From positions 1 through 43,775 of the IMG/VR virus record IMGVR_UViG_3300009091_000006: a stretch of 43,775 nt of DNA. One strand, 5' to 3'. The position numbers and the translations under genes are program-made. Of this stretch, positions 1 through 43,775 are shown one piece after another (position 1 is the stretch's first letter; each line of letters begins with the position of its first letter). The stretch is from a virus. Below the pieces are notes generated by a model. The model did no database searches. It was not told the origin of the DNA and was given only the letters and a program-made list of their open reading frames with translations.

Positions 1-123
1 ATCTTTGTTAAACACTAGAGTTCTCATATCCTCTAAGTGTCTCTGTGTAGCAGCCAGGCTTCCTGCACTACCAGAACCTGCACTAGGACGTAAACCACAG
101 TCCCATAGCGAGTCCATCAGAAT
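1..123. repeat. Terminal direct repeat, left copy
   Basis: These 123 bases are identical to 43653-43775. The repeat lies wholly inside the coding sequence of a 95-aa gene that reads through the joined ends, so the likeliest meaning is an assembly overlap showing a circular or circularly permuted genome of 43652 bases. A true short terminal repeat on the virion DNA is possible but less likely, because such repeats usually sit in non-coding DNA. Confidence 0.95.
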
Positions 124-285
124 CTGAGCCTCAGTAGTTGACAAGGCGCAGACGGTTGGAGTAATACTGGCTTCTTCTACCTTTGTCATAATAAGAGGAG
201 AAGCTGCATAGCCTGTCTCTCTATCTAGTAGGGCTAGTTCCACGCCTCTTCCCCAAGGAAGTTGCTGAGCTATACATTCTAGCAT
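1..285 (-). CDS. Conserved phage hypothetical protein, 95 aa, crossing the record ends
   Basis: Translation from the ATG at 285 gives 95 codons down to base 1. The stop codon TAA is at 43650-43652 once the circle is closed. The start has a strong ribosome site (AAGGAGG about 9 bases upstream) and overlaps the stop of the Sak4-like gene by 7 bases. The protein has a single conserved-looking block, LMDSLWDCGLRPSAGSGSAG (residues 60-79), followed by HLEDMR. I associate this block with small phage proteins encoded beside recombination ATPases, but from memory only. There is no membrane segment or enzyme motif. By position it belongs to the recombination/replication group, between the Sak4-like ATPase and the putative ssDNA-binding protein. 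Confidence 0.85.
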   Translation of the reverse strand, partial: MLECIAQQLPWGRGVELALLDRETGYAASPLIMTKVEEASITPTVCALSTTEAQILMDSLWDCGLRPSAGSGSAGSLAATQRHLEDMRTLVFNKD

Positions 286-1124
286 TTTATAATCCCTCCT
301 TCTACAAGCACTGATCTCATATCCATCTCCTTGCTCTTTTCAATCAGGATATTTAAACGAGAGCCTGTTAAGGTATTAGTTTTATAAAGACTACTAGAAC
401 CTGCTACATGCTTTCCTAACTTCTTCTCCATGTAGATTACTGTCCCAAAGTATTTCCCTACCTTAGAGGAGAAAGCTCTGGTTCCTATTAATGGGAAAAC
501 CTTATCTGTCTTTACTCCATTGATATCTTCCTCCACTATTAAGGAATGAGTAATCATTACGAAGTTAGTAAAGTGAGCAGCTTGGATAACTCCTAGAATA
601 TCTCCTAGGTATTTAACCTGCGCCCCCCACTCATCGAAGGTCGGCTTGAATAGAATATCTCTTCCGGCACAGGCAAATGCTAGAGCAGAATCTCCTAATT
701 GACTACCAGAATCTATCACAATTAAGTCGTTACTAGTACAATCCTTTAAGCAGAAGTCTATCTGCTCTTTGTCTTTGCATTCTACGCAGCCTACTTTACC
801 ATGTTCTTGACAGATTTTAATAGGAGTCTTGGAAGAGAACATCTTTAGAACAGTCTCTATCCCACGGGGAAGCTCCCTAGTATCTGGGATGCAGATAGGG
901 ATTATCTTTTCCAGTTCCTTTTCTGTCAAATCCATATGGAGAAGTGTCTCGATTCCATTCTCTAAGTCTACCCAGAAGATTCTGTTTATCTCTGGAATCT
1001 TAGCTACTGTCCCGACGAATCTAGTCTTGCCAGTCTTAGCATCTCCGTAGATGAGAATAGAATGATTCCGTTTAGAAGAAGAGGAAAGGGAAGCAGCAGC
1101 CAAGGTCTTAAGATTGATTGCCAT
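279..1124 (-). CDS. Sak4-like RecA-fold ATPase (AAA_24), recombination
   Basis: This 281-aa P-loop ATPase of the AAA_24 type is the group usually named Sak4 in phages. Sak4 proteins promote strand annealing or exchange together with a phage ssDNA-binding protein. Walker A is GDAKTGKT at residues 27-34 and a Walker B-like strand is LIVIDSGSQ at about 134-142. Between them lies an insertion with C105, H108, C113 and C116, spaced like a small zinc knuckle, and further Cys at 125 and 129. The gene sits four bases after its upstream neighbour in the leftward operon. A putative ssDNA-binding protein gene lies two genes downstream across the record junction, the usual Sak4 setting. The family call is confident. 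The role in recombination versus replication is inferred. Confidence 0.85.
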   Translation of the reverse strand: MAINLKTLAAASLSSSSKRNHSILIYGDAKTGKTRFVGTVAKIPEINRIFWVDLENGIETLLHMDLTEKELEKIIPICIPDTRELPRGIETVLKMFSSKTPIKICQEHGKVGCVECKDKEQIDFCLKDCTSNDLIVIDSGSQLGDSALAFACAGRDILFKPTFDEWGAQVKYLGDILGVIQAAHFTNFVMITHSLIVEEDINGVKTDKVFPLIGTRAFSSKVGKYFGTVIYMEKKLGKHVAGSSSLYKTNTLTGSRLNILIEKSKEMDMRSVLVEGGIIKC

Positions 1125-1127
1125 TCC

Positions 1128-1349
1128 TTATTCCTCCTTACTAATTCTAATCAGATTCTTAATAACTGTAGGATTTAGGATAATTGTGTTGCTATCCACG
1201 CCTCTATTGTTCGTAGTAAGTTTTATCCAGTCACCTCGTACTTCTGCGTAGACTGAATCTCCTAAGTATTCCTTACTAGTAGGAGCGTTCGCTGCTTGTA
1301 AGTCAGTCAACACAGTTTTCTCTTGCTTTGAATCTGTTATCGAATTCAT
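1128..1349 (-). CDS. Small conserved phage protein, 73 aa
   Basis: A 73-aa soluble protein with a compact beta-rich core, YLGDSVYAEVRGDWIKLTT (residues 29-47), followed by an Asn-rich turn and a short C-terminal helix. The LGDSVY...IKLTT pattern resembles a small protein seen in many unrelated phages. No function is known to me. A GGAGG ribosome site lies 9 bases before the ATG. The first 47 bases overlap the end of the upstream pyrophosphohydrolase gene, an unusually long overlap, so translation is probably coupled. The alternative is a later start, but no good one is visible. Confidence 0.75.
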   Translation of the reverse strand: MNSITDSKQEKTVLTDLQAANAPTSKEYLGDSVYAEVRGDWIKLTTNNRGVDSNTIILNPTVIKNLIRISKEE

Positions 1350-1662
1350 GGTAAGTTGCCTCCCTTAGTTGTTGTTCAAGACAGAATAGAATCATACAGG
1401 CTGCATGAGCTAGGTGATTGAGGTTAGATTCTGGGTCTAATGTCTCTCCTTCGTTATTAGAAAGGAGGTGGCGCATCGCTGCGGAAAGGAGTCTATCTTG
1501 GGTTATCCCATTCCTCCAGTTATGAGCTGAGTATTTCTCTTTGCCAAAATCTAAGACTCTTGCTATCTCAAAGAGAGGCTTAGTTGGGATTAGAGAGATA
1601 GAGGGCTTATCTTGTTTGTTGGAATCGAACTTGATTCCTCCTATTTTAGCTGGCTTCTTCAT
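1303..1662 (-). CDS. dATP/dGTP diphosphohydrolase-like protein (DUF5664, MazG-type fold)
   Basis: A 119-aa all-alpha NTP pyrophosphohydrolase-like protein. Residues 31-50 carry the family signature FEIARVLDFGKEKYSAHNWR. It is followed by a helix with R64-H65 and by LDPES (75-79) and HLAHAACMILF (83-93), matching the DUF5664/dATP-dGTP diphosphohydrolase group. Proteins of this fold split dNTPs to dNMP and pyrophosphate with metal bound by Glu/Asp/His, so a role in adjusting dNTP pools during replication is likely. The length fits a single domain. It overlaps the upstream membrane-protein gene by 4 bases (ATGA type). Two further proteins of this broad class occur in the genome, near 37.8 kb and 40.2 kb. 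Confidence 0.8.
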   Translation of the reverse strand: MKKPAKIGGIKFDSNKQDKPSISLIPTKPLFEIARVLDFGKEKYSAHNWRNGITQDRLLSAAMRHLLSNNEGETLDPESNLNHLAHAACMILFCLEQQLREATYHEFDNRFKARENCVD

Positions 1663-1943
1663 TTCTTATTCTCCTCTTGTTTAGTCTTAATTGAACTCTG
1701 TAAGTTTAGTTCTGTTGCTAGTGAATCCATTGCCTCAAAGTGCAGCATTATCTTCTCTGCTTCTGGTGTGGTTTTAACAGGAGTAGTTACTACTATTCCT
1801 CCTACCTCTAGCTGTTGTGTAATAAGAGAGTAACTACCGCAGATAGCTAAAGCTATTATTACTATAAGAGTTAATAGAACTAGAACTTCTCTTACTCTGT
1901 TATGATGCTGGATAAGTTGCTTATTGAGTTCGTGGAGCTTCAT
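1659..1943 (-). CDS. Single-pass membrane protein, 94 aa (possible second exon)
   Basis: The unspliced ORF encodes 94 aa with one clear membrane segment at residues 20-42 (VLVLLTLIVIIALAICG), a polar N-terminus and a Glu/Lys-rich C-terminal tail that could form a helix. Function is unknown. The ribosome site is weak (AAGGA 10 bases upstream). The reading frame stays open upstream of the ATG for eight codons, up to a TAA at 1968-1970, next to the 3' end of the group I intron. It could therefore be exon 2 of a spliced gene whose exon 1 is the 50-aa ORF at 2597-2749. The alternative is an ordinary gene starting at this ATG. Confidence 0.7.
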   Translation of the reverse strand: MKLHELNKQLIQHHNRVREVLVLLTLIVIIALAICGSYSLITQQLEVGGIVVTTPVKTTPEAEKIMLHFEAMDSLATELNLQSSIKTKQEENKK

Positions 1944-1958
1944 TTCTTTTCTTTCCTT

Positions 1959-2599
1959 CTTTCCTTGTTATTGCATTAAGTAATGCTACCACTTCAACTT
2001 TCGCTGCCACTTCCTAACCGCTGTCCTTATTAGGAGTTCTGCGTTGTCTCGGTATGTTCGTGGTCTGGACTATGCTATCGCCATTGCTTCCACCTTCTTG
2101 TCTATTGGTGGCCTTACTATCCCAAGTTCGGGCTTAGCTTCAGCTTTAGGCATTCCGTCTCTAGTCTCTACACCTTCCCCTTAGCTCTACTACTATTAGT
2201 CTTTTTACAGGGCTGTGATGTGACACCTGTAAGGGGCTTGGCTCGGCGTTGGCATTCTCTTAACCAGATTATTGGCTAGTAATTACTAACCAGTCCAGCA
2301 TCTTATCCAATTATAGGACTCTTATTCAGAGTGAGATTAAGCGTTCGCCGAATTTACGGAAATTCAATTACTAAGAACCAAGGCTAATGGCATATTGTAT
2401 AACTACTATGCTTGACTATCTTTAATTAAGCCAACATCTTATCCAAGATCGGTTAAATATCGGATGACTTAATAGTTCTAATCTAGCGGGTTTCCCTTGA
2501 GTTGTTACGCCTTATTATGTGCGAAGTTGCATCGCAGCATTAACCTTATAACAAGACTACCAACTCATTTTTCGCTAGCGACCTTCTATTTCTATTCTA
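1959..2599 (-). ncRNA. Group I self-splicing intron, no internal ORF
   Basis: On the minus strand this gap carries the conserved group I core in the correct order. The P element AACTCAAGGGAAACCC is at 2503-2488, Q (AACGCCGAGCCAAG) at 2250-2237, R (GTGTAGAGACTAGAGACGG) at 2173-2155 and S (GATAGCATAGTCC) at 2079-2067. Pairings visible by eye: P2 TGCGA/TCGCA (2536-2532 with 2524-2520), P3 AGGCGT/ATGCCT (2512-2507 with 2153-2148), P6 CCCCTT/AAGGGG (2236-2231 with 2182-2177), P6a ACAGG/CCTGT (2230-2226 with 2211-2207), P7 GACTA/TAGTC (2166-2162 with 2072-2068), and a hairpin GCATTACTTAATGC (1986-1973). A guide GTCTT at 2557-2553 can form P1 with AAGGT (exon ending at 2581) or GGGAT (exon ending at 2600). 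The exact ends are therefore uncertain: 2580 or 2599 on the 5' side, and a G between about 1951 and 2000 on the 3' side. There is no homing endonuclease reading frame. Confidence 0.88.
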
Positions 2600-2749
2600 A
2601 TCCCTCCATATATATTTCTTTCTAGGTTTTCTTCCCTCCTTCTTAGCTAGTATCTCCTCTAGAATTTGTGCTGTGCTTCTATTCAAGCTTAGGGCATTAA
2701 GTTTACGCTGCTGTTGATGGTTTCTTGCTTGATGCTTTGTGCGTGTCAT
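2597..2749 (-). CDS. Small basic ORF, 50 aa (possible first exon)
   Basis: The ATG overlaps the stop of the upstream nuclease gene as ATGA, so it is very probably translated. Unspliced, it gives 50 aa, Gln/Asn/Arg-rich at the start (TKHQARNHQQQRK) and ending KKEGRKPRKKYIWRD before TAG. No family is recognised. The TAG stop follows directly after GGGAT, one of two possible group I 5' splice sites. Splicing there would remove the stop and, with a 3' site after base 1959, continue in frame into the membrane protein at 1659-1943. If the 5' site is instead at 2581, the ORF ends before the intron and stands alone. Confidence 0.65.
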   Translation of the reverse strand: MTRTKHQARNHQQQRKLNALSLNRSTAQILEEILAKKEGRKPRKKYIWRD

Positions 2750-3636
2750 TTTGCTATCCTCTCTATATGATTGTTAATAACTTCTTCTAACTGAAACGTA
2801 AACTGATAATCTATCTCATCCTTTGAAAGCTCTCTAGGTCTGTCGAGATTATGGAGTTGACAAGTATTAAAATGCTGGCAAGGTCTCATAAACTGGAGGC
2901 AGCTCTCCCCTCTTAGTGGAAAGACTTGAGCTTCTATCATCTTCCCTAATCTCTCAACGTCAAGACTTAAACTAATAAACCAATTAAAACGATCTGCTAA
3001 AGTCTTTTGGAAAGTAAGAAGCTGAACCTTAACTGAGCCGAAAGTCTTCTTATTCAGCTGAGCTATCAGGTAGATAACTTCATATTCACTCTGGTCTTCT
3101 CCTACTATCTGGTCAAGGATAATAGAATAGCCTAGGGCTTGTCCTGAATTAGCAAATACAGGACTAAGGTCGAATAAGCTTAAACCTGTTGTTTTAACTT
3201 CTAGAATAGCCATCTTCCCTGTTAGCTTATTCCTAAGGACTACGTCAACGTAGCCTACGAAGTAGCAGTTCTCATCTATATCTAAGCGAAAGGAGAGTTC
3301 TACTGCTGGCTTGAAGTTGAAGGTAGAGACTTCGTAATCCTGAAGGAGAAGCTCTAAGTTAGGAACTGAGGCTAAGCAAGCTATTACTAAGGTCTCTTCT
3401 GTCTTGCTGTCATCCTCCATTATAGGCCAATATTCTAGCCAGGCTTTATAGAGGGAAGCTGTAATATCTTGAGTTAAAAGGTAGGTGGAGACAAAGACTC
3501 CGTAGGCTTTACCATAAACTAGATGAGAAGATTCCTCTCTAGTAGAATCTCCTTCTAAAAGTCTCTCTAGTTGGAACTTCCGCTCACAAGTAAGGAAAGT
3601 CTTTAGAGCAGAATGACTAAGACGAATCTTTTCCAT
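2746..3636 (-). CDS. Cas4/AddB-like PD-(D/E)XK nuclease with Fe-S cysteines
   Basis: A 296-aa protein of the PD-(D/E)XK (PDDEXK_1, Cas4/RecB-nuclease) superfamily. It opens with RLSHSALKTFLTCERKFQLE (residues 5-24), the usual N-terminal helix carrying the first cysteine (C17). The catalytic region reads GYVDVVLRN...ILEVKTTG, giving the D and E-x-K residues. Near the C-terminus three cysteines occur in CLQFMRPCQHFNTC, which with C17 would bind a 4Fe-4S cluster. Such enzymes resect DNA ends. With the Sak4-like ATPase and the RecD-like helicase in the same operon, a recombination or replication-repair role is likely. Its stop overlaps the start of the 50-aa ORF. Confidence 0.85.
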   Translation of the reverse strand: MEKIRLSHSALKTFLTCERKFQLERLLEGDSTREESSHLVYGKAYGVFVSTYLLTQDITASLYKAWLEYWPIMEDDSKTEETLVIACLASVPNLELLLQDYEVSTFNFKPAVELSFRLDIDENCYFVGYVDVVLRNKLTGKMAILEVKTTGLSLFDLSPVFANSGQALGYSIILDQIVGEDQSEYEVIYLIAQLNKKTFGSVKVQLLTFQKTLADRFNWFISLSLDVERLGKMIEAQVFPLRGESCLQFMRPCQHFNTCQLHNLDRPRELSKDEIDYQFTFQLEEVINNHIERIAK

Positions 3637-3638
3637 TC

Positions 3639-3902
3639 CTACTCTACCACTATCTTGGCTGCTAGGACTTCTACTTCTTCTGTCCCTACAATAGAGAAGA
3701 GAGTTCCTGTTACTAGGTTGACAATGAATACATCACTTCTGTTAAGAACCTCAGTGACTAGAGTAGAATTAAGGAGGAAGGACGTTGGTTTAACTCGAAG
3801 GATAGTAGATTTATCCTGGCTGCGTTTGAGTGCAACTCCGTAGGGAGCTTGGTTGATTTGTAGTTTTGTTGTTTTGTCTTTAGCGGGCTTAATGATTTCC
3901 AT
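3639..3902 (-). CDS. Hypothetical protein, 87 aa
   Basis: A soluble 87-aa protein with a basic N-terminal third (MEIIKPAKDKTTKLQ) and a C-terminal part of alternating beta-type residues ending EEVEVLAAKIVVE. I recognise no family and see no catalytic or metal-binding motif. Its start has a GGAG site, and it lies two bases before the nuclease gene in the same operon, so co-expression is clear and function is not. Confidence 0.65.
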   Translation of the reverse strand: MEIIKPAKDKTTKLQINQAPYGVALKRSQDKSTILRVKPTSFLLNSTLVTEVLNRSDVFIVNLVTGTLFSIVGTEEVEVLAAKIVVE

Positions 3903-3942
3903 TTTCTTTTCTCCTTTTTCTCTTATTTGTTTTATTCTAGTT

Positions 3943-4242
3943 TTATTTATTAGTTAGTGCATCTACTGCTCTCAGGGAGTAGATATGATACTCATCTCCC
4001 CATCTTTGAATAGCTCCTGCGTAGATTACAGTAGGGTTATCTTTCCTAGTAGCAGTATACCAGACCATGGCTCCGCCGTAAGAGCCTCCAATCCAATTAC
4101 CATACTGGTAGCCTTCGTAGCCTTTAATGGTATAACCTGCTTGAGCTAGTACTTCAGGAGCATGGGCTTTTACATCATCTAGATTACTATTAGTGCAACC
4201 TACGATAGACGATAGTAGTAATGCTGAGATAATCTTTTTCAC
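3943..4242 (-). CDS. Predicted lipoprotein, 99 aa
   Basis: The N-terminus is a compact signal peptide, MKKIISALLLSSIVGC, with a lipobox I-V-G-C. Cleavage before C16 and lipidation are expected, leaving a small 84-residue domain rich in Tyr, Trp and Gly (GYEGYQYGNWIGGSYGG). The rest has no membrane segment. Phage-encoded lipoproteins of this size in early operons often act in superinfection exclusion by masking a receptor or blocking DNA entry. That role is inferred from size and placement, not from homology. The gene is separated from its downstream neighbour by 40 bases and has a good GGAG ribosome site. Confidence 0.75.
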   Translation of the reverse strand: MKKIISALLLSSIVGCTNSNLDDVKAHAPEVLAQAGYTIKGYEGYQYGNWIGGSYGGAMVWYTATRKDNPTVIYAGAIQRWGDEYHIYSLRAVDALTNK

Positions 4243-4251
4243 TTTCTTCTC

Positions 4252-4554
4252 CTAGAAGTCGTCTGAGTTAAGTGCAGCCTGTAAGTCTGCTTGAGTTAGT
4301 TTAACCTTAGTCTTATCAGCTTTAGCTGCTGTCTTTTTAACAGTAGAAGCTGAAAGAGCTATGCCTGTCATTCTCCTTAGGCTTGCTACCATTAAGCCTA
4401 TATCCTCGTCTTTTAGAAGCATGCAGGCGGCCGGATTAGCTAGTAAGGCTTTCTTAAGAGAGGCCATCTCTCCTTTGAGATTCTCTCCGCTAAGGTCTTC
4501 TAGCTGTTGAATCTTAGCTTGAATGTCGGCCGCTATCTGGGAAGTTTCAGTCAT
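4252..4554 (-). CDS. Hypothetical helical protein, 100 aa
   Basis: A 100-aa, mainly helical protein: an N-terminal stretch that could form a coiled coil (QIAADIQAKIQQLEDLSG), a middle segment PAACMLLKDEDIGLMVASLR, and a Lys-rich linker before a C-terminal LTQADLQAALNSDDF. No family is recognised with certainty. The separate basic and acidic ends suggest a protein- or nucleic-acid-binding role, which is conjecture. It follows the 63-aa gene by one base. Confidence 0.7.
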   Translation of the reverse strand: MTETSQIAADIQAKIQQLEDLSGENLKGEMASLKKALLANPAACMLLKDEDIGLMVASLRRMTGIALSASTVKKTAAKADKTKVKLTQADLQAALNSDDF

Positions 4555-4555
4555 G

Positions 4556-4747
4556 TTAGGCTACTCTCTTTCTTTGTCCAAGCTCTGTGATAGCGTAGAT
4601 TCCTTTGTTGCTAGGAGAAGCTGTCGAGGCTGCTAGAGCTTCCTCTGCCTCCTTGAAGTTCTTTGTGAACTCTACTGTCACTGAGTTGGATTTGACATCA
4701 TAGACAGTAGAGTTGTTAAAGCTAGTTTTCTTAGAAGGGGATGTCAT
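4556..4747 (-). CDS. Hypothetical protein, 63 aa
   Basis: A 63-aa protein, Ser/Thr/Asn-rich at the N-terminus with a beta-prone middle (STVYDVKSNSVTVEFTK) and a short basic end GQRKRVA. No function is recognised. It overlaps the end of the upstream DDIPF-ended gene by 17 bases, which argues for coupled translation. Confidence 0.65.
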   Translation of the reverse strand: MTSPSKKTSFNNSTVYDVKSNSVTVEFTKNFKEAEEALAASTASPSNKGIYAITELGQRKRVA

Positions 4748-4937
4748 CTTTAGCTCCTTCTTCTACTGTCTTAGCTGAAGTCATTGTAGTTGCAGCGATA
4801 GAAAGATTAGCTAATACCTTTCCATAGTCAGGACTGGGATAAGAGGTAAGATTCTTCTCTTTCTCTACTAGCTGAAGTTGCTGAAGTCTTTCCATTTGAG
4901 TTATAATCTCACTTAAGTTTTTCATTTTGGTTTTCAT
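4731..4937 (-). CDS. Small protein with an SSB-like C-terminal tip (DDIPF), 68 aa
   Basis: I chose the ATG at 4937, not 4952, because GGAG lies 9 bases upstream and the ATG falls one base after the preceding stop codon. The protein is short: a helical N-terminal segment (LSEIITQMERLQQLQLVEKE) and a Ser/Thr/Ala-rich second half. It ends EEGAKDDIPF, closely matching the acidic tip of bacterial SSB (DDDIPF), which recruits RecO, RecQ, PriA, exonuclease I and other partners. No OB fold can fit in 68 aa, so it is not an SSB. A role as an SSB-tail mimic or adaptor for host or phage replication proteins is inferred. Confidence 0.75.
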   Translation of the reverse strand: MKTKMKNLSEIITQMERLQQLQLVEKEKNLTSYPSPDYGKVLANLSIAATTMTSAKTVEEGAKDDIPF

Positions 4938-4938
4938 T

Positions 4939-5346
4939 TTAGAATGCTCCATCTGGTATTGTTAGTTTAAGAACAGGGACAGCAGTTCTCTCCCTTAGGG
5001 AGATTACTAGGGCTATTATGTCTGGATTATCTGTTCCGTAGGTTGAGGTGAAGCTTAAAACTGTATCATCTACTACCTGTTCTGCTGCTTTTAACTTAGC
5101 TAGTTGCCTAGCTTTGTGGTTTCTTAACCCCATTTTAACCTTCTCTACTATGTCAGAAGGAATCTCAATGATTATCTCTCCATTAAGAAGAACAGAAGCA
5201 TAGATGTCAGCGTAAGACATTCCATTACTAAAATCAACCTCTGTCTCCTGTTTGATAGGAGCTTCTGCTTTCATAGAAGCTTCCAACTTGGAGAGTTCTA
5301 GTTGCTCTGCTGGAGTTAGATTAAACTCTTCTGGTTCTTCGTTCAT
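4939..5346 (-). CDS. Hypothetical protein, 135 aa
   Basis: A 135-aa protein with an acidic N-terminus (MNEEPEEFNLTPAEQLELSK), a central beta segment (LLNGEIIIEIPSDIVEKVKM), a basic helix (GLRNHKARQLAKLKAAEQ) and a C-terminal beta-rich end. The basic helix could contact nucleic acid, but no family is recognised. It overlaps the upstream gene by 4 bases and is followed one base later by the DDIPF-ended gene, so all three are probably translated together. Confidence 0.7.
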   Translation of the reverse strand: MNEEPEEFNLTPAEQLELSKLEASMKAEAPIKQETEVDFSNGMSYADIYASVLLNGEIIIEIPSDIVEKVKMGLRNHKARQLAKLKAAEQVVDDTVLSFTSTYGTDNPDIIALVISLRERTAVPVLKLTIPDGAF

Positions 5347-5765
5347 TGTAGTTCCCTTGTTGAATAATGCTTTGCTAAGATTGTTGCTAACACAAATGTG
5401 GCTGCTTCTGGATATAAGCCACTAAAAGTAGAGAAGAAGATTGTTGCCCATCTTCTTTCCTCTGAGCAGCTTCTACAGTAGGGGCAGCCCGTTCTCACTC
5501 TTCCGCCCATTGTTGAGCCTAAGATAGTGAAGCAGTTAGAGCAGATGTCGGGGGCTTCTTCCCAACTGAAGTCTAACTCTGTTCTTAGAACTATATAGGC
5601 TGAAGTCTTACCTCCGAAGAACTCAAGAACTTCTTTATACTCTTCTCTGTCGTTTATTTTCAAAAGAGTAGCTCGAAGAGAGTTAGAGAATAAAGAGACT
5701 GCTAGAAGGGTTAGTTCATCTAAGTCAGGAATCATTATTTCACAAAAATTGATTTTTTGCAACAT
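5343..5765 (-). CDS. Putative zinc-ribbon protein, 140 aa
   Basis: The middle of this 140-aa protein carries two cysteine pairs typical of a zinc ribbon: ICSNC, then about 15 residues later TGCPYCRSC. The flanking regions are helical and hydrophobic. The first ATG is kept because GGGAGA lies 7 bases upstream, although the start overlaps the preceding gene by 26 bases. A zinc-bound fold is well supported by spacing. Whether it binds DNA, RNA or protein cannot be told. Confidence 0.65.
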   Translation of the reverse strand: MLQKINFCEIMIPDLDELTLLAVSLFSNSLRATLLKINDREEYKEVLEFFGGKTSAYIVLRTELDFSWEEAPDICSNCFTILGSTMGGRVRTGCPYCRSCSEERRWATIFFSTFSGLYPEAATFVLATILAKHYSTRELQ

Positions 5766-6138
5766 TTTTTTCTCCCAAAGCTAGGATTACAGCTTGAGCT
5801 ACTATTCCTCCTGTATGTGGAACCCAATAGTTCTTATGTTTTTCTATTTCTTCAGCCTCTTTATTGCATAGAGAAGTTATTTTGTAGAAATTAGTAGGAC
5901 GAGCACTGGGATTATTTCCCATTCTTTTAGTGGAAACTAGTTCTATCTTTCCCGCTCTTACTAGATTTCCTATCATCTTATAAATAGAGGCAGAAGAATA
6001 GTTAGGACTAGTAGAGCTTTTTATCCTCTTTATAACCTCGTTGGTAGTGAAAGCAGTAGGAGCTGGATAAGTTGCTACTAGTAAGTTTTCTACGAATAGC
6101 CTAGAGAGTTTAATCTTAATCCTAATCTTAGAAGTCAT
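5740..6138 (-). CDS. Winged-helix DNA-binding protein, 132 aa
   Basis: The ORF is open further upstream, but the ATG at 6138 has AAAAGGA at good spacing and gives a 132-aa protein starting MTSKIRIKIKLSR. Residues about 30-75 read as a winged helix-turn-helix: FTTNEVIKRI, then SSASIYKMIGNLVRAGKIEL with a recognition helix and a beta wing. It is a plausible regulator of phage or host promoters, or a replication accessory factor. No effector domain is seen. The C-terminal 50 residues are unassigned. Confidence 0.7.
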   Translation of the reverse strand: MTSKIRIKIKLSRLFVENLLVATYPAPTAFTTNEVIKRIKSSTSPNYSSASIYKMIGNLVRAGKIELVSTKRMGNNPSARPTNFYKITSLCNKEAEEIEKHKNYWVPHTGGIVAQAVILALGEKNVAKNQFL

Positions 6139-6142
6139 TTTC

Positions 6143-6364
6143 TTATCCTTTTCTCTTCTTACGTTGCTCTGCTTGACACTGGACACATCTGTCATTAATA
6201 GCATATCTACCTTTATTATGATTGAACCCACAAGAAAGTCCTGCATAGACTATATAATTCTCCTGTAAAGCAAAGAGTCTATTTTGCTGGAAAGTAAGTT
6301 TTCTTCTAAGGCTAGCAATTGCTTCTCTAGTAGTAGTTATTGCTTTAAACTTATTAGAGTTCAT
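6143..6364 (-). CDS. Small zinc-binding-type protein, 73 aa
   Basis: A basic 73-aa protein with an N-terminal helix (TTTREAIASLRRKLTFQQN) and a C-terminal half carrying Cys/His residues (SCGFNHNKGRYAINDRCVQC), a spacing that could hold one zinc ion, then a basic end QRKKRKG. It lies four bases upstream of the winged-helix gene. The basic tail suggests nucleic-acid contact. I recognise no family. Confidence 0.65.
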   Translation of the reverse strand: MNSNKFKAITTTREAIASLRRKLTFQQNRLFALQENYIVYAGLSCGFNHNKGRYAINDRCVQCQAEQRKKRKG

Positions 6365-6386
6365 TTGATAGTTCCTTTTTTCTGTT

Positions 6387-6515
6387 TTAAGAGACTAGTA
6401 GATAGATAAATAAGCCTATTGCTGCGATGGCAATAAGAATATCATCTTCCTCTGTTGCACTTCTACCCATGAAGAGGCCAAGTATTATGCAGATACCGAC
6501 TAATATGAATGTCAT
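6387..6515 (-). CDS. Tiny two-helix membrane protein, 42 aa
   Basis: The ATG lies one base after the stop of the 95-aa gene, with GGGAGATTGAG just upstream. The 42-aa product has two hydrophobic segments, MTFILVGICIILGLF and LIAIAAIGLFIYLLV, separated by a short polar loop RSATEEDD. It is probably a two-pass inner-membrane peptide. Small early membrane peptides in phages can alter host physiology or lysis timing, but nothing here shows which. Confidence 0.7.
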   Translation of the reverse strand: MTFILVGICIILGLFMGRSATEEDDILIAIAAIGLFIYLLVS

Positions 6516-6516
6516 C

Positions 6517-6804
6517 TCAATCTCCCTCTCTCTCACATTCTATTGCTAGGAATTCACAGAGTTTAGCCCTTGAATATTGCATGAAGTCACAGTCTGCTAA
6601 GTTATAGCTTATTGGAATTATATTAGTCAGAGCATAGGAGAAATAAGTATTATTTTCTCCTATATAATCTCTTACTCTTTTCTCTGCTTTATCTTTTTCT
6701 TCTACTGTAGCTACAGGTATTCCAGATATGGCATTACAGATAAAGCGACAGTCTCTAGACTCTATTAACTTCTTAGCCGCTCTTAGTATTTCTGAGGTTT
6801 TCAT
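6517..6804 (-). CDS. Conserved phage hypothetical protein, 95 aa
   Basis: A 95-aa protein with an N-terminal helix EILRAAKKLIESRDCRFICN and a C-terminal helix RAKLCEFLAIECEREGD. The layout (a helix ending in a Cys-containing turn, then a variable loop, then a terminal helix) is reminiscent of a common small phage family of unknown function that I cannot name. It follows the helicase gene by 12 bases with GGAG at its start. Confidence 0.7.
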   Translation of the reverse strand: MKTSEILRAAKKLIESRDCRFICNAISGIPVATVEEKDKAEKRVRDYIGENNTYFSYALTNIIPISYNLADCDFMQYSRAKLCEFLAIECEREGD

Positions 6805-6816
6805 TTTTTTCTCCTA

Positions 6817-8739
6817 TTATTTAATAAGTCTTACAGTTTTTCCTGCCTCCATTAAGCCACTGTTGAAGAACTCAATCTTCTCTTCAACAGTGTTACCTTT
6901 AATCCTTTGGCTCTTAATAGCTGACTCGATAACAGACTTTTTAGCGATTAAGTAAACCTGCTCTCTAGCTCTTGTTGAAGCGGTATAGAAGAGTTCTCTG
7001 CTTAAAGAAATCTTATGGTCTCTGTGCATTATAAGGAAGACTCTCCTCCACTCACAGCCTTGAGCTTTATGAACTGTTAAGCAGTAGCCTAAAGTGAAGT
7101 TAGCTGGAGAGAAATCTCCTACACTAGAGAGAGTATGAACCTCGCCAGTCTCTAGTTCGAGGTCTACTATATGAGAAGAGGAAAGGACTTTATCTTTAGA
7201 GTCTTCATTAAGCATTTCATCTAAGGAAATATTCTCATAGCCTGCAAACATCTCTTCCTCACTAGCTTCTACTAGATTAAGCTCGTCATTGGCTTTTCCT
7301 ACTCTTATTCCGAATCTAGTTAAATCGGTTCCCTCTCTTTGGGCAGGCTTCCCTCTATAAGCTGAGTTCCTAGAGATTTTTGCAATTGTGCCTACCTGCT
7401 TATTGTACATAACTTTGTCTCCTACTGCTAGGTAGATTTTAGCTATTCCAGTTACTATTTCAAAGACAGTAGCATTCCTTCTTTTCCCTAACTCTTGAGC
7501 TATCCAGTTATTCATGTTAGTAGTGCCAAGCTGATGCTTATTCCATGGAGAGAGAATTATATCTTCCTCTGGAGAGTAGATTCCTTTGTCCATCCAAGTT
7601 GGAAACTGTTTTCCTAAAGCTACAGAGAGAGTAGATTGAGAATGCTGCACATTTCCGCCTTCTATTATTCTATAATCTTCTCCCTCTTCTACCATAGAAC
7701 CTGCTAGGATATTATGGGCATTCTTAAGAACGAGGGAATCTCCAGCCTGTCTGTAGACTTCTGTTAAACAGACTACTGGGAGTTGGACTAAGCCGTAGTT
7801 AAGCACTGAAGTTCCAAAGACTGGCGGGAGTTGGTTAATATCACCGATGAAAATAATCTGAACTCCAGTTCTTAGGGCTGCAAAGAACTTCTCCCATAAA
7901 TCTAAGCCGACCATTGAAGATTCTTCGACTATTAAGTGGGTAATATCTAAGGGATTAGAAGCTGTTCTTCTTGGTACGAATCTAAATTTTTCCTTATTAT
8001 CTACTGCATCGAAGTAAGTTTCAGGAGCATATTCTAAGAGATTATGGATAGTAGTTACATTATGCTCTAGAAGAGAAGCTAGGGTAGAATCCTTGTGGAT
8101 AGCCTTCTTAAGATTACCACTGGCGATTCTCGTATAAGCTACGAAGGCTATCGAAGGAGCTACTACGTAGTCTTTAGTCCCTTGAATTTTGAAGGTATGA
8201 GTTCTTAGAAGATTCTGTGCTACTAAGGCTTTAGCTATTTCTCTTTGGGCAGTAGTCTTACCTGTTCCAGCAGCTCCCACTAAACAGAAGCTTTTTCCAG
8301 AGAAAGCTAGTTCTTTAGCTAAGAGTTGCTTATCATTAAGACTTATGGAGAGGGAGAAAGCTCCACCATAGGCTTTAACTTCTTCTGTTATTACCTCGGT
8401 CTTAGCTTCTATTCTTTGTTCTTCTACCTTTTGAAGAGCTTCTGTAGGTAGAATGATAGTAGGATTAAGGGGAGCCGCAGGCTTGGATTGAGTTTTAAGT
8501 AACATTAGCTCCTTAAGAGAAAGCTTAATGTTAGTAGGTAGAATAAGAGCTTCTTCTTTTTCTACTTCTTCCTCTTCTTCTATATAAGAGGTAGCGCCTG
8601 CTACTGTATAAGCATTATCTTCATTGAAGGTTTCTTCCTTAATAGTCGGGCTTAATGGCTTAATGTCGTGCAAATGGCCTTCGGCCTCTTCTAAAGCTTT
8701 AGCTTTCTTCGCTGCTATCAGTTCTGCTAGGGTTGTCAT
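6817..8739 (-). CDS. RecD/Dda-like SF1B DNA helicase, 640 aa
   Basis: An ATP-dependent 5'-3' type (SF1B) helicase. Residues 1-125 are a low-complexity acidic extension. The motor begins with Walker A GAAGTGKTT (155-163), then motif II IVEESSMVG (about 270-278, Glu-Glu in place of the usual Asp-Glu), motif III GDINQLPPV (299-307), motif IV VYRQAG (about 328), and near the C-terminus TVHKAQGCEW and STRAREQVYL (motifs V and VI). It probably unwinds DNA in replication or recombination with the nearby nuclease and Sak4-like ATPase. The extension contains SLKELMLLKT (74-83), closely matched in the 388-aa protein encoded two genes upstream. Confidence 0.9.
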   Translation of the reverse strand: MTTLAELIAAKKAKALEEAEGHLHDIKPLSPTIKEETFNEDNAYTVAGATSYIEEEEEVEKEEALILPTNIKLSLKELMLLKTQSKPAAPLNPTIILPTEALQKVEEQRIEAKTEVITEEVKAYGGAFSLSISLNDKQLLAKELAFSGKSFCLVGAAGTGKTTAQREIAKALVAQNLLRTHTFKIQGTKDYVVAPSIAFVAYTRIASGNLKKAIHKDSTLASLLEHNVTTIHNLLEYAPETYFDAVDNKEKFRFVPRRTASNPLDITHLIVEESSMVGLDLWEKFFAALRTGVQIIFIGDINQLPPVFGTSVLNYGLVQLPVVCLTEVYRQAGDSLVLKNAHNILAGSMVEEGEDYRIIEGGNVQHSQSTLSVALGKQFPTWMDKGIYSPEEDIILSPWNKHQLGTTNMNNWIAQELGKRRNATVFEIVTGIAKIYLAVGDKVMYNKQVGTIAKISRNSAYRGKPAQREGTDLTRFGIRVGKANDELNLVEASEEEMFAGYENISLDEMLNEDSKDKVLSSSHIVDLELETGEVHTLSSVGDFSPANFTLGYCLTVHKAQGCEWRRVFLIMHRDHKISLSRELFYTASTRAREQVYLIAKKSVIESAIKSQRIKGNTVEEKIEFFNSGLMEAGKTVRLIK

Positions 8740-8740
8740 G

Positions 8741-9118
8741 TTATTCTCCTTCTTTCGTTATCTTATTAGTTTCTTTCTTTGCTCTTTTCTCTTCCCAGAG
8801 TCTTGCTACTGCGAAGTTACCTTCTGTTCTTCGTTGGAAGCTAATAAGGCAGGAAGCTTTCCCTTCATTGTAGAGCTTGCTCTTAAGAGCTGAATCTGCT
8901 ACTAAGTTATAAGGGGTATGGCTTTTGTTAGGAGAAAAGATTATTCCAAGTTTTAAATCCTCTATGTAGAGAATCTTACTTAATAGGAAAGCATCTTTAA
9001 TGTTAGCTTTAATTCCACCTACCGAATCCCTGACTCCAAACTCTATCGCTAAGTTTATATGAGCCGGAGTTTTAAGATGTTTATTAAGATTAGAATTAGA
9101 GTTAGAATTAGAGGTCAT
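8741..9118 (-). CDS. Hypothetical protein, 125 aa
   Basis: The second in-frame ATG (9118) is preferred because GGGGAG lies 7 bases before it and only one base before the first ATG. The protein starts with an Asn/Ser repeat (MTSNSNSNSNLNK) and continues as a mixed alpha/beta domain, ending in a highly charged helix (LWEEKRAKKETNKITKEGE). No family is recognised. It lies one base upstream of the helicase start and overlaps the 388-aa gene by 11 bases, so it may form part of the same complex. This is an inference from position only. Confidence 0.65.
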   Translation of the reverse strand: MTSNSNSNSNLNKHLKTPAHINLAIEFGVRDSVGGIKANIKDAFLLSKILYIEDLKLGIIFSPNKSHTPYNLVADSALKSKLYNEGKASCLISFQRRTEGNFAVARLWEEKRAKKETNKITKEGE

Positions 9119-10274
9119 TATCATTCTCCCCTTCTTCTAAGGCAGGCAAGGCTTCTTGCTCTGCTCCAATGTGTAAGCAAACAGTCATAGCTTCTTCTAG
9201 TTCTTCAGTTTCTTCTATTACTGGACTAGTTGTTGTTACTAAAGCTTCAAGTCTGTCTATATCTTCTTCGCTAACTTCAATCTTATTATTATTATTTTGC
9301 TGAAGGTTGCTTAGTTGTTGGCTCTGTGCGTCGCTGCGCTCCGCTACTAAAGGTTTTCCTGTCTTAAGAGCCATTATCTCTTTCAAACTCATTCTAGGTT
9401 TGCTTATGCTATCATCACTTACACTAGCTAAGTCTTTAGTAAAGAGCTGTTTAGCTGCATCATTGGCTGTTAGGTTTCTAGCAATTCCTTTCAGGCTCAT
9501 GGCTAATTCTAAACTAGTAGAAGTCATATAACGTTCTAAGGCTGCGATAACTTTATTTCCTAGTCCGTCTTTAGCCATTAGGCCTAGAAGGTTCTCTCCT
9601 GTTATAGAAAGATTTAAAATCTCTATTAGTTTAGGAGCTGCTACATTCTCTTCTTTCAGAATAGCTATCAGTCTTTTGATAGTAGCTTTAACTTCGGAAG
9701 TTAGAACTGTCTTTTCTCTAATAACTTTAGTAGTTATTGAAGTTGTGAATGTTGTTGCTATTGTCCTACTAGAATCTAAGTATTGAGCATGGAATAGAAT
9801 TGAATTAGTAGAATTCATAAATGAATTAACTAAGTTTGTAATGTTAGTTCCCTTTTGGCTAGAATCTACTATTAGCTGAGAATCTAACGAGATTCTGGGT
9901 AGGATTAAGCCTTGCTCTTTTGTTACTCTACTGAATAAGAGCAAGGCTTTAATTAGGCTTATTTGCTGGCATTCTTGTAAGATTAGGTTCTGTTCAATAC
10001 TAGATAACTTCCCTTCGATCAAGTTTCTTCTTTTCAAGGTTGCTAGTAGCATTCCTGCTAGAATATCTTGTGGGAGTTTTCTTACTTCTTCTTCTTTTTG
10101 TAGCAGGGAAACTATGTTCTTTATTTCAGCTAATGGGTTTCTATATTCCATTGTGGCTGTAACAGGTGGTAAGTTAATTGTTATTGATAGCCCGGTTATC
10201 TCACAGACTGCTAGTAGTTTCTCGGATTGCTGTAGTTTTAATAGTTCTAGCTTGTTTCTCATATTAGAATTCAT
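9108..10274 (-). CDS. Unknown 388-aa protein with a helicase-shared motif
   Basis: A 388-aa, mainly helical protein I do not recognise. Residues 45-125 are Leu-rich helices, 130-180 are Ser/Thr/Asn-rich, and 185-285 are again helical. Residues 296-305 read SLKEIMALKT, nearly the same as SLKELMLLKT in the helicase extension. A Gln/Asn-rich linker (QQLSNLQQNNNNK) and a strongly acidic tail follow. There are no enzyme motifs. It is the first large gene of the leftward unit and overlaps the 56-aa gene by 4 bases, so it is probably made early. It could be a helicase partner or loader, a scaffold or an origin-binding protein, and no choice among these is supported. Confidence 0.75.
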   Translation of the reverse strand: MNSNMRNKLELLKLQQSEKLLAVCEITGLSITINLPPVTATMEYRNPLAEIKNIVSLLQKEEEVRKLPQDILAGMLLATLKRRNLIEGKLSSIEQNLILQECQQISLIKALLLFSRVTKEQGLILPRISLDSQLIVDSSQKGTNITNLVNSFMNSTNSILFHAQYLDSSRTIATTFTTSITTKVIREKTVLTSEVKATIKRLIAILKEENVAAPKLIEILNLSITGENLLGLMAKDGLGNKVIAALERYMTSTSLELAMSLKGIARNLTANDAAKQLFTKDLASVSDDSISKPRMSLKEIMALKTGKPLVAERSDAQSQQLSNLQQNNNNKIEVSEEDIDRLEALVTTTSPVIEETEELEEAMTVCLHIGAEQEALPALEEGENDNDL

Positions 10275-10441
10275 TTTACCACCTCGCTTTTCAAGGTAGC
10301 GAGTAATTTATATATTCCTGCTATCTGATTAGAGTATAAATGGAATGTTGTAGATGAATCTGCATTCTGTCCATCCATTGCCATAGCATCTATTACTCTA
10401 TCGGCAACAGCTTTTATTTCGTTATAAGTAGCTTGGTTCAT
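10271..10441 (-). CDS. First gene of the leftward unit, 56 aa
   Basis: A 56-aa ORF with an AAAGGAG site 8 bases before the ATG. Its stop codon overlaps the start of the 388-aa gene as ATGA, which makes translation very likely. The protein has two short amphipathic helices (NEIKAVADRVIDAMAMDG and NQIAGIYKLLATLKSEVVK) around a Ser/Thr turn. Function is unknown. Its position next to the divergent control region makes it one of the earliest expressed genes. Confidence 0.75.
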   Translation of the reverse strand: MNQATYNEIKAVADRVIDAMAMDGQNADSSTTFHLYSNQIAGIYKLLATLKSEVVK

Positions 10442-10525
10442 TCTTAATTCTCCTTTAACAGTTTAGTTGTTTACGGTTTATCAGCTAAAAGGGGGAAGTT
10501 TACGCTTCCATTTTCAGCAACAGGA

Positions 10526-10554
10526 ATTCTAACCTATTCCTTTAATATATGCAA
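10526..10554 (-). promoter_or_regulatory. Possible leftward promoter
   Basis: On the minus strand TTGCAT (10554-10549) and TAGAAT (10531-10526) are separated by 17 bases. The -10 matches consensus at five of six positions and the -35 at only three. It points to the 56-aa gene, leaving a leader of roughly 75 bases. A leftward promoter must exist in this region, but this assignment is weak and other AT-rich boxes at 10.69-10.79 kb could serve. Confidence 0.35.
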
Positions 10555-10582
10555 TAGTGGAGAGTAAATATATTTTCGTTTT

Positions 10583-10621
10583 TAATCAGACACTTCCGGC
10601 ACTCGTAAAAATCACTTTTTA
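10583..10621 (-). repeat. 39-bp imperfect inverted repeat, left arm
   Basis: Read on the minus strand from 10621, this arm starts TAAAAAGTGATTT and continues with CGAGTGCC and CTGATTA. It matches the plus strand from 10917 at about 30 of 39 positions, the first 13 without a mismatch. The arms point outwards, one towards each transcription unit, and frame the AT-rich segment between them. A shared operator or an origin boundary is likely. Confidence 0.75.
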
Positions 10622-10916
10622 CCTCCCTGCCATCGTGAAAATTGATCGGTGAAAATTCATGGTTTTCTATCTTCTATCTGTCTATATAACTTAGTCTGTT
10701 TATAGCTAAACTAGTAAGCTAGATAGATATAAAAGGTTCTAAAGAGTATTAGAATATAACTATAATTTACATATGACCCTTGAAAATTTTTAAATAATCT
10801 TTTTTTTCCCTTATCTTAGCTTTATAGCTTAGTCTAGTCTCTTACCTAGTAGCTAGTCTTTAGCCTTTACTAGGTAGGAAATAATTTTCCCTCTTTTTTC
10901 GCTGATGTGTCCCCCC
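10622..10916. other. AT-rich divergent core; candidate origin and control region
   Basis: This stretch has no credible gene. It is strongly AT-rich and carries a 9-bp inverted repeat TACCTAGTA/TACTAGGTA (10843-10851 with 10868-10876), repeated TAGTCT words (near 10692, 10830, 10835 and 10854), two GTGAAAATT direct repeats (about 10634-10658) and a run of eight or more T near 10800. Its position between two diverging units and between the 39-bp arms fits a replication origin or regulatory hub. Origin function is inferred from composition and position only. Confidence 0.45.
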
Positions 10917-10955
10917 TAAAAAGTGATTTATTCGAGTTCCAAAATTTCCTGAATA
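10917..10955 (+). repeat. 39-bp imperfect inverted repeat, right arm
   Basis: The plus strand reads TAAAAAGTGATTT followed by CGAGTTCC and CTGAATA, the counterpart of the left arm at 10621-10583. A second, shorter inverted pair lies just outside: GAATAGGTTA at 10951-10960 and its complement at 10530-10539. The arm ends about 50 bases upstream of the rightward promoter. Confidence 0.75.
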
Positions 10956-11006
10956 GGTTAATTTATTATCTCTACCTATAAATAGAGAATAAATCCTTCA
11001 AAGGGG

Positions 11007-11034
11007 TTGACTTTCAAATTCATTCAGGTATAGT
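11007..11034 (+). promoter_or_regulatory. Early rightward sigma70-type promoter
   Basis: TTGACT (11007-11012) and TATAGT (11029-11034) are separated by 16 bases, each matching consensus at five of six positions. Transcription should start near 11041, giving a leader of about 60 bases before the 203-aa gene, which has an AAAGGAG ribosome site. It is the first strong rightward promoter after the divergent region. Confidence 0.75.
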
Positions 11035-11102
11035 TAGCGAAGTTGCAAAGCGTTTTCTTTCCCGCTTCTAATTGGAAAGGATCTTAAAAAAGGAGTATTA
11101 AA

Positions 11103-11714
11103 ATGCCTAAAATGTCTAATAGTTTTGAAATGGTAGTAAGTGAAAAAGAAGGCGGTAAATATGTTCCTCGTGGTAAGGTTGCTGTATTCTATCCAACCTT
11201 GGCTGATTTGAATGTTATCAATGCTACTGTAAAGGAAACTTCAGAGGATGGCTTCCCTATCTATTCTGATGACCTGCACCAGTGGATGTTTGATAGTTGC
11301 CTCGCTAGCACTAAGGCCGCCGCTAGAAACAAATTGGAAGTAGTTAGCGGCGTAGTAAGGTTGAAAGATGGCCTCGCTATCGCGGAAACAACCGAACAGT
11401 TGCTCGAATCTGGCGGAGGTAATAATGGCGCGGCTTTGCAGGCTATCCGCGATTTCTTGGCGGCGGCAAAGGCGTGGCTGGCTACTACCGGCAAAAGCTC
11501 CGGCGTTCAAGCCGCTGTTCTGGCATTCTGGACTCGGGTTGACACCATAGCCTTAATCGAAGACCGTGCGAAAAAGGAGAAAATCCAGCAATATCTGGCA
11601 CTTTTCGTGGAGACTATCACAGTCGAGCAAGCAACAGCATGGCAACGCCGCATCGAAGCAATCGACGCAATGTGTTCCTCTGCTGATAACGCACTGGATA
11701 GCGCAGACTTCTAA
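11103..11714 (+). CDS. GC-rich early protein of unknown function, 203 aa
   Basis: A 203-aa protein starting after an AAAGGAG site and closed by its own terminator. It is mixed alpha/beta: an N-terminal beta-prone part (RGKVAVFYPTLADLNVI), then long Ala-rich helices (AIRDFLAAAKAWLATTGK, ATAWQRRIEAIDAMC) and an acidic C-terminal tail. I recognise no family. Codons such as GGC, CGC and GCG are frequent from about 11300 on; one 60-base line (11401-11460) is 55% GC, where typical late-gene lines are near 37-45%. It is the first gene of the rightward unit and probably strongly expressed. Its role could be host takeover or DNA binding, which the sequence does not decide. Confidence 0.8.
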   Translation: MPKMSNSFEMVVSEKEGGKYVPRGKVAVFYPTLADLNVINATVKETSEDGFPIYSDDLHQWMFDSCLASTKAAARNKLEVVSGVVRLKDGLAIAETTEQLLESGGGNNGAALQAIRDFLAAAKAWLATTGKSSGVQAAVLAFWTRVDTIALIEDRAKKEKIQQYLALFVETITVEQATAWQRRIEAIDAMCSSADNALDSADF

Positions 11715-11743
11715 GCCAGCTAGTAACTTAGCTTCAACCTTAG

Positions 11744-11769
11744 CCCTCCCGTAAAACGGAGGGTTTTTT
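11744..11769 (+). terminator. Rho-independent terminator after the 203-aa gene
   Basis: The stem CCCTCC/GGAGGG (11744-11749 with 11758-11763) around a short loop is followed directly by six T. It lies 30 bases after the stop codon and separates the first early gene from the next one. Confidence 0.9.
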
Positions 11770-11778
11770 ATTGTTCAA

Positions 11779-11811
11779 CCGACGAACGGTCGTTTTTAGC
11801 CGACGAACGGT
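11779..11811. promoter_or_regulatory. Tandem 12-bp repeat, probable operator or iteron pair
   Basis: CCGACGAACGGT occurs twice (11779-11790 and 11800-11811) with a 21-base period, two turns of the helix. Each copy contains an inverted CCG...CGG half-site pair around ACGAA. This fits binding of a dimeric regulator on one DNA face. The second copy runs into TATAGA, which could be a -10 box, but no -35 box is evident. Confidence 0.6.
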
Positions 11812-12007
11812 ATAGACAGAAGGGAACTATTAAATTATTATCTTGCCTTAGTAAGTGAATAACACTAAACCGCGAACAGAATAGTATAGTATGGAAGCCC
11901 GGCGGAAGTATTCGGAACTAAGCGAAAGGTGAAGGGCGAAGTTTCAAGCTGTAAAGATTCAAGTCTTTTTACTAGAAACTAAACTGTTTAATAAAGGAGT
12001 AATTACC
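11812..12007 (+). promoter_or_regulatory. Leader region with nested stem-loop before the 84-aa gene
   Basis: About 195 bases without a convincing gene. The clearest structure is AGTTTC (11940-11945) pairing with GAAACT (11975-11980), enclosing a second stem AAAGA/TCTTT. It ends about 10 bases before the AAAGGAG ribosome site of the 84-aa gene. Two very short ORFs (13 and 17 codons, near 11891 and 11931) overlap as GTGA but lack good ribosome sites. A promoter must lie here or upstream, as the 84-aa gene follows a terminator. TATAGT at 11885-11890 is a candidate -10 without a clear -35. Confidence 0.4.
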
Positions 12008-12262
12008 ATGAAGTCTACTAATATTTATCATAACGCTCTAGGCCAACCAATGACAAGGGAAGCATTCCATGCCCTTCAATTAGCAATGCGTTTTAATTAC
12101 TGCGACTACTATCAGCTATTGCGATATGCCAAAGCTAGGAATGTCTCGGAGCCTTTGCTACGGCTTGCCCGGCAGCTCGTTGCAGCGGAGGCATTCGACA
12201 AAGCTAACTCAACAAATCAAGCCGATCAGCTACCAGCATTCCTACGCAGGCAAGCCGCATAA
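12008..12262 (+). CDS. Small basic early protein, 84 aa
   Basis: An 84-aa protein with a strong AAAGGAG site and its own terminator. It is helical and basic, with blocks AFHALQLAMRFNYCDYYQLL and EPLLRLARQLVAAEAFDKA, and ends LPAFLRRQAA. No family is recognised. Like the 203-aa gene it is richer in G and C than its neighbours from about 12120 on. Isolation between two terminators, with a structured leader, suggests independently controlled early expression. A regulator or host-directed inhibitor is possible but not shown. Confidence 0.75.
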   Translation: MKSTNIYHNALGQPMTREAFHALQLAMRFNYCDYYQLLRYAKARNVSEPLLRLARQLVAAEAFDKANSTNQADQLPAFLRRQAA

Positions 12263-12277
12263 CTGACTTCGTTTCTA

Positions 12278-12323
12278 GCCTCTAGCTTCCTTTGATTTTA
12301 GAGGGGGGCTAGAGGCTTTTTTT
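12278..12323 (+). terminator. Strong rho-independent terminator
   Basis: A perfect 9-bp stem GCCTCTAGC/GCTAGAGGC (12278-12286 with 12308-12316) with a 21-base loop is followed by seven T. It ends early rightward transcription upstream of the late promoter at 12389. Confidence 0.9.
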
Positions 12324-12388
12324 GGTTTGAGATTGGCGCGCGTATCAATAGTCTCTAAAAAATTTTACTAAACTTTTTCACTTATCTC

Positions 12389-12417
12389 TTGACAACTAAA
12401 AAGCCCTATGTTATCTT
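12389..12417 (+). promoter_or_regulatory. Sigma70-type promoter for packaging and virion genes
   Basis: A perfect -35 box TTGACA (12389-12394), a 17-base spacer and TATCTT (12412-12417; four of six consensus bases) lie just after the early terminator. The start point should be near 12424, giving a 25-base leader to the TerS ATG at 12449 with its AAAGGAA ribosome site. The TTG of the -35 box would also open the reading frame upstream of TerS, but the promoter reading is preferred. Confidence 0.8.
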
Positions 12418-12448
12418 TCCTTATACATTAGCAGTAAAGGAATCTATT

Positions 12449-13084
12449 ATGAATGAGGAAAGAGTAATCAACTTATTAGCTTCCGGCCTCAATGCGAATC
12501 AAGTTTCTACAATAGTAGGTTGCACCCCTGCCAGAATCTCTCAACTCTTAAAGGATGAGAGCTTTGCCTTAAAACTTAGAGCTAAAGAAATAGAGACTAA
12601 TGCCGGAGATATAGAAGAAATCTCCCTAACTGCTAAATATCATGCAGCAGAGAGTGCTCTAATAAAGCAAGTAATGGAGATGGCGCCCCTTGCAGAACTT
12701 AGAGATGTAACAGCAGCCTTAAGAGTTGTAGGAGAGAGAAGAATCCAAAAAGAAATTGCTAAGAATCCTTCTCCCTTAGGTGGAACCCCAGTTTATAACA
12801 CAGTTATCCAGCTCTCTCTACCTAATCATGCTCTCCCAGAAATAGCTATTACTAAGCAGAGGGAAATAATCTCAATAGGAGAGAGAAACTTGGCTCCTAT
12901 GACTTCAACCGGAGTAACAAATCTCTTTAAACAAATAGAAGACAATAAGACTAATTCAATTAACTTAAAACTAGGAGAAGATAATGAACTTTCAAGAATT
13001 CCTCAAAGCCCAACAGAAACTTTTACAGCAACTCCTTCAGAAGAAAACGCAGAAGCAGAATTCTTAGAAGCTATGAGGGCTTAA
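12449..13084 (+). CDS. Putative terminase small subunit (TerS), 211 aa
   Basis: The chosen ATG has AAAGGAA 6 bases upstream; a longer frame from TTG at 12389 overlaps the promoter and is rejected. Residues 3-40 form a helix-turn-helix (VINLLASGLNANQVSTIVGC then ARISQLLKD), typical of the DNA-recognition domain of small terminase subunits. A helical middle (AESALIKQVMEMAPLAELRD) could oligomerise. The C-terminal 90 residues are Thr/Asn/Glu-rich and loose, as is common in TerS tails. Position just before TerL supports the call. Sequence match to a named TerS family cannot be checked here. Confidence 0.7.
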   Translation: MNEERVINLLASGLNANQVSTIVGCTPARISQLLKDESFALKLRAKEIETNAGDIEEISLTAKYHAAESALIKQVMEMAPLAELRDVTAALRVVGERRIQKEIAKNPSPLGGTPVYNTVIQLSLPNHALPEIAITKQREIISIGERNLAPMTSTGVTNLFKQIEDNKTNSINLKLGEDNELSRIPQSPTETFTATPSEENAEAEFLEAMRA

Positions 13085-13087
13085 ATC

Positions 13088-13720
13088 ATGGCAACTCCAC
13101 TAGAGCAACTCCAAGAACTTCTGACTTCTCCTAAAGTAGTAGCTTGGGCCGAAGGAGTGCAGGGTAGAATGGCTCATCCACTAGAAGCTATTGCACAAGC
13201 TTCTCAAGAATTTACAAAGCAACCAGTGGATGAGCTAACTTCCTCTCTCATAAGTGGTGGAGTGGGTTCTATACGCCGCCCATTACGAGATAACTTCATA
13301 CGAATGCTGCAAGATGAGGTTCCTATACTACATAGAGAAATTAGTGCAGGAAAACTTTTAGATATGACAGGAGGAGGCTCACCATTTGGTGCTCCTAGAG
13401 AACACTATGCAGAACTTCCAGAAATGGCATTAGGCCAGGGTAGTAATAGGGGAATACGCTACAGTATCTCAACTGAGGGGATTAGAGGAAAGACTAACCT
13501 AGATAAACCATTGTTAGATAAAGCATATGAGCAGGGAGCTGGAGAATTCTTAGTAGATGCTCAACCAAGTGATATCCTTAAGCGTATGAAATCGCTAGAG
13601 ATCACTGAAGAGGCCTATACTGGTCTGTCTAAAGTTGAGCGCAGAAGAATTGATAATCTGCTATCGCACCTAGAGCAGCAAGGCGTAAAAGTGTCAAAAG
13701 TAAAGAAGTATAGTAGATGA
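13088..13720 (+). CDS. Unknown 210-aa protein between TerS and TerL
   Basis: A 210-aa soluble protein. The N-terminal half is helical with a Gly/Ser turn (LISGGVGSIRRPLRDNF). Residues about 137-165 read NRGIRYSISTEGIRGKTN and then KAYEQGAGEFLV, a pattern that reminds me of small domains in phage polyvalent or head-associated proteins; this is memory, not a match. The C-terminus is a Lys/Arg-rich helix and tail. It overlaps TerL by 4 bases (ATGA), so the two are coupled. It might be packaged or assist the terminase, but function is open. Confidence 0.65.
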   Translation: MATPLEQLQELLTSPKVVAWAEGVQGRMAHPLEAIAQASQEFTKQPVDELTSSLISGGVGSIRRPLRDNFIRMLQDEVPILHREISAGKLLDMTGGGSPFGAPREHYAELPEMALGQGSNRGIRYSISTEGIRGKTNLDKPLLDKAYEQGAGEFLVDAQPSDILKRMKSLEITEEAYTGLSKVERRRIDNLLSHLEQQGVKVSKVKKYSR

Positions 13721-15210
13721 GCCAAGATGAAGTCCAAGACATAAACGTCTCTCTATCTGATGCCTACGAAAGAGGCAGGGCAGATATTAATTTTTTTAGT
13801 GCTCTCTGTATGCCAACTGTTTGCCTTTACTCTCTTCCTGAGTTCTATATAGTAGTCTGGAAACTCTTCGTAGAATTTTACGAAAGCGATGATGAGGAGT
13901 TAGGAGATTTACTTCGCTTTGCTCTAGGCTTACCTCGTGGCCATGCTAAGACTACTTTCATTAAAATCCTAATATGCTGGCTGATAGTCTATGACAAAGT
14001 CTCCTTTGCCTTGATAGTCTGCTCTAACTCAGACTTAGCCGACAATTTATTGAGTGATATTAACGACATCCTTGCTTCTCCTAATATGGAAGCAGTCTAC
14101 GGACAGTGGGCGGCCGCCCTAGCTACTGACAGTGCAGACACTAAGAAAGCTGCCTATCATGGAAGACCTGTAGTTCTAGTAGCTAGAGGTTGGAGCGCCG
14201 GAGTTCGTGGTATTAACCTCAAGAACCAGCGTCCAGACTTCATCTTCTGTGACGACGTACAGACTAGAAAGAATGATGAATCTCCTACAGAGAGACTAAA
14301 TTTATTAAAAGAGTTGGTAGGAACAATCTTTAAGTCTTTAGCTCCTCGTGGTAAGAGACTAATAGCCTATGTAGGTAACATGTATTCTGAAGATTGTATT
14401 CTTAATCAGTTTAAAAACTCTTCTACTTGGATTTCTATGATTACTGGAGCGATATTAGAAACAGGAGAGCCGCTCTGGCCAGCCCTCCACTCTATAAGAG
14501 CTCTAAAAGAATCCTATGAGCATGACGAACAACTAGGATTAGCCCATGTCTGGTTTGCAGAGGTAATGAATGACCCTCAATCTATAGCTCTTTCCTTACT
14601 TCCTAATCCTATTCCTCCTTGTCCTCTAACTAAGATAGAAGATCCTGATGGAGTCTTCATAACGATAGACCCAGCAGGCTTTAGAAAGACTTCAGATGAT
14701 AATGTAATAGCAGTTCATTATATATTCGATTCTAAGGGTTATATAGCTGCTACCTCCAAAGGTATAATGGATCCTCAAGAACTCGTCAGAACTGCCTTAA
14801 CTATGGCAATAGAGCATGGAGCTTCACTTATAGGAGTAGAAGATACCGGCTACCAACAAACTCTAGTATTCTGGCTTGAACATTTCATAAAAGTCTATAA
14901 TATAACTGGCATAGCAGTAGTACCTCTCAAGCCTCATGGAAGAAGTAAAGAATCTCGTATCCGCCAGTTCATAGCAGAACTTTATAAACTCAATTACTTC
15001 ATCCTATGTCCTACAACTCGTAGAGACTATACTTGGCAAGCTTCCTGCTACAAAGTAGGAAAGTCTGACAATAGAGATGACTTACTAGATGCTATAGCTT
15101 ACGGCCTAGATATTAGAAACGAATATTGGAACAGGATAACAAACACCAAGAGAGCAGCAAAAGAACTAGCGGGAATTTGTGGAGTAATAGGCGATAATAC
15201 ACCATTCTAA
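13717..15210 (+). CDS. Terminase large subunit (TerL), 497 aa
   Basis: The DNA-packaging ATPase and nuclease. Walker A is GLPRGHAKTT (residues 71-80) and Walker B is FIFCDD (175-180). A coupling segment follows (AYVGNMYSEDC, 217-227). The RNase H-like nuclease domain shows its acidic residues in ITIDPAG (D318), GVEDTGY (E375/D376) and DDLLDAIAY (D454/D455/D458). Length and motif order match tailed-phage TerL. The ASCE motor translocates DNA into the prohead at the portal encoded two genes downstream. Confidence 0.93.
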   Translation: MSQDEVQDINVSLSDAYERGRADINFFSALCMPTVCLYSLPEFYIVVWKLFVEFYESDDEELGDLLRFALGLPRGHAKTTFIKILICWLIVYDKVSFALIVCSNSDLADNLLSDINDILASPNMEAVYGQWAAALATDSADTKKAAYHGRPVVLVARGWSAGVRGINLKNQRPDFIFCDDVQTRKNDESPTERLNLLKELVGTIFKSLAPRGKRLIAYVGNMYSEDCILNQFKNSSTWISMITGAILETGEPLWPALHSIRALKESYEHDEQLGLAHVWFAEVMNDPQSIALSLLPNPIPPCPLTKIEDPDGVFITIDPAGFRKTSDDNVIAVHYIFDSKGYIAATSKGIMDPQELVRTALTMAIEHGASLIGVEDTGYQQTLVFWLEHFIKVYNITGIAVVPLKPHGRSKESRIRQFIAELYKLNYFILCPTTRRDYTWQASCYKVGKSDNRDDLLDAIAYGLDIRNEYWNRITNTKRAAKELAGICGVIGDNTPF

Positions 15211-15223
15211 AAGGAATAAGACT

Positions 15224-15421
15224 ATGATGAAGGAAGCGAATAAAGAGCAAGGAATGTGTATGGATGATGTAGAGCTTACTCTCCGTAGATTCGCCACAGA
15301 ACAAAAAGATGAAGCTCTTATGAAACTCTTAAGTTCTATGTTCACAGAAACAGCTGAGCAGAAGGTAAAGCATGAAACTGCTAAGGGTGATAAGATGGAA
15401 GACTCTAAGGAAAAGGAATAA
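15224..15421 (+). CDS. Small charged helical protein, 65 aa
   Basis: A 65-aa protein between TerL and portal with AAGGAATAAGACT before its ATG. It is almost wholly helical and highly charged, with a hydrophobic patch EALMKLLSSMFTETAEQK and a Lys/Glu-rich tail. No family is recognised. Location suggests an assembly or packaging accessory. A second Met-Lys start is equally possible. Confidence 0.65.
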   Translation: MMKEANKEQGMCMDDVELTLRRFATEQKDEALMKLLSSMFTETAEQKVKHETAKGDKMEDSKEKE

Positions 15422-15424
15422 ATA

Positions 15425-17392
15425 ATGGCAACCCCACAACAAACTCCAGCTAATAAATCTTCTCTCCTCATCCCCTCTGAGGAAGCTCAAAAGCTAATAA
15501 TCGAATATACTACTCGAATGCTCACAGAGCATAAGAAGTTCAACGATTATCAAGCTAAGATGGAAGCTATTGACGTAGCCTATGCTCGCTATCAATCTAA
15601 TAAAGACTCCACTACTGGGATAGTCTCTCAGCAAGGAATCGACGCGGCCACTACTCCAGTAGGAGTTCTTAACCTTCCTTCTACAGTTCCACCAGTCCTA
15701 GTCTCTCAAGTAGATTCTATGGTAGCCTACTTAGCTGATGTGTTCCTGTCTGGCTCTCCGCTCTTTCCTATAGTCTCCAATCCCTCTAACCGAGTTGAAG
15801 CTGAGACCCTAGAGAGCTTAATAGATGATCATGCCACCCTCGGCGGCTATGCTCGTCAACTTCTTATGTTCTTCAAGGATGGAGTAAAGTATAACATCTC
15901 CGCTATAGAAGCTGATTGGGTTTCCATAGATCAATATTCCTTGGCGGACACCCTAGAATCTACAGCACAGAAACTTTCAAAGGTTTCTACTTTCTATACC
16001 AAACTCAAGCGCTGGGATCCCTATAATACAGTGTGGGATCATAATGTCTCTCCAGGAGACGTAGCTCAAGAAGGAGATTACGCAGGTCATATTGAAATTC
16101 TTTCAAGGACTAAACTCAAGAGACTCTTAACTCGCTTAAGTGTAGAGGGTGAAGTTATTAACGCAAGGGAAGCAATTAAAGCTTCTCCCACTTCTGGAGC
16201 TGAGTCCTTCACTAACTACAGAATGCATCCTCAAGTCTCGGATTATATAACATCTCGTAGGCCTATTGATGGACTTAATTACTATGAATATATAACAGGT
16301 AACAAAGAGACTTCAGGAAGACTCACATCTGGTAACTACGAAGTCTTTACCTTCTATGCTAGGATTCTACCAGATGAGTTTAAGTTAAAAGGAACGGAAT
16401 CTAGAACTCCACAAATCTGGAAGTTTAGAGTTGTTAATGGCGCTATAGTAATTCAAGCTAAAAGGATTATCTCAGCCTATGATTTCCTGCCAGTTCTCTT
16501 TGGCCAGCCTCTGGAAGATGGCTTAGGTAATCAAACTCAGTCGATAGCTGAAGCTTCTATTCCCTTCCAGCAAGCAGCAGCTACCCTAGTTAATATAAGA
16601 TTCAATGCAGCTAGAAGAGCAGTTTCAGACCGAGCTTTATATGACTCTGACCTTATAAAATCTTCTGATATCAATGCCCCAGTTCCAGCTGCTAAGATAC
16701 CAGTTAAGTCTAATTCCTTAGATTCTAACAAAAGGATTCAAGATGCTTATCACCAAATTCCTTTTGATTCTCGTGGTACTGAGACAACAATCCAAGACGC
16801 TATGGCAATAGTAGGATTTGGGAAAGAGCTTTCCGGCATTAACAATCCTATGCAAGGTAAGTTCCAGAAAGGTAATAAGAGTGTAAAAGAGTGGGATGAT
16901 ACTATGGGAGGAGCAGATGCTCGCTTGCGCCTACCAGCTTTAACTCTAGAGTATCAAGTCTTTATGCCTCTCAAAGAACTTATTAAACTCAATATCTACC
17001 AATATGGCCAAGATTCTATTACAGTATCACAGAGAACAGGTAAAGAGTTTGAAGTTAAGATCTCTAAACTCAGAGAGAAAGTTCTTTCCTTTAGAGTTGC
17101 AGATGGTTATACTCCTAAGTCTAAACTTGCTGCTACAGACTCTATTATGCAACTTATGCAACTCTTAGGTCAATCTCAACCTCTTCAAGCTACTATGGGC
17201 AACATGCTTCCTGGAATGTTTGTCCACTTAGCACAACTCATGGGAGTAAGAGGTCTTGAAGAGTATGCGCCACAACCAGAGCAAGCACAGCAGAATCTTC
17301 AAGCTTCTCAAGCAATAGAACAACAGAGAGTAGATCAACAAGGAATGGTAGCTCAAGCTCAGGCAGCAGCTGCTCAACAACCACAACAATAA
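15425..17392 (+). CDS. Portal protein, 655 aa
   Basis: The size, the position directly after TerL, and the composition fit a podovirus-type portal (head-tail connector). The N-terminal 60 residues are helical (EEAQKLIIEYTTRMLTEHKK). A stem-like region with VDSMVAYLADVF follows at about 98-109, and the C-terminal 70 residues are rich in Gln/Ala (QQNLQASQAIEQQRVDQQ), as in many portal barrels. It would form a dodecamer at one capsid vertex. No catalytic motif is expected. The family was inferred from length, order and helical pattern. Confidence 0.85.
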   Translation: MATPQQTPANKSSLLIPSEEAQKLIIEYTTRMLTEHKKFNDYQAKMEAIDVAYARYQSNKDSTTGIVSQQGIDAATTPVGVLNLPSTVPPVLVSQVDSMVAYLADVFLSGSPLFPIVSNPSNRVEAETLESLIDDHATLGGYARQLLMFFKDGVKYNISAIEADWVSIDQYSLADTLESTAQKLSKVSTFYTKLKRWDPYNTVWDHNVSPGDVAQEGDYAGHIEILSRTKLKRLLTRLSVEGEVINAREAIKASPTSGAESFTNYRMHPQVSDYITSRRPIDGLNYYEYITGNKETSGRLTSGNYEVFTFYARILPDEFKLKGTESRTPQIWKFRVVNGAIVIQAKRIISAYDFLPVLFGQPLEDGLGNQTQSIAEASIPFQQAAATLVNIRFNAARRAVSDRALYDSDLIKSSDINAPVPAAKIPVKSNSLDSNKRIQDAYHQIPFDSRGTETTIQDAMAIVGFGKELSGINNPMQGKFQKGNKSVKEWDDTMGGADARLRLPALTLEYQVFMPLKELIKLNIYQYGQDSITVSQRTGKEFEVKISKLREKVLSFRVADGYTPKSKLAATDSIMQLMQLLGQSQPLQATMGNMLPGMFVHLAQLMGVRGLEEYAPQPEQAQQNLQASQAIEQQRVDQQGMVAQAQAAAAQQPQQ

Positions 17393-17401
17393 GGAATTAT
17401 T

Positions 17402-17671
17402 ATGTTCAATACTCAAACGCTAACTAAGACAGAAGAGGATATCCTTGTTGATCTCCTTACCAATCCTGTTATAAAGAAATATCTCTCCATTCTAGCAATG
17501 GAAGATACTAAAGAACTCTTAGCATTCCCTGCTAATAGTAAAACCGCCCAAGAGATAGCTATTGCACATGCAACCGTGCAAGGTAAACTCTCTGTAATAT
17601 CAACCCTGTATTCAATCACCAAACAAGAAAAGGAGCAATACCATGAGCAATTTCATCGCAGACATGTTTAA
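17402..17671 (+). CDS. Small protein between portal and scaffold, 89 aa
   Basis: A helical 89-aa protein (EEDILVDLLTNPVIKKYLSI, then AHATVQGKLSVISTLYSIT) with a polar tail ending HRRHV. Its last 29 bases overlap the start of the scaffold gene in another frame. No family is recognised. The place between portal and scaffold suggests a head-assembly accessory. Confidence 0.7.
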   Translation: MFNTQTLTKTEEDILVDLLTNPVIKKYLSILAMEDTKELLAFPANSKTAQEIAIAHATVQGKLSVISTLYSITKQEKEQYHEQFHRRHV

Positions 17672-18338
17672 ACCTAAAGAGGTAGCCCCTATCAAGGTAG
17701 AGGTCTCTAACTCAGAGAATCCTGGTACTAAGGAAGGTACTGACCCGAACAATCCAAAGAATCATACCGAAAATCCCCTTGATTCCTACGCCAAGATGTT
17801 TGAGAATGCTACTAAGCAATCAGACAACGTAGCTCCTGCTTTCTCACTTGATCCTTCTGTCCTTGCAGATGTCTCTAGCAAGATGGACTTTACTAAGGGT
17901 ATCAACCCAGAATTGGTAAAGAAAGCTCAAGAGGGTGATGCTAATTCTATGATGCAACTGATTCAAGAAGTTGGTCGTAACTCATATCGTGCTTCCCTAG
18001 AGCACGCCACAAAGCTCACAGAGACTCACCTCGGACAACGCTCTGACTTCGAGTCTAAGAGAGTTCAGCAAGGAGTAAAGCAACAACTTACTTCTGATGC
18101 TCTCTCTTCCAATGCCAACTACAACCACCCAGTAATTAAGAACGAACTTAACAGGATTGCTAGAGATTTCGCTAGTTCTCCAGAGTATGCAGATGCTTCT
18201 CCTCAGCAGATAGCTAGTGCTGCTAAGAAGTATTTGGATGACATTCATAACGCTATGAATCCTGCCGATAAATCTAAGGATTCTGCTGGTAATACTAAGC
18301 CTGCTGAAGTAGACTATATGGCTTACATCACAGGTTAG
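17643..18338 (+). CDS. Putative scaffolding protein, 231 aa
   Basis: A hydrophilic 231-aa protein, Asn/Pro/Ser-rich in the first 60 residues and helical afterwards, with DANSMMQLIQEVGRNSYRAS and a C-terminal segment PQQIASAAKKYLDDIHNAM. Such disordered-then-helical proteins directly before the coat gene are typical scaffolds that guide prohead assembly and are later lost. The ribosome site AAGGAG is good. The call rests on position and composition, not on a conserved motif. Confidence 0.75.
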   Translation: MSNFIADMFKPKEVAPIKVEVSNSENPGTKEGTDPNNPKNHTENPLDSYAKMFENATKQSDNVAPAFSLDPSVLADVSSKMDFTKGINPELVKKAQEGDANSMMQLIQEVGRNSYRASLEHATKLTETHLGQRSDFESKRVQQGVKQQLTSDALSSNANYNHPVIKNELNRIARDFASSPEYADASPQQIASAAKKYLDDIHNAMNPADKSKDSAGNTKPAEVDYMAYITG

Positions 18339-18374
18339 TTTTAAACTTTTTAACTCTTATAAAGGAACTACAAA

Positions 18375-19577
18375 ATGCCACTCTTAACTGGTGTATTTAA
18401 TACTTCTCTGAATCCTGCGGAACTCAATGCCCGTAGTTTCTCGGATACAATCCTTCGACTCTTCCCTAATGGCTCCGCCCCTCTCTTTGCACTGGCCTCT
18501 AAAGCTGGTAAGAAGGTTGCAAAGTCTTCTACTCATGGTTACTTCTCCAAGACTATGACGTTCGTAACCACCACTTCTACAGCTGGTGATACGAACGTAG
18601 CTACTTCCTTGACAGTAGGTTCTACTACTGGCATGACAGCTAACATGGTTCTGCATAATGTAAGGACTCGTGAGAACTATCGTATTGTCAGTGTAACTGA
18701 TGCAACTACTGTAGTTGTTACTCGTGCATTCGGGCGTGTTACAGCAGCAGCTCTGAATGCAGCAGATAAGATTCTGCAAGTAGGTACTGCCTTTGCAGAA
18801 GGTTCTCTGCGTCCAGCATCTCGTCAACTGGCAACGACTTATATTGCTAACTATACTCAAATTTTCCGTAATGCTTGGGGGTTGACTGATACTGCTCGTG
18901 CTTCCCTCTCTGAGATTGGCTACAGCAACGTAAGCGAAAGTCGTAGAGACTGCTCCCTGTTCCATTCAGTAGACATGGAGAGTGCAATCCTCTTCGGTCA
19001 AGCTAAGATGGATACCACGACAGCACAACCTACTCATTCGACTCAAGGTATCATTGATGCTATCTATCAATATGCTCCTGGTAATGTGAATGCGGCAGGT
19101 GGTACTACGACCTATCCTCAGTTGGTTGCCTTGGTAGAAGAGTTCTTCAACTACTCTACTGATATTGGTAACAATGGTGAGCGTATCGGCTTCGTAGATC
19201 GTAAAGCTATGCAAGTCATGACCGATATTGGTCGCCTGTCTGGTCAAATTCAGATTATGACCTCTGAGACTGGCTTTGGTATGAAGTTCACTAGTTTCCG
19301 CTTCTATCAAGGTACTATCAATCTGGTACAGCATCCTCTGATGAATGGCCTCGATCCTACTGGTGGTAATATGCTAGTAGTAGACTTGGCTGCTGTCAAA
19401 CTGGCTTATATGGCTGGTCGTGATGCAGTTCCAGAAGAGTATGGCGTTGGTATGAAGTCTGTAGAACTAGGCACTGATGGTATCGGTGGTTCTCTGACCT
19501 CTGAGTTCGCAGTAGAACTCATCAACCCATTCGCTTGTGGCTATGTTACTGGCTTGACCGCTGGTGCTGCTGGTTAA
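18375..19577 (+). CDS. Major capsid protein, SU10/DUF5309-like, 400 aa
   Basis: A 400-aa coat protein. The opening NTSLNPAELNARSFSDTILR and LFPNGSAPLFALASK (about residues 9-44) is what I recognise in the SU10-type/DUF5309 coat family with the HK97 fold. A Thr/Val-rich insertion (about 60-125) is probably the E-loop or I-domain region. Later segments with GFVDRKAMQVM and PEEYGVGMKSVE fit the axial and peripheral domains. The coding sequence uses clearly more Leu-CTG, Arg-CGT and Gly-GGT codons than neighbouring genes, consistent with very high expression. A terminator follows at once. Confidence 0.88.
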   Translation: MPLLTGVFNTSLNPAELNARSFSDTILRLFPNGSAPLFALASKAGKKVAKSSTHGYFSKTMTFVTTTSTAGDTNVATSLTVGSTTGMTANMVLHNVRTRENYRIVSVTDATTVVVTRAFGRVTAAALNAADKILQVGTAFAEGSLRPASRQLATTYIANYTQIFRNAWGLTDTARASLSEIGYSNVSESRRDCSLFHSVDMESAILFGQAKMDTTTAQPTHSTQGIIDAIYQYAPGNVNAAGGTTTYPQLVALVEEFFNYSTDIGNNGERIGFVDRKAMQVMTDIGRLSGQIQIMTSETGFGMKFTSFRFYQGTINLVQHPLMNGLDPTGGNMLVVDLAAVKLAYMAGRDAVPEEYGVGMKSVELGTDGIGGSLTSEFAVELINPFACGYVTGLTAGAAG

Positions 19578-19580
19578 GGT

Positions 19581-19656
19581 TAAAAGCGAAGGGCTTTTAG
19601 CAACCTAGGATTGGGTTATCCTCCTTTCCCTAACAAGTCCTAGGTTGCTTTTCTTT
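19581..19656 (+). terminator. Terminator after the major capsid gene
   Basis: Two hairpins follow the stop codon. A 7-bp TAAAAGC/GCTTTTA (19581-19599) comes first, then a 12-bp perfect stem AGCAACCTAGGA/TCCTAGGTTGCT (19599-19610 with 19638-19649) leading into a T-rich run. This probably stops most transcripts after the coat gene and lowers expression of downstream genes. Confidence 0.85.
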
Positions 19657-19669
19657 TAAGGAAACTAAT

Positions 19670-19873
19670 ATGTCAATCATTATCCCAATAGTAGAAACTA
19701 AAAAAGCTGTAGAAGAAAAGAAGGAATATAGGGTAACCTCGCATCCTTTTACCTTCAAAACAGGTTCTTCAATCTTAAAACCCTCTATTGAGGGAATCTA
19801 CACTCCTAAGTCTAAGGAAGATACTGAATTCCTAGACTGGCAAGTAAAGAAACAAAACATTTCTTACTCTTAA
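19670..19873 (+). CDS. Small protein downstream of capsid gene, 67 aa
   Basis: A 67-aa basic protein (VETKKAVEEKKEYRVTSHPF near the start) with a short C-terminal segment TEFLDWQVKKQN. No family is recognised. It starts after AAGGAAAC and lies between the coat terminator and the decoration-like gene. A minor head component is possible. Confidence 0.7.
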   Translation: MSIIIPIVETKKAVEEKKEYRVTSHPFTFKTGSSILKPSIEGIYTPKSKEDTEFLDWQVKKQNISYS

Positions 19874-19897
19874 ACTTTATAGAAAGAAGGTGATATC

Positions 19898-20431
19898 ATG
19901 GTAGCTCAAATCATAGCACTAAATTCCGATGGTGCTTATTCTCTCGAAACAGTAGCAGCTCTTGGTGCAGTAACAGCTTCGGCGGGCGGCGGACTAGACC
20001 TTACAGCAAATGACATCACACTGGATGCTACCGTAGATGGTAAGGGTTTGCTTAATACAGCTGGAGTTCTCTCTGTAGTTCTTCCAGGACGTGGTGCTCA
20101 GACTGCTATTACTACCGCTGGTGCTGGCGTCTTGACTGCAGCTGGTATTGTAGCAGGTCTTATCATGCGCACTGGCCCAACCGCAGCTTACACTGATACC
20201 ACAGATACAGCAGTAGCTATCATTGCAGCCTTGAATGATCCAGCTATTGGCGACTCGTGGGAGTTTACTCATGTAAATGGAGTAGCTCATATCTGTACTC
20301 TGGCAGGCGGTGTTGGTGTTACTCTGGCTGGCGTTACTGATAATGCAGCATCTAAAGTGCGTAGGTATCATTGCCAGATGACAGCCGCTGCCACTGTTAC
20401 TATCACTGGTATAGGTGAACTGGTAGCTTAA
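19898..20431 (+). CDS. Putative head decoration or minor structural protein, 177 aa
   Basis: A 177-aa Ala/Gly/Thr/Val-rich protein with repeated beta-type segments (TANDITLDATVDGKGLLN, AVAIIAALNDPAIGDSWEF, ATVTITGIGELV). The composition suits an exposed beta-structured virion protein, such as a capsid decoration or spike protein. Location right after the capsid gene supports this. It has an AAGAAGGTG ribosome site. No named family is recognised. Confidence 0.6.
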   Translation: MVAQIIALNSDGAYSLETVAALGAVTASAGGGLDLTANDITLDATVDGKGLLNTAGVLSVVLPGRGAQTAITTAGAGVLTAAGIVAGLIMRTGPTAAYTDTTDTAVAIIAALNDPAIGDSWEFTHVNGVAHICTLAGGVGVTLAGVTDNAASKVRRYHCQMTAAATVTITGIGELVA

Positions 20432-20510
20432 CAAAAGTTTTAGACTGTTTAAGTCTCCTTACTTAGTAATAGGTAGGGAGCTTTAAGAAGTTTAATGAAA
20501 GGGAACAAGA

Positions 20511-21083
20511 ATGAACTTCACAGAGATTCATACAGAAGTCTTAAGACTAACAAAGCGTCCCGATAAGACGGTCGAAGCCGCTACTGCTATTAACAGGGTG
20601 GTTTCTTTTTTGACTCTTAAAGGCAATTTCGCGCAAGACTTCCTAGAATCTTCTTTGACAGTAGATTCTACTTCCTATGGCACAACTATAGCTTTAACTG
20701 CTCTGACAAGATTTAGGAAGTTCAAATATATGAAGCCAACAGGAAAAAGATACTACTTATCTCCTTTAGCAGCTGACATGATCCTTACGCCTAAAGGTAA
20801 TGTTCAACCTAATGTCTATTATGTAAGTGGGACTTCCTTAACCTATACTCTTAGTGAGTTAACTACTGCTCTGGAAGTAGGTTACTTCTCTTATGCTCCA
20901 ACTTTAGATGCAGTAGTTCTTCCAACTCACTGGATGTTTACTATCATGCCTTATGCTATTATAGATCTGGCTGCGGCTAAGGTCTTCATGGATTGTGGGG
21001 ATGAGGCTTCCTCAAGACTCTCTACAGCTACTGGGATGGAATTCTTTTTAGCAGCTAGAAGAGATATGCAGGAGAATGAATAA
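20511..21083 (+). CDS. Head-tail adaptor-like protein, 190 aa
   Basis: A 190-aa protein beginning with helical MNFTEIHTEVLRLTKRPDKT, a form often seen in podoviral adaptor proteins that ring the portal. A beta domain follows (VDSTSYGTTIALTALTRFRK), and then a long C-terminal helix with PYAIIDLAAAKVFMDCGDE. The preceding 79-base gap holds a 5-bp hairpin AGACT/AGTCT and a GGGAAC ribosome site. Assignment rests on the pattern and order (capsid, decoration, adaptor, fibres). Its stop overlaps the next start as TAATG. Confidence 0.65.
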   Translation: MNFTEIHTEVLRLTKRPDKTVEAATAINRVVSFLTLKGNFAQDFLESSLTVDSTSYGTTIALTALTRFRKFKYMKPTGKRYYLSPLAADMILTPKGNVQPNVYYVSGTSLTYTLSELTTALEVGYFSYAPTLDAVVLPTHWMFTIMPYAIIDLAAAKVFMDCGDEASSRLSTATGMEFFLAARRDMQENE

Positions 21084-21361
21084 TGACTGCCTTTGTTCCT
21101 AAAGGAACTTCTGGAGCAGGAACTGGAACTTCAGCTCACTCTTCTTTAACTGGTTTACAAGGTGGAGGGGCTGGGCAATACTATCACCTTACTGCAGCAG
21201 AGTATGCTTCTCTATCAGGTCTAACCTCAGTCTCTCATTACGAGCCTGTGCTAGCTTCAGTAAATGGCAATTTAGATGTAACTTACATAGCAGGAACTTC
21301 TCTGGTTCCTGACTTTCTTCTCTCCTCTACAGGAGATATTATCATGGGAATAGGAGCATAG
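21083..21361 (+). CDS. Small tail-fibre-like protein, 92 aa
   Basis: A 92-aa Ser/Gly/Thr-rich protein. Residues 18-43 include HSSLTGLQGGGAGQYYHLTA, a motif common in phage tail fibres and hinge segments, where HSSL-LQGG and QYYHLT recur. It is much shorter than a full fibre, so it is likely a connector or adaptor piece preceding the main fibre gene, one base downstream. Confidence 0.75.
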   Translation: MTAFVPKGTSGAGTGTSAHSSLTGLQGGGAGQYYHLTAAEYASLSGLTSVSHYEPVLASVNGNLDVTYIAGTSLVPDFLLSSTGDIIMGIGA

Positions 21362-21362
21362 A

Positions 21363-23099
21363 ATGCTGCATAAGAATATAGTACTAGGTGACACTCATCT
21401 TGCTCATAATTGGTCATATGCAAATGCGGCCGCCAGAATAGCAGCTACAGGCTTTGTAGCAGCTGATCTAACAAAATTAGCTCTTCAAACAGATGATAAT
21501 ACCCTCTGGATTCTAACAACTACAACTCCTACCTGGGCTTCTGTAGGAGCTGGTAGTGCTGTACAGAATAACACTGCTGCAGGATGGACCTCTGCTAATC
21601 CTACTCTTGCTGTGGGAGTTATAGGTTATGAGACAGACACTACTAAGTTTAAGATAGGAGACGGAGCCACTGCTTGGACTTCTCTTCCCCACTGGCGCTA
21701 TGTTCCAGAGCATATCACTGTCACTACTATAGGTGGAACTACTGTTCTTACTGCTGAACAGAACAAAGCTACTTCTATAGCAACAGCCGGTTTACTGGTC
21801 AGTAATGCTATTATAGTCACTGATAACACAATGGCTCCCTTTGTTGCGGAGAACCTTAATACAGGAGCTTTCACAACAACCTTTAAAACAGCAGCAGGAA
21901 CAGGTGTAGCAGTGACACAAACTCAGCATCAGCTTCTCTATGCAGATGGAGTTAATGTAGAAGCTGCTTCCTCAGCAGGAGCTGGTAGTGGTGATGCTCT
22001 AGTAGCTAATCCACTTAGTCAGTTTGCAGCAACTACCTCAACTCAACTTGCTGGAGTTATTAGTGATGAGACAGGAACAGGAGCTTTGGTGTTTGCTACT
22101 TCTCCAACCTTAGTAACTCCAGCACTAGGCACTCCTGCCTCTGGTGATCTCAGTAACTGCACTGCTGTGGCTAAACTAGCTACTCTGAATACCTACACTA
22201 AGAATGGAGATCAATCAGTATCAAGTTTGGATACGTCTAAGTTCCGTCGTGGTACATGGAGCGATCCTGGAGTCTTATCTGGAGGCATCTACACGCTACT
22301 TGGTGAGTTATGTATGTGGTACTGGTCTGATAACGTGGCCTTAGATGCATCCGGGAATTTCCTTGGAAGAGATGTTACAGATGCCTGCTTCTTGGTTGCA
22401 TTTACTGAGTCTGGGCTAGAGAAGGTATATTATGCAGCTTCAGATACTGCCGGAGTGGTTCCTACTTGGGTGCTTAAATCTACTATAACTAGAAGCACAG
22501 GAACAGAGAGTTCCTCTGGTAACTTAACAAAGACAGGAACTATTGCAGGAAGTAATATCAGTGCTACAGGAACAGTAGCTGCTGGTTCTGCTAATAGTGG
22601 TACGAATACTGGAGATAACACTGTAGCTACTGCCTTGACTGGCGCCCCGACGATAGAAGTCACTGCGATCAACCTAGGGCACGCAAGTGATACTACTCTC
22701 ACAAGAGTAAGTGCAGGAGTTATCTCGGTAGAGGGTGTGACAATTCCATCTATCTCTTCCACTAATACATTAACAAATAAGAGAGTTACAAGTAGAACTT
22801 CTACAGAAGCTTCCTCAGCTACTCCTACTATCAATACAGATAATGTAGATAAGCACTCGATAACAGCCCTAGCTGTAGATATTACTTCTATGACTACGAA
22901 CCTTACAGGCACTCCCGTAGATGGTGATAGTCTTATTATCGAGATAACAGGGACAGCAGCAAGGGCTATAACTTGGGGGGCTTCCTTTGAGTCTTCTACA
23001 GTCACGCTCCCGGCTACTACTGTAATGACTGCCATGCTCACAGTAGGCTTCTTGTGGAATGCTGCTACTAGCAAATGGCGTTGTGTAGCCGCTGTGTAA
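21363..23099 (+). CDS. Tail fibre / receptor-binding protein, 578 aa
   Basis: A long Ser/Thr/Ala-rich fibre protein. Residues about 75-110 contain NPTLAVGVIGYETDTTKFKI followed by GDGATAWTSLP, a motif of fibre and tropism-determinant N-terminal domains. Fibre-type segments such as TGALVFATSPTLVTPALGTP and GDLSNCT follow, then a central GTWSDPGVLSGGIYTLLGEL and a beta-repeat C-terminus. It probably binds the host surface or supports the glycine-rich protein encoded next. There is no peptidase or intramolecular chaperone motif that I can see. Confidence 0.8.
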   Translation: MLHKNIVLGDTHLAHNWSYANAAARIAATGFVAADLTKLALQTDDNTLWILTTTTPTWASVGAGSAVQNNTAAGWTSANPTLAVGVIGYETDTTKFKIGDGATAWTSLPHWRYVPEHITVTTIGGTTVLTAEQNKATSIATAGLLVSNAIIVTDNTMAPFVAENLNTGAFTTTFKTAAGTGVAVTQTQHQLLYADGVNVEAASSAGAGSGDALVANPLSQFAATTSTQLAGVISDETGTGALVFATSPTLVTPALGTPASGDLSNCTAVAKLATLNTYTKNGDQSVSSLDTSKFRRGTWSDPGVLSGGIYTLLGELCMWYWSDNVALDASGNFLGRDVTDACFLVAFTESGLEKVYYAASDTAGVVPTWVLKSTITRSTGTESSSGNLTKTGTIAGSNISATGTVAAGSANSGTNTGDNTVATALTGAPTIEVTAINLGHASDTTLTRVSAGVISVEGVTIPSISSTNTLTNKRVTSRTSTEASSATPTINTDNVDKHSITALAVDITSMTTNLTGTPVDGDSLIIEITGTAARAITWGASFESSTVTLPATTVMTAMLTVGFLWNAATSKWRCVAAV

Positions 23100-23108
23100 G
23101 GAAAGACT

Positions 23109-23936
23109 ATGAGCCAACTTAAAAAGATAGTGATGTTAATGGCTAAAGTTGGGGTAGCTGGTAATGCCCCTCCTTCTGTAGAATATTTAGTAGTAGCCGG
23201 AGGCGGAGGTGGCGGTTCAGCTAGTTCTGCCTATGGTGGCGGAGCTGGTGCTGGCGCTGGAGGATATAGGACAGCAGCTGGATTAGCAGTATCTGCTGGA
23301 ACTCCTATTACTGTAACAGTAGGAGCTGGCGGAGCTTTTGGAGATGGAACCACAGGAGCTGGTGGTGGGGCTGTTACTGACGGCTCAGTAGGCAATACTT
23401 CCTCTTTTGGAGCTATAACTTCAGATGGAGGTGGTTATGGAGCTAAGGCTGCTATAGATAGAGCAGGTGGCAATGGAGGTTCTGGTGGCGGTGGTACTTC
23501 TGGTACTGGAACTAACGGAGTAGGTGGGACTGCTACAGCAGGACAAGGTAATAATGGAGCTACTGCGACTATTAGTTACAGAGGAGCAGGAGGTGGAGGG
23601 TCTAGTAGTGCCGGCTCTGGTATTACGAAAGGGGCTGGTACATCCAGTAGTATCAGTGGCTCTGCTGTTACTTATGCAGCAGGAGGCACAGGAAGAGATA
23701 ATATCGCAGGAACAGAACCAGCCCCAGCCGGAGCTACGAATAGTGGCAATGGAGGAGATGGCGCAGCTAACCAGAACGGATATACTAGAGATGGAGGAGC
23801 TGGTGGCTCTGGCATAGTTATAATTCGCTATGCAGATACATACGACAATGCAACCTCTGTGACGAATGGAACACTGACAACAGGTGGTGGGTATAAAGTT
23901 TACACATTCCTGACCTCAGGTAGTATTACATTTTAA
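23109..23936 (+). CDS. Glycine-rich tail adhesin, 275 aa
   Basis: After a short N-terminal part the protein becomes a glycine-rich domain: VEYLVVAGGGGGG (about 25-37), many GG/AGG/SGG turns, and a closing GGAGGSGIVIIRYAD (about 233-247). This is the polyglycine-II-type sandwich seen in adhesins of several phages, where loop sequences decide the receptor. A short beta C-terminus ends in GGGYKVYTFLTSGSITF. It follows the fibre gene by 9 bases, and the two probably act together at the tail tip. Confidence 0.85.
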   Translation: MSQLKKIVMLMAKVGVAGNAPPSVEYLVVAGGGGGGSASSAYGGGAGAGAGGYRTAAGLAVSAGTPITVTVGAGGAFGDGTTGAGGGAVTDGSVGNTSSFGAITSDGGGYGAKAAIDRAGGNGGSGGGGTSGTGTNGVGGTATAGQGNNGATATISYRGAGGGGSSSAGSGITKGAGTSSSISGSAVTYAAGGTGRDNIAGTEPAPAGATNSGNGGDGAANQNGYTRDGGAGGSGIVIIRYADTYDNATSVTNGTLTTGGGYKVYTFLTSGSITF

Positions 23937-23955
23937 AGGATTTTAAAGGATTATA

Positions 23956-24291
23956 ATGGCACATTTTGCTGAGATAGATCAAAACAATATAGTTCTTCGT
24001 GTCCTAGTGGTAGATAACGCACATGAAGTAGGAGGTTCTGAGTTCCTTAAGTATGATCTCAACTTAGGAGGAAACTGGGTTCAGACCTCTTATAATGGGA
24101 CTATAAGAAAGAACTTTGCTGGAATTGGTTACTACTACGATAAGAACAGGGATGCTTTTATTCCTCCTACACCTTACCCATCCTGGATTCTAGACGAGAC
24201 TACCTGCCAGTGGATTGCTCCCATTCTCTACCCCACAGATGGTCTATTGTATACTTGGGATGAATCCATTACTAATTGGAGAGTTAACTGA
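23956..24291 (+). CDS. Conserved tail-associated hypothetical protein, 111 aa
   Basis: A 111-aa protein beginning MAHFAEIDQNNIVLRVLVVD and containing NFAGIGYYYDKNRDAFIPP and YPSWILDETTCQW. I recognise this pattern as a common small protein in aquatic phages, usually near fibre genes, whose role is unknown (fibre accessory or base component). It is rich in Trp/Tyr and has no membrane segment. Two TTTTAAAGGA repeats precede its ATG. Confidence 0.8.
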   Translation: MAHFAEIDQNNIVLRVLVVDNAHEVGGSEFLKYDLNLGGNWVQTSYNGTIRKNFAGIGYYYDKNRDAFIPPTPYPSWILDETTCQWIAPILYPTDGLLYTWDESITNWRVN

Positions 24292-24292
24292 G

Positions 24293-24583
24293 ATGAGTTC
24301 TTTCAATAGAAGAAGTTGTGATTGTCCAGCAGGCCATTCTTCTCCCTGCCCTGCATTGCAAGATCATGCCGAGGTAGTCTCTATTATCCACACAGATTTG
24401 ATAGAAATTAAGATGACTCTTCAAGATAATAGAAAAACAGTAGATGCTATGTTAGAGATTCTAACTGCATGGAGTCAAGCTAAAGACTTTATTAAGACTG
24501 TTCAATTACTAGCTGACATAGCTAAATGGTTTGTAGTGCTGGGAGCTACAGTTGGGGCTATTCTTTACTTCTTTAAGAAATGA
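24293..24583 (+). CDS. Small membrane-anchored protein, holin candidate, 96 aa
   Basis: A longer frame begins at 24215 but would overlap the previous gene by 77 bases. The ATG at 24293, one base after that gene's stop, is preferred. The 96-aa product has a Cys-containing N-terminus (RRSCDCPAGHSSPCP), a helical region (DLIEIKMTLQDNRKTVDAM) and a single C-terminal membrane segment WFVVLGATVGAILYFFKK. One C-terminal span after a coiled region is like XhlA-type lysis proteins. It overlaps the DUF5675 gene by 4 bases, supporting a role in lysis. Confidence 0.65.
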   Translation: MSSFNRRSCDCPAGHSSPCPALQDHAEVVSIIHTDLIEIKMTLQDNRKTVDAMLEILTAWSQAKDFIKTVQLLADIAKWFVVLGATVGAILYFFKK

Positions 24584-25008
24584 AAAGAGAGATGAATAAA
24601 GCCCTTCTTCTTCGCCTGAAATCAACAGCCCAAGGAACTCCAGGATCCTTGTATATAGATAATCTCATTCTGCATACTATGGAGCTTCCCTTCCGAGATA
24701 ATATCAAACAAATATCTTGTATTCCTGAAGGAAGTTATATTTGTAAATGGATTAAATCTCCTAAGTTTGGTTGGACTTATCAAGTTACTAATGTTTCTGG
24801 CAGAGGAAATATCCTTATTCATTCTGGTAATTTCGCAGGAAATAAGGACATGGGATTTAAGACTAATAGTCATGGCTGTATTCTACCTTGTGAGAAGTTA
24901 GGAAAAATGGATGGAGTTCTCGCTGGACTTATCTCTAGGCCAGCAGTAAGAAAACTTAACGAAGCAATGAAGATGGAACCTTTTCTTCTCTCTATAAGGA
25001 ATACTTGA
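24580..25008 (+). CDS. DUF5675-family lysis protein (putative peptidoglycan enzyme), 142 aa
   Basis: A 142-aa protein of the DUF5675 type: GSLYIDNLILHTMELPFRDN (22-41), IPEGSY (48-53), NILIHSGN (77-84) and SHGCILP (97-103). The H81 and S-H98-G-C100 arrangement resembles L,D-transpeptidase-like sites, where Cys and His act on the peptide stems of peptidoglycan. It is the only candidate endolysin in the genome and sits among two membrane-protein genes. The activity is inferred; no member is known to me in detail. A second ATG at 24592 with AGAGAG upstream is an equally good start. Confidence 0.75.
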   Translation: MKREMNKALLLRLKSTAQGTPGSLYIDNLILHTMELPFRDNIKQISCIPEGSYICKWIKSPKFGWTYQVTNVSGRGNILIHSGNFAGNKDMGFKTNSHGCILPCEKLGKMDGVLAGLISRPAVRKLNEAMKMEPFLLSIRNT

Positions 25009-25009
25009 A

Positions 25010-25552
25010 ATGCTTGAAATAATCTTAGGAATCTTTGGAAGTGGCGGCTTCGGCTCTATAGTAGGCCTTGTTGGGGGCTACTTTAATCGTAAACTAGATC
25101 TTGAGGCAAAGAAGATAGACCTCGAAGATCATAAACTTCAGCGAGAGCATGAACTCCTCGAAAAAGAAGCTGATCGTAAGTACATGGAAACTGAGTATGC
25201 TAACAAAATCCAAGTAGCTACAGTAGAAGGAGAAACAGCTACTGAGGTTGCAGGATATGACGCCATGGCTGAGTCTTATAAGTTCGCGGCGCCTACCTCG
25301 GCTGATGGCTGGGTAGATAAACTCAGTAAAGTAGTAAGACCTATAATAACCCTCTGCTTCCTTTTAGGAACAACTATCATATTCTGGCAGTTGCAGAAGT
25401 TAGTAGATCAGTTAGGAGTCGCTATTGATCCTAAAGAGACTATGCGTTTATATGTACTTGTTATAGAATGGATTCTCTTTCAAGCCGGTGTTTGCATAGG
25501 CTGGTGGTTTGCAATGCGGCCCGGTAAAGCTCCTACCTTTTTAAGGACTTAA
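25010..25552 (+). CDS. Three-span membrane protein, holin candidate, 180 aa
   Basis: A 180-aa protein with a hydrophobic N-terminal segment (residues 2-24, Gly-rich), a long charged coiled region (KKIDLEDHKLQREHELLEKE, about 35-54) and two further membrane segments (ITLCFLLGTTIIFW, about 112-125; VLVIEWILFQAGVCIGWWFA, about 149-168). It begins one base after the DUF5675 stop. This arrangement is common in podoviral lysis cassettes, where such proteins are annotated as holins or spanin-like. Which function applies cannot be told from sequence alone. Confidence 0.7.
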   Translation: MLEIILGIFGSGGFGSIVGLVGGYFNRKLDLEAKKIDLEDHKLQREHELLEKEADRKYMETEYANKIQVATVEGETATEVAGYDAMAESYKFAAPTSADGWVDKLSKVVRPIITLCFLLGTTIIFWQLQKLVDQLGVAIDPKETMRLYVLVIEWILFQAGVCIGWWFAMRPGKAPTFLRT

Positions 25553-25555
25553 GAA

Positions 25556-25942
25556 ATGGCAACCGCCCAACGCTATCCTCTCTCAACAGCTAGTGGTCAA
25601 GCTATCCCCTTAGAGGTAATTAAGCCTCTAGGGGTTTTACTAGTTGATTTTACGGCAGCTGGTTATATAGCTAATGCTATTCCTGCTGAGTATGTTGACA
25701 AAATCTTCATTGCTTCCTCTTCAGAGGATTGCTATATTGCAGCATCAGCTTCTCCTGTAACTCCAGTAGTAGGAACAGTAGCTGTAGATGTTATCCATGT
25801 GCCAGCCTCCATGATAGTAGCTTTCGTAGGGAACTCAGCCACTCTGAATGTTAGAGGAGTTTCCGCTACTGGTAGAGTCGTTCTACAGATAGTAGATACT
25901 TGGTCAGGTCTAGCTCTTGAGCAGCAAGTTACCAGAATCTAA
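25556..25942 (+). CDS. Beta-rich minor virion protein, 128 aa
   Basis: A 128-aa protein of alternating hydrophobic and polar residues (IPLEVIKPLGVLLVDFTAAG, TVAVDVIHVPASMIVAFVG) ending VVLQIVDTWSGLALEQQVTR. It is likely a compact beta-sandwich, such as a capsid spike or tail component. It starts four bases after the membrane-protein gene and ends 21 bases before the nozzle-like gene. Confidence 0.6.
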   Translation: MATAQRYPLSTASGQAIPLEVIKPLGVLLVDFTAAGYIANAIPAEYVDKIFIASSSEDCYIAASASPVTPVVGTVAVDVIHVPASMIVAFVGNSATLNVRGVSATGRVVLQIVDTWSGLALEQQVTRI

Positions 25943-25963
25943 GAGAAAGAGAAGGAAAACAAA

Positions 25964-28927
25964 ATGGTTCAGCGTGTTAAGATTATAGACGTAACCAAGA
26001 GCTTCGTGGTAGTAGATCCTAACTACTTCCCAGAGAATCAAGGCTATACTCAGAACGAAGATACTCCTGAGAAGATGCCTCCAATTCTTTCTTACGAAGG
26101 TTATAACTTCCTTCCTACAGTCTATGGCTACAGAAGTTACTTCGGGCTTAATTCCACTCTTAATATAACTGCATTAACTTCTAGAGTTGATAGAGTTCTA
26201 GTTCTTCAGAAGGACACTTATCAGAATATCCTAGTAGCTCTCTGTGAAGATGGGATGTGGACTACTACTCCATCCATTGCTTCTTCTGCATGGACTAAGG
26301 TCTCTGCTAGAACTGTCCCAACTGTTGGAACTCATAAGAACTGGAGTTTCTGCATCATAGAGAATACCTTCTATGCCTATAGAGAAGGGGAAACTAATGT
26401 AGATAAGATAACTTATGCTGGAGTTGTCTCTGTCTTTGTTCCTACATTCTTAAACATGGCAGGACAGAAGGGCATCTTTAGAGCAGGGGGAAGATTAGGA
26501 TTCTGGGATTCAGCTAACTCAGTAAGTTGGAGTGACTTAGCAGTCCTTTCTGATTTTACTCCATCTGTAACTACTAGAGCAGGCAATGCTACTTTCAATG
26601 GAGTCAGAGGAAGGATTGTCAATATTCTACAGCAAGGAGATGGCTTCGTTATCTACACAACAAAAGGAATTGTTGGAGTAAGATTCACCAATGACATAGC
26701 CCTTATATGGGAAGCTAACACTGTCTCTGATACAGCTGGTATCGCTTATCCTTTCCAAGTAACTACAGGGATTACTGACATTGAGCATTATGCTTTCACT
26801 AACACAGGTATTAAGAAATTAGGAGCGTTCAATGCTTTAGCTAAGAGTCACCAGTTTGAGGAAGTTCTTACTGATACCTATGATTTGCTGAAAGAGAGTA
26901 ACTCTCCTGTTTACTTAGATTTTATGAATGGGAGATATTTAATTCTTTCTGTGATTGATAATACTTATATAGATGGTAGAGTTAGTTTTAGTTATCATAC
27001 TATAGATACTGTTACTAATAGAGTTTTACAGAATAATGGAGCTTGGACAGGAGCCTATACTACCCCACTAAATGTAGTAGGAATAGTAGGACTTGTTTAT
27101 ACGCCTAGAAGTGTAGCAGCCTCTATCGCTACTAATATGAGTGCAGGCGTTTTAGAGAATGACATTCTGTGGTGGAATTCCACTATAGCCACAGTCTGTC
27201 CTGTGCCTCCGCCTGATATGACAGCAGCAATTCCTTATACCATAGATGCTAGTACCTATCAACATGTTCCTAATACTCCTATCTATATAGGAGTTACATT
27301 CAATTCTAAAAATGCAGTTCCATATACTGATGCTGCTGCTCTTACTACTCTAACAGGAACTGATGTTCTTGCTAGTGTCTCATATGTTAACGGGGGCGCC
27401 AAGATGTGGGGAACCCTTGCAGCTTCCTTAGGACAGAAAGGTGTGCCAGATGAGTTCATGATAGAAGCTTTTTCTGCACAGACAGCAGAGTGGGCTAACT
27501 TTGCAACCATTCAAGCCGCTAATAAAGTGGCTATCGAAGCTATTCCAAACAAAGTAAATACAACCGTAGTAGGTGGAACTGCCTATGCTAGTAGTGCTTT
27601 AGCTCAAACTGCCATAGATGTGTTAGTAGCAGCCGGAGGAGGAACTGGCAGTACTCATCAAGTAGGAGCTGATGTTCTAGTAGGAAGTTTTCTTGATGGA
27701 GGAGGCACACTAGCTGCTCCAGTTGTAACTACTCCACCTTCTATAGGTTTTAATAACTACTCATTGACTAGAACTTTCTTAGGTGGCTGGGATGTAAAGA
27801 AGAGAACTGTTAGGACCTATTCTATAAGAGCTGGAGTCTCTACTGTTTCGATGTATCAAGCAACACTAAATGATCCGAATGGTTCAATAATAGTAGCCAG
27901 TGATTTTCCCTATACTCCAACAGTGAAACTGAGTTTGACGAGTTACTATGAGGCATGGATACAGATACTAGCAGCTGCCCCAAACTTTACTGGAAGATTT
28001 GTTGCATCTCCTGGCTTTACTTATAATTTCAGTAACCCACAGGCATCCCCTGATACTCCTGGTACTGTAACAGGTATATTCTATGATCTATTCCAGACTA
28101 TTCCAGGCCCTGGAGGAGCTGCTGGAACAGCTCAAGCCTTTGGTGTAGGACTAGCTATGGTAAATTCGCTTCCTTACTATATAGACTACTTCGACACAGT
28201 CTCTATTGTAGTAACAGCTAATCCTACAATAACAGCTGACTCTACTTTCACCGCTCAACAACTTAATCTTCGTTGGGCTTACATAGCTCAAGGAGAGCCC
28301 TTAGGTTCCTTCACCTCTCTCCTAGGTTCTCTAACAATCCCAGGCTCAGGAATCAATGGCTCTAGCGTTCTTCCACCTTATGCTAATGTAACAACTCCAG
28401 GTGCAACCTTCTTAATGGACAATGGTTCTATAGCTCCAATCTATCCTACCTTTGTAGGAGCCTTTGTCCTTGATACAGCTCTTAAGAAGTGGGGGAAGTT
28501 CAAAGCAGACTTCAAAACTCTGTTCGATATGGCTCCAGTGAATGCAACAGGGCCTACTGTCTCTTATACTAACTTTGGTGTAGCTATGAGTATGATGGAT
28601 GCCGCCGGGGCTATTAAGATATTCGATACCAATCCAGCAACTTCATGGATTCGTTATGGCAAGATGGGTTACTCAAGACTAGGATTTACTAAAGCTCAGG
28701 AGATTCGAGTTCATTTTAGGAGTTCTTCGACTGGGAATGTTATTCTTGATTCTTCTCTCGATGGCAGGGCTTTAGAACCTACAATGACTATTCCTTTTCC
28801 TTTCACTACTGCTGCAAGCATAGAAGTTGGTTGCTATAATGTAGGAAGGTGGCACACAATAACAGTGTCAGGAAATTGGGATTTACAGTACATGGAGTTT
28901 AGGGCAAACTCTGCTGGTAGAAGGTAA
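25964..28927 (+). CDS. Tail nozzle / stabilisation-type protein, 987 aa
   Basis: A 987-aa virion protein beginning MVQRVKIIDVTKSFVVVDPN, with repeated beta-blade elements (DRVLVLQKDTYQNILVALCE, DGFVIYTTKGIVGVRFTND, LDFMNGRYLILSVIDN). This is typical of podoviral nozzle or tail tubular B-like proteins, which form the distal tail tube as a beta-propeller. The C-terminal half is Ser/Thr/Ala-rich and may carry fibre-docking domains (LDTALKKWGKFKADFKTLF). It is followed by internal virion protein genes, as in T7-like order. The family call is by pattern and context. Confidence 0.75.
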   Translation: MVQRVKIIDVTKSFVVVDPNYFPENQGYTQNEDTPEKMPPILSYEGYNFLPTVYGYRSYFGLNSTLNITALTSRVDRVLVLQKDTYQNILVALCEDGMWTTTPSIASSAWTKVSARTVPTVGTHKNWSFCIIENTFYAYREGETNVDKITYAGVVSVFVPTFLNMAGQKGIFRAGGRLGFWDSANSVSWSDLAVLSDFTPSVTTRAGNATFNGVRGRIVNILQQGDGFVIYTTKGIVGVRFTNDIALIWEANTVSDTAGIAYPFQVTTGITDIEHYAFTNTGIKKLGAFNALAKSHQFEEVLTDTYDLLKESNSPVYLDFMNGRYLILSVIDNTYIDGRVSFSYHTIDTVTNRVLQNNGAWTGAYTTPLNVVGIVGLVYTPRSVAASIATNMSAGVLENDILWWNSTIATVCPVPPPDMTAAIPYTIDASTYQHVPNTPIYIGVTFNSKNAVPYTDAAALTTLTGTDVLASVSYVNGGAKMWGTLAASLGQKGVPDEFMIEAFSAQTAEWANFATIQAANKVAIEAIPNKVNTTVVGGTAYASSALAQTAIDVLVAAGGGTGSTHQVGADVLVGSFLDGGGTLAAPVVTTPPSIGFNNYSLTRTFLGGWDVKKRTVRTYSIRAGVSTVSMYQATLNDPNGSIIVASDFPYTPTVKLSLTSYYEAWIQILAAAPNFTGRFVASPGFTYNFSNPQASPDTPGTVTGIFYDLFQTIPGPGGAAGTAQAFGVGLAMVNSLPYYIDYFDTVSIVVTANPTITADSTFTAQQLNLRWAYIAQGEPLGSFTSLLGSLTIPGSGINGSSVLPPYANVTTPGATFLMDNGSIAPIYPTFVGAFVLDTALKKWGKFKADFKTLFDMAPVNATGPTVSYTNFGVAMSMMDAAGAIKIFDTNPATSWIRYGKMGYSRLGFTKAQEIRVHFRSSSTGNVILDSSLDGRALEPTMTIPFPFTTAASIEVGCYNVGRWHTITVSGNWDLQYMEFRANSAGRR

Positions 28928-28962
28928 TAAGCAACTTAATTCTTTATAAAGGATATTAAATC

Positions 28963-29811
28963 ATGGATACAACTAATGTAGATTCTCAGGGGTTCCCTAT
29001 ATCTACCACTAATTCTGACACAGCACTTAAGCAACAAGCTAACCAGATAGCTTCTCAAACCTTTGGACAACCTGGAACTTCTAAATCAACTACGAATACT
29101 CCTCTGCAAGAGATTACCAATCAGCAGAATATGGATCCACAAAGTCTTGCATCTTTGCAAGCTCTTATTACTATGCTGCAAGGAGGTGGCTCCCTTCAAC
29201 AGAAGGCAGAGATAGCTCGTAAGAAACAGACACAAGACTTAATCCAAGGGATGCTAGGACAGTTCTCTACTGGCCAAGCTTTCACTGATGCTCAAGGACT
29301 TATGGCTCTTAATCTTCAGAAGGCTATGGAGACTAATATGCCTCAAATTCAGAAAGCAGTAGAAGGAGCAGGAACCTCAGCTTCTTCTATGCAGGGACTC
29401 CTTAGTCAGAATATGGCTAGAGATTCTGCACTTGCAGCTTCTGCATTAGGAGCAGAGCAGGCTAAGAGTTATGGAGGAATCACAGCTCAACTTACTAATG
29501 AGTTAGCTGGAATGGCTAGTAATGCATTAGATCCAGTAGGACAGCAACTAATTGCAGCTCTTGGTATTGCTAAGAATGCTGTTAGTAACATACAGAAGAC
29601 AACAACAGGAGGAGGAAAGACTGAGCAAGTAGGAGGAACTTCCGCAGGAACAGGAACTCTAGGAGGAGGAGGAGTGACTGCGCCAGGAATTACCTCATGG
29701 GCAGGTGCAGACGCAGGAGGTGGAACCTCACTAGATCCTAATGTGTATTACTCTAAATTAGGAAAGTCAGGTAGTGGTAATAGTTTGTATGATTTCCTAA
29801 TGACTCAGTAA
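28963..29811 (+). CDS. Putative internal (ejection) protein, 282 aa
   Basis: A 282-aa Gln/Ala/Ser-rich helical protein (SLASLQALITMLQGGGSLQQ, ANQIASQTFGQPGTSKS) with a Gly/Thr-rich second half (AGTGTLGGGGVTAPG). Low-complexity, helical proteins at this place between the nozzle and two large internal proteins are typically gp14-like ejection proteins that enter the cell envelope with the DNA. There are no enzyme motifs. Assignment is positional. Confidence 0.65.
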   Translation: MDTTNVDSQGFPISTTNSDTALKQQANQIASQTFGQPGTSKSTTNTPLQEITNQQNMDPQSLASLQALITMLQGGGSLQQKAEIARKKQTQDLIQGMLGQFSTGQAFTDAQGLMALNLQKAMETNMPQIQKAVEGAGTSASSMQGLLSQNMARDSALAASALGAEQAKSYGGITAQLTNELAGMASNALDPVGQQLIAALGIAKNAVSNIQKTTTGGGKTEQVGGTSAGTGTLGGGGVTAPGITSWAGADAGGGTSLDPNVYYSKLGKSGSGNSLYDFLMTQ

Positions 29812-29826
29812 TAGGAGAATATAATA

Positions 29827-31563
29827 ATGGCAATCCTAGAAGATACTCTTAATAATTTCATCTCTCCAGAGCTTGCAGCATGGAGGGCTAAACCTGCTAC
29901 AGTAGATACATCCTTCCCTCCTAATCTAGCTGAGAAAACTCAAATGCTTCTGCAAGGTGATCCTAGTATTACTACGATAAGGAGTGCTGGAGTAGATAAC
30001 GTAAATGAGGGAGCTAGACTGAGAGGCTCTAACTCACAGGCAACACTGGATGCTAGTGGTAGAGTCACTTTGTCAGGCTCAGGATCTCCATCCTCTTCTT
30101 CTTCTACTGTTTCTGCAAATTCTTTCGATTTAACTCAGACTAATCTAGATATAGAGAATGCTACTACCTCTAGAGATAAACTCAACATAGCTCAGGTTGC
30201 AATAGGTAAACTCAATAGCTACAAGGCTACTAAAGAAGCTGAAGCTATTGCTCAGGCCAATGAGAAGTTTGGAGTAACTCAACTTGAGCAGACTATTCAG
30301 CAGAGTATGGCGGCTGATATGCTGTCACCTAATAATCCAGCTAAAGTTATTGGTCCTAAGACAATACAACTTCAACAGCAACTCCAGCAAGCAAAGAGTT
30401 ATGCTACTCAATATGCCACTCAATCATTGACAACTGATCCTATCCATGCTGGTATTATGGCACAAGGCCAGTTCCTTATCCAGAAGGCCGGCTCAGAAGC
30501 ATCTAAAATGATGGATAAAGAAGACACTGCTGTAGCCAAGGCTCAGATTATTGCAGAATCTACTCCTAAGGAAGTGATTGATAACTACGATACGATGTTC
30601 CCAGAGATTAAGGGAATGCCTGTTGATAGAAAACTTGTCTATCTGGCTAAGCATCAAGACAAGGAAGCAGTGGAGGTAGCTCAGGTAGCTAATAAGCCAG
30701 AAGTTCTTAAGTCTTTCCTCACCGGAACTCCAGCACAACAAACTGCTGTTAAGACCTTCCTCTCTAACAAAGCAGGAGATGACAATGAACTAAGGACTAA
30801 AGCCTTAAAAGAGGTAGGAGAATATCAAGGTTACTTAGGTAGTCCTGAGAAGGCTATAAATGAACTCTTCCTAGACCCTGCAAAGTCTAAGGATAAGGAG
30901 GCCGCCCTCGCTAACTTAGCTCTCTTGAAGCAAGATCCTTCCGCTAACAAGGCTGATATCCATAGACTCTCCTTAGCTTATGCTGATGATCTTATGAAGA
31001 TAAAGGCAGAGAAGAACTTCATGGATACTTCTATGTGGACTCCAGCATCTAAAGCCATGTTGATAAGCTCTCCTGCAACTTCCGGTATTATGGCTCAAGT
31101 TACTGCTAGAGGTGAACAGCCTACCATGGCTAACATCATGATGGCTATGAGTAGATTAACTTCGCCAGCTGAACTCTCTGCTGCTAAAACTTTCATAGCT
31201 CAAGTAGGAGCGGCTGAGTCTGCTAAGAGTAATTCAAACACTCTGTGGCCTGCGACTAATGTAGAGGATTTCTATAAGAAATTAGAACAGACTACAATGG
31301 TAAGTGTGCTACATAGGAATGATGAAGCGACTCTATCTAGTAGTATTAAGGGAATATGGGACGTATCTGCATTTGGTCTTCAGCAAGCTACTGCCGGACT
31401 TCTTATTCCATTTGGTTATGTAGGGTCTGGTGCAGCTGCTGTACTTGAAACACCCTTTAGCCAGATAGGTACTGGAGTTCTTGGTAGAATACATAGTAGT
31501 GCTAAAGAGGCAGCAAAATCCGCAGTAGGAGAACCAGTACTTAAGAAGAGGAGCAATAACTAA
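29827..31563 (+). CDS. Putative internal virion protein, 578 aa
   Basis: A 578-aa, largely helical protein (NLDIENATTSRDKLNIAQVA, TKEAEAIAQANEKFGVTQLE) with a Gly/Ala-rich hydrophobic stretch near the C-terminus (QQATAGLLIPFGYVGSGAAA) that could enter a membrane. Its stop overlaps the start of the 1536-aa gene as TAATG. Together with that gene it probably forms the proteinaceous core that is ejected through the tail. This role is inferred by analogy with T7 gp15/gp16. Confidence 0.7.
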   Translation: MAILEDTLNNFISPELAAWRAKPATVDTSFPPNLAEKTQMLLQGDPSITTIRSAGVDNVNEGARLRGSNSQATLDASGRVTLSGSGSPSSSSSTVSANSFDLTQTNLDIENATTSRDKLNIAQVAIGKLNSYKATKEAEAIAQANEKFGVTQLEQTIQQSMAADMLSPNNPAKVIGPKTIQLQQQLQQAKSYATQYATQSLTTDPIHAGIMAQGQFLIQKAGSEASKMMDKEDTAVAKAQIIAESTPKEVIDNYDTMFPEIKGMPVDRKLVYLAKHQDKEAVEVAQVANKPEVLKSFLTGTPAQQTAVKTFLSNKAGDDNELRTKALKEVGEYQGYLGSPEKAINELFLDPAKSKDKEAALANLALLKQDPSANKADIHRLSLAYADDLMKIKAEKNFMDTSMWTPASKAMLISSPATSGIMAQVTARGEQPTMANIMMAMSRLTSPAELSAAKTFIAQVGAAESAKSNSNTLWPATNVEDFYKKLEQTTMVSVLHRNDEATLSSSIKGIWDVSAFGLQQATAGLLIPFGYVGSGAAAVLETPFSQIGTGVLGRIHSSAKEAAKSAVGEPVLKKRSNN

Positions 31564-34500
31564 TGGATGACTATCTATCAGCTAAGTATGGAGCACAGGC
31601 TGCCACCACAGCAGATTCTATGGGGCTAGCACCTACTCTTATTCACGGCGCCGTGGCAGCAGTAGCAGACTTTGGAACTACTGTATGGAATTCTATTCCA
31701 GGAACCGAAGATGCTTCTACTTCAGATCTACTTTCCAGAATAGATAAGGATGCTCTTCAAATCTACAACGAACATCCTGATGCAGTACAGGCGGCCTCCT
31801 TCATAGCAGGTTCCTTTGTGCCGCTAGGTTTGGCTATGAAGGGCTTAACTGCTTACAGGAATGGAAGTAAAGCTATTTCTCTATTCTCAAAGGCTGGAGA
31901 AGTTGCACAGATGAAGAAGGTGGAAGATGCCTTCGCTATGGCTGGGCCTAATTCTGAACTAGTATCTAAGGCCACCAGTGCATTAGCTCGTCGTAGTGTT
32001 TATAATGCTACCTTAGATTCCGTAGCTGCTGAGGCCGCCATTGTCATGACCATGAATGCTCATCCTTATATGGAAGATTATAATAAGGACTTCGCTAATA
32101 ACTTTGCCTTCTGGAGTGGAATTGGAACTATAGTAGGAGGTGGGATTGGTTTGGTTGGCTCTATTGCAATGACTAGGAACTTAACTCATGGCTTAGAATC
32201 CGCTGTAAGTAAGGAAGTCTTTGAAGGTTATAAACCCTTAGAAGCAACAGTACAGAGCGGGGAAGCCCTCCAGACAATGGGTAGAAATGTAGATAACTGG
32301 AAAGCTAAGTTAACTAGAAGTGACTCTTCTCTCCCTGAAGATCTTAACTATAACCTTAATCCCTATACAAAGAAAGTTTTAGATTTCTCTATTACAAGAG
32401 AAGAAGCGTTTATGCTTTCCATGAAGGGAATCTTGGATAACGCTTCTGAAGAACTTAAGAAAGTCTATCTCGATAGATTCATTAGAGATAACAGTTTTGT
32501 TGGAATGGATAAAGCTTCCTTCTATTCTCCTAAGTCTAAAGGCTTCGAAGCTTCTACAGCCTCTTTAACTGATAAGGTTTCTTTCACTACAAAGATTAAG
32601 ACTCTTATAAATGGAGTAGAAGGAGAGAAAGAAGTTGCTCAACAGGTAGTTTATTTTCCTTGGGCTAATGAAGGTAAGGGAGGATTCGTTTCTATCAAAG
32701 GAGCTAAATATTTTGGAACTCTTGCAGATTCAGGTAACACCATAGAGTCTTTAACTACTAAGTCCATTAAGATAGAAACTCGTTTTGCTAATCATGATAC
32801 TTTCACAGAGATTCCTAACCTTGCTACTCATGATGCAGAGAAACTATATGCCATGTCTTTATTAAAAGTAAAAGACTTTGGAGCTACTGAGTTTAACAAT
32901 GCCAGAGTAGCCTCCACCGATCTTCCTATGTTGAAAGCACTTGAAGCTAGACTTAAGCAACTTCCCCTAGAAGAACAGAACAAAACCACCATAGAACTTA
33001 TAACAGAACTTCCTAATAAGACTTCCACCAGACTTAACTTAGCTGAACTAAGTAATCATGCTAAGGAAAGAACTATTGTTTCTGTTACTGACATGGCTAA
33101 GTTAAATAATGCAGTAGAGACTATCTCAATGAGAACTGGAACTCCAGTGGAGACAGTAGTTGCTATTCTTGCTAAGACAGATATTCCCGCTAAGGGTTTC
33201 ACGAAGTTCTCTAATGAGCAAGATATCATAGCAGCGCTTGACCAGAAGAATAGAGCTGTAGCCATGTCTCAAAGCAAGAAGAAAGTTAATAATGCTTCGA
33301 TAGCTGCTAGCTTAAACTTAACTAAAGGTGATAACATTGCTAATGGCTTAACCGACTTCTACATGGCTAAGTCTAAGAGTTCTTTAGTTCAAGATATTCA
33401 TAACTACTTTCAACTTGATGATACTAAGACTATCAACAAAGTTCTTAGTGAGAATATAGATAAGGTAACTAGTTCAGGCTTAATCTCAACTTTCTTCACT
33501 TCTGCTAATAGAGCCTTAGAGAAGATGGGAACTGCTGGAGTCCTAGCTGTTAACATGGGTAAGGATGTAACAACCATTGTTAATAAAATCTCACTTAATT
33601 TCATAGACCCAATCTCTAAGCAAGGTGGAACGATCTTAAGGGATGGGGCGGCCACCCTAGAACATAATATCTCTCTAAACTTTAATGCCTCTTTGAAAGG
33701 CTGGAGATCTTACGACGAGACTACTGGCAAGATTATGCAGAGGACTGGAGAGAAGGCAGAAGATGGTTCCCTGATTCTTAAGGCTGCCCAATATAATGGC
33801 AAAGACTTCCAGATAGTAAATCCTGAGGTAAGGAAGATGTTTGAACTCTACTCTAAAGTTGGTAGAGAGATGTATGACTTGAAGAACCTTAAACCTACAG
33901 TCTATAGTAATAAGAGTATAACTGACTTAGGTTTATGGATTCCTGCTTTCAATCCTAGAGAGAAGCAGATCGCATATATCTTTAACAGAACTGATGGAAC
34001 TACTACCTTACTTCATGCTAGGACTCCGGGAGAGTTACTAGATCACGTGGCCGCTTTCGAGAAAAATCTCCCTGCTGACTCTCCTCTTAAGGTAGTTATG
34101 AAGGGACGAGATCAAGAGTTCTATAATAAAGTAGCCGGCCGCCATGATCCTATGTATATGGGAATAGCTGATGTCTCTATGCAGCATGGAGGAAGCTCAG
34201 CATCTGCTATCGTTAAGACTAACTCAGAACCTATGGCTGAAGTAGTAGGAGCCTATGAACACTACTTAAGAGCAGGAGTGGATGACGTAGTTCAACTTAA
34301 GCTTCAGCCAGTAATGGATCAGCTTAAAACTATCTCAGATATCTCTCAGTTAGGTTATGAGAAGGGAACTCTTGGCGCTGTAGGTAAGAATTCTAAGAAG
34401 CCTGTGGATGTAGGAATGGTTGTCAAGAATATAATTCTAGGAAAGAGTAATCTTTCTGAGCATACTGCTTGGGCTGAAGGGCAGCAAAGAGGTCAGGTTA

Positions 34501-36173
34501 TAACTGACATGGCTATTCATAAGATTACTGAAATCTTCTCAGACCTAGCTCCAATAGCAGGGAAACTCTTCGGTAATAAATCTACTAGAACAAGTGAAGA
34601 ATGGACTAAGATTAATTCTCAACTAGAAACTAATGGCTTTGTTCCATTTAAGGCTGCCCAAGATTATGAAAGATACTTGAATGAAGGAAGAATTTCTCCT
34701 GAAGCTTCTACTCCAAGACTTGTTGCTCTTACAAATGGCATTGCTGCGACCTCCCTTCTAAGATTCATGGAGTTAGCTCAGCCTCTTGTCAACATGGTTT
34801 CTCTTCCTATTCTTACCTCAGGAGCAATTAGTAGGAAACTTGAGGGAAGTTTTATAGATGGAGTCTTAGATCCTAAAGCTAAATTCCATTTAGTGGAAAC
34901 TATGTATGATGGAATTAGATTGATGAATCATCCTACTGAAGGCCCAAGGATTGCTAAGTTAGCTGAAGCTAAGCATTTGTTTAAAGCTATTGTCTCGGAA
35001 GCAACTGATGTTATTGCCCAGCATAGAAGTTTAGAGGGAGGAGTTATAGCTAGGAGTGAGGAAGTTCTTCACTCTAAGTTCTTAGATATGATGGCGAAGC
35101 CAGCTGATTATAGCGAAACTCTGGTTAGAAAATCTACTTTCTTTACTGGCTTTGCTATGGCTAAGAAAGCTTATCCTAGAATCTCTGACACTGGAGCTAT
35201 GACCTTTGCCAGAAACTTCATGGATGAAGCTATAGGAAACTACACGGCTTCCCAAAGACCTGCTATGTTCCAAGGAACCTTCGGTGTTGCTATGGGATTG
35301 TTTCAGACTTATATGCTAACACTTGGACAGCAGATGTATAGACAGGTAGAGAATAAGGATTGGGCAGCTCTTGGTAAGATGATGCTTACTCAGAGTTCTA
35401 TCTTCGGAGCTTCTTCCTTGCCAGGATTCCATATGGTAAGTGAAGCTATTGGAACTCATATGTCTGATAACCACTATGACTTAGAGACTGGAACCTTTAG
35501 GAGTATCCCTGATGAAGCAGCTAATATCCTTCTCTACGGTCTTCCATCTAGTTTCGGTCCTGGTATTACTACTCGTGGTGATATACAGCCCAGAGTTCCT
35601 ACAGTTCTTACTATGGATACTATCGCTACTGTTAACTTAGCTAAACAGAGTTACTTAGCTGGGGAGAGATTAGTAACTGCTGCTTTCACAGCAGATAAGA
35701 ACACAGGAAGGGCTATGTTAGAAGCCTTAAGTTTGCAGAGTTTGAACAGGCCTATTGCTCGTATAAGTGAATTGGCTAGTGGCAATGCTATCACAGGAGC
35801 CGGAGAGATTGTCTCTTCTTCTGAAGATATCTATACTCCTCAAGGAATCGTAGCTCGCTTAATGGCAACGCGGCCTTTAGAAGAAATCAAAGCTAGAGAG
35901 GTTATCAATCTTAAGTCCGTATATGGCGCTGCCGATGCAGATAATAGGAAGCAGACTACTAGGGCTTTGAAGACTATGATAAGGGACGGGACTTTAGACT
36001 CTGAGAAAGTTCAGGAACTTCAGTATGAGTATATGAGGACTGGGACTGCACAGGGATGGAGAGCTGCTATTAGAGAAGCACAGCACTCTGTTGGAAGGAC
36101 TGGAGCAGAGAACCTTAAAGCAAGGCTAAGGCCAGGAGAGATATATAATGTAATGGTAGATGATTTAGAATAA
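31563..36173 (+). CDS. Giant internal virion / ejection protein, 1536 aa
   Basis: The largest gene, 1536 aa, the last of the virion unit. Residues about 175-205 contain a glycine-rich hydrophobic segment (AFWSGIGTIVGGGIGLVGSI) that may insert in membrane. The rest is helical with repeated basic and acidic blocks. The size and end-of-operon position match T7 gp16-type ejection proteins that build the trans-envelope conduit. A lytic transglycosylase motif, which many relatives have at the N-terminus, is not evident. An untypical start or a separate enzyme is therefore possible. The bidirectional terminator follows within 20 bases. Confidence 0.75.
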   Translation: MDDYLSAKYGAQAATTADSMGLAPTLIHGAVAAVADFGTTVWNSIPGTEDASTSDLLSRIDKDALQIYNEHPDAVQAASFIAGSFVPLGLAMKGLTAYRNGSKAISLFSKAGEVAQMKKVEDAFAMAGPNSELVSKATSALARRSVYNATLDSVAAEAAIVMTMNAHPYMEDYNKDFANNFAFWSGIGTIVGGGIGLVGSIAMTRNLTHGLESAVSKEVFEGYKPLEATVQSGEALQTMGRNVDNWKAKLTRSDSSLPEDLNYNLNPYTKKVLDFSITREEAFMLSMKGILDNASEELKKVYLDRFIRDNSFVGMDKASFYSPKSKGFEASTASLTDKVSFTTKIKTLINGVEGEKEVAQQVVYFPWANEGKGGFVSIKGAKYFGTLADSGNTIESLTTKSIKIETRFANHDTFTEIPNLATHDAEKLYAMSLLKVKDFGATEFNNARVASTDLPMLKALEARLKQLPLEEQNKTTIELITELPNKTSTRLNLAELSNHAKERTIVSVTDMAKLNNAVETISMRTGTPVETVVAILAKTDIPAKGFTKFSNEQDIIAALDQKNRAVAMSQSKKKVNNASIAASLNLTKGDNIANGLTDFYMAKSKSSLVQDIHNYFQLDDTKTINKVLSENIDKVTSSGLISTFFTSANRALEKMGTAGVLAVNMGKDVTTIVNKISLNFIDPISKQGGTILRDGAATLEHNISLNFNASLKGWRSYDETTGKIMQRTGEKAEDGSLILKAAQYNGKDFQIVNPEVRKMFELYSKVGREMYDLKNLKPTVYSNKSITDLGLWIPAFNPREKQIAYIFNRTDGTTTLLHARTPGELLDHVAAFEKNLPADSPLKVVMKGRDQEFYNKVAGRHDPMYMGIADVSMQHGGSSASAIVKTNSEPMAEVVGAYEHYLRAGVDDVVQLKLQPVMDQLKTISDISQLGYEKGTLGAVGKNSKKPVDVGMVVKNIILGKSNLSEHTAWAEGQQRGQVITDMAIHKITEIFSDLAPIAGKLFGNKSTRTSEEWTKINSQLETNGFVPFKAAQDYERYLNEGRISPEASTPRLVALTNGIAATSLLRFMELAQPLVNMVSLPILTSGAISRKLEGSFIDGVLDPKAKFHLVETMYDGIRLMNHPTEGPRIAKLAEAKHLFKAIVSEATDVIAQHRSLEGGVIARSEEVLHSKFLDMMAKPADYSETLVRKSTFFTGFAMAKKAYPRISDTGAMTFARNFMDEAIGNYTASQRPAMFQGTFGVAMGLFQTYMLTLGQQMYRQVENKDWAALGKMMLTQSSIFGASSLPGFHMVSEAIGTHMSDNHYDLETGTFRSIPDEAANILLYGLPSSFGPGITTRGDIQPRVPTVLTMDTIATVNLAKQSYLAGERLVTAAFTADKNTGRAMLEALSLQSLNRPIARISELASGNAITGAGEIVSSSEDIYTPQGIVARLMATRPLEEIKAREVINLKSVYGAADADNRKQTTRALKTMIRDGTLDSEKVQELQYEYMRTGTAQGWRAAIREAQHSVGRTGAENLKARLRPGEIYNVMVDDLE

Positions 36174-36184
36174 GAGAATAATAA

Positions 36185-36224
36185 AAAGAACCCCACAAAG
36201 TTAATAGCTCTGTGGGGTTTTTCT
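36185..36224. terminator. Bidirectional terminator between the converging units
   Basis: A perfect 9-bp stem AACCCCACA/TGTGGGGTT (36189-36197 with 36211-36219) is flanked by an A-rich run on the left and a T-rich run on the right, so it can act on both strands. It lies between the stop of the 1536-aa gene (plus) and the stop of the exonuclease gene (minus). Confidence 0.92.
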
Positions 36225-36225
36225 T

Positions 36226-36771
36226 TTATCTCCTCTTAGTTACTAGATTCAAAATAAGCCTCAAGTGTTCTGCTTGAAACCTAGCATCTGCTATTGCAGT
36301 ATGCCGCTCTCCTACAAAGGCTGGCTTCTTTACTTCTTTGAATTCCTCTTTCAAAGTTCTATAACATCTAGCTGAGAAGGGTGGAATAGGACAAGTAATT
36401 GCGGCCTCCTTGTAAGCTACTCTCAAGATAGGAACATCAAAGTCTGCTCCATTACCCCATACCCTGATTGTCTTTTCATCTAGTGGTAGACTCTTAAACC
36501 AGATAGAGAAGTTATTAAGTACAGTATTTAAATCAAGTGTTCCTGAGAAACTCTCTGTCTTTGCTGCCTCACTCTGTCTATCCCACCAAGTTAAAGTACT
36601 TTGCTCTGTGAATAGTCTGAAGCTTTTGTTACTAGTTGGAGTTACTTTCTCATAGAACCTATGCCTTAAATCTAATGAGGTAGCTCCTATTGCTAGGATG
36701 CCGCACCCTGGGATTGTTCCTAGAGTTTCTAAGTCTAACATAACGTCAGTTACTTGATTAGTTTCGCTCAT
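36226..36771 (-). CDS. DnaQ-like 3'-5' exonuclease, 181 aa
   Basis: An exonuclease of the DEDD superfamily, closest to the exoribonuclease Rv2179c/exonuclease VIII-like group. ExoI is MLDLETLG (D13, E15), ExoII lies in WGNGADFDVPIL (D110 or D112, after N107), and ExoIII is RHTAIADA (H157, D162). The protein is about the length of a single domain. It may trim DNA or RNA during replication or supply nucleotides from host nucleic acid. It is the last gene of the leftward unit and overlaps the preceding gene by 14 bases, with GGAGAATAAGA before its ATG. Confidence 0.87.
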   Translation of the reverse strand: MSETNQVTDVMLDLETLGTIPGCGILAIGATSLDLRHRFYEKVTPTSNKSFRLFTEQSTLTWWDRQSEAAKTESFSGTLDLNTVLNNFSIWFKSLPLDEKTIRVWGNGADFDVPILRVAYKEAAITCPIPPFSARCYRTLKEEFKEVKKPAFVGERHTAIADARFQAEHLRLILNLVTKRR

Positions 36772-37354
36772 TCTTATTCTCCTTTTCTTTTTCTAAGTAG
36801 TCTGCATAACCATAGAGCCTTCTTCCACTTACAGTATCCAACAAAGTAGAAGTCCCTGCTACGTGAATCTTAACTCCTGCCTGTACTGCAATTCCTAACC
36901 AGAATTCTACGCAACTTCTTCCAGCCTCTTCCTTGTTTATAACACCAGGCCATGTGAAATCTATGCCATAGAGTCCTATGTCTGTAGCGCCTTGGTAGAT
37001 AGCGAGAGCTACTGCGTAGGCTACAGAGGTATTGAAATAAGAGAGTCCGGTAAAGAATTCTATGACTTCCTTGATAGGATATTCTTCTATGTTTATTCCT
37101 GCTACCTTTGCACAGGAGATTACAGGAATCTGAGTTCTCTCTAGGTATTGTTTCATATGAGGAGGCCAAGCACCTCTTGTTATCTCCATATAATCCATTG
37201 CTATTATCTTGTCACATTTAAGTGTGCAGCCTACAAAGTTAATAGCCCATACCTCAGCACCGAAGAGAAGATTCTCTTTCTCAGAAAGAAGAGAGAGTTG
37301 AAGGAACTGCTCTGCGCTCCCGCCTCCTCCTACTATCACTATCTTCTTAGTCAT
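36758..37354 (-). CDS. Maf/MptE-like (DUF115-type) Rossmann protein, 198 aa
   Basis: I start it at 37354 (GAGG 9 bases upstream) rather than at 37381. The N-terminus KKIVIVGGGGSAEQF (residues 3-17) is a Rossmann-type nucleotide site. EVWAINFVGC follows, and then FFTGLSYFNTSVAYAVALAI and YQGATDIGLYGIDF (100-133), a pattern seen in MAF/DUF115 and MptE-like proteins, where a GxSxA helix precedes a GADxIxLxGxDx strand. Members transfer sugars or pyrophosphorylate pterins. Here the substrate is unknown. It overlaps the MazG-like gene by 8 bases and the exonuclease gene by 14. Confidence 0.65.
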   Translation of the reverse strand: MTKKIVIVGGGGSAEQFLQLSLLSEKENLLFGAEVWAINFVGCTLKCDKIIAMDYMEITRGAWPPHMKQYLERTQIPVISCAKVAGINIEEYPIKEVIEFFTGLSYFNTSVAYAVALAIYQGATDIGLYGIDFTWPGVINKEEAGRSCVEFWLGIAVQAGVKIHVAGTSTLLDTVSGRRLYGYADYLEKEKENKNERN

Positions 37355-37844
37355 TTTTGTTAGCCTCATCGTATGCTTCATCTTCCTTGAAGCTAGACAT
37401 TACATAAGTCAAAGGTAACAAGGCTTCCTCTAAGGAGTTATTAGCTTCCCCTTCCTCTTCTCCGATGACTGTAACTACTTTAGAGTAAGGAGAGATAGAA
37501 GTTACTTTATCCCAACGCATCTTTGCATCAATGTCAGAGTAGCCTTGAGGGAATCTAAGTTTCAGTTTCCGGATATTCTCCTTAGCAATATCCTCAAGTT
37601 CTACTCCCATACACTTAGCGAGGAGAGTTAAGAACCAGAGGACGTCACCAGCTTCCTCCATGAGACTTGCTATGTTGACTTCTTTATTATATATGCAGGA
37701 AGCTTTGACGATAGTTGCAATCTCTCCTCCCTCTGAGGTAATCCCTAGAGCTGCATGGATTAAATTCTGTTGGAGGGATCCCATATCCTTAGCTGTCCTG
37801 AGGGCGGCATCTTGATATTCCTTCATTGTTATTGCGTTAGTCAT
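37347..37844 (-). CDS. MazG-like nucleotide pyrophosphohydrolase, 165 aa
   Basis: An all-alpha NTP pyrophosphohydrolase. The metal-binding pattern is complete: E38-G-G-E41 and E64-A-G-D67 in SLMEEAGDVLWFLTLL. The second ATG is used because GGAG lies 7 bases before it and just one base before the first ATG. Residues after about 115 form an acidic, serine-rich extension not expected in MazG. It would hydrolyse dNTPs or (p)ppGpp-like nucleotides. It overlaps the 57-aa gene by 8 bases. Confidence 0.85.
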   Translation of the reverse strand: MTNAITMKEYQDAALRTAKDMGSLQQNLIHAALGITSEGGEIATIVKASCIYNKEVNIASLMEEAGDVLWFLTLLAKCMGVELEDIAKENIRKLKLRFPQGYSDIDAKMRWDKVTSISPYSKVVTVIGEEEGEANNSLEEALLPLTYVMSSFKEDEAYDEANKND

Positions 37845-38010
37845 TATCATTCTCCTTTTTCATCGCTGCGATTAGATGGTCTACTGCCTCAGACACTATG
37901 ACTTGAGTAGAGTTTTCACCAAATGATATGGCTATTATACCCATACCTGCTCTAGTTATTCCCTCTACAAAGAGTCTCTTAGCTGCTAATATATGCTCTT
38001 CCTTTGTCAT
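37837..38010 (-). CDS. Small helical protein, 57 aa
   Basis: A 57-aa ORF whose ATG overlaps the stop of the 80-aa gene as ATGA, with GGAGAAAGAAA just upstream. The product has a helix EEHILAAKRLFVEGI, a hydrophobic stretch GMGIIAISFG and a second helix EAVDHLIAAMKKENDND. No family is recognised. Its stop overlaps the MazG-like start, so the three are read as a coupled chain. Confidence 0.75.
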   Translation of the reverse strand: MTKEEHILAAKRLFVEGITRAGMGIIAISFGENSTQVIVSEAVDHLIAAMKKENDND

Positions 38011-38249
38011 TTTCTTTCTCCTTCTTCTTTAACTTCATGTAAATTAAACCTGTCTCTATAAGCATCAGTAAGAGCATTAGGATTAAGTTGAATAGCTAGG
38101 TTACTGATTGAATCTGTTACCTCACCGAGAATCCATATCTCCATGCAGTTTCCTATAGAGTTATGCCTAATTCCTGAGAACTCTATCTTCTTAAGCTCAA
38201 TGGAATCCATGAAGTCTGCATGATTAGGGCGTTTGAAATCTTCAGTCAT
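38007..38249 (-). CDS. Hypothetical protein, 80 aa
   Basis: An 80-aa acidic protein (IELKKIEFSGIRHNSIGNCM, IWILGEVTDSISNLAIQLNP) ending in a charged helix HEVKEEGERK. Both ends overlap neighbours as ATGA. No known motif is seen. Its operon partners suggest a nucleotide-metabolism or replication setting, which is not evidence of function. Confidence 0.7.
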   Translation of the reverse strand: MTEDFKRPNHADFMDSIELKKIEFSGIRHNSIGNCMEIWILGEVTDSISNLAIQLNPNALTDAYRDRFNLHEVKEEGERK

Positions 38250-38455
38250 TTTACTACTCCCATAGTACGATAGTAGTCAGTAGCAAATGCTACTCCAAGT
38301 CGCATGTAGTGGTCTGCTAACTTCTGTCGAAGCTCTTTATCTACTACTGATGCTGGTGAGACTATGTATAATGGTATTGCGAAGAAGTCTATTGTCTCCT
38401 CTACAAGTTCTGCTGGTGGAACATCCACTAAAGGGAATGCGGCAATTTTTTGCAT
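38246..38455 (-). CDS. Hypothetical protein, 69 aa
   Basis: A 69-aa protein with a Pro/Val-rich start (FPLVDVPPAELVEETIDFFA) and a C-terminal helix ELRQKLADHYMRLGVAFATD. No family is recognised. It starts two bases after the DUF3987-like gene and overlaps the next gene by 4 bases. Confidence 0.7.
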   Translation of the reverse strand: MQKIAAFPLVDVPPAELVEETIDFFAIPLYIVSPASVVDKELRQKLADHYMRLGVAFATDYYRTMGVVK

Positions 38456-38457
38456 GA

Positions 38458-39702
38458 TTAAAAACTCCTCTCTTCTATTGTTAAATATTCCTCATCTATT
38501 AGAGAGGAACTCCATTTCTTACTCTCCTGCACTTTACTCATGTAGCCTTGTTTGTCTTTCATTGTTACTATTTGCACTTTCTCTGCGTGCTGTAGGTTCT
38601 TCATTATCTTTCCAAGATCTCCTACCTCAGTTAAGTCCTTGGCAACTATCTTGAATAGTTCTGTCATAGTAGCTGGCTTAGTTTTATGGCTTAGGTATTC
38701 TACTATAGTATTACTTACAGCAGAATACTTACTCTTGCCGAATTCTCCTAGAGCTTTAGGCATCCTACACTCTGCTGTATATAATATGGTGTTACTCTTT
38801 ATGCAGTCCTCTGCACTAACTTCCAGTCTTTCCTCTATGGCTGCATGGATTAGGCAGAGTTTCAATAAGTGAGAGAATCTTCTTGCTGAGTATTTAGAGA
38901 ATCTTCCATCTTCGATAGGAACAAACTCTTTATACATTCTATCAAGAAGAATCTTACTCTCTGGAGAGAAACTCATATGACCTTTAAGAGCTTTAATTCC
39001 CTTTAGTCTCTCTACTAATTCCTCTTTCTTGGTTTGACAGGGCGGCTCCGGCCATGTAATATGCTTACCAGTGGGATCAGAAAAGACAAAGATAAGTCTT
39101 GAGGTGAAGCCCATCTCTAAACTCTCTGGAGGAATTGCCATAGCTATACTATGAGGGGTGGCGCCCCCTAAGATAGAGATAGTAGGCTTAAATACTTTTA
39201 CTGATTTTCTAGTTATCTTAGGGTTGTCATAATCATCTAGGTTATCCCACAAGTCTGTAAGAAGAGTCATGAAGCCCATATCATTTATGCCTATAAAGTC
39301 TATGAATTCTCCTTTAAGGACAAAGAGTTCAGAAGGAGTCTCTGAATCCATAAGATCTTCTAAACTCTCTTCTATCATGAACTCCTCCTCACTCTTCGTA
39401 CTCATCTCTATTAAGAGTCTTTCCTTTGAAGTCTTTGCTGGAGCGAATCTTCTATAGCCTGCCTCCTTAAGTAGTCCTTTTATAATAGTGAGAGGGGAAG
39501 CTTTCCTAGCTCCTGCCGTTCCCATTAGTAGGACATATTGATTAGGATATATGGTCATGTGACCAAAAGGAATCCAGACATTTCTACCAAGCAATGCTCC
39601 TATTCCTGCAAGCATTGCCCATCGGTGGTAGATAGTAGGACTCTCTGAAGGGCCAACATATTCCATATAAGAAGTAAAGAAGTCCTTATTCCTAGAAGTC
39701 AT
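38458..39702 (-). CDS. DUF3987-like replicative ATPase / helicase, 414 aa
   Basis: A P-loop ATPase resembling the DUF3987 group found with phage polymerases, thought to act as replicative helicases or primase-helicase modules. After YPNQYVLLM (52-60) the P-loop reads GTAGARKAS (61-69), where the family form is closer to G-x2-G-x-R-K-S-T; the Lys is kept but the following Ser is displaced by an Ala. SELFVLKGEF (124-133), LLTDLWDNLDDYD (147-159) and SILGGATPHSIA with GFTSRLIFVF (198-207) are family-like later motifs. It precedes three coupled small genes. Confidence 0.78.
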   Translation of the reverse strand: MTSRNKDFFTSYMEYVGPSESPTIYHRWAMLAGIGALLGRNVWIPFGHMTIYPNQYVLLMGTAGARKASPLTIIKGLLKEAGYRRFAPAKTSKERLLIEMSTKSEEEFMIEESLEDLMDSETPSELFVLKGEFIDFIGINDMGFMTLLTDLWDNLDDYDNPKITRKSVKVFKPTISILGGATPHSIAMAIPPESLEMGFTSRLIFVFSDPTGKHITWPEPPCQTKKEELVERLKGIKALKGHMSFSPESKILLDRMYKEFVPIEDGRFSKYSARRFSHLLKLCLIHAAIEERLEVSAEDCIKSNTILYTAECRMPKALGEFGKSKYSAVSNTIVEYLSHKTKPATMTELFKIVAKDLTEVGDLGKIMKNLQHAEKVQIVTMKDKQGYMSKVQESKKWSSSLIDEEYLTIEERSF

Positions 39703-39704
39703 TA

Positions 39705-39914
39705 CTATATCCTGTATAAAAACTTAAGATGTAACTTGCCTTTATCCACGGCAATCACTTCAAATATGTCATCGCTAGGAATCGGCTTGAATAATACTAG
39801 GCTCCATATATACTCCCACACACTAGCACGGCGGTATGCCGCTATAAGATCTCCTACCTTATACTCGTTATCAGTTGTCTGAGTTAGGGTTAGATAAGAC
39901 ATTGGCTTAGCCAT
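39705..39914 (-). CDS. Hypothetical protein, 69 aa
   Basis: A 69-aa protein with an SH3-like feel: NEYKVGDLIAAYRRASVWEY, a hydrophobic WSLVLFKPIP, and a terminal beta segment IFEVIAVDKGKLHLKFLYR. Such small beta-barrels are common in phage early regions. No specific function is recognised. It lies two bases before the DUF3987-like gene. Confidence 0.7.
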   Translation of the reverse strand: MAKPMSYLTLTQTTDNEYKVGDLIAAYRRASVWEYIWSLVLFKPIPSDDIFEVIAVDKGKLHLKFLYRI

Positions 39915-39919
39915 TAAAC

Positions 39920-40207
39920 TTACTCCTTACTGTTGCTTATACGGGAATACTGATAATATTCATCAGTCCTTCTTGTCTTAGTCTCTGTAATTATCCTATC
40001 CTCTGGTGGTAATATGTTCTCTGCTCTAAGCATTTCAATAAGTGCTAGGATATGATGTGATTCAATGTTAATATCTCCTCTGTTTGTTCTTCCTGTGCCA
40101 GGATAGCCATCTTTTAGCCCAAATCTAATGGCCTTCATTACTGCTTGCTGTACCTCGGCGCATTCTTCTGCAAGGCAAGCAAGCAGATATAAAGTTCGTC
40201 TGTCCAT
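39920..40207 (-). CDS. Small MazG-type NTP pyrophosphohydrolase-like protein, 95 aa
   Basis: The N-terminal helix LLACLAEECAEVQQAVMKAI contains an EExxE metal motif (E14, E15, E18). RFGLKDGYPGTGRTNRGDIN then resembles the loop of phage all-alpha NTP-PPases, and ESHHILALIEML gives a second helix. The usual second acidic pair is reduced, so activity is uncertain. It lies 11 bases downstream of the DNA polymerase gene. The third protein of this class in the genome. Confidence 0.65.
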   Translation of the reverse strand: MDRRTLYLLACLAEECAEVQQAVMKAIRFGLKDGYPGTGRTNRGDINIESHHILALIEMLRAENILPPEDRIITETKTRRTDEYYQYSRISNSKE

Positions 40208-40218
40208 TTTATTCTCCT

Positions 40219-42501
40219 CTATTCCTCAGGTTCTTTCCATACTTTGGAAGTCTTAACATCAGTAGGAATTAACAAAGTCTTGCCATGAATTACTACAGGA
40301 TTCTGTAGGCAATCATTCATTCTCTCAGTTAACTCAGGTTTATCATCCTTGAACTGTGCTAAGATAGAGTCATGAATCTGAGCCTTTAACCTAAACTCTC
40401 CATTGCTTTCCTTAGTCATTTGCCAGACTTGCCACAAACCTATGTTAAGAATGCTAACACTTAAGTTCTGAGGTTCATGAGCTATAGCTTCTGTCTGTGC
40501 TGTATAACTTAACTTTCCATCTCTCTCTAGGAAGAAGTATCTTGTCCATCCTAATGGACTAACTAACTTATGAGTGGTTATAATCCTTAACTTAACATCC
40601 TCATACCACTCTTTAATCCTAGGGAAAGGGGCATGAAACTTCTCTAGGCACATTGCTGCAAAATCCTTGAAGCTCATTTCTCCTTCTTTAGGAATCTTAG
40701 TCATAGTTAATTTGATTCCTAGAGTCTCAGCTCCTAACAACAAATCTTTTTTGTCTACATTACTAACGAAGGTGGCGGCTCCCATCCTATAAGATGCTCC
40801 ATGATTTATTCTCTTCAATACTTTATTCCTAAACTCTTTAGTAACCTCTTGATAAGGAATTCCAAAGAAGAGAGTTCCTAAGGTTGTGTAGAAGTCTCTC
40901 TCCCTGTTCCCTAGAGTCTCTTGCATTGTCTTGTCCCCAGACAGATAGGCTGTGCAGAATCCCTCACTCTGTTTATTATCTATTTCTATTAGAGTAAATC
41001 CCTCATCAGCTACCAGCATCTCCTTTGCATAGCTTGGTATGTTCTGAATCTGAGTACCGCACCAAAGGCTAGAAGCTCTGGCGGAAGCCCTCCCTGTCTC
41101 TGTTCCGAAAGGATCTATAGAATAAAGGAGCCTAGAGTTCTTCTGGAGGAATTGAAAGTAAGTTCCTATAGCTTTCTGTGCTTCCCTATAAGAAATAATC
41201 TTACTAGTAAGGGCATATAGAATAGGATGCTGCTCTCCTACACTTAATAAATTCTTCTCATTAGTTCCTCTATCTGCTTTTACTTTCTTACCTTCTACTA
41301 CTTTAGTTCCTATCTTAGCATCAGCTGCTCCAAATACATCATAGATATAATGCTGAACCTGCTTATAACTTCCTGGATTGAAGTCTTTATCGTTAAGACA
41401 GATTCTTAGACTAATAAGAGCTTCATCTAGTTTCTTCTGAGCTTTATTTTGCAGTTCTATTCTCTTCTGGTTATCTATAAGAATTCCCTCGAAGCCGCAA
41501 TAGAGGAAAGGATAGACAAACTTGAATTGAATAGCGTAGTTCTTCCTAGCATAGGCAGGAAGTTTCTGTAGATAATGAGTGCAGATTCTAAGAGTTACAA
41601 AGCTATCCTTTGCATTATAAGCCCAATAGCGTTGAATATCTTTACTCTTACTAGCTGCCGCAGCTTCTGCTTTCCACTGAATATAGTCAGGAAGAGTTAT
41701 TGAGGCTACGAAATCTAAGCTCTTAGGTAGGGAACTGAACTCACACCAGGCCATAGCCATTGTATCTAATGTCCAATTAAGAGGTTCTGCATGGTAGATG
41801 ATAGAATGAAGTGCATCATACATTCCATTGTGCATTACCTTAGGAATGTCGAGAGCGTTAATACACTGCATGAAACTAATCGCACCAGCATAGTCGGAAT
41901 CCCTTGGATAGTGAGTCTCTAAGAAGTCAACTAAGGGGAGTACGAAAGTCTTTATCTCTCCATTCTTATGGAGGCCGCTCCATGAACAGCAAGTAATGAT
42001 AGTTTCTCCAGCTTGAAGAGTTTCCTCATCTTCTCCGAAGGTCTTAGTCTCGATGTCATAAGCTATCAAGACACAGTGCTCCAAGAACTGTATAGCAAAT
42101 AGTTGCTCCAATGAGGAGTCTATTACTGTGAACTCAAAAGGAACAGGTGGAAGTTTGCTTGTCAAGACTTTATCTAAGTCCTTACAAAGTAACCAACTTC
42201 CGTAGTCTAAACTCGTAGTATGCTTTAAAGAATTCCCTATAACTGTAGGAACTGAGAACCTCAAAACACTTCCCCTGTAAGAATCTAAAGTCGGCTTCTC
42301 TCCAGGAACTAGGTTAAGCAGAGTTCCCTCATTGCAACAGAAGATAGCTTCACAGCCTGCTACTTGGGCTTTAGCTATTAGTTCTCCAAGCTCTAAGACT
42401 GAGGAGGAAGCCACTGCTTGGAGATTCTTCTGCTTGAGATAATACTGGAGGATAGGCAGATAAGCACTTTCCTTGCTGTCATAGTTGACTAGAATCTTCA
42501 T
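40219..42501 (-). CDS. Family A DNA polymerase with 3'-5' exonuclease, 760 aa
   Basis: The replicative polymerase. The proofreading domain shows ExoI YDIET (148-152), ExoII HNGMYDA (224-230) and ExoIII YNAKDS (295-300). The polymerase core has TGRASARASS (469-478) with QIQNIP (484-489), motif A IEIDNKQSEGF (505-515; D508, E513), motif B RNKVLKRINHGASYRMG (558-574; K563, Y571) and motif C QIHDSI (708-713; D711). Motif A and the O helix depart from the usual forms (see findings). The start overlaps the 57-aa gene by 4 bases. Length fits T7/Pol I-like phage polymerases. Confidence 0.95.
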   Translation of the reverse strand: MKILVNYDSKESAYLPILQYYLKQKNLQAVASSSVLELGELIAKAQVAGCEAIFCCNEGTLLNLVPGEKPTLDSYRGSVLRFSVPTVIGNSLKHTTSLDYGSWLLCKDLDKVLTSKLPPVPFEFTVIDSSLEQLFAIQFLEHCVLIAYDIETKTFGEDEETLQAGETIITCCSWSGLHKNGEIKTFVLPLVDFLETHYPRDSDYAGAISFMQCINALDIPKVMHNGMYDALHSIIYHAEPLNWTLDTMAMAWCEFSSLPKSLDFVASITLPDYIQWKAEAAAASKSKDIQRYWAYNAKDSFVTLRICTHYLQKLPAYARKNYAIQFKFVYPFLYCGFEGILIDNQKRIELQNKAQKKLDEALISLRICLNDKDFNPGSYKQVQHYIYDVFGAADAKIGTKVVEGKKVKADRGTNEKNLLSVGEQHPILYALTSKIISYREAQKAIGTYFQFLQKNSRLLYSIDPFGTETGRASARASSLWCGTQIQNIPSYAKEMLVADEGFTLIEIDNKQSEGFCTAYLSGDKTMQETLGNRERDFYTTLGTLFFGIPYQEVTKEFRNKVLKRINHGASYRMGAATFVSNVDKKDLLLGAETLGIKLTMTKIPKEGEMSFKDFAAMCLEKFHAPFPRIKEWYEDVKLRIITTHKLVSPLGWTRYFFLERDGKLSYTAQTEAIAHEPQNLSVSILNIGLWQVWQMTKESNGEFRLKAQIHDSILAQFKDDKPELTERMNDCLQNPVVIHGKTLLIPTDVKTSKVWKEPEE

Positions 42502-42671
42502 TCCTTATTTCCTCTCTCTATACATTTCTTAAGTTTATATCTTTGCTTGGCAGTAAGGTGACCAAGCTTTGCTTCCTCTTCTCTTCTAAGTTCGTCTCCT
42601 GTAGGTTTACCTACTAGTTTAGTAAGCGTATCCCAATCTACCTGCTTAGTATTCTTATTTTGTGCTTTCAT
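42498..42671 (-). CDS. Small charged protein upstream of the polymerase, 57 aa
   Basis: A 57-aa ORF, its stop overlapping the polymerase ATG as ATGA and its start inside the 98-aa gene by 17 bases. It is highly charged: a Lys/Asn-rich head, DWDTLTKLVGKPTGDELRRE and a basic tail KQRYKLKKCIERGNKE. Its coupling to the polymerase suggests it helps replication, but no motif supports a specific role. Confidence 0.75.
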   Translation of the reverse strand: MKAQNKNTKQVDWDTLTKLVGKPTGDELRREEEAKLGHLTAKQRYKLKKCIERGNKE

Positions 42672-42951
42672 CTTTAGGCTCCCTGATTTCTACAATCACT
42701 CCATTCCTCATAGCATCATTCCAAGTATGCTCTACTTTGTACTTTAGCCTAGCTATCTCAGCTTTATGGCTAGGCTTCTTCCATAAAATCTGCCAGCTCT
42801 TTCCAAAGAAGAATATTCTAAGGCGGAAATAATGAATCCATTTGTTTATAGAGATATGGAATGTAAACCAGAATCCTCCTTCGTTGATAGAGAAGGATGT
42901 CCATCTTATGTAGGTATGACCATGTTTAAGCTTCTGTATAAAGGTTTTCAT
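42655..42951 (-). CDS. Hypothetical protein, 98 aa
   Basis: A 98-aa basic protein rich in aromatic residues (GGFWFTFHISINKWIHYFRL, FFFGKSWQILWKK) followed by a helical charged tail (EIARLKYKVEHTWNDAMRNG). The aromatic stretch is not a clean membrane span because it is dotted with Lys, Arg and His. No family is recognised. Its start has only a weak purine-rich ribosome site (AGAGAG), downstream of a stem-loop. Confidence 0.65.
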   Translation of the reverse strand: MKTFIQKLKHGHTYIRWTSFSINEGGFWFTFHISINKWIHYFRLRIFFFGKSWQILWKKPSHKAEIARLKYKVEHTWNDAMRNGVIVEIREPKDESTK

Positions 42952-42979
42952 CTATTTCTCTCTTATTATAAAAGTAAAT

Positions 42980-43058
42980 TACCTATCCATCAACATACAA
43001 CTTAAGCTTCTGTTAATAGATAGGTAGTTACTCTCTTCTCATATCAAGGGCGTCGCCC
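42980..43058 (-). promoter_or_regulatory. Structured intercistronic region with leader-peptide-like ORF
   Basis: The 139-base gap before the 98-aa gene holds an 8-bp inverted repeat TACCTATC/GATAGGTA (42980-42987 with 43019-43026) and a GC stem GGGC/GCCC (43048-43058). A 13-codon ORF (43080-43039, ending WATPLI) covers the GC stem. It could be a processing site, attenuator or partial terminator inside the operon. There is no T-run, so a full terminator is unlikely. Confidence 0.45.
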
Positions 43059-43090
43059 AGTATTCCGTGAGTAATAACATTTTCTTTTCT

Positions 43091-43579
43091 TTACTTCTTT
43101 ACTACTCTGATTTGCAGGTTCTCCCAGAACTCATTCTCGATTACTTTGCCTGTAGCATCTTTCTTAGGAGTCCTCTTAGTGCTCAACTTAGCATCTACAT
43201 TAGTACCTTTGACAGAGTCCATCACATCTTTCAATGTAATTCCGACCAGGTCAGAGACTCCCATCAGTTCCTTCATACGCTTCTTGAAGAAGCCTACTCC
43301 TTGCTCTGTACCTTGGAATGTTTCTGTAAACATAGTACCGTCGGGAACTGGCTGCTCACCACTAGCAGTAGATAAAGTTGCTGCTACTTCATAGGTGATC
43401 TTCAAGCGTTGTACTTCTACTTGATCTTTGTTCTTGTAGGAGTCAACAGCAGCTGATTTCACTGTCAAGGTATACTCTCCATCGGGAGGGTTCTCGAATC
43501 CTGCTGCTTCTGGAATTGCATCGAGAGTTTCTTCCATCATTGCATTGAGGTCGAGGATTGTGTTTTTAGCTTCAGTCAT
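43091..43579 (-). CDS. Putative ssDNA-binding protein, 162 aa
   Basis: A 162-aa protein with NPPDGEYTLTVKSAAVDSYK and QRLKITYEVAATLS at residues 29-75, then GTMFTETFQGTEQGVGFFKK and KRMKELMGVSDLVG. This is a beta-rich layout with a short amphipathic helix like several phage ssDNA-binding proteins encoded next to Sak4-like ATPases. The acidic N-terminus (LDLNAMMEETLDAIPEAAG) might play the part of the usual acidic tail. An OB fold is inferred, not proven. AAGGAAACTTAAA precedes the ATG, and codons are more GC-rich than those of nearby genes, suggesting high expression. Confidence 0.6.
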   Translation of the reverse strand: MTEAKNTILDLNAMMEETLDAIPEAAGFENPPDGEYTLTVKSAAVDSYKNKDQVEVQRLKITYEVAATLSTASGEQPVPDGTMFTETFQGTEQGVGFFKKRMKELMGVSDLVGITLKDVMDSVKGTNVDAKLSTKRTPKKDATGKVIENEFWENLQIRVVKK

Positions 43580-43649
43580 TTTAAGTTTCCTTGTTTAAGT
43601 TAATTAGTTTATCTAAGAGTTAGAACAGTTTAGTTTGCTTCTTGAAACT

Positions 43650-43775
43650 TTAATCTTTGTTAAACACTAGAGTTCTCATATCCTCTAAGTGTCTCTGTGT
43701 AGCAGCCAGGCTTCCTGCACTACCAGAACCTGCACTAGGACGTAAACCACAGTCCCATAGCGAGTCCATCAGAAT
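43650..43775 (-). CDS. 3' part of the 95-aa gene (duplicate copy at right end)
   Basis: This repeats the last 41 codons of the gene that starts at 285, plus its TAA stop. It is truncated at the 5' side by the end of the record and is not a separate gene. It ends 70 bases upstream of the putative ssDNA-binding protein gene, which carries its own AAGGA ribosome site. Confidence 0.9.
   Translation of the reverse strand: MLMDSLWDCGLRPSAGSGSAGSLAATQRHLEDMRTLVFNKD
43653..43775. repeat. Terminal direct repeat, right copy
   Basis: This is the exact second copy of bases 1-123. Joining the two copies restores one uninterrupted gene, which supports circular closure of the record. Confidence 0.95.

Follow-up and report, generated by a model that had tools for sequence, protein, structure and literature searches.

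A predicted group I ribozyme in a spacer of a podovirus replication operon and its relation to introns of phage tRNA genes

The spacer and its surroundings

The window (the whole stretch of viral DNA analysed, 43,775 nt) belongs to a podovirus whose portal protein is closest, among isolates, to those of EBPR podovirus 3 and Polaromonas phage Tiera. Its replication operon encodes an exonuclease, a dATPase/dGTPase-type PHROG protein and a Sak4-type ATPase. The exonuclease gene and a small basic ORF are followed by a gap, beyond which an ORF with its own start is found (Table 1). The initial annotation placed a group I intron without an endonuclease in this gap, at 2599-1959, and was right that this part of the phage replication operon is non-coding. 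Its limits were close to those conserved in relatives, 2586-1972. The element ends GAAGGUCG ... GCA are common to the window and the contigs L013, L014 and L020, and those of L027 are AAAGCCCG ... GCA; in all of them the flanks beyond differ. Judged from its sequence, the stretch 1972-2586 of the minus strand can securely be assigned to the group I ribozymes.

The interior of the element contains no ORF of homing-endonuclease size, in line with the initial annotation, and no match to HNH, GIY-YIG or LAGLIDADG domains was obtained for ten other ORFs of the window. No tRNA gene was found in the window or in the contigs with intergenic relatives. A 16-nt direct repeat (94%) is present within the element, at 2295-2310 (P5 region) and 2431-2446 (between P2 and P3). 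A copy of part of the 3' hairpin sequence in the small ORF (2689-2702) was dismissed as a repeat at chance level.

Table 1. Features of the element and its flanks (window coordinates)
Feature	Position	Strand	Remarks
Whole element	1972..2586	-	615 nt; limits set by conservation among the intergenic clade
Small basic ORF	2597..2749	-	50 aa, complete, upstream of the element; stop 10 nt before it
94-aa ORF	1659..1943	-	own start, downstream of the element
Internal guide sequence GGU	2581..2583	-	3 nt; from alignment with tRNA copies
P2	2578-2573/2488-2483	-	4/6 pairs compensatory
P2.1	2566-2561/2504-2499	-	
GAAA-capped 2-bp hairpin	2496-2489	-	tetraloop stem compensatory
Extra segment between P2 and P3	2365..2482	-	limits approximate; common only to the window and L013
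P3 5' strand UUCCGU	2356..2361	-	Rfam alignment; invariant 11/11
P element	about 2355-2341	-	
P4 5' strand UCGGCG	2346..2351	-	in P element; Rfam and 11-member alignments
Q element	about 2253-2238	-	
P4 3' strand CGCCGA	2243..2248	-	in Q element; Rfam and 11-member alignments
P6 CCCC/GGGG	2236-2233/2180-2177	-	3/4 pairs compensatory
R element	about 2178-2155	-	
P7 5' strand GACUA	2162..2166	-	in R element; guanosine site; 3/5 P7 pairs compensatory
P3 3' strand ACGGAA	2153..2158	-	Rfam alignment; invariant 11/11
P8 GCC/GGC	2151-2149/2082-2080	-	covaries: GCC/GGC, ACC/GGU, GCC/GGU
S element	about 2076-2062	-	
P7 3' strand UAGUC	2068..2072	-	in S element
P9 CCAC/GUGG	2063-2060/1992-1989	-	encloses a GAAA-capped hairpin
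GAAA-capped hairpin inside P9	2006-1995	-	4/4 pairs compensatory
3' hairpin GCAUU-ACUU-AAUGC	1973..1986	-	on omega-G position; stem covaries; candidate cleavage U1979/U1978

Detection and structure of the core

A default Rfam scan of the window returned no match, because the group I model RF00028 scores 30.2 bits there, below its gathering cut-off of 50. With permissive settings, scanning positions 1850-2800 (951 nt) gave this below-threshold match over the full model length, at 2437-2144 on the minus strand (E=1.3e-5; E=1.4e-7 as a single-family genome search). The model thus recognizes the group I RNA claimed by the initial annotation, but at a score under its cut-off. The close relative L013 had no RF00028 match at E<=1, so the model is insensitive for these RNAs. 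Compared with shuffled sequences, folding of the gap is better for the minus strand (z=-2.44) but not for the plus strand (z=+0.3).

The core segments of eleven members were aligned after removal of the variable loops and of the insert of about 118 nt present in the window and L013. In this alignment 98.4% of cells are paired, versus 88.9% in shuffles and 27-42% when slid, and 18 pairs have changes on both sides, P7 among these. Members were retrieved by requiring identity to stretches of the core. This inflates the apparent conservation there; covariation cannot be created in this way. The covarying helices are P2, P6, P7, P8, P9 and the GAAA-capped hairpin, while P4 is nearly, and P3 fully, invariant. 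The P7 of L027, GCACA/UGUGC, is an example of compensatory change. The extra segment between P2 and P3 is missing in L014, L020, L027 and the tRNA copies.

Most of the fold put forward in the initial annotation is borne out by the RF00028 match and the core alignment: the P, Q, R and S elements lie in order on the minus strand, and the P2, P6 and P7 (GACTA/TAGTC) pairings are real and covary in relatives. Its P3, AGGCGT (2512-2507) with ATGCCT (2153-2148), has to be replaced by the invariant pair of Table 1; the GCC of the supposed strand AUGCC belongs to P8, where it pairs with covariation.

Copies in phage tRNA genes and an intergenic clade

Related RNAs in other viral contigs, found through DNA patterns taken from the core, form two groups: anticodon-loop copies in phage tRNA genes (Leu, Met) and an intergenic clade. 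Most sit in the tRNA anticodon loop, in tRNA-Leu with the layout GGGACU^intron^UAAAAUCCC (^, splice junction); L016 and L018 carry copies in Met-type tRNA genes. The guide GGU pairs with exon ACU in the tRNA-Leu copies, and GUG with CAU in L018. The core of the window is homologous to this intron family in both sequence and structure. The family reaches into an isolate, Agrobacterium phage Atu_ph07 (L074, 756-1110), in which a tRNA-Leu gene is split by a group I intron unannotated in the record. The same intron 3' end lies within the dnaB gene of a crAss-like isolate (L075, Kolpuevirus OQ198718), adjoining a GIY-type endonuclease.

Several contigs have features of their own. L012 combines in one stretch a GOLLD RNA, a permuted tmRNA, many tRNAs and a tRNA-Leu intron placed one base later (CUU^AAAA). 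The tRNA-Leu intron of L019 has in its P2 loop a tRNA-like sequence (AACAGGG...CCCTGTT arms; minus strand, about 2300-2430) that ARAGORN did not call. Related introns ending GUGGUAGAG, with an opposite-strand ORF just upstream, occur in L030, L032, L040 and L043. The matches in L021-L024 and L052-L071 lacked the core and were discarded as chance pattern matches. Seven contigs with the same exonuclease had no intron at that place, the whole records of nine neighbours found by protein gave no RF00028 match, and neither the window nor L020 gave a nucleotide match in the collection of isolate phages.

The window, L013, L014, L020 and L027 form a single clade (support 98/96) in a tree from which the columns of the guide and the 3' end were excluded. 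All five intact members lie between complete genes, with the upstream ORF complete in each, and this branch is likely not an intron inside a gene. A decayed sixth copy (L026, 4547-5000), in which J8/7 and P9 are changed and the 3' hairpin is lacking, occurs in a relative of the window phage. The phages of the window, L013 and L026 make up one podovirus lineage (exonuclease and ATPase identity 58-67%), in which the L013 copy lies between two genes upstream of the exonuclease, that of L026 one gene further on, and that of the window after the exonuclease and the small ORF. Three operon positions in one lineage imply movement, either of the element or of its neighbouring genes. The clade phages are divergent overall, with DNA polymerase or primase identity of about 23-29%; the DNA polymerases of L014 and L020 are only 23-24% identical to that of the window. 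An old immobile intron, one of three options given in the initial annotation, fits badly, since divergent phages carry the clade and related podoviruses hold it at three operon positions.

Splice sites, the 3' hairpin and possible function

In the tRNA copies the partner of the guide ends 6-10 nt before it and is fully paired except for the closing U-G wobble. No 5' guide partner at a constant distance was found in the five members of the intergenic clade; the nearest possible partners stand at 15, 35, 8 or 17, 40 and 46 nt, and several of them involve additional wobble pairs. At the fourth base past the P9 3' strand the five intergenic copies all carry C, so that omega-G is not at its usual place; all other listed members (tRNA and gene copies) carry G there except L030 and L032 (UAGAG). 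The L012 row of this comparison was out of register; its true end is GUGGUACG. As judged from the alignments, the core is kept under covariation and both ordinary splice sites seem to be altered.

The C that replaces omega-G is part of a new 5-bp hairpin of the clade, whose stem is GCGUU/AACGC in L014 and GCAGU/ACUGC in L027. The first three bases of its loop complement the guide in 5/5 members (ACU/GGU in four, GGU/GCC in L027). The hairpin may be likened to a joined anticodon arm with the junction ACU^U, the CU^U position in the loop mirroring the tRNA splice junction (GGGACU^UAAAAUCCC). The fixed-register chance of the loop-guide match is 4/64 and 1/64 (1/64 for L027). As a functional pairing the complementarity is suggestive only, because just two cases are independent and the hypothesis came from the data used to assess it. 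The window hairpin is not unusually stable compared with shuffles (z=-1.1). It was rejected as a terminator, as it has no T run and no terminator was called there.

Based on these observations, the element is probably no ordinary intron: no gene is interrupted, no 5' partner stands at a constant distance, C takes the place of omega-G, and the hairpin is complementary to the guide. Of the initial label, group I ribozyme stands and intron is doubtful, with 0/5 intact clade copies interrupting a gene and C at the omega-G position. We tentatively prefer to see in it a group I ribozyme related to the anticodon-loop introns of phage tRNAs, in a branch which no longer interrupts a gene and would cut its own 3' hairpin. 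That it is, more specifically, a natural group I ribozyme without splicing, with its P1 substrate moved to the 3' hairpin, guanosine-dependent self-cleavage of the operon mRNA and spread from spacer to spacer, is more doubtful. The ribozyme would act within the operon mRNA. The 5' guide would dock on the 3' hairpin, which resembles an anticodon arm (ACU^U), and guanosine bound by the ribozyme would cut after that U, between U1979 and U1978. The ribozyme and upstream genes would thereby be parted from the downstream mRNA, whose start would be the added G. Relocation among untranslated spacers, where insertion is harmless, might account for the spread. This guanosine cleavage is our preferred guess, drawn mainly from one covarying relative; the guide-loop pairing has only 3 bp and covaries in that relative. 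Docking would also need the hairpin to be opened, or the loop to pair like an anticodon; G1986 could act as an unusually placed omega-G; and copies can decay, as L026 shows. The element may have a regulatory or RNA-processing role.

The next reading in probability, although rather unlikely, is ordinary self-splicing out of an untranslated spacer, in which a flexible upstream 5' site would be spliced to a 3' site that follows either G1986 or a G past the hairpin. The core appears active, a 3-bp P1 would tolerate many upstream sites, and candidate 5' sites lie near stop codons in the window and L013, e.g. GAUU^AG (2599/2598), which falls within the small ORF's stop codon. The window frame stays open over a GAUU^C junction, and splicing there would lengthen the small protein by ...SLLNA... 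This was attractive in four members as splicing into a small ORF with a conserved peptide, but was rejected: SLLNA is lost in L027, which keeps the hairpin. Spacer splicing must also contend with the leaders, uneven in length and with several wobbles as opposed to the short, fully paired ones of the tRNA copies, with the C at the omega-G position, and with the candidate site of L013, which is followed by a native-type Shine-Dalgarno-like stretch.

We regard it as unlikely that the element is a relic, i.e. a decaying ribozyme whose surrounding tRNA gene was lost. The absence of tRNA genes noted above, the decayed L026 copy and the intronless tRNA-Leu(UAA) retained by the related EBPR podovirus 3 are consistent with it. 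Within the intergenic clade, however, P7 and the 3' hairpin have undergone compensatory changes, the hairpin is a new feature common to the clade, and the occurrence of one clade in such divergent phages indicates that the element persists. A trans-acting RNA which cleaves, or inserts into, a host or phage tRNA is very improbable. Its target would be tRNA, because the guide is still complementary to ACU in the anticodon arms of tRNA-Leu; four of five members keep GGU, and the tRNA copies use the same match, but L027 has changed to GCC and a 3-nt match is weak in trans. A chance match, with no group I RNA present, is hardly credible: the score below the Rfam cut-off and the missing match in L013 would agree with it, but homology of the core to introns in split tRNA genes and strong covariation contradict it, and the 11-member alignment refutes it.

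Natural group I RNAs not interrupting any gene are, to our knowledge, rare, and searches of an open-access library brought up no article on a phage group I ribozyme lying between genes. A clade that keeps the catalytic core while altering both splice sites would directly exemplify the transition from an intron to a stand-alone ribozyme. Moreover, because this phage family escapes the single Rfam model, ribozymes may lie in gaps left blank by annotation.

Among known systems, the element resembles the tRNA-Leu(UAA) group I introns in its core, P2-P9 layout, 3-nt guide, 3' end motif and GAAA-capped hairpin, a likeness checked against the phage tRNA copies. The cyanobacterial and plastid tRNA-Leu(UAA) introns are of subgroup IC3; most phage tRNA-Leu copies cut after U33, one nucleotide before the Anabaena site. 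The phage copies sit in the anticodon loop, whereas the branch of the window has no recognizable exons, C at omega-G and an extra 3' hairpin.

Phage group I introns are found mainly in conserved protein genes (PMC3984707), and more than half of the viral ones are IA2 (PMC11835236). Those of T4 td and nrdB, SPO1 and Twort (mostly IA2) are guanosine-dependent ribozymes in phage DNA, as is predicted for the window element, but they interrupt conserved genes, often with homing endonucleases (PMC3984707, PMC11835236), and the window element does neither. The group I-derived lariat-capping ribozyme GIR1 (PMC4167309) is a group I fold that went from splicing to self-processing, as proposed for the window element, although its reaction and context differ. 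In the engineered permuted intron-exon and in-line circularization constructs (PMC10415121), the substrate lies 3' of an intact ribozyme, as it would in the window; those constructs are artificial and carry a long insert for circularizing, whereas in the window only about 7 nt separate G1986 from the proposed site.
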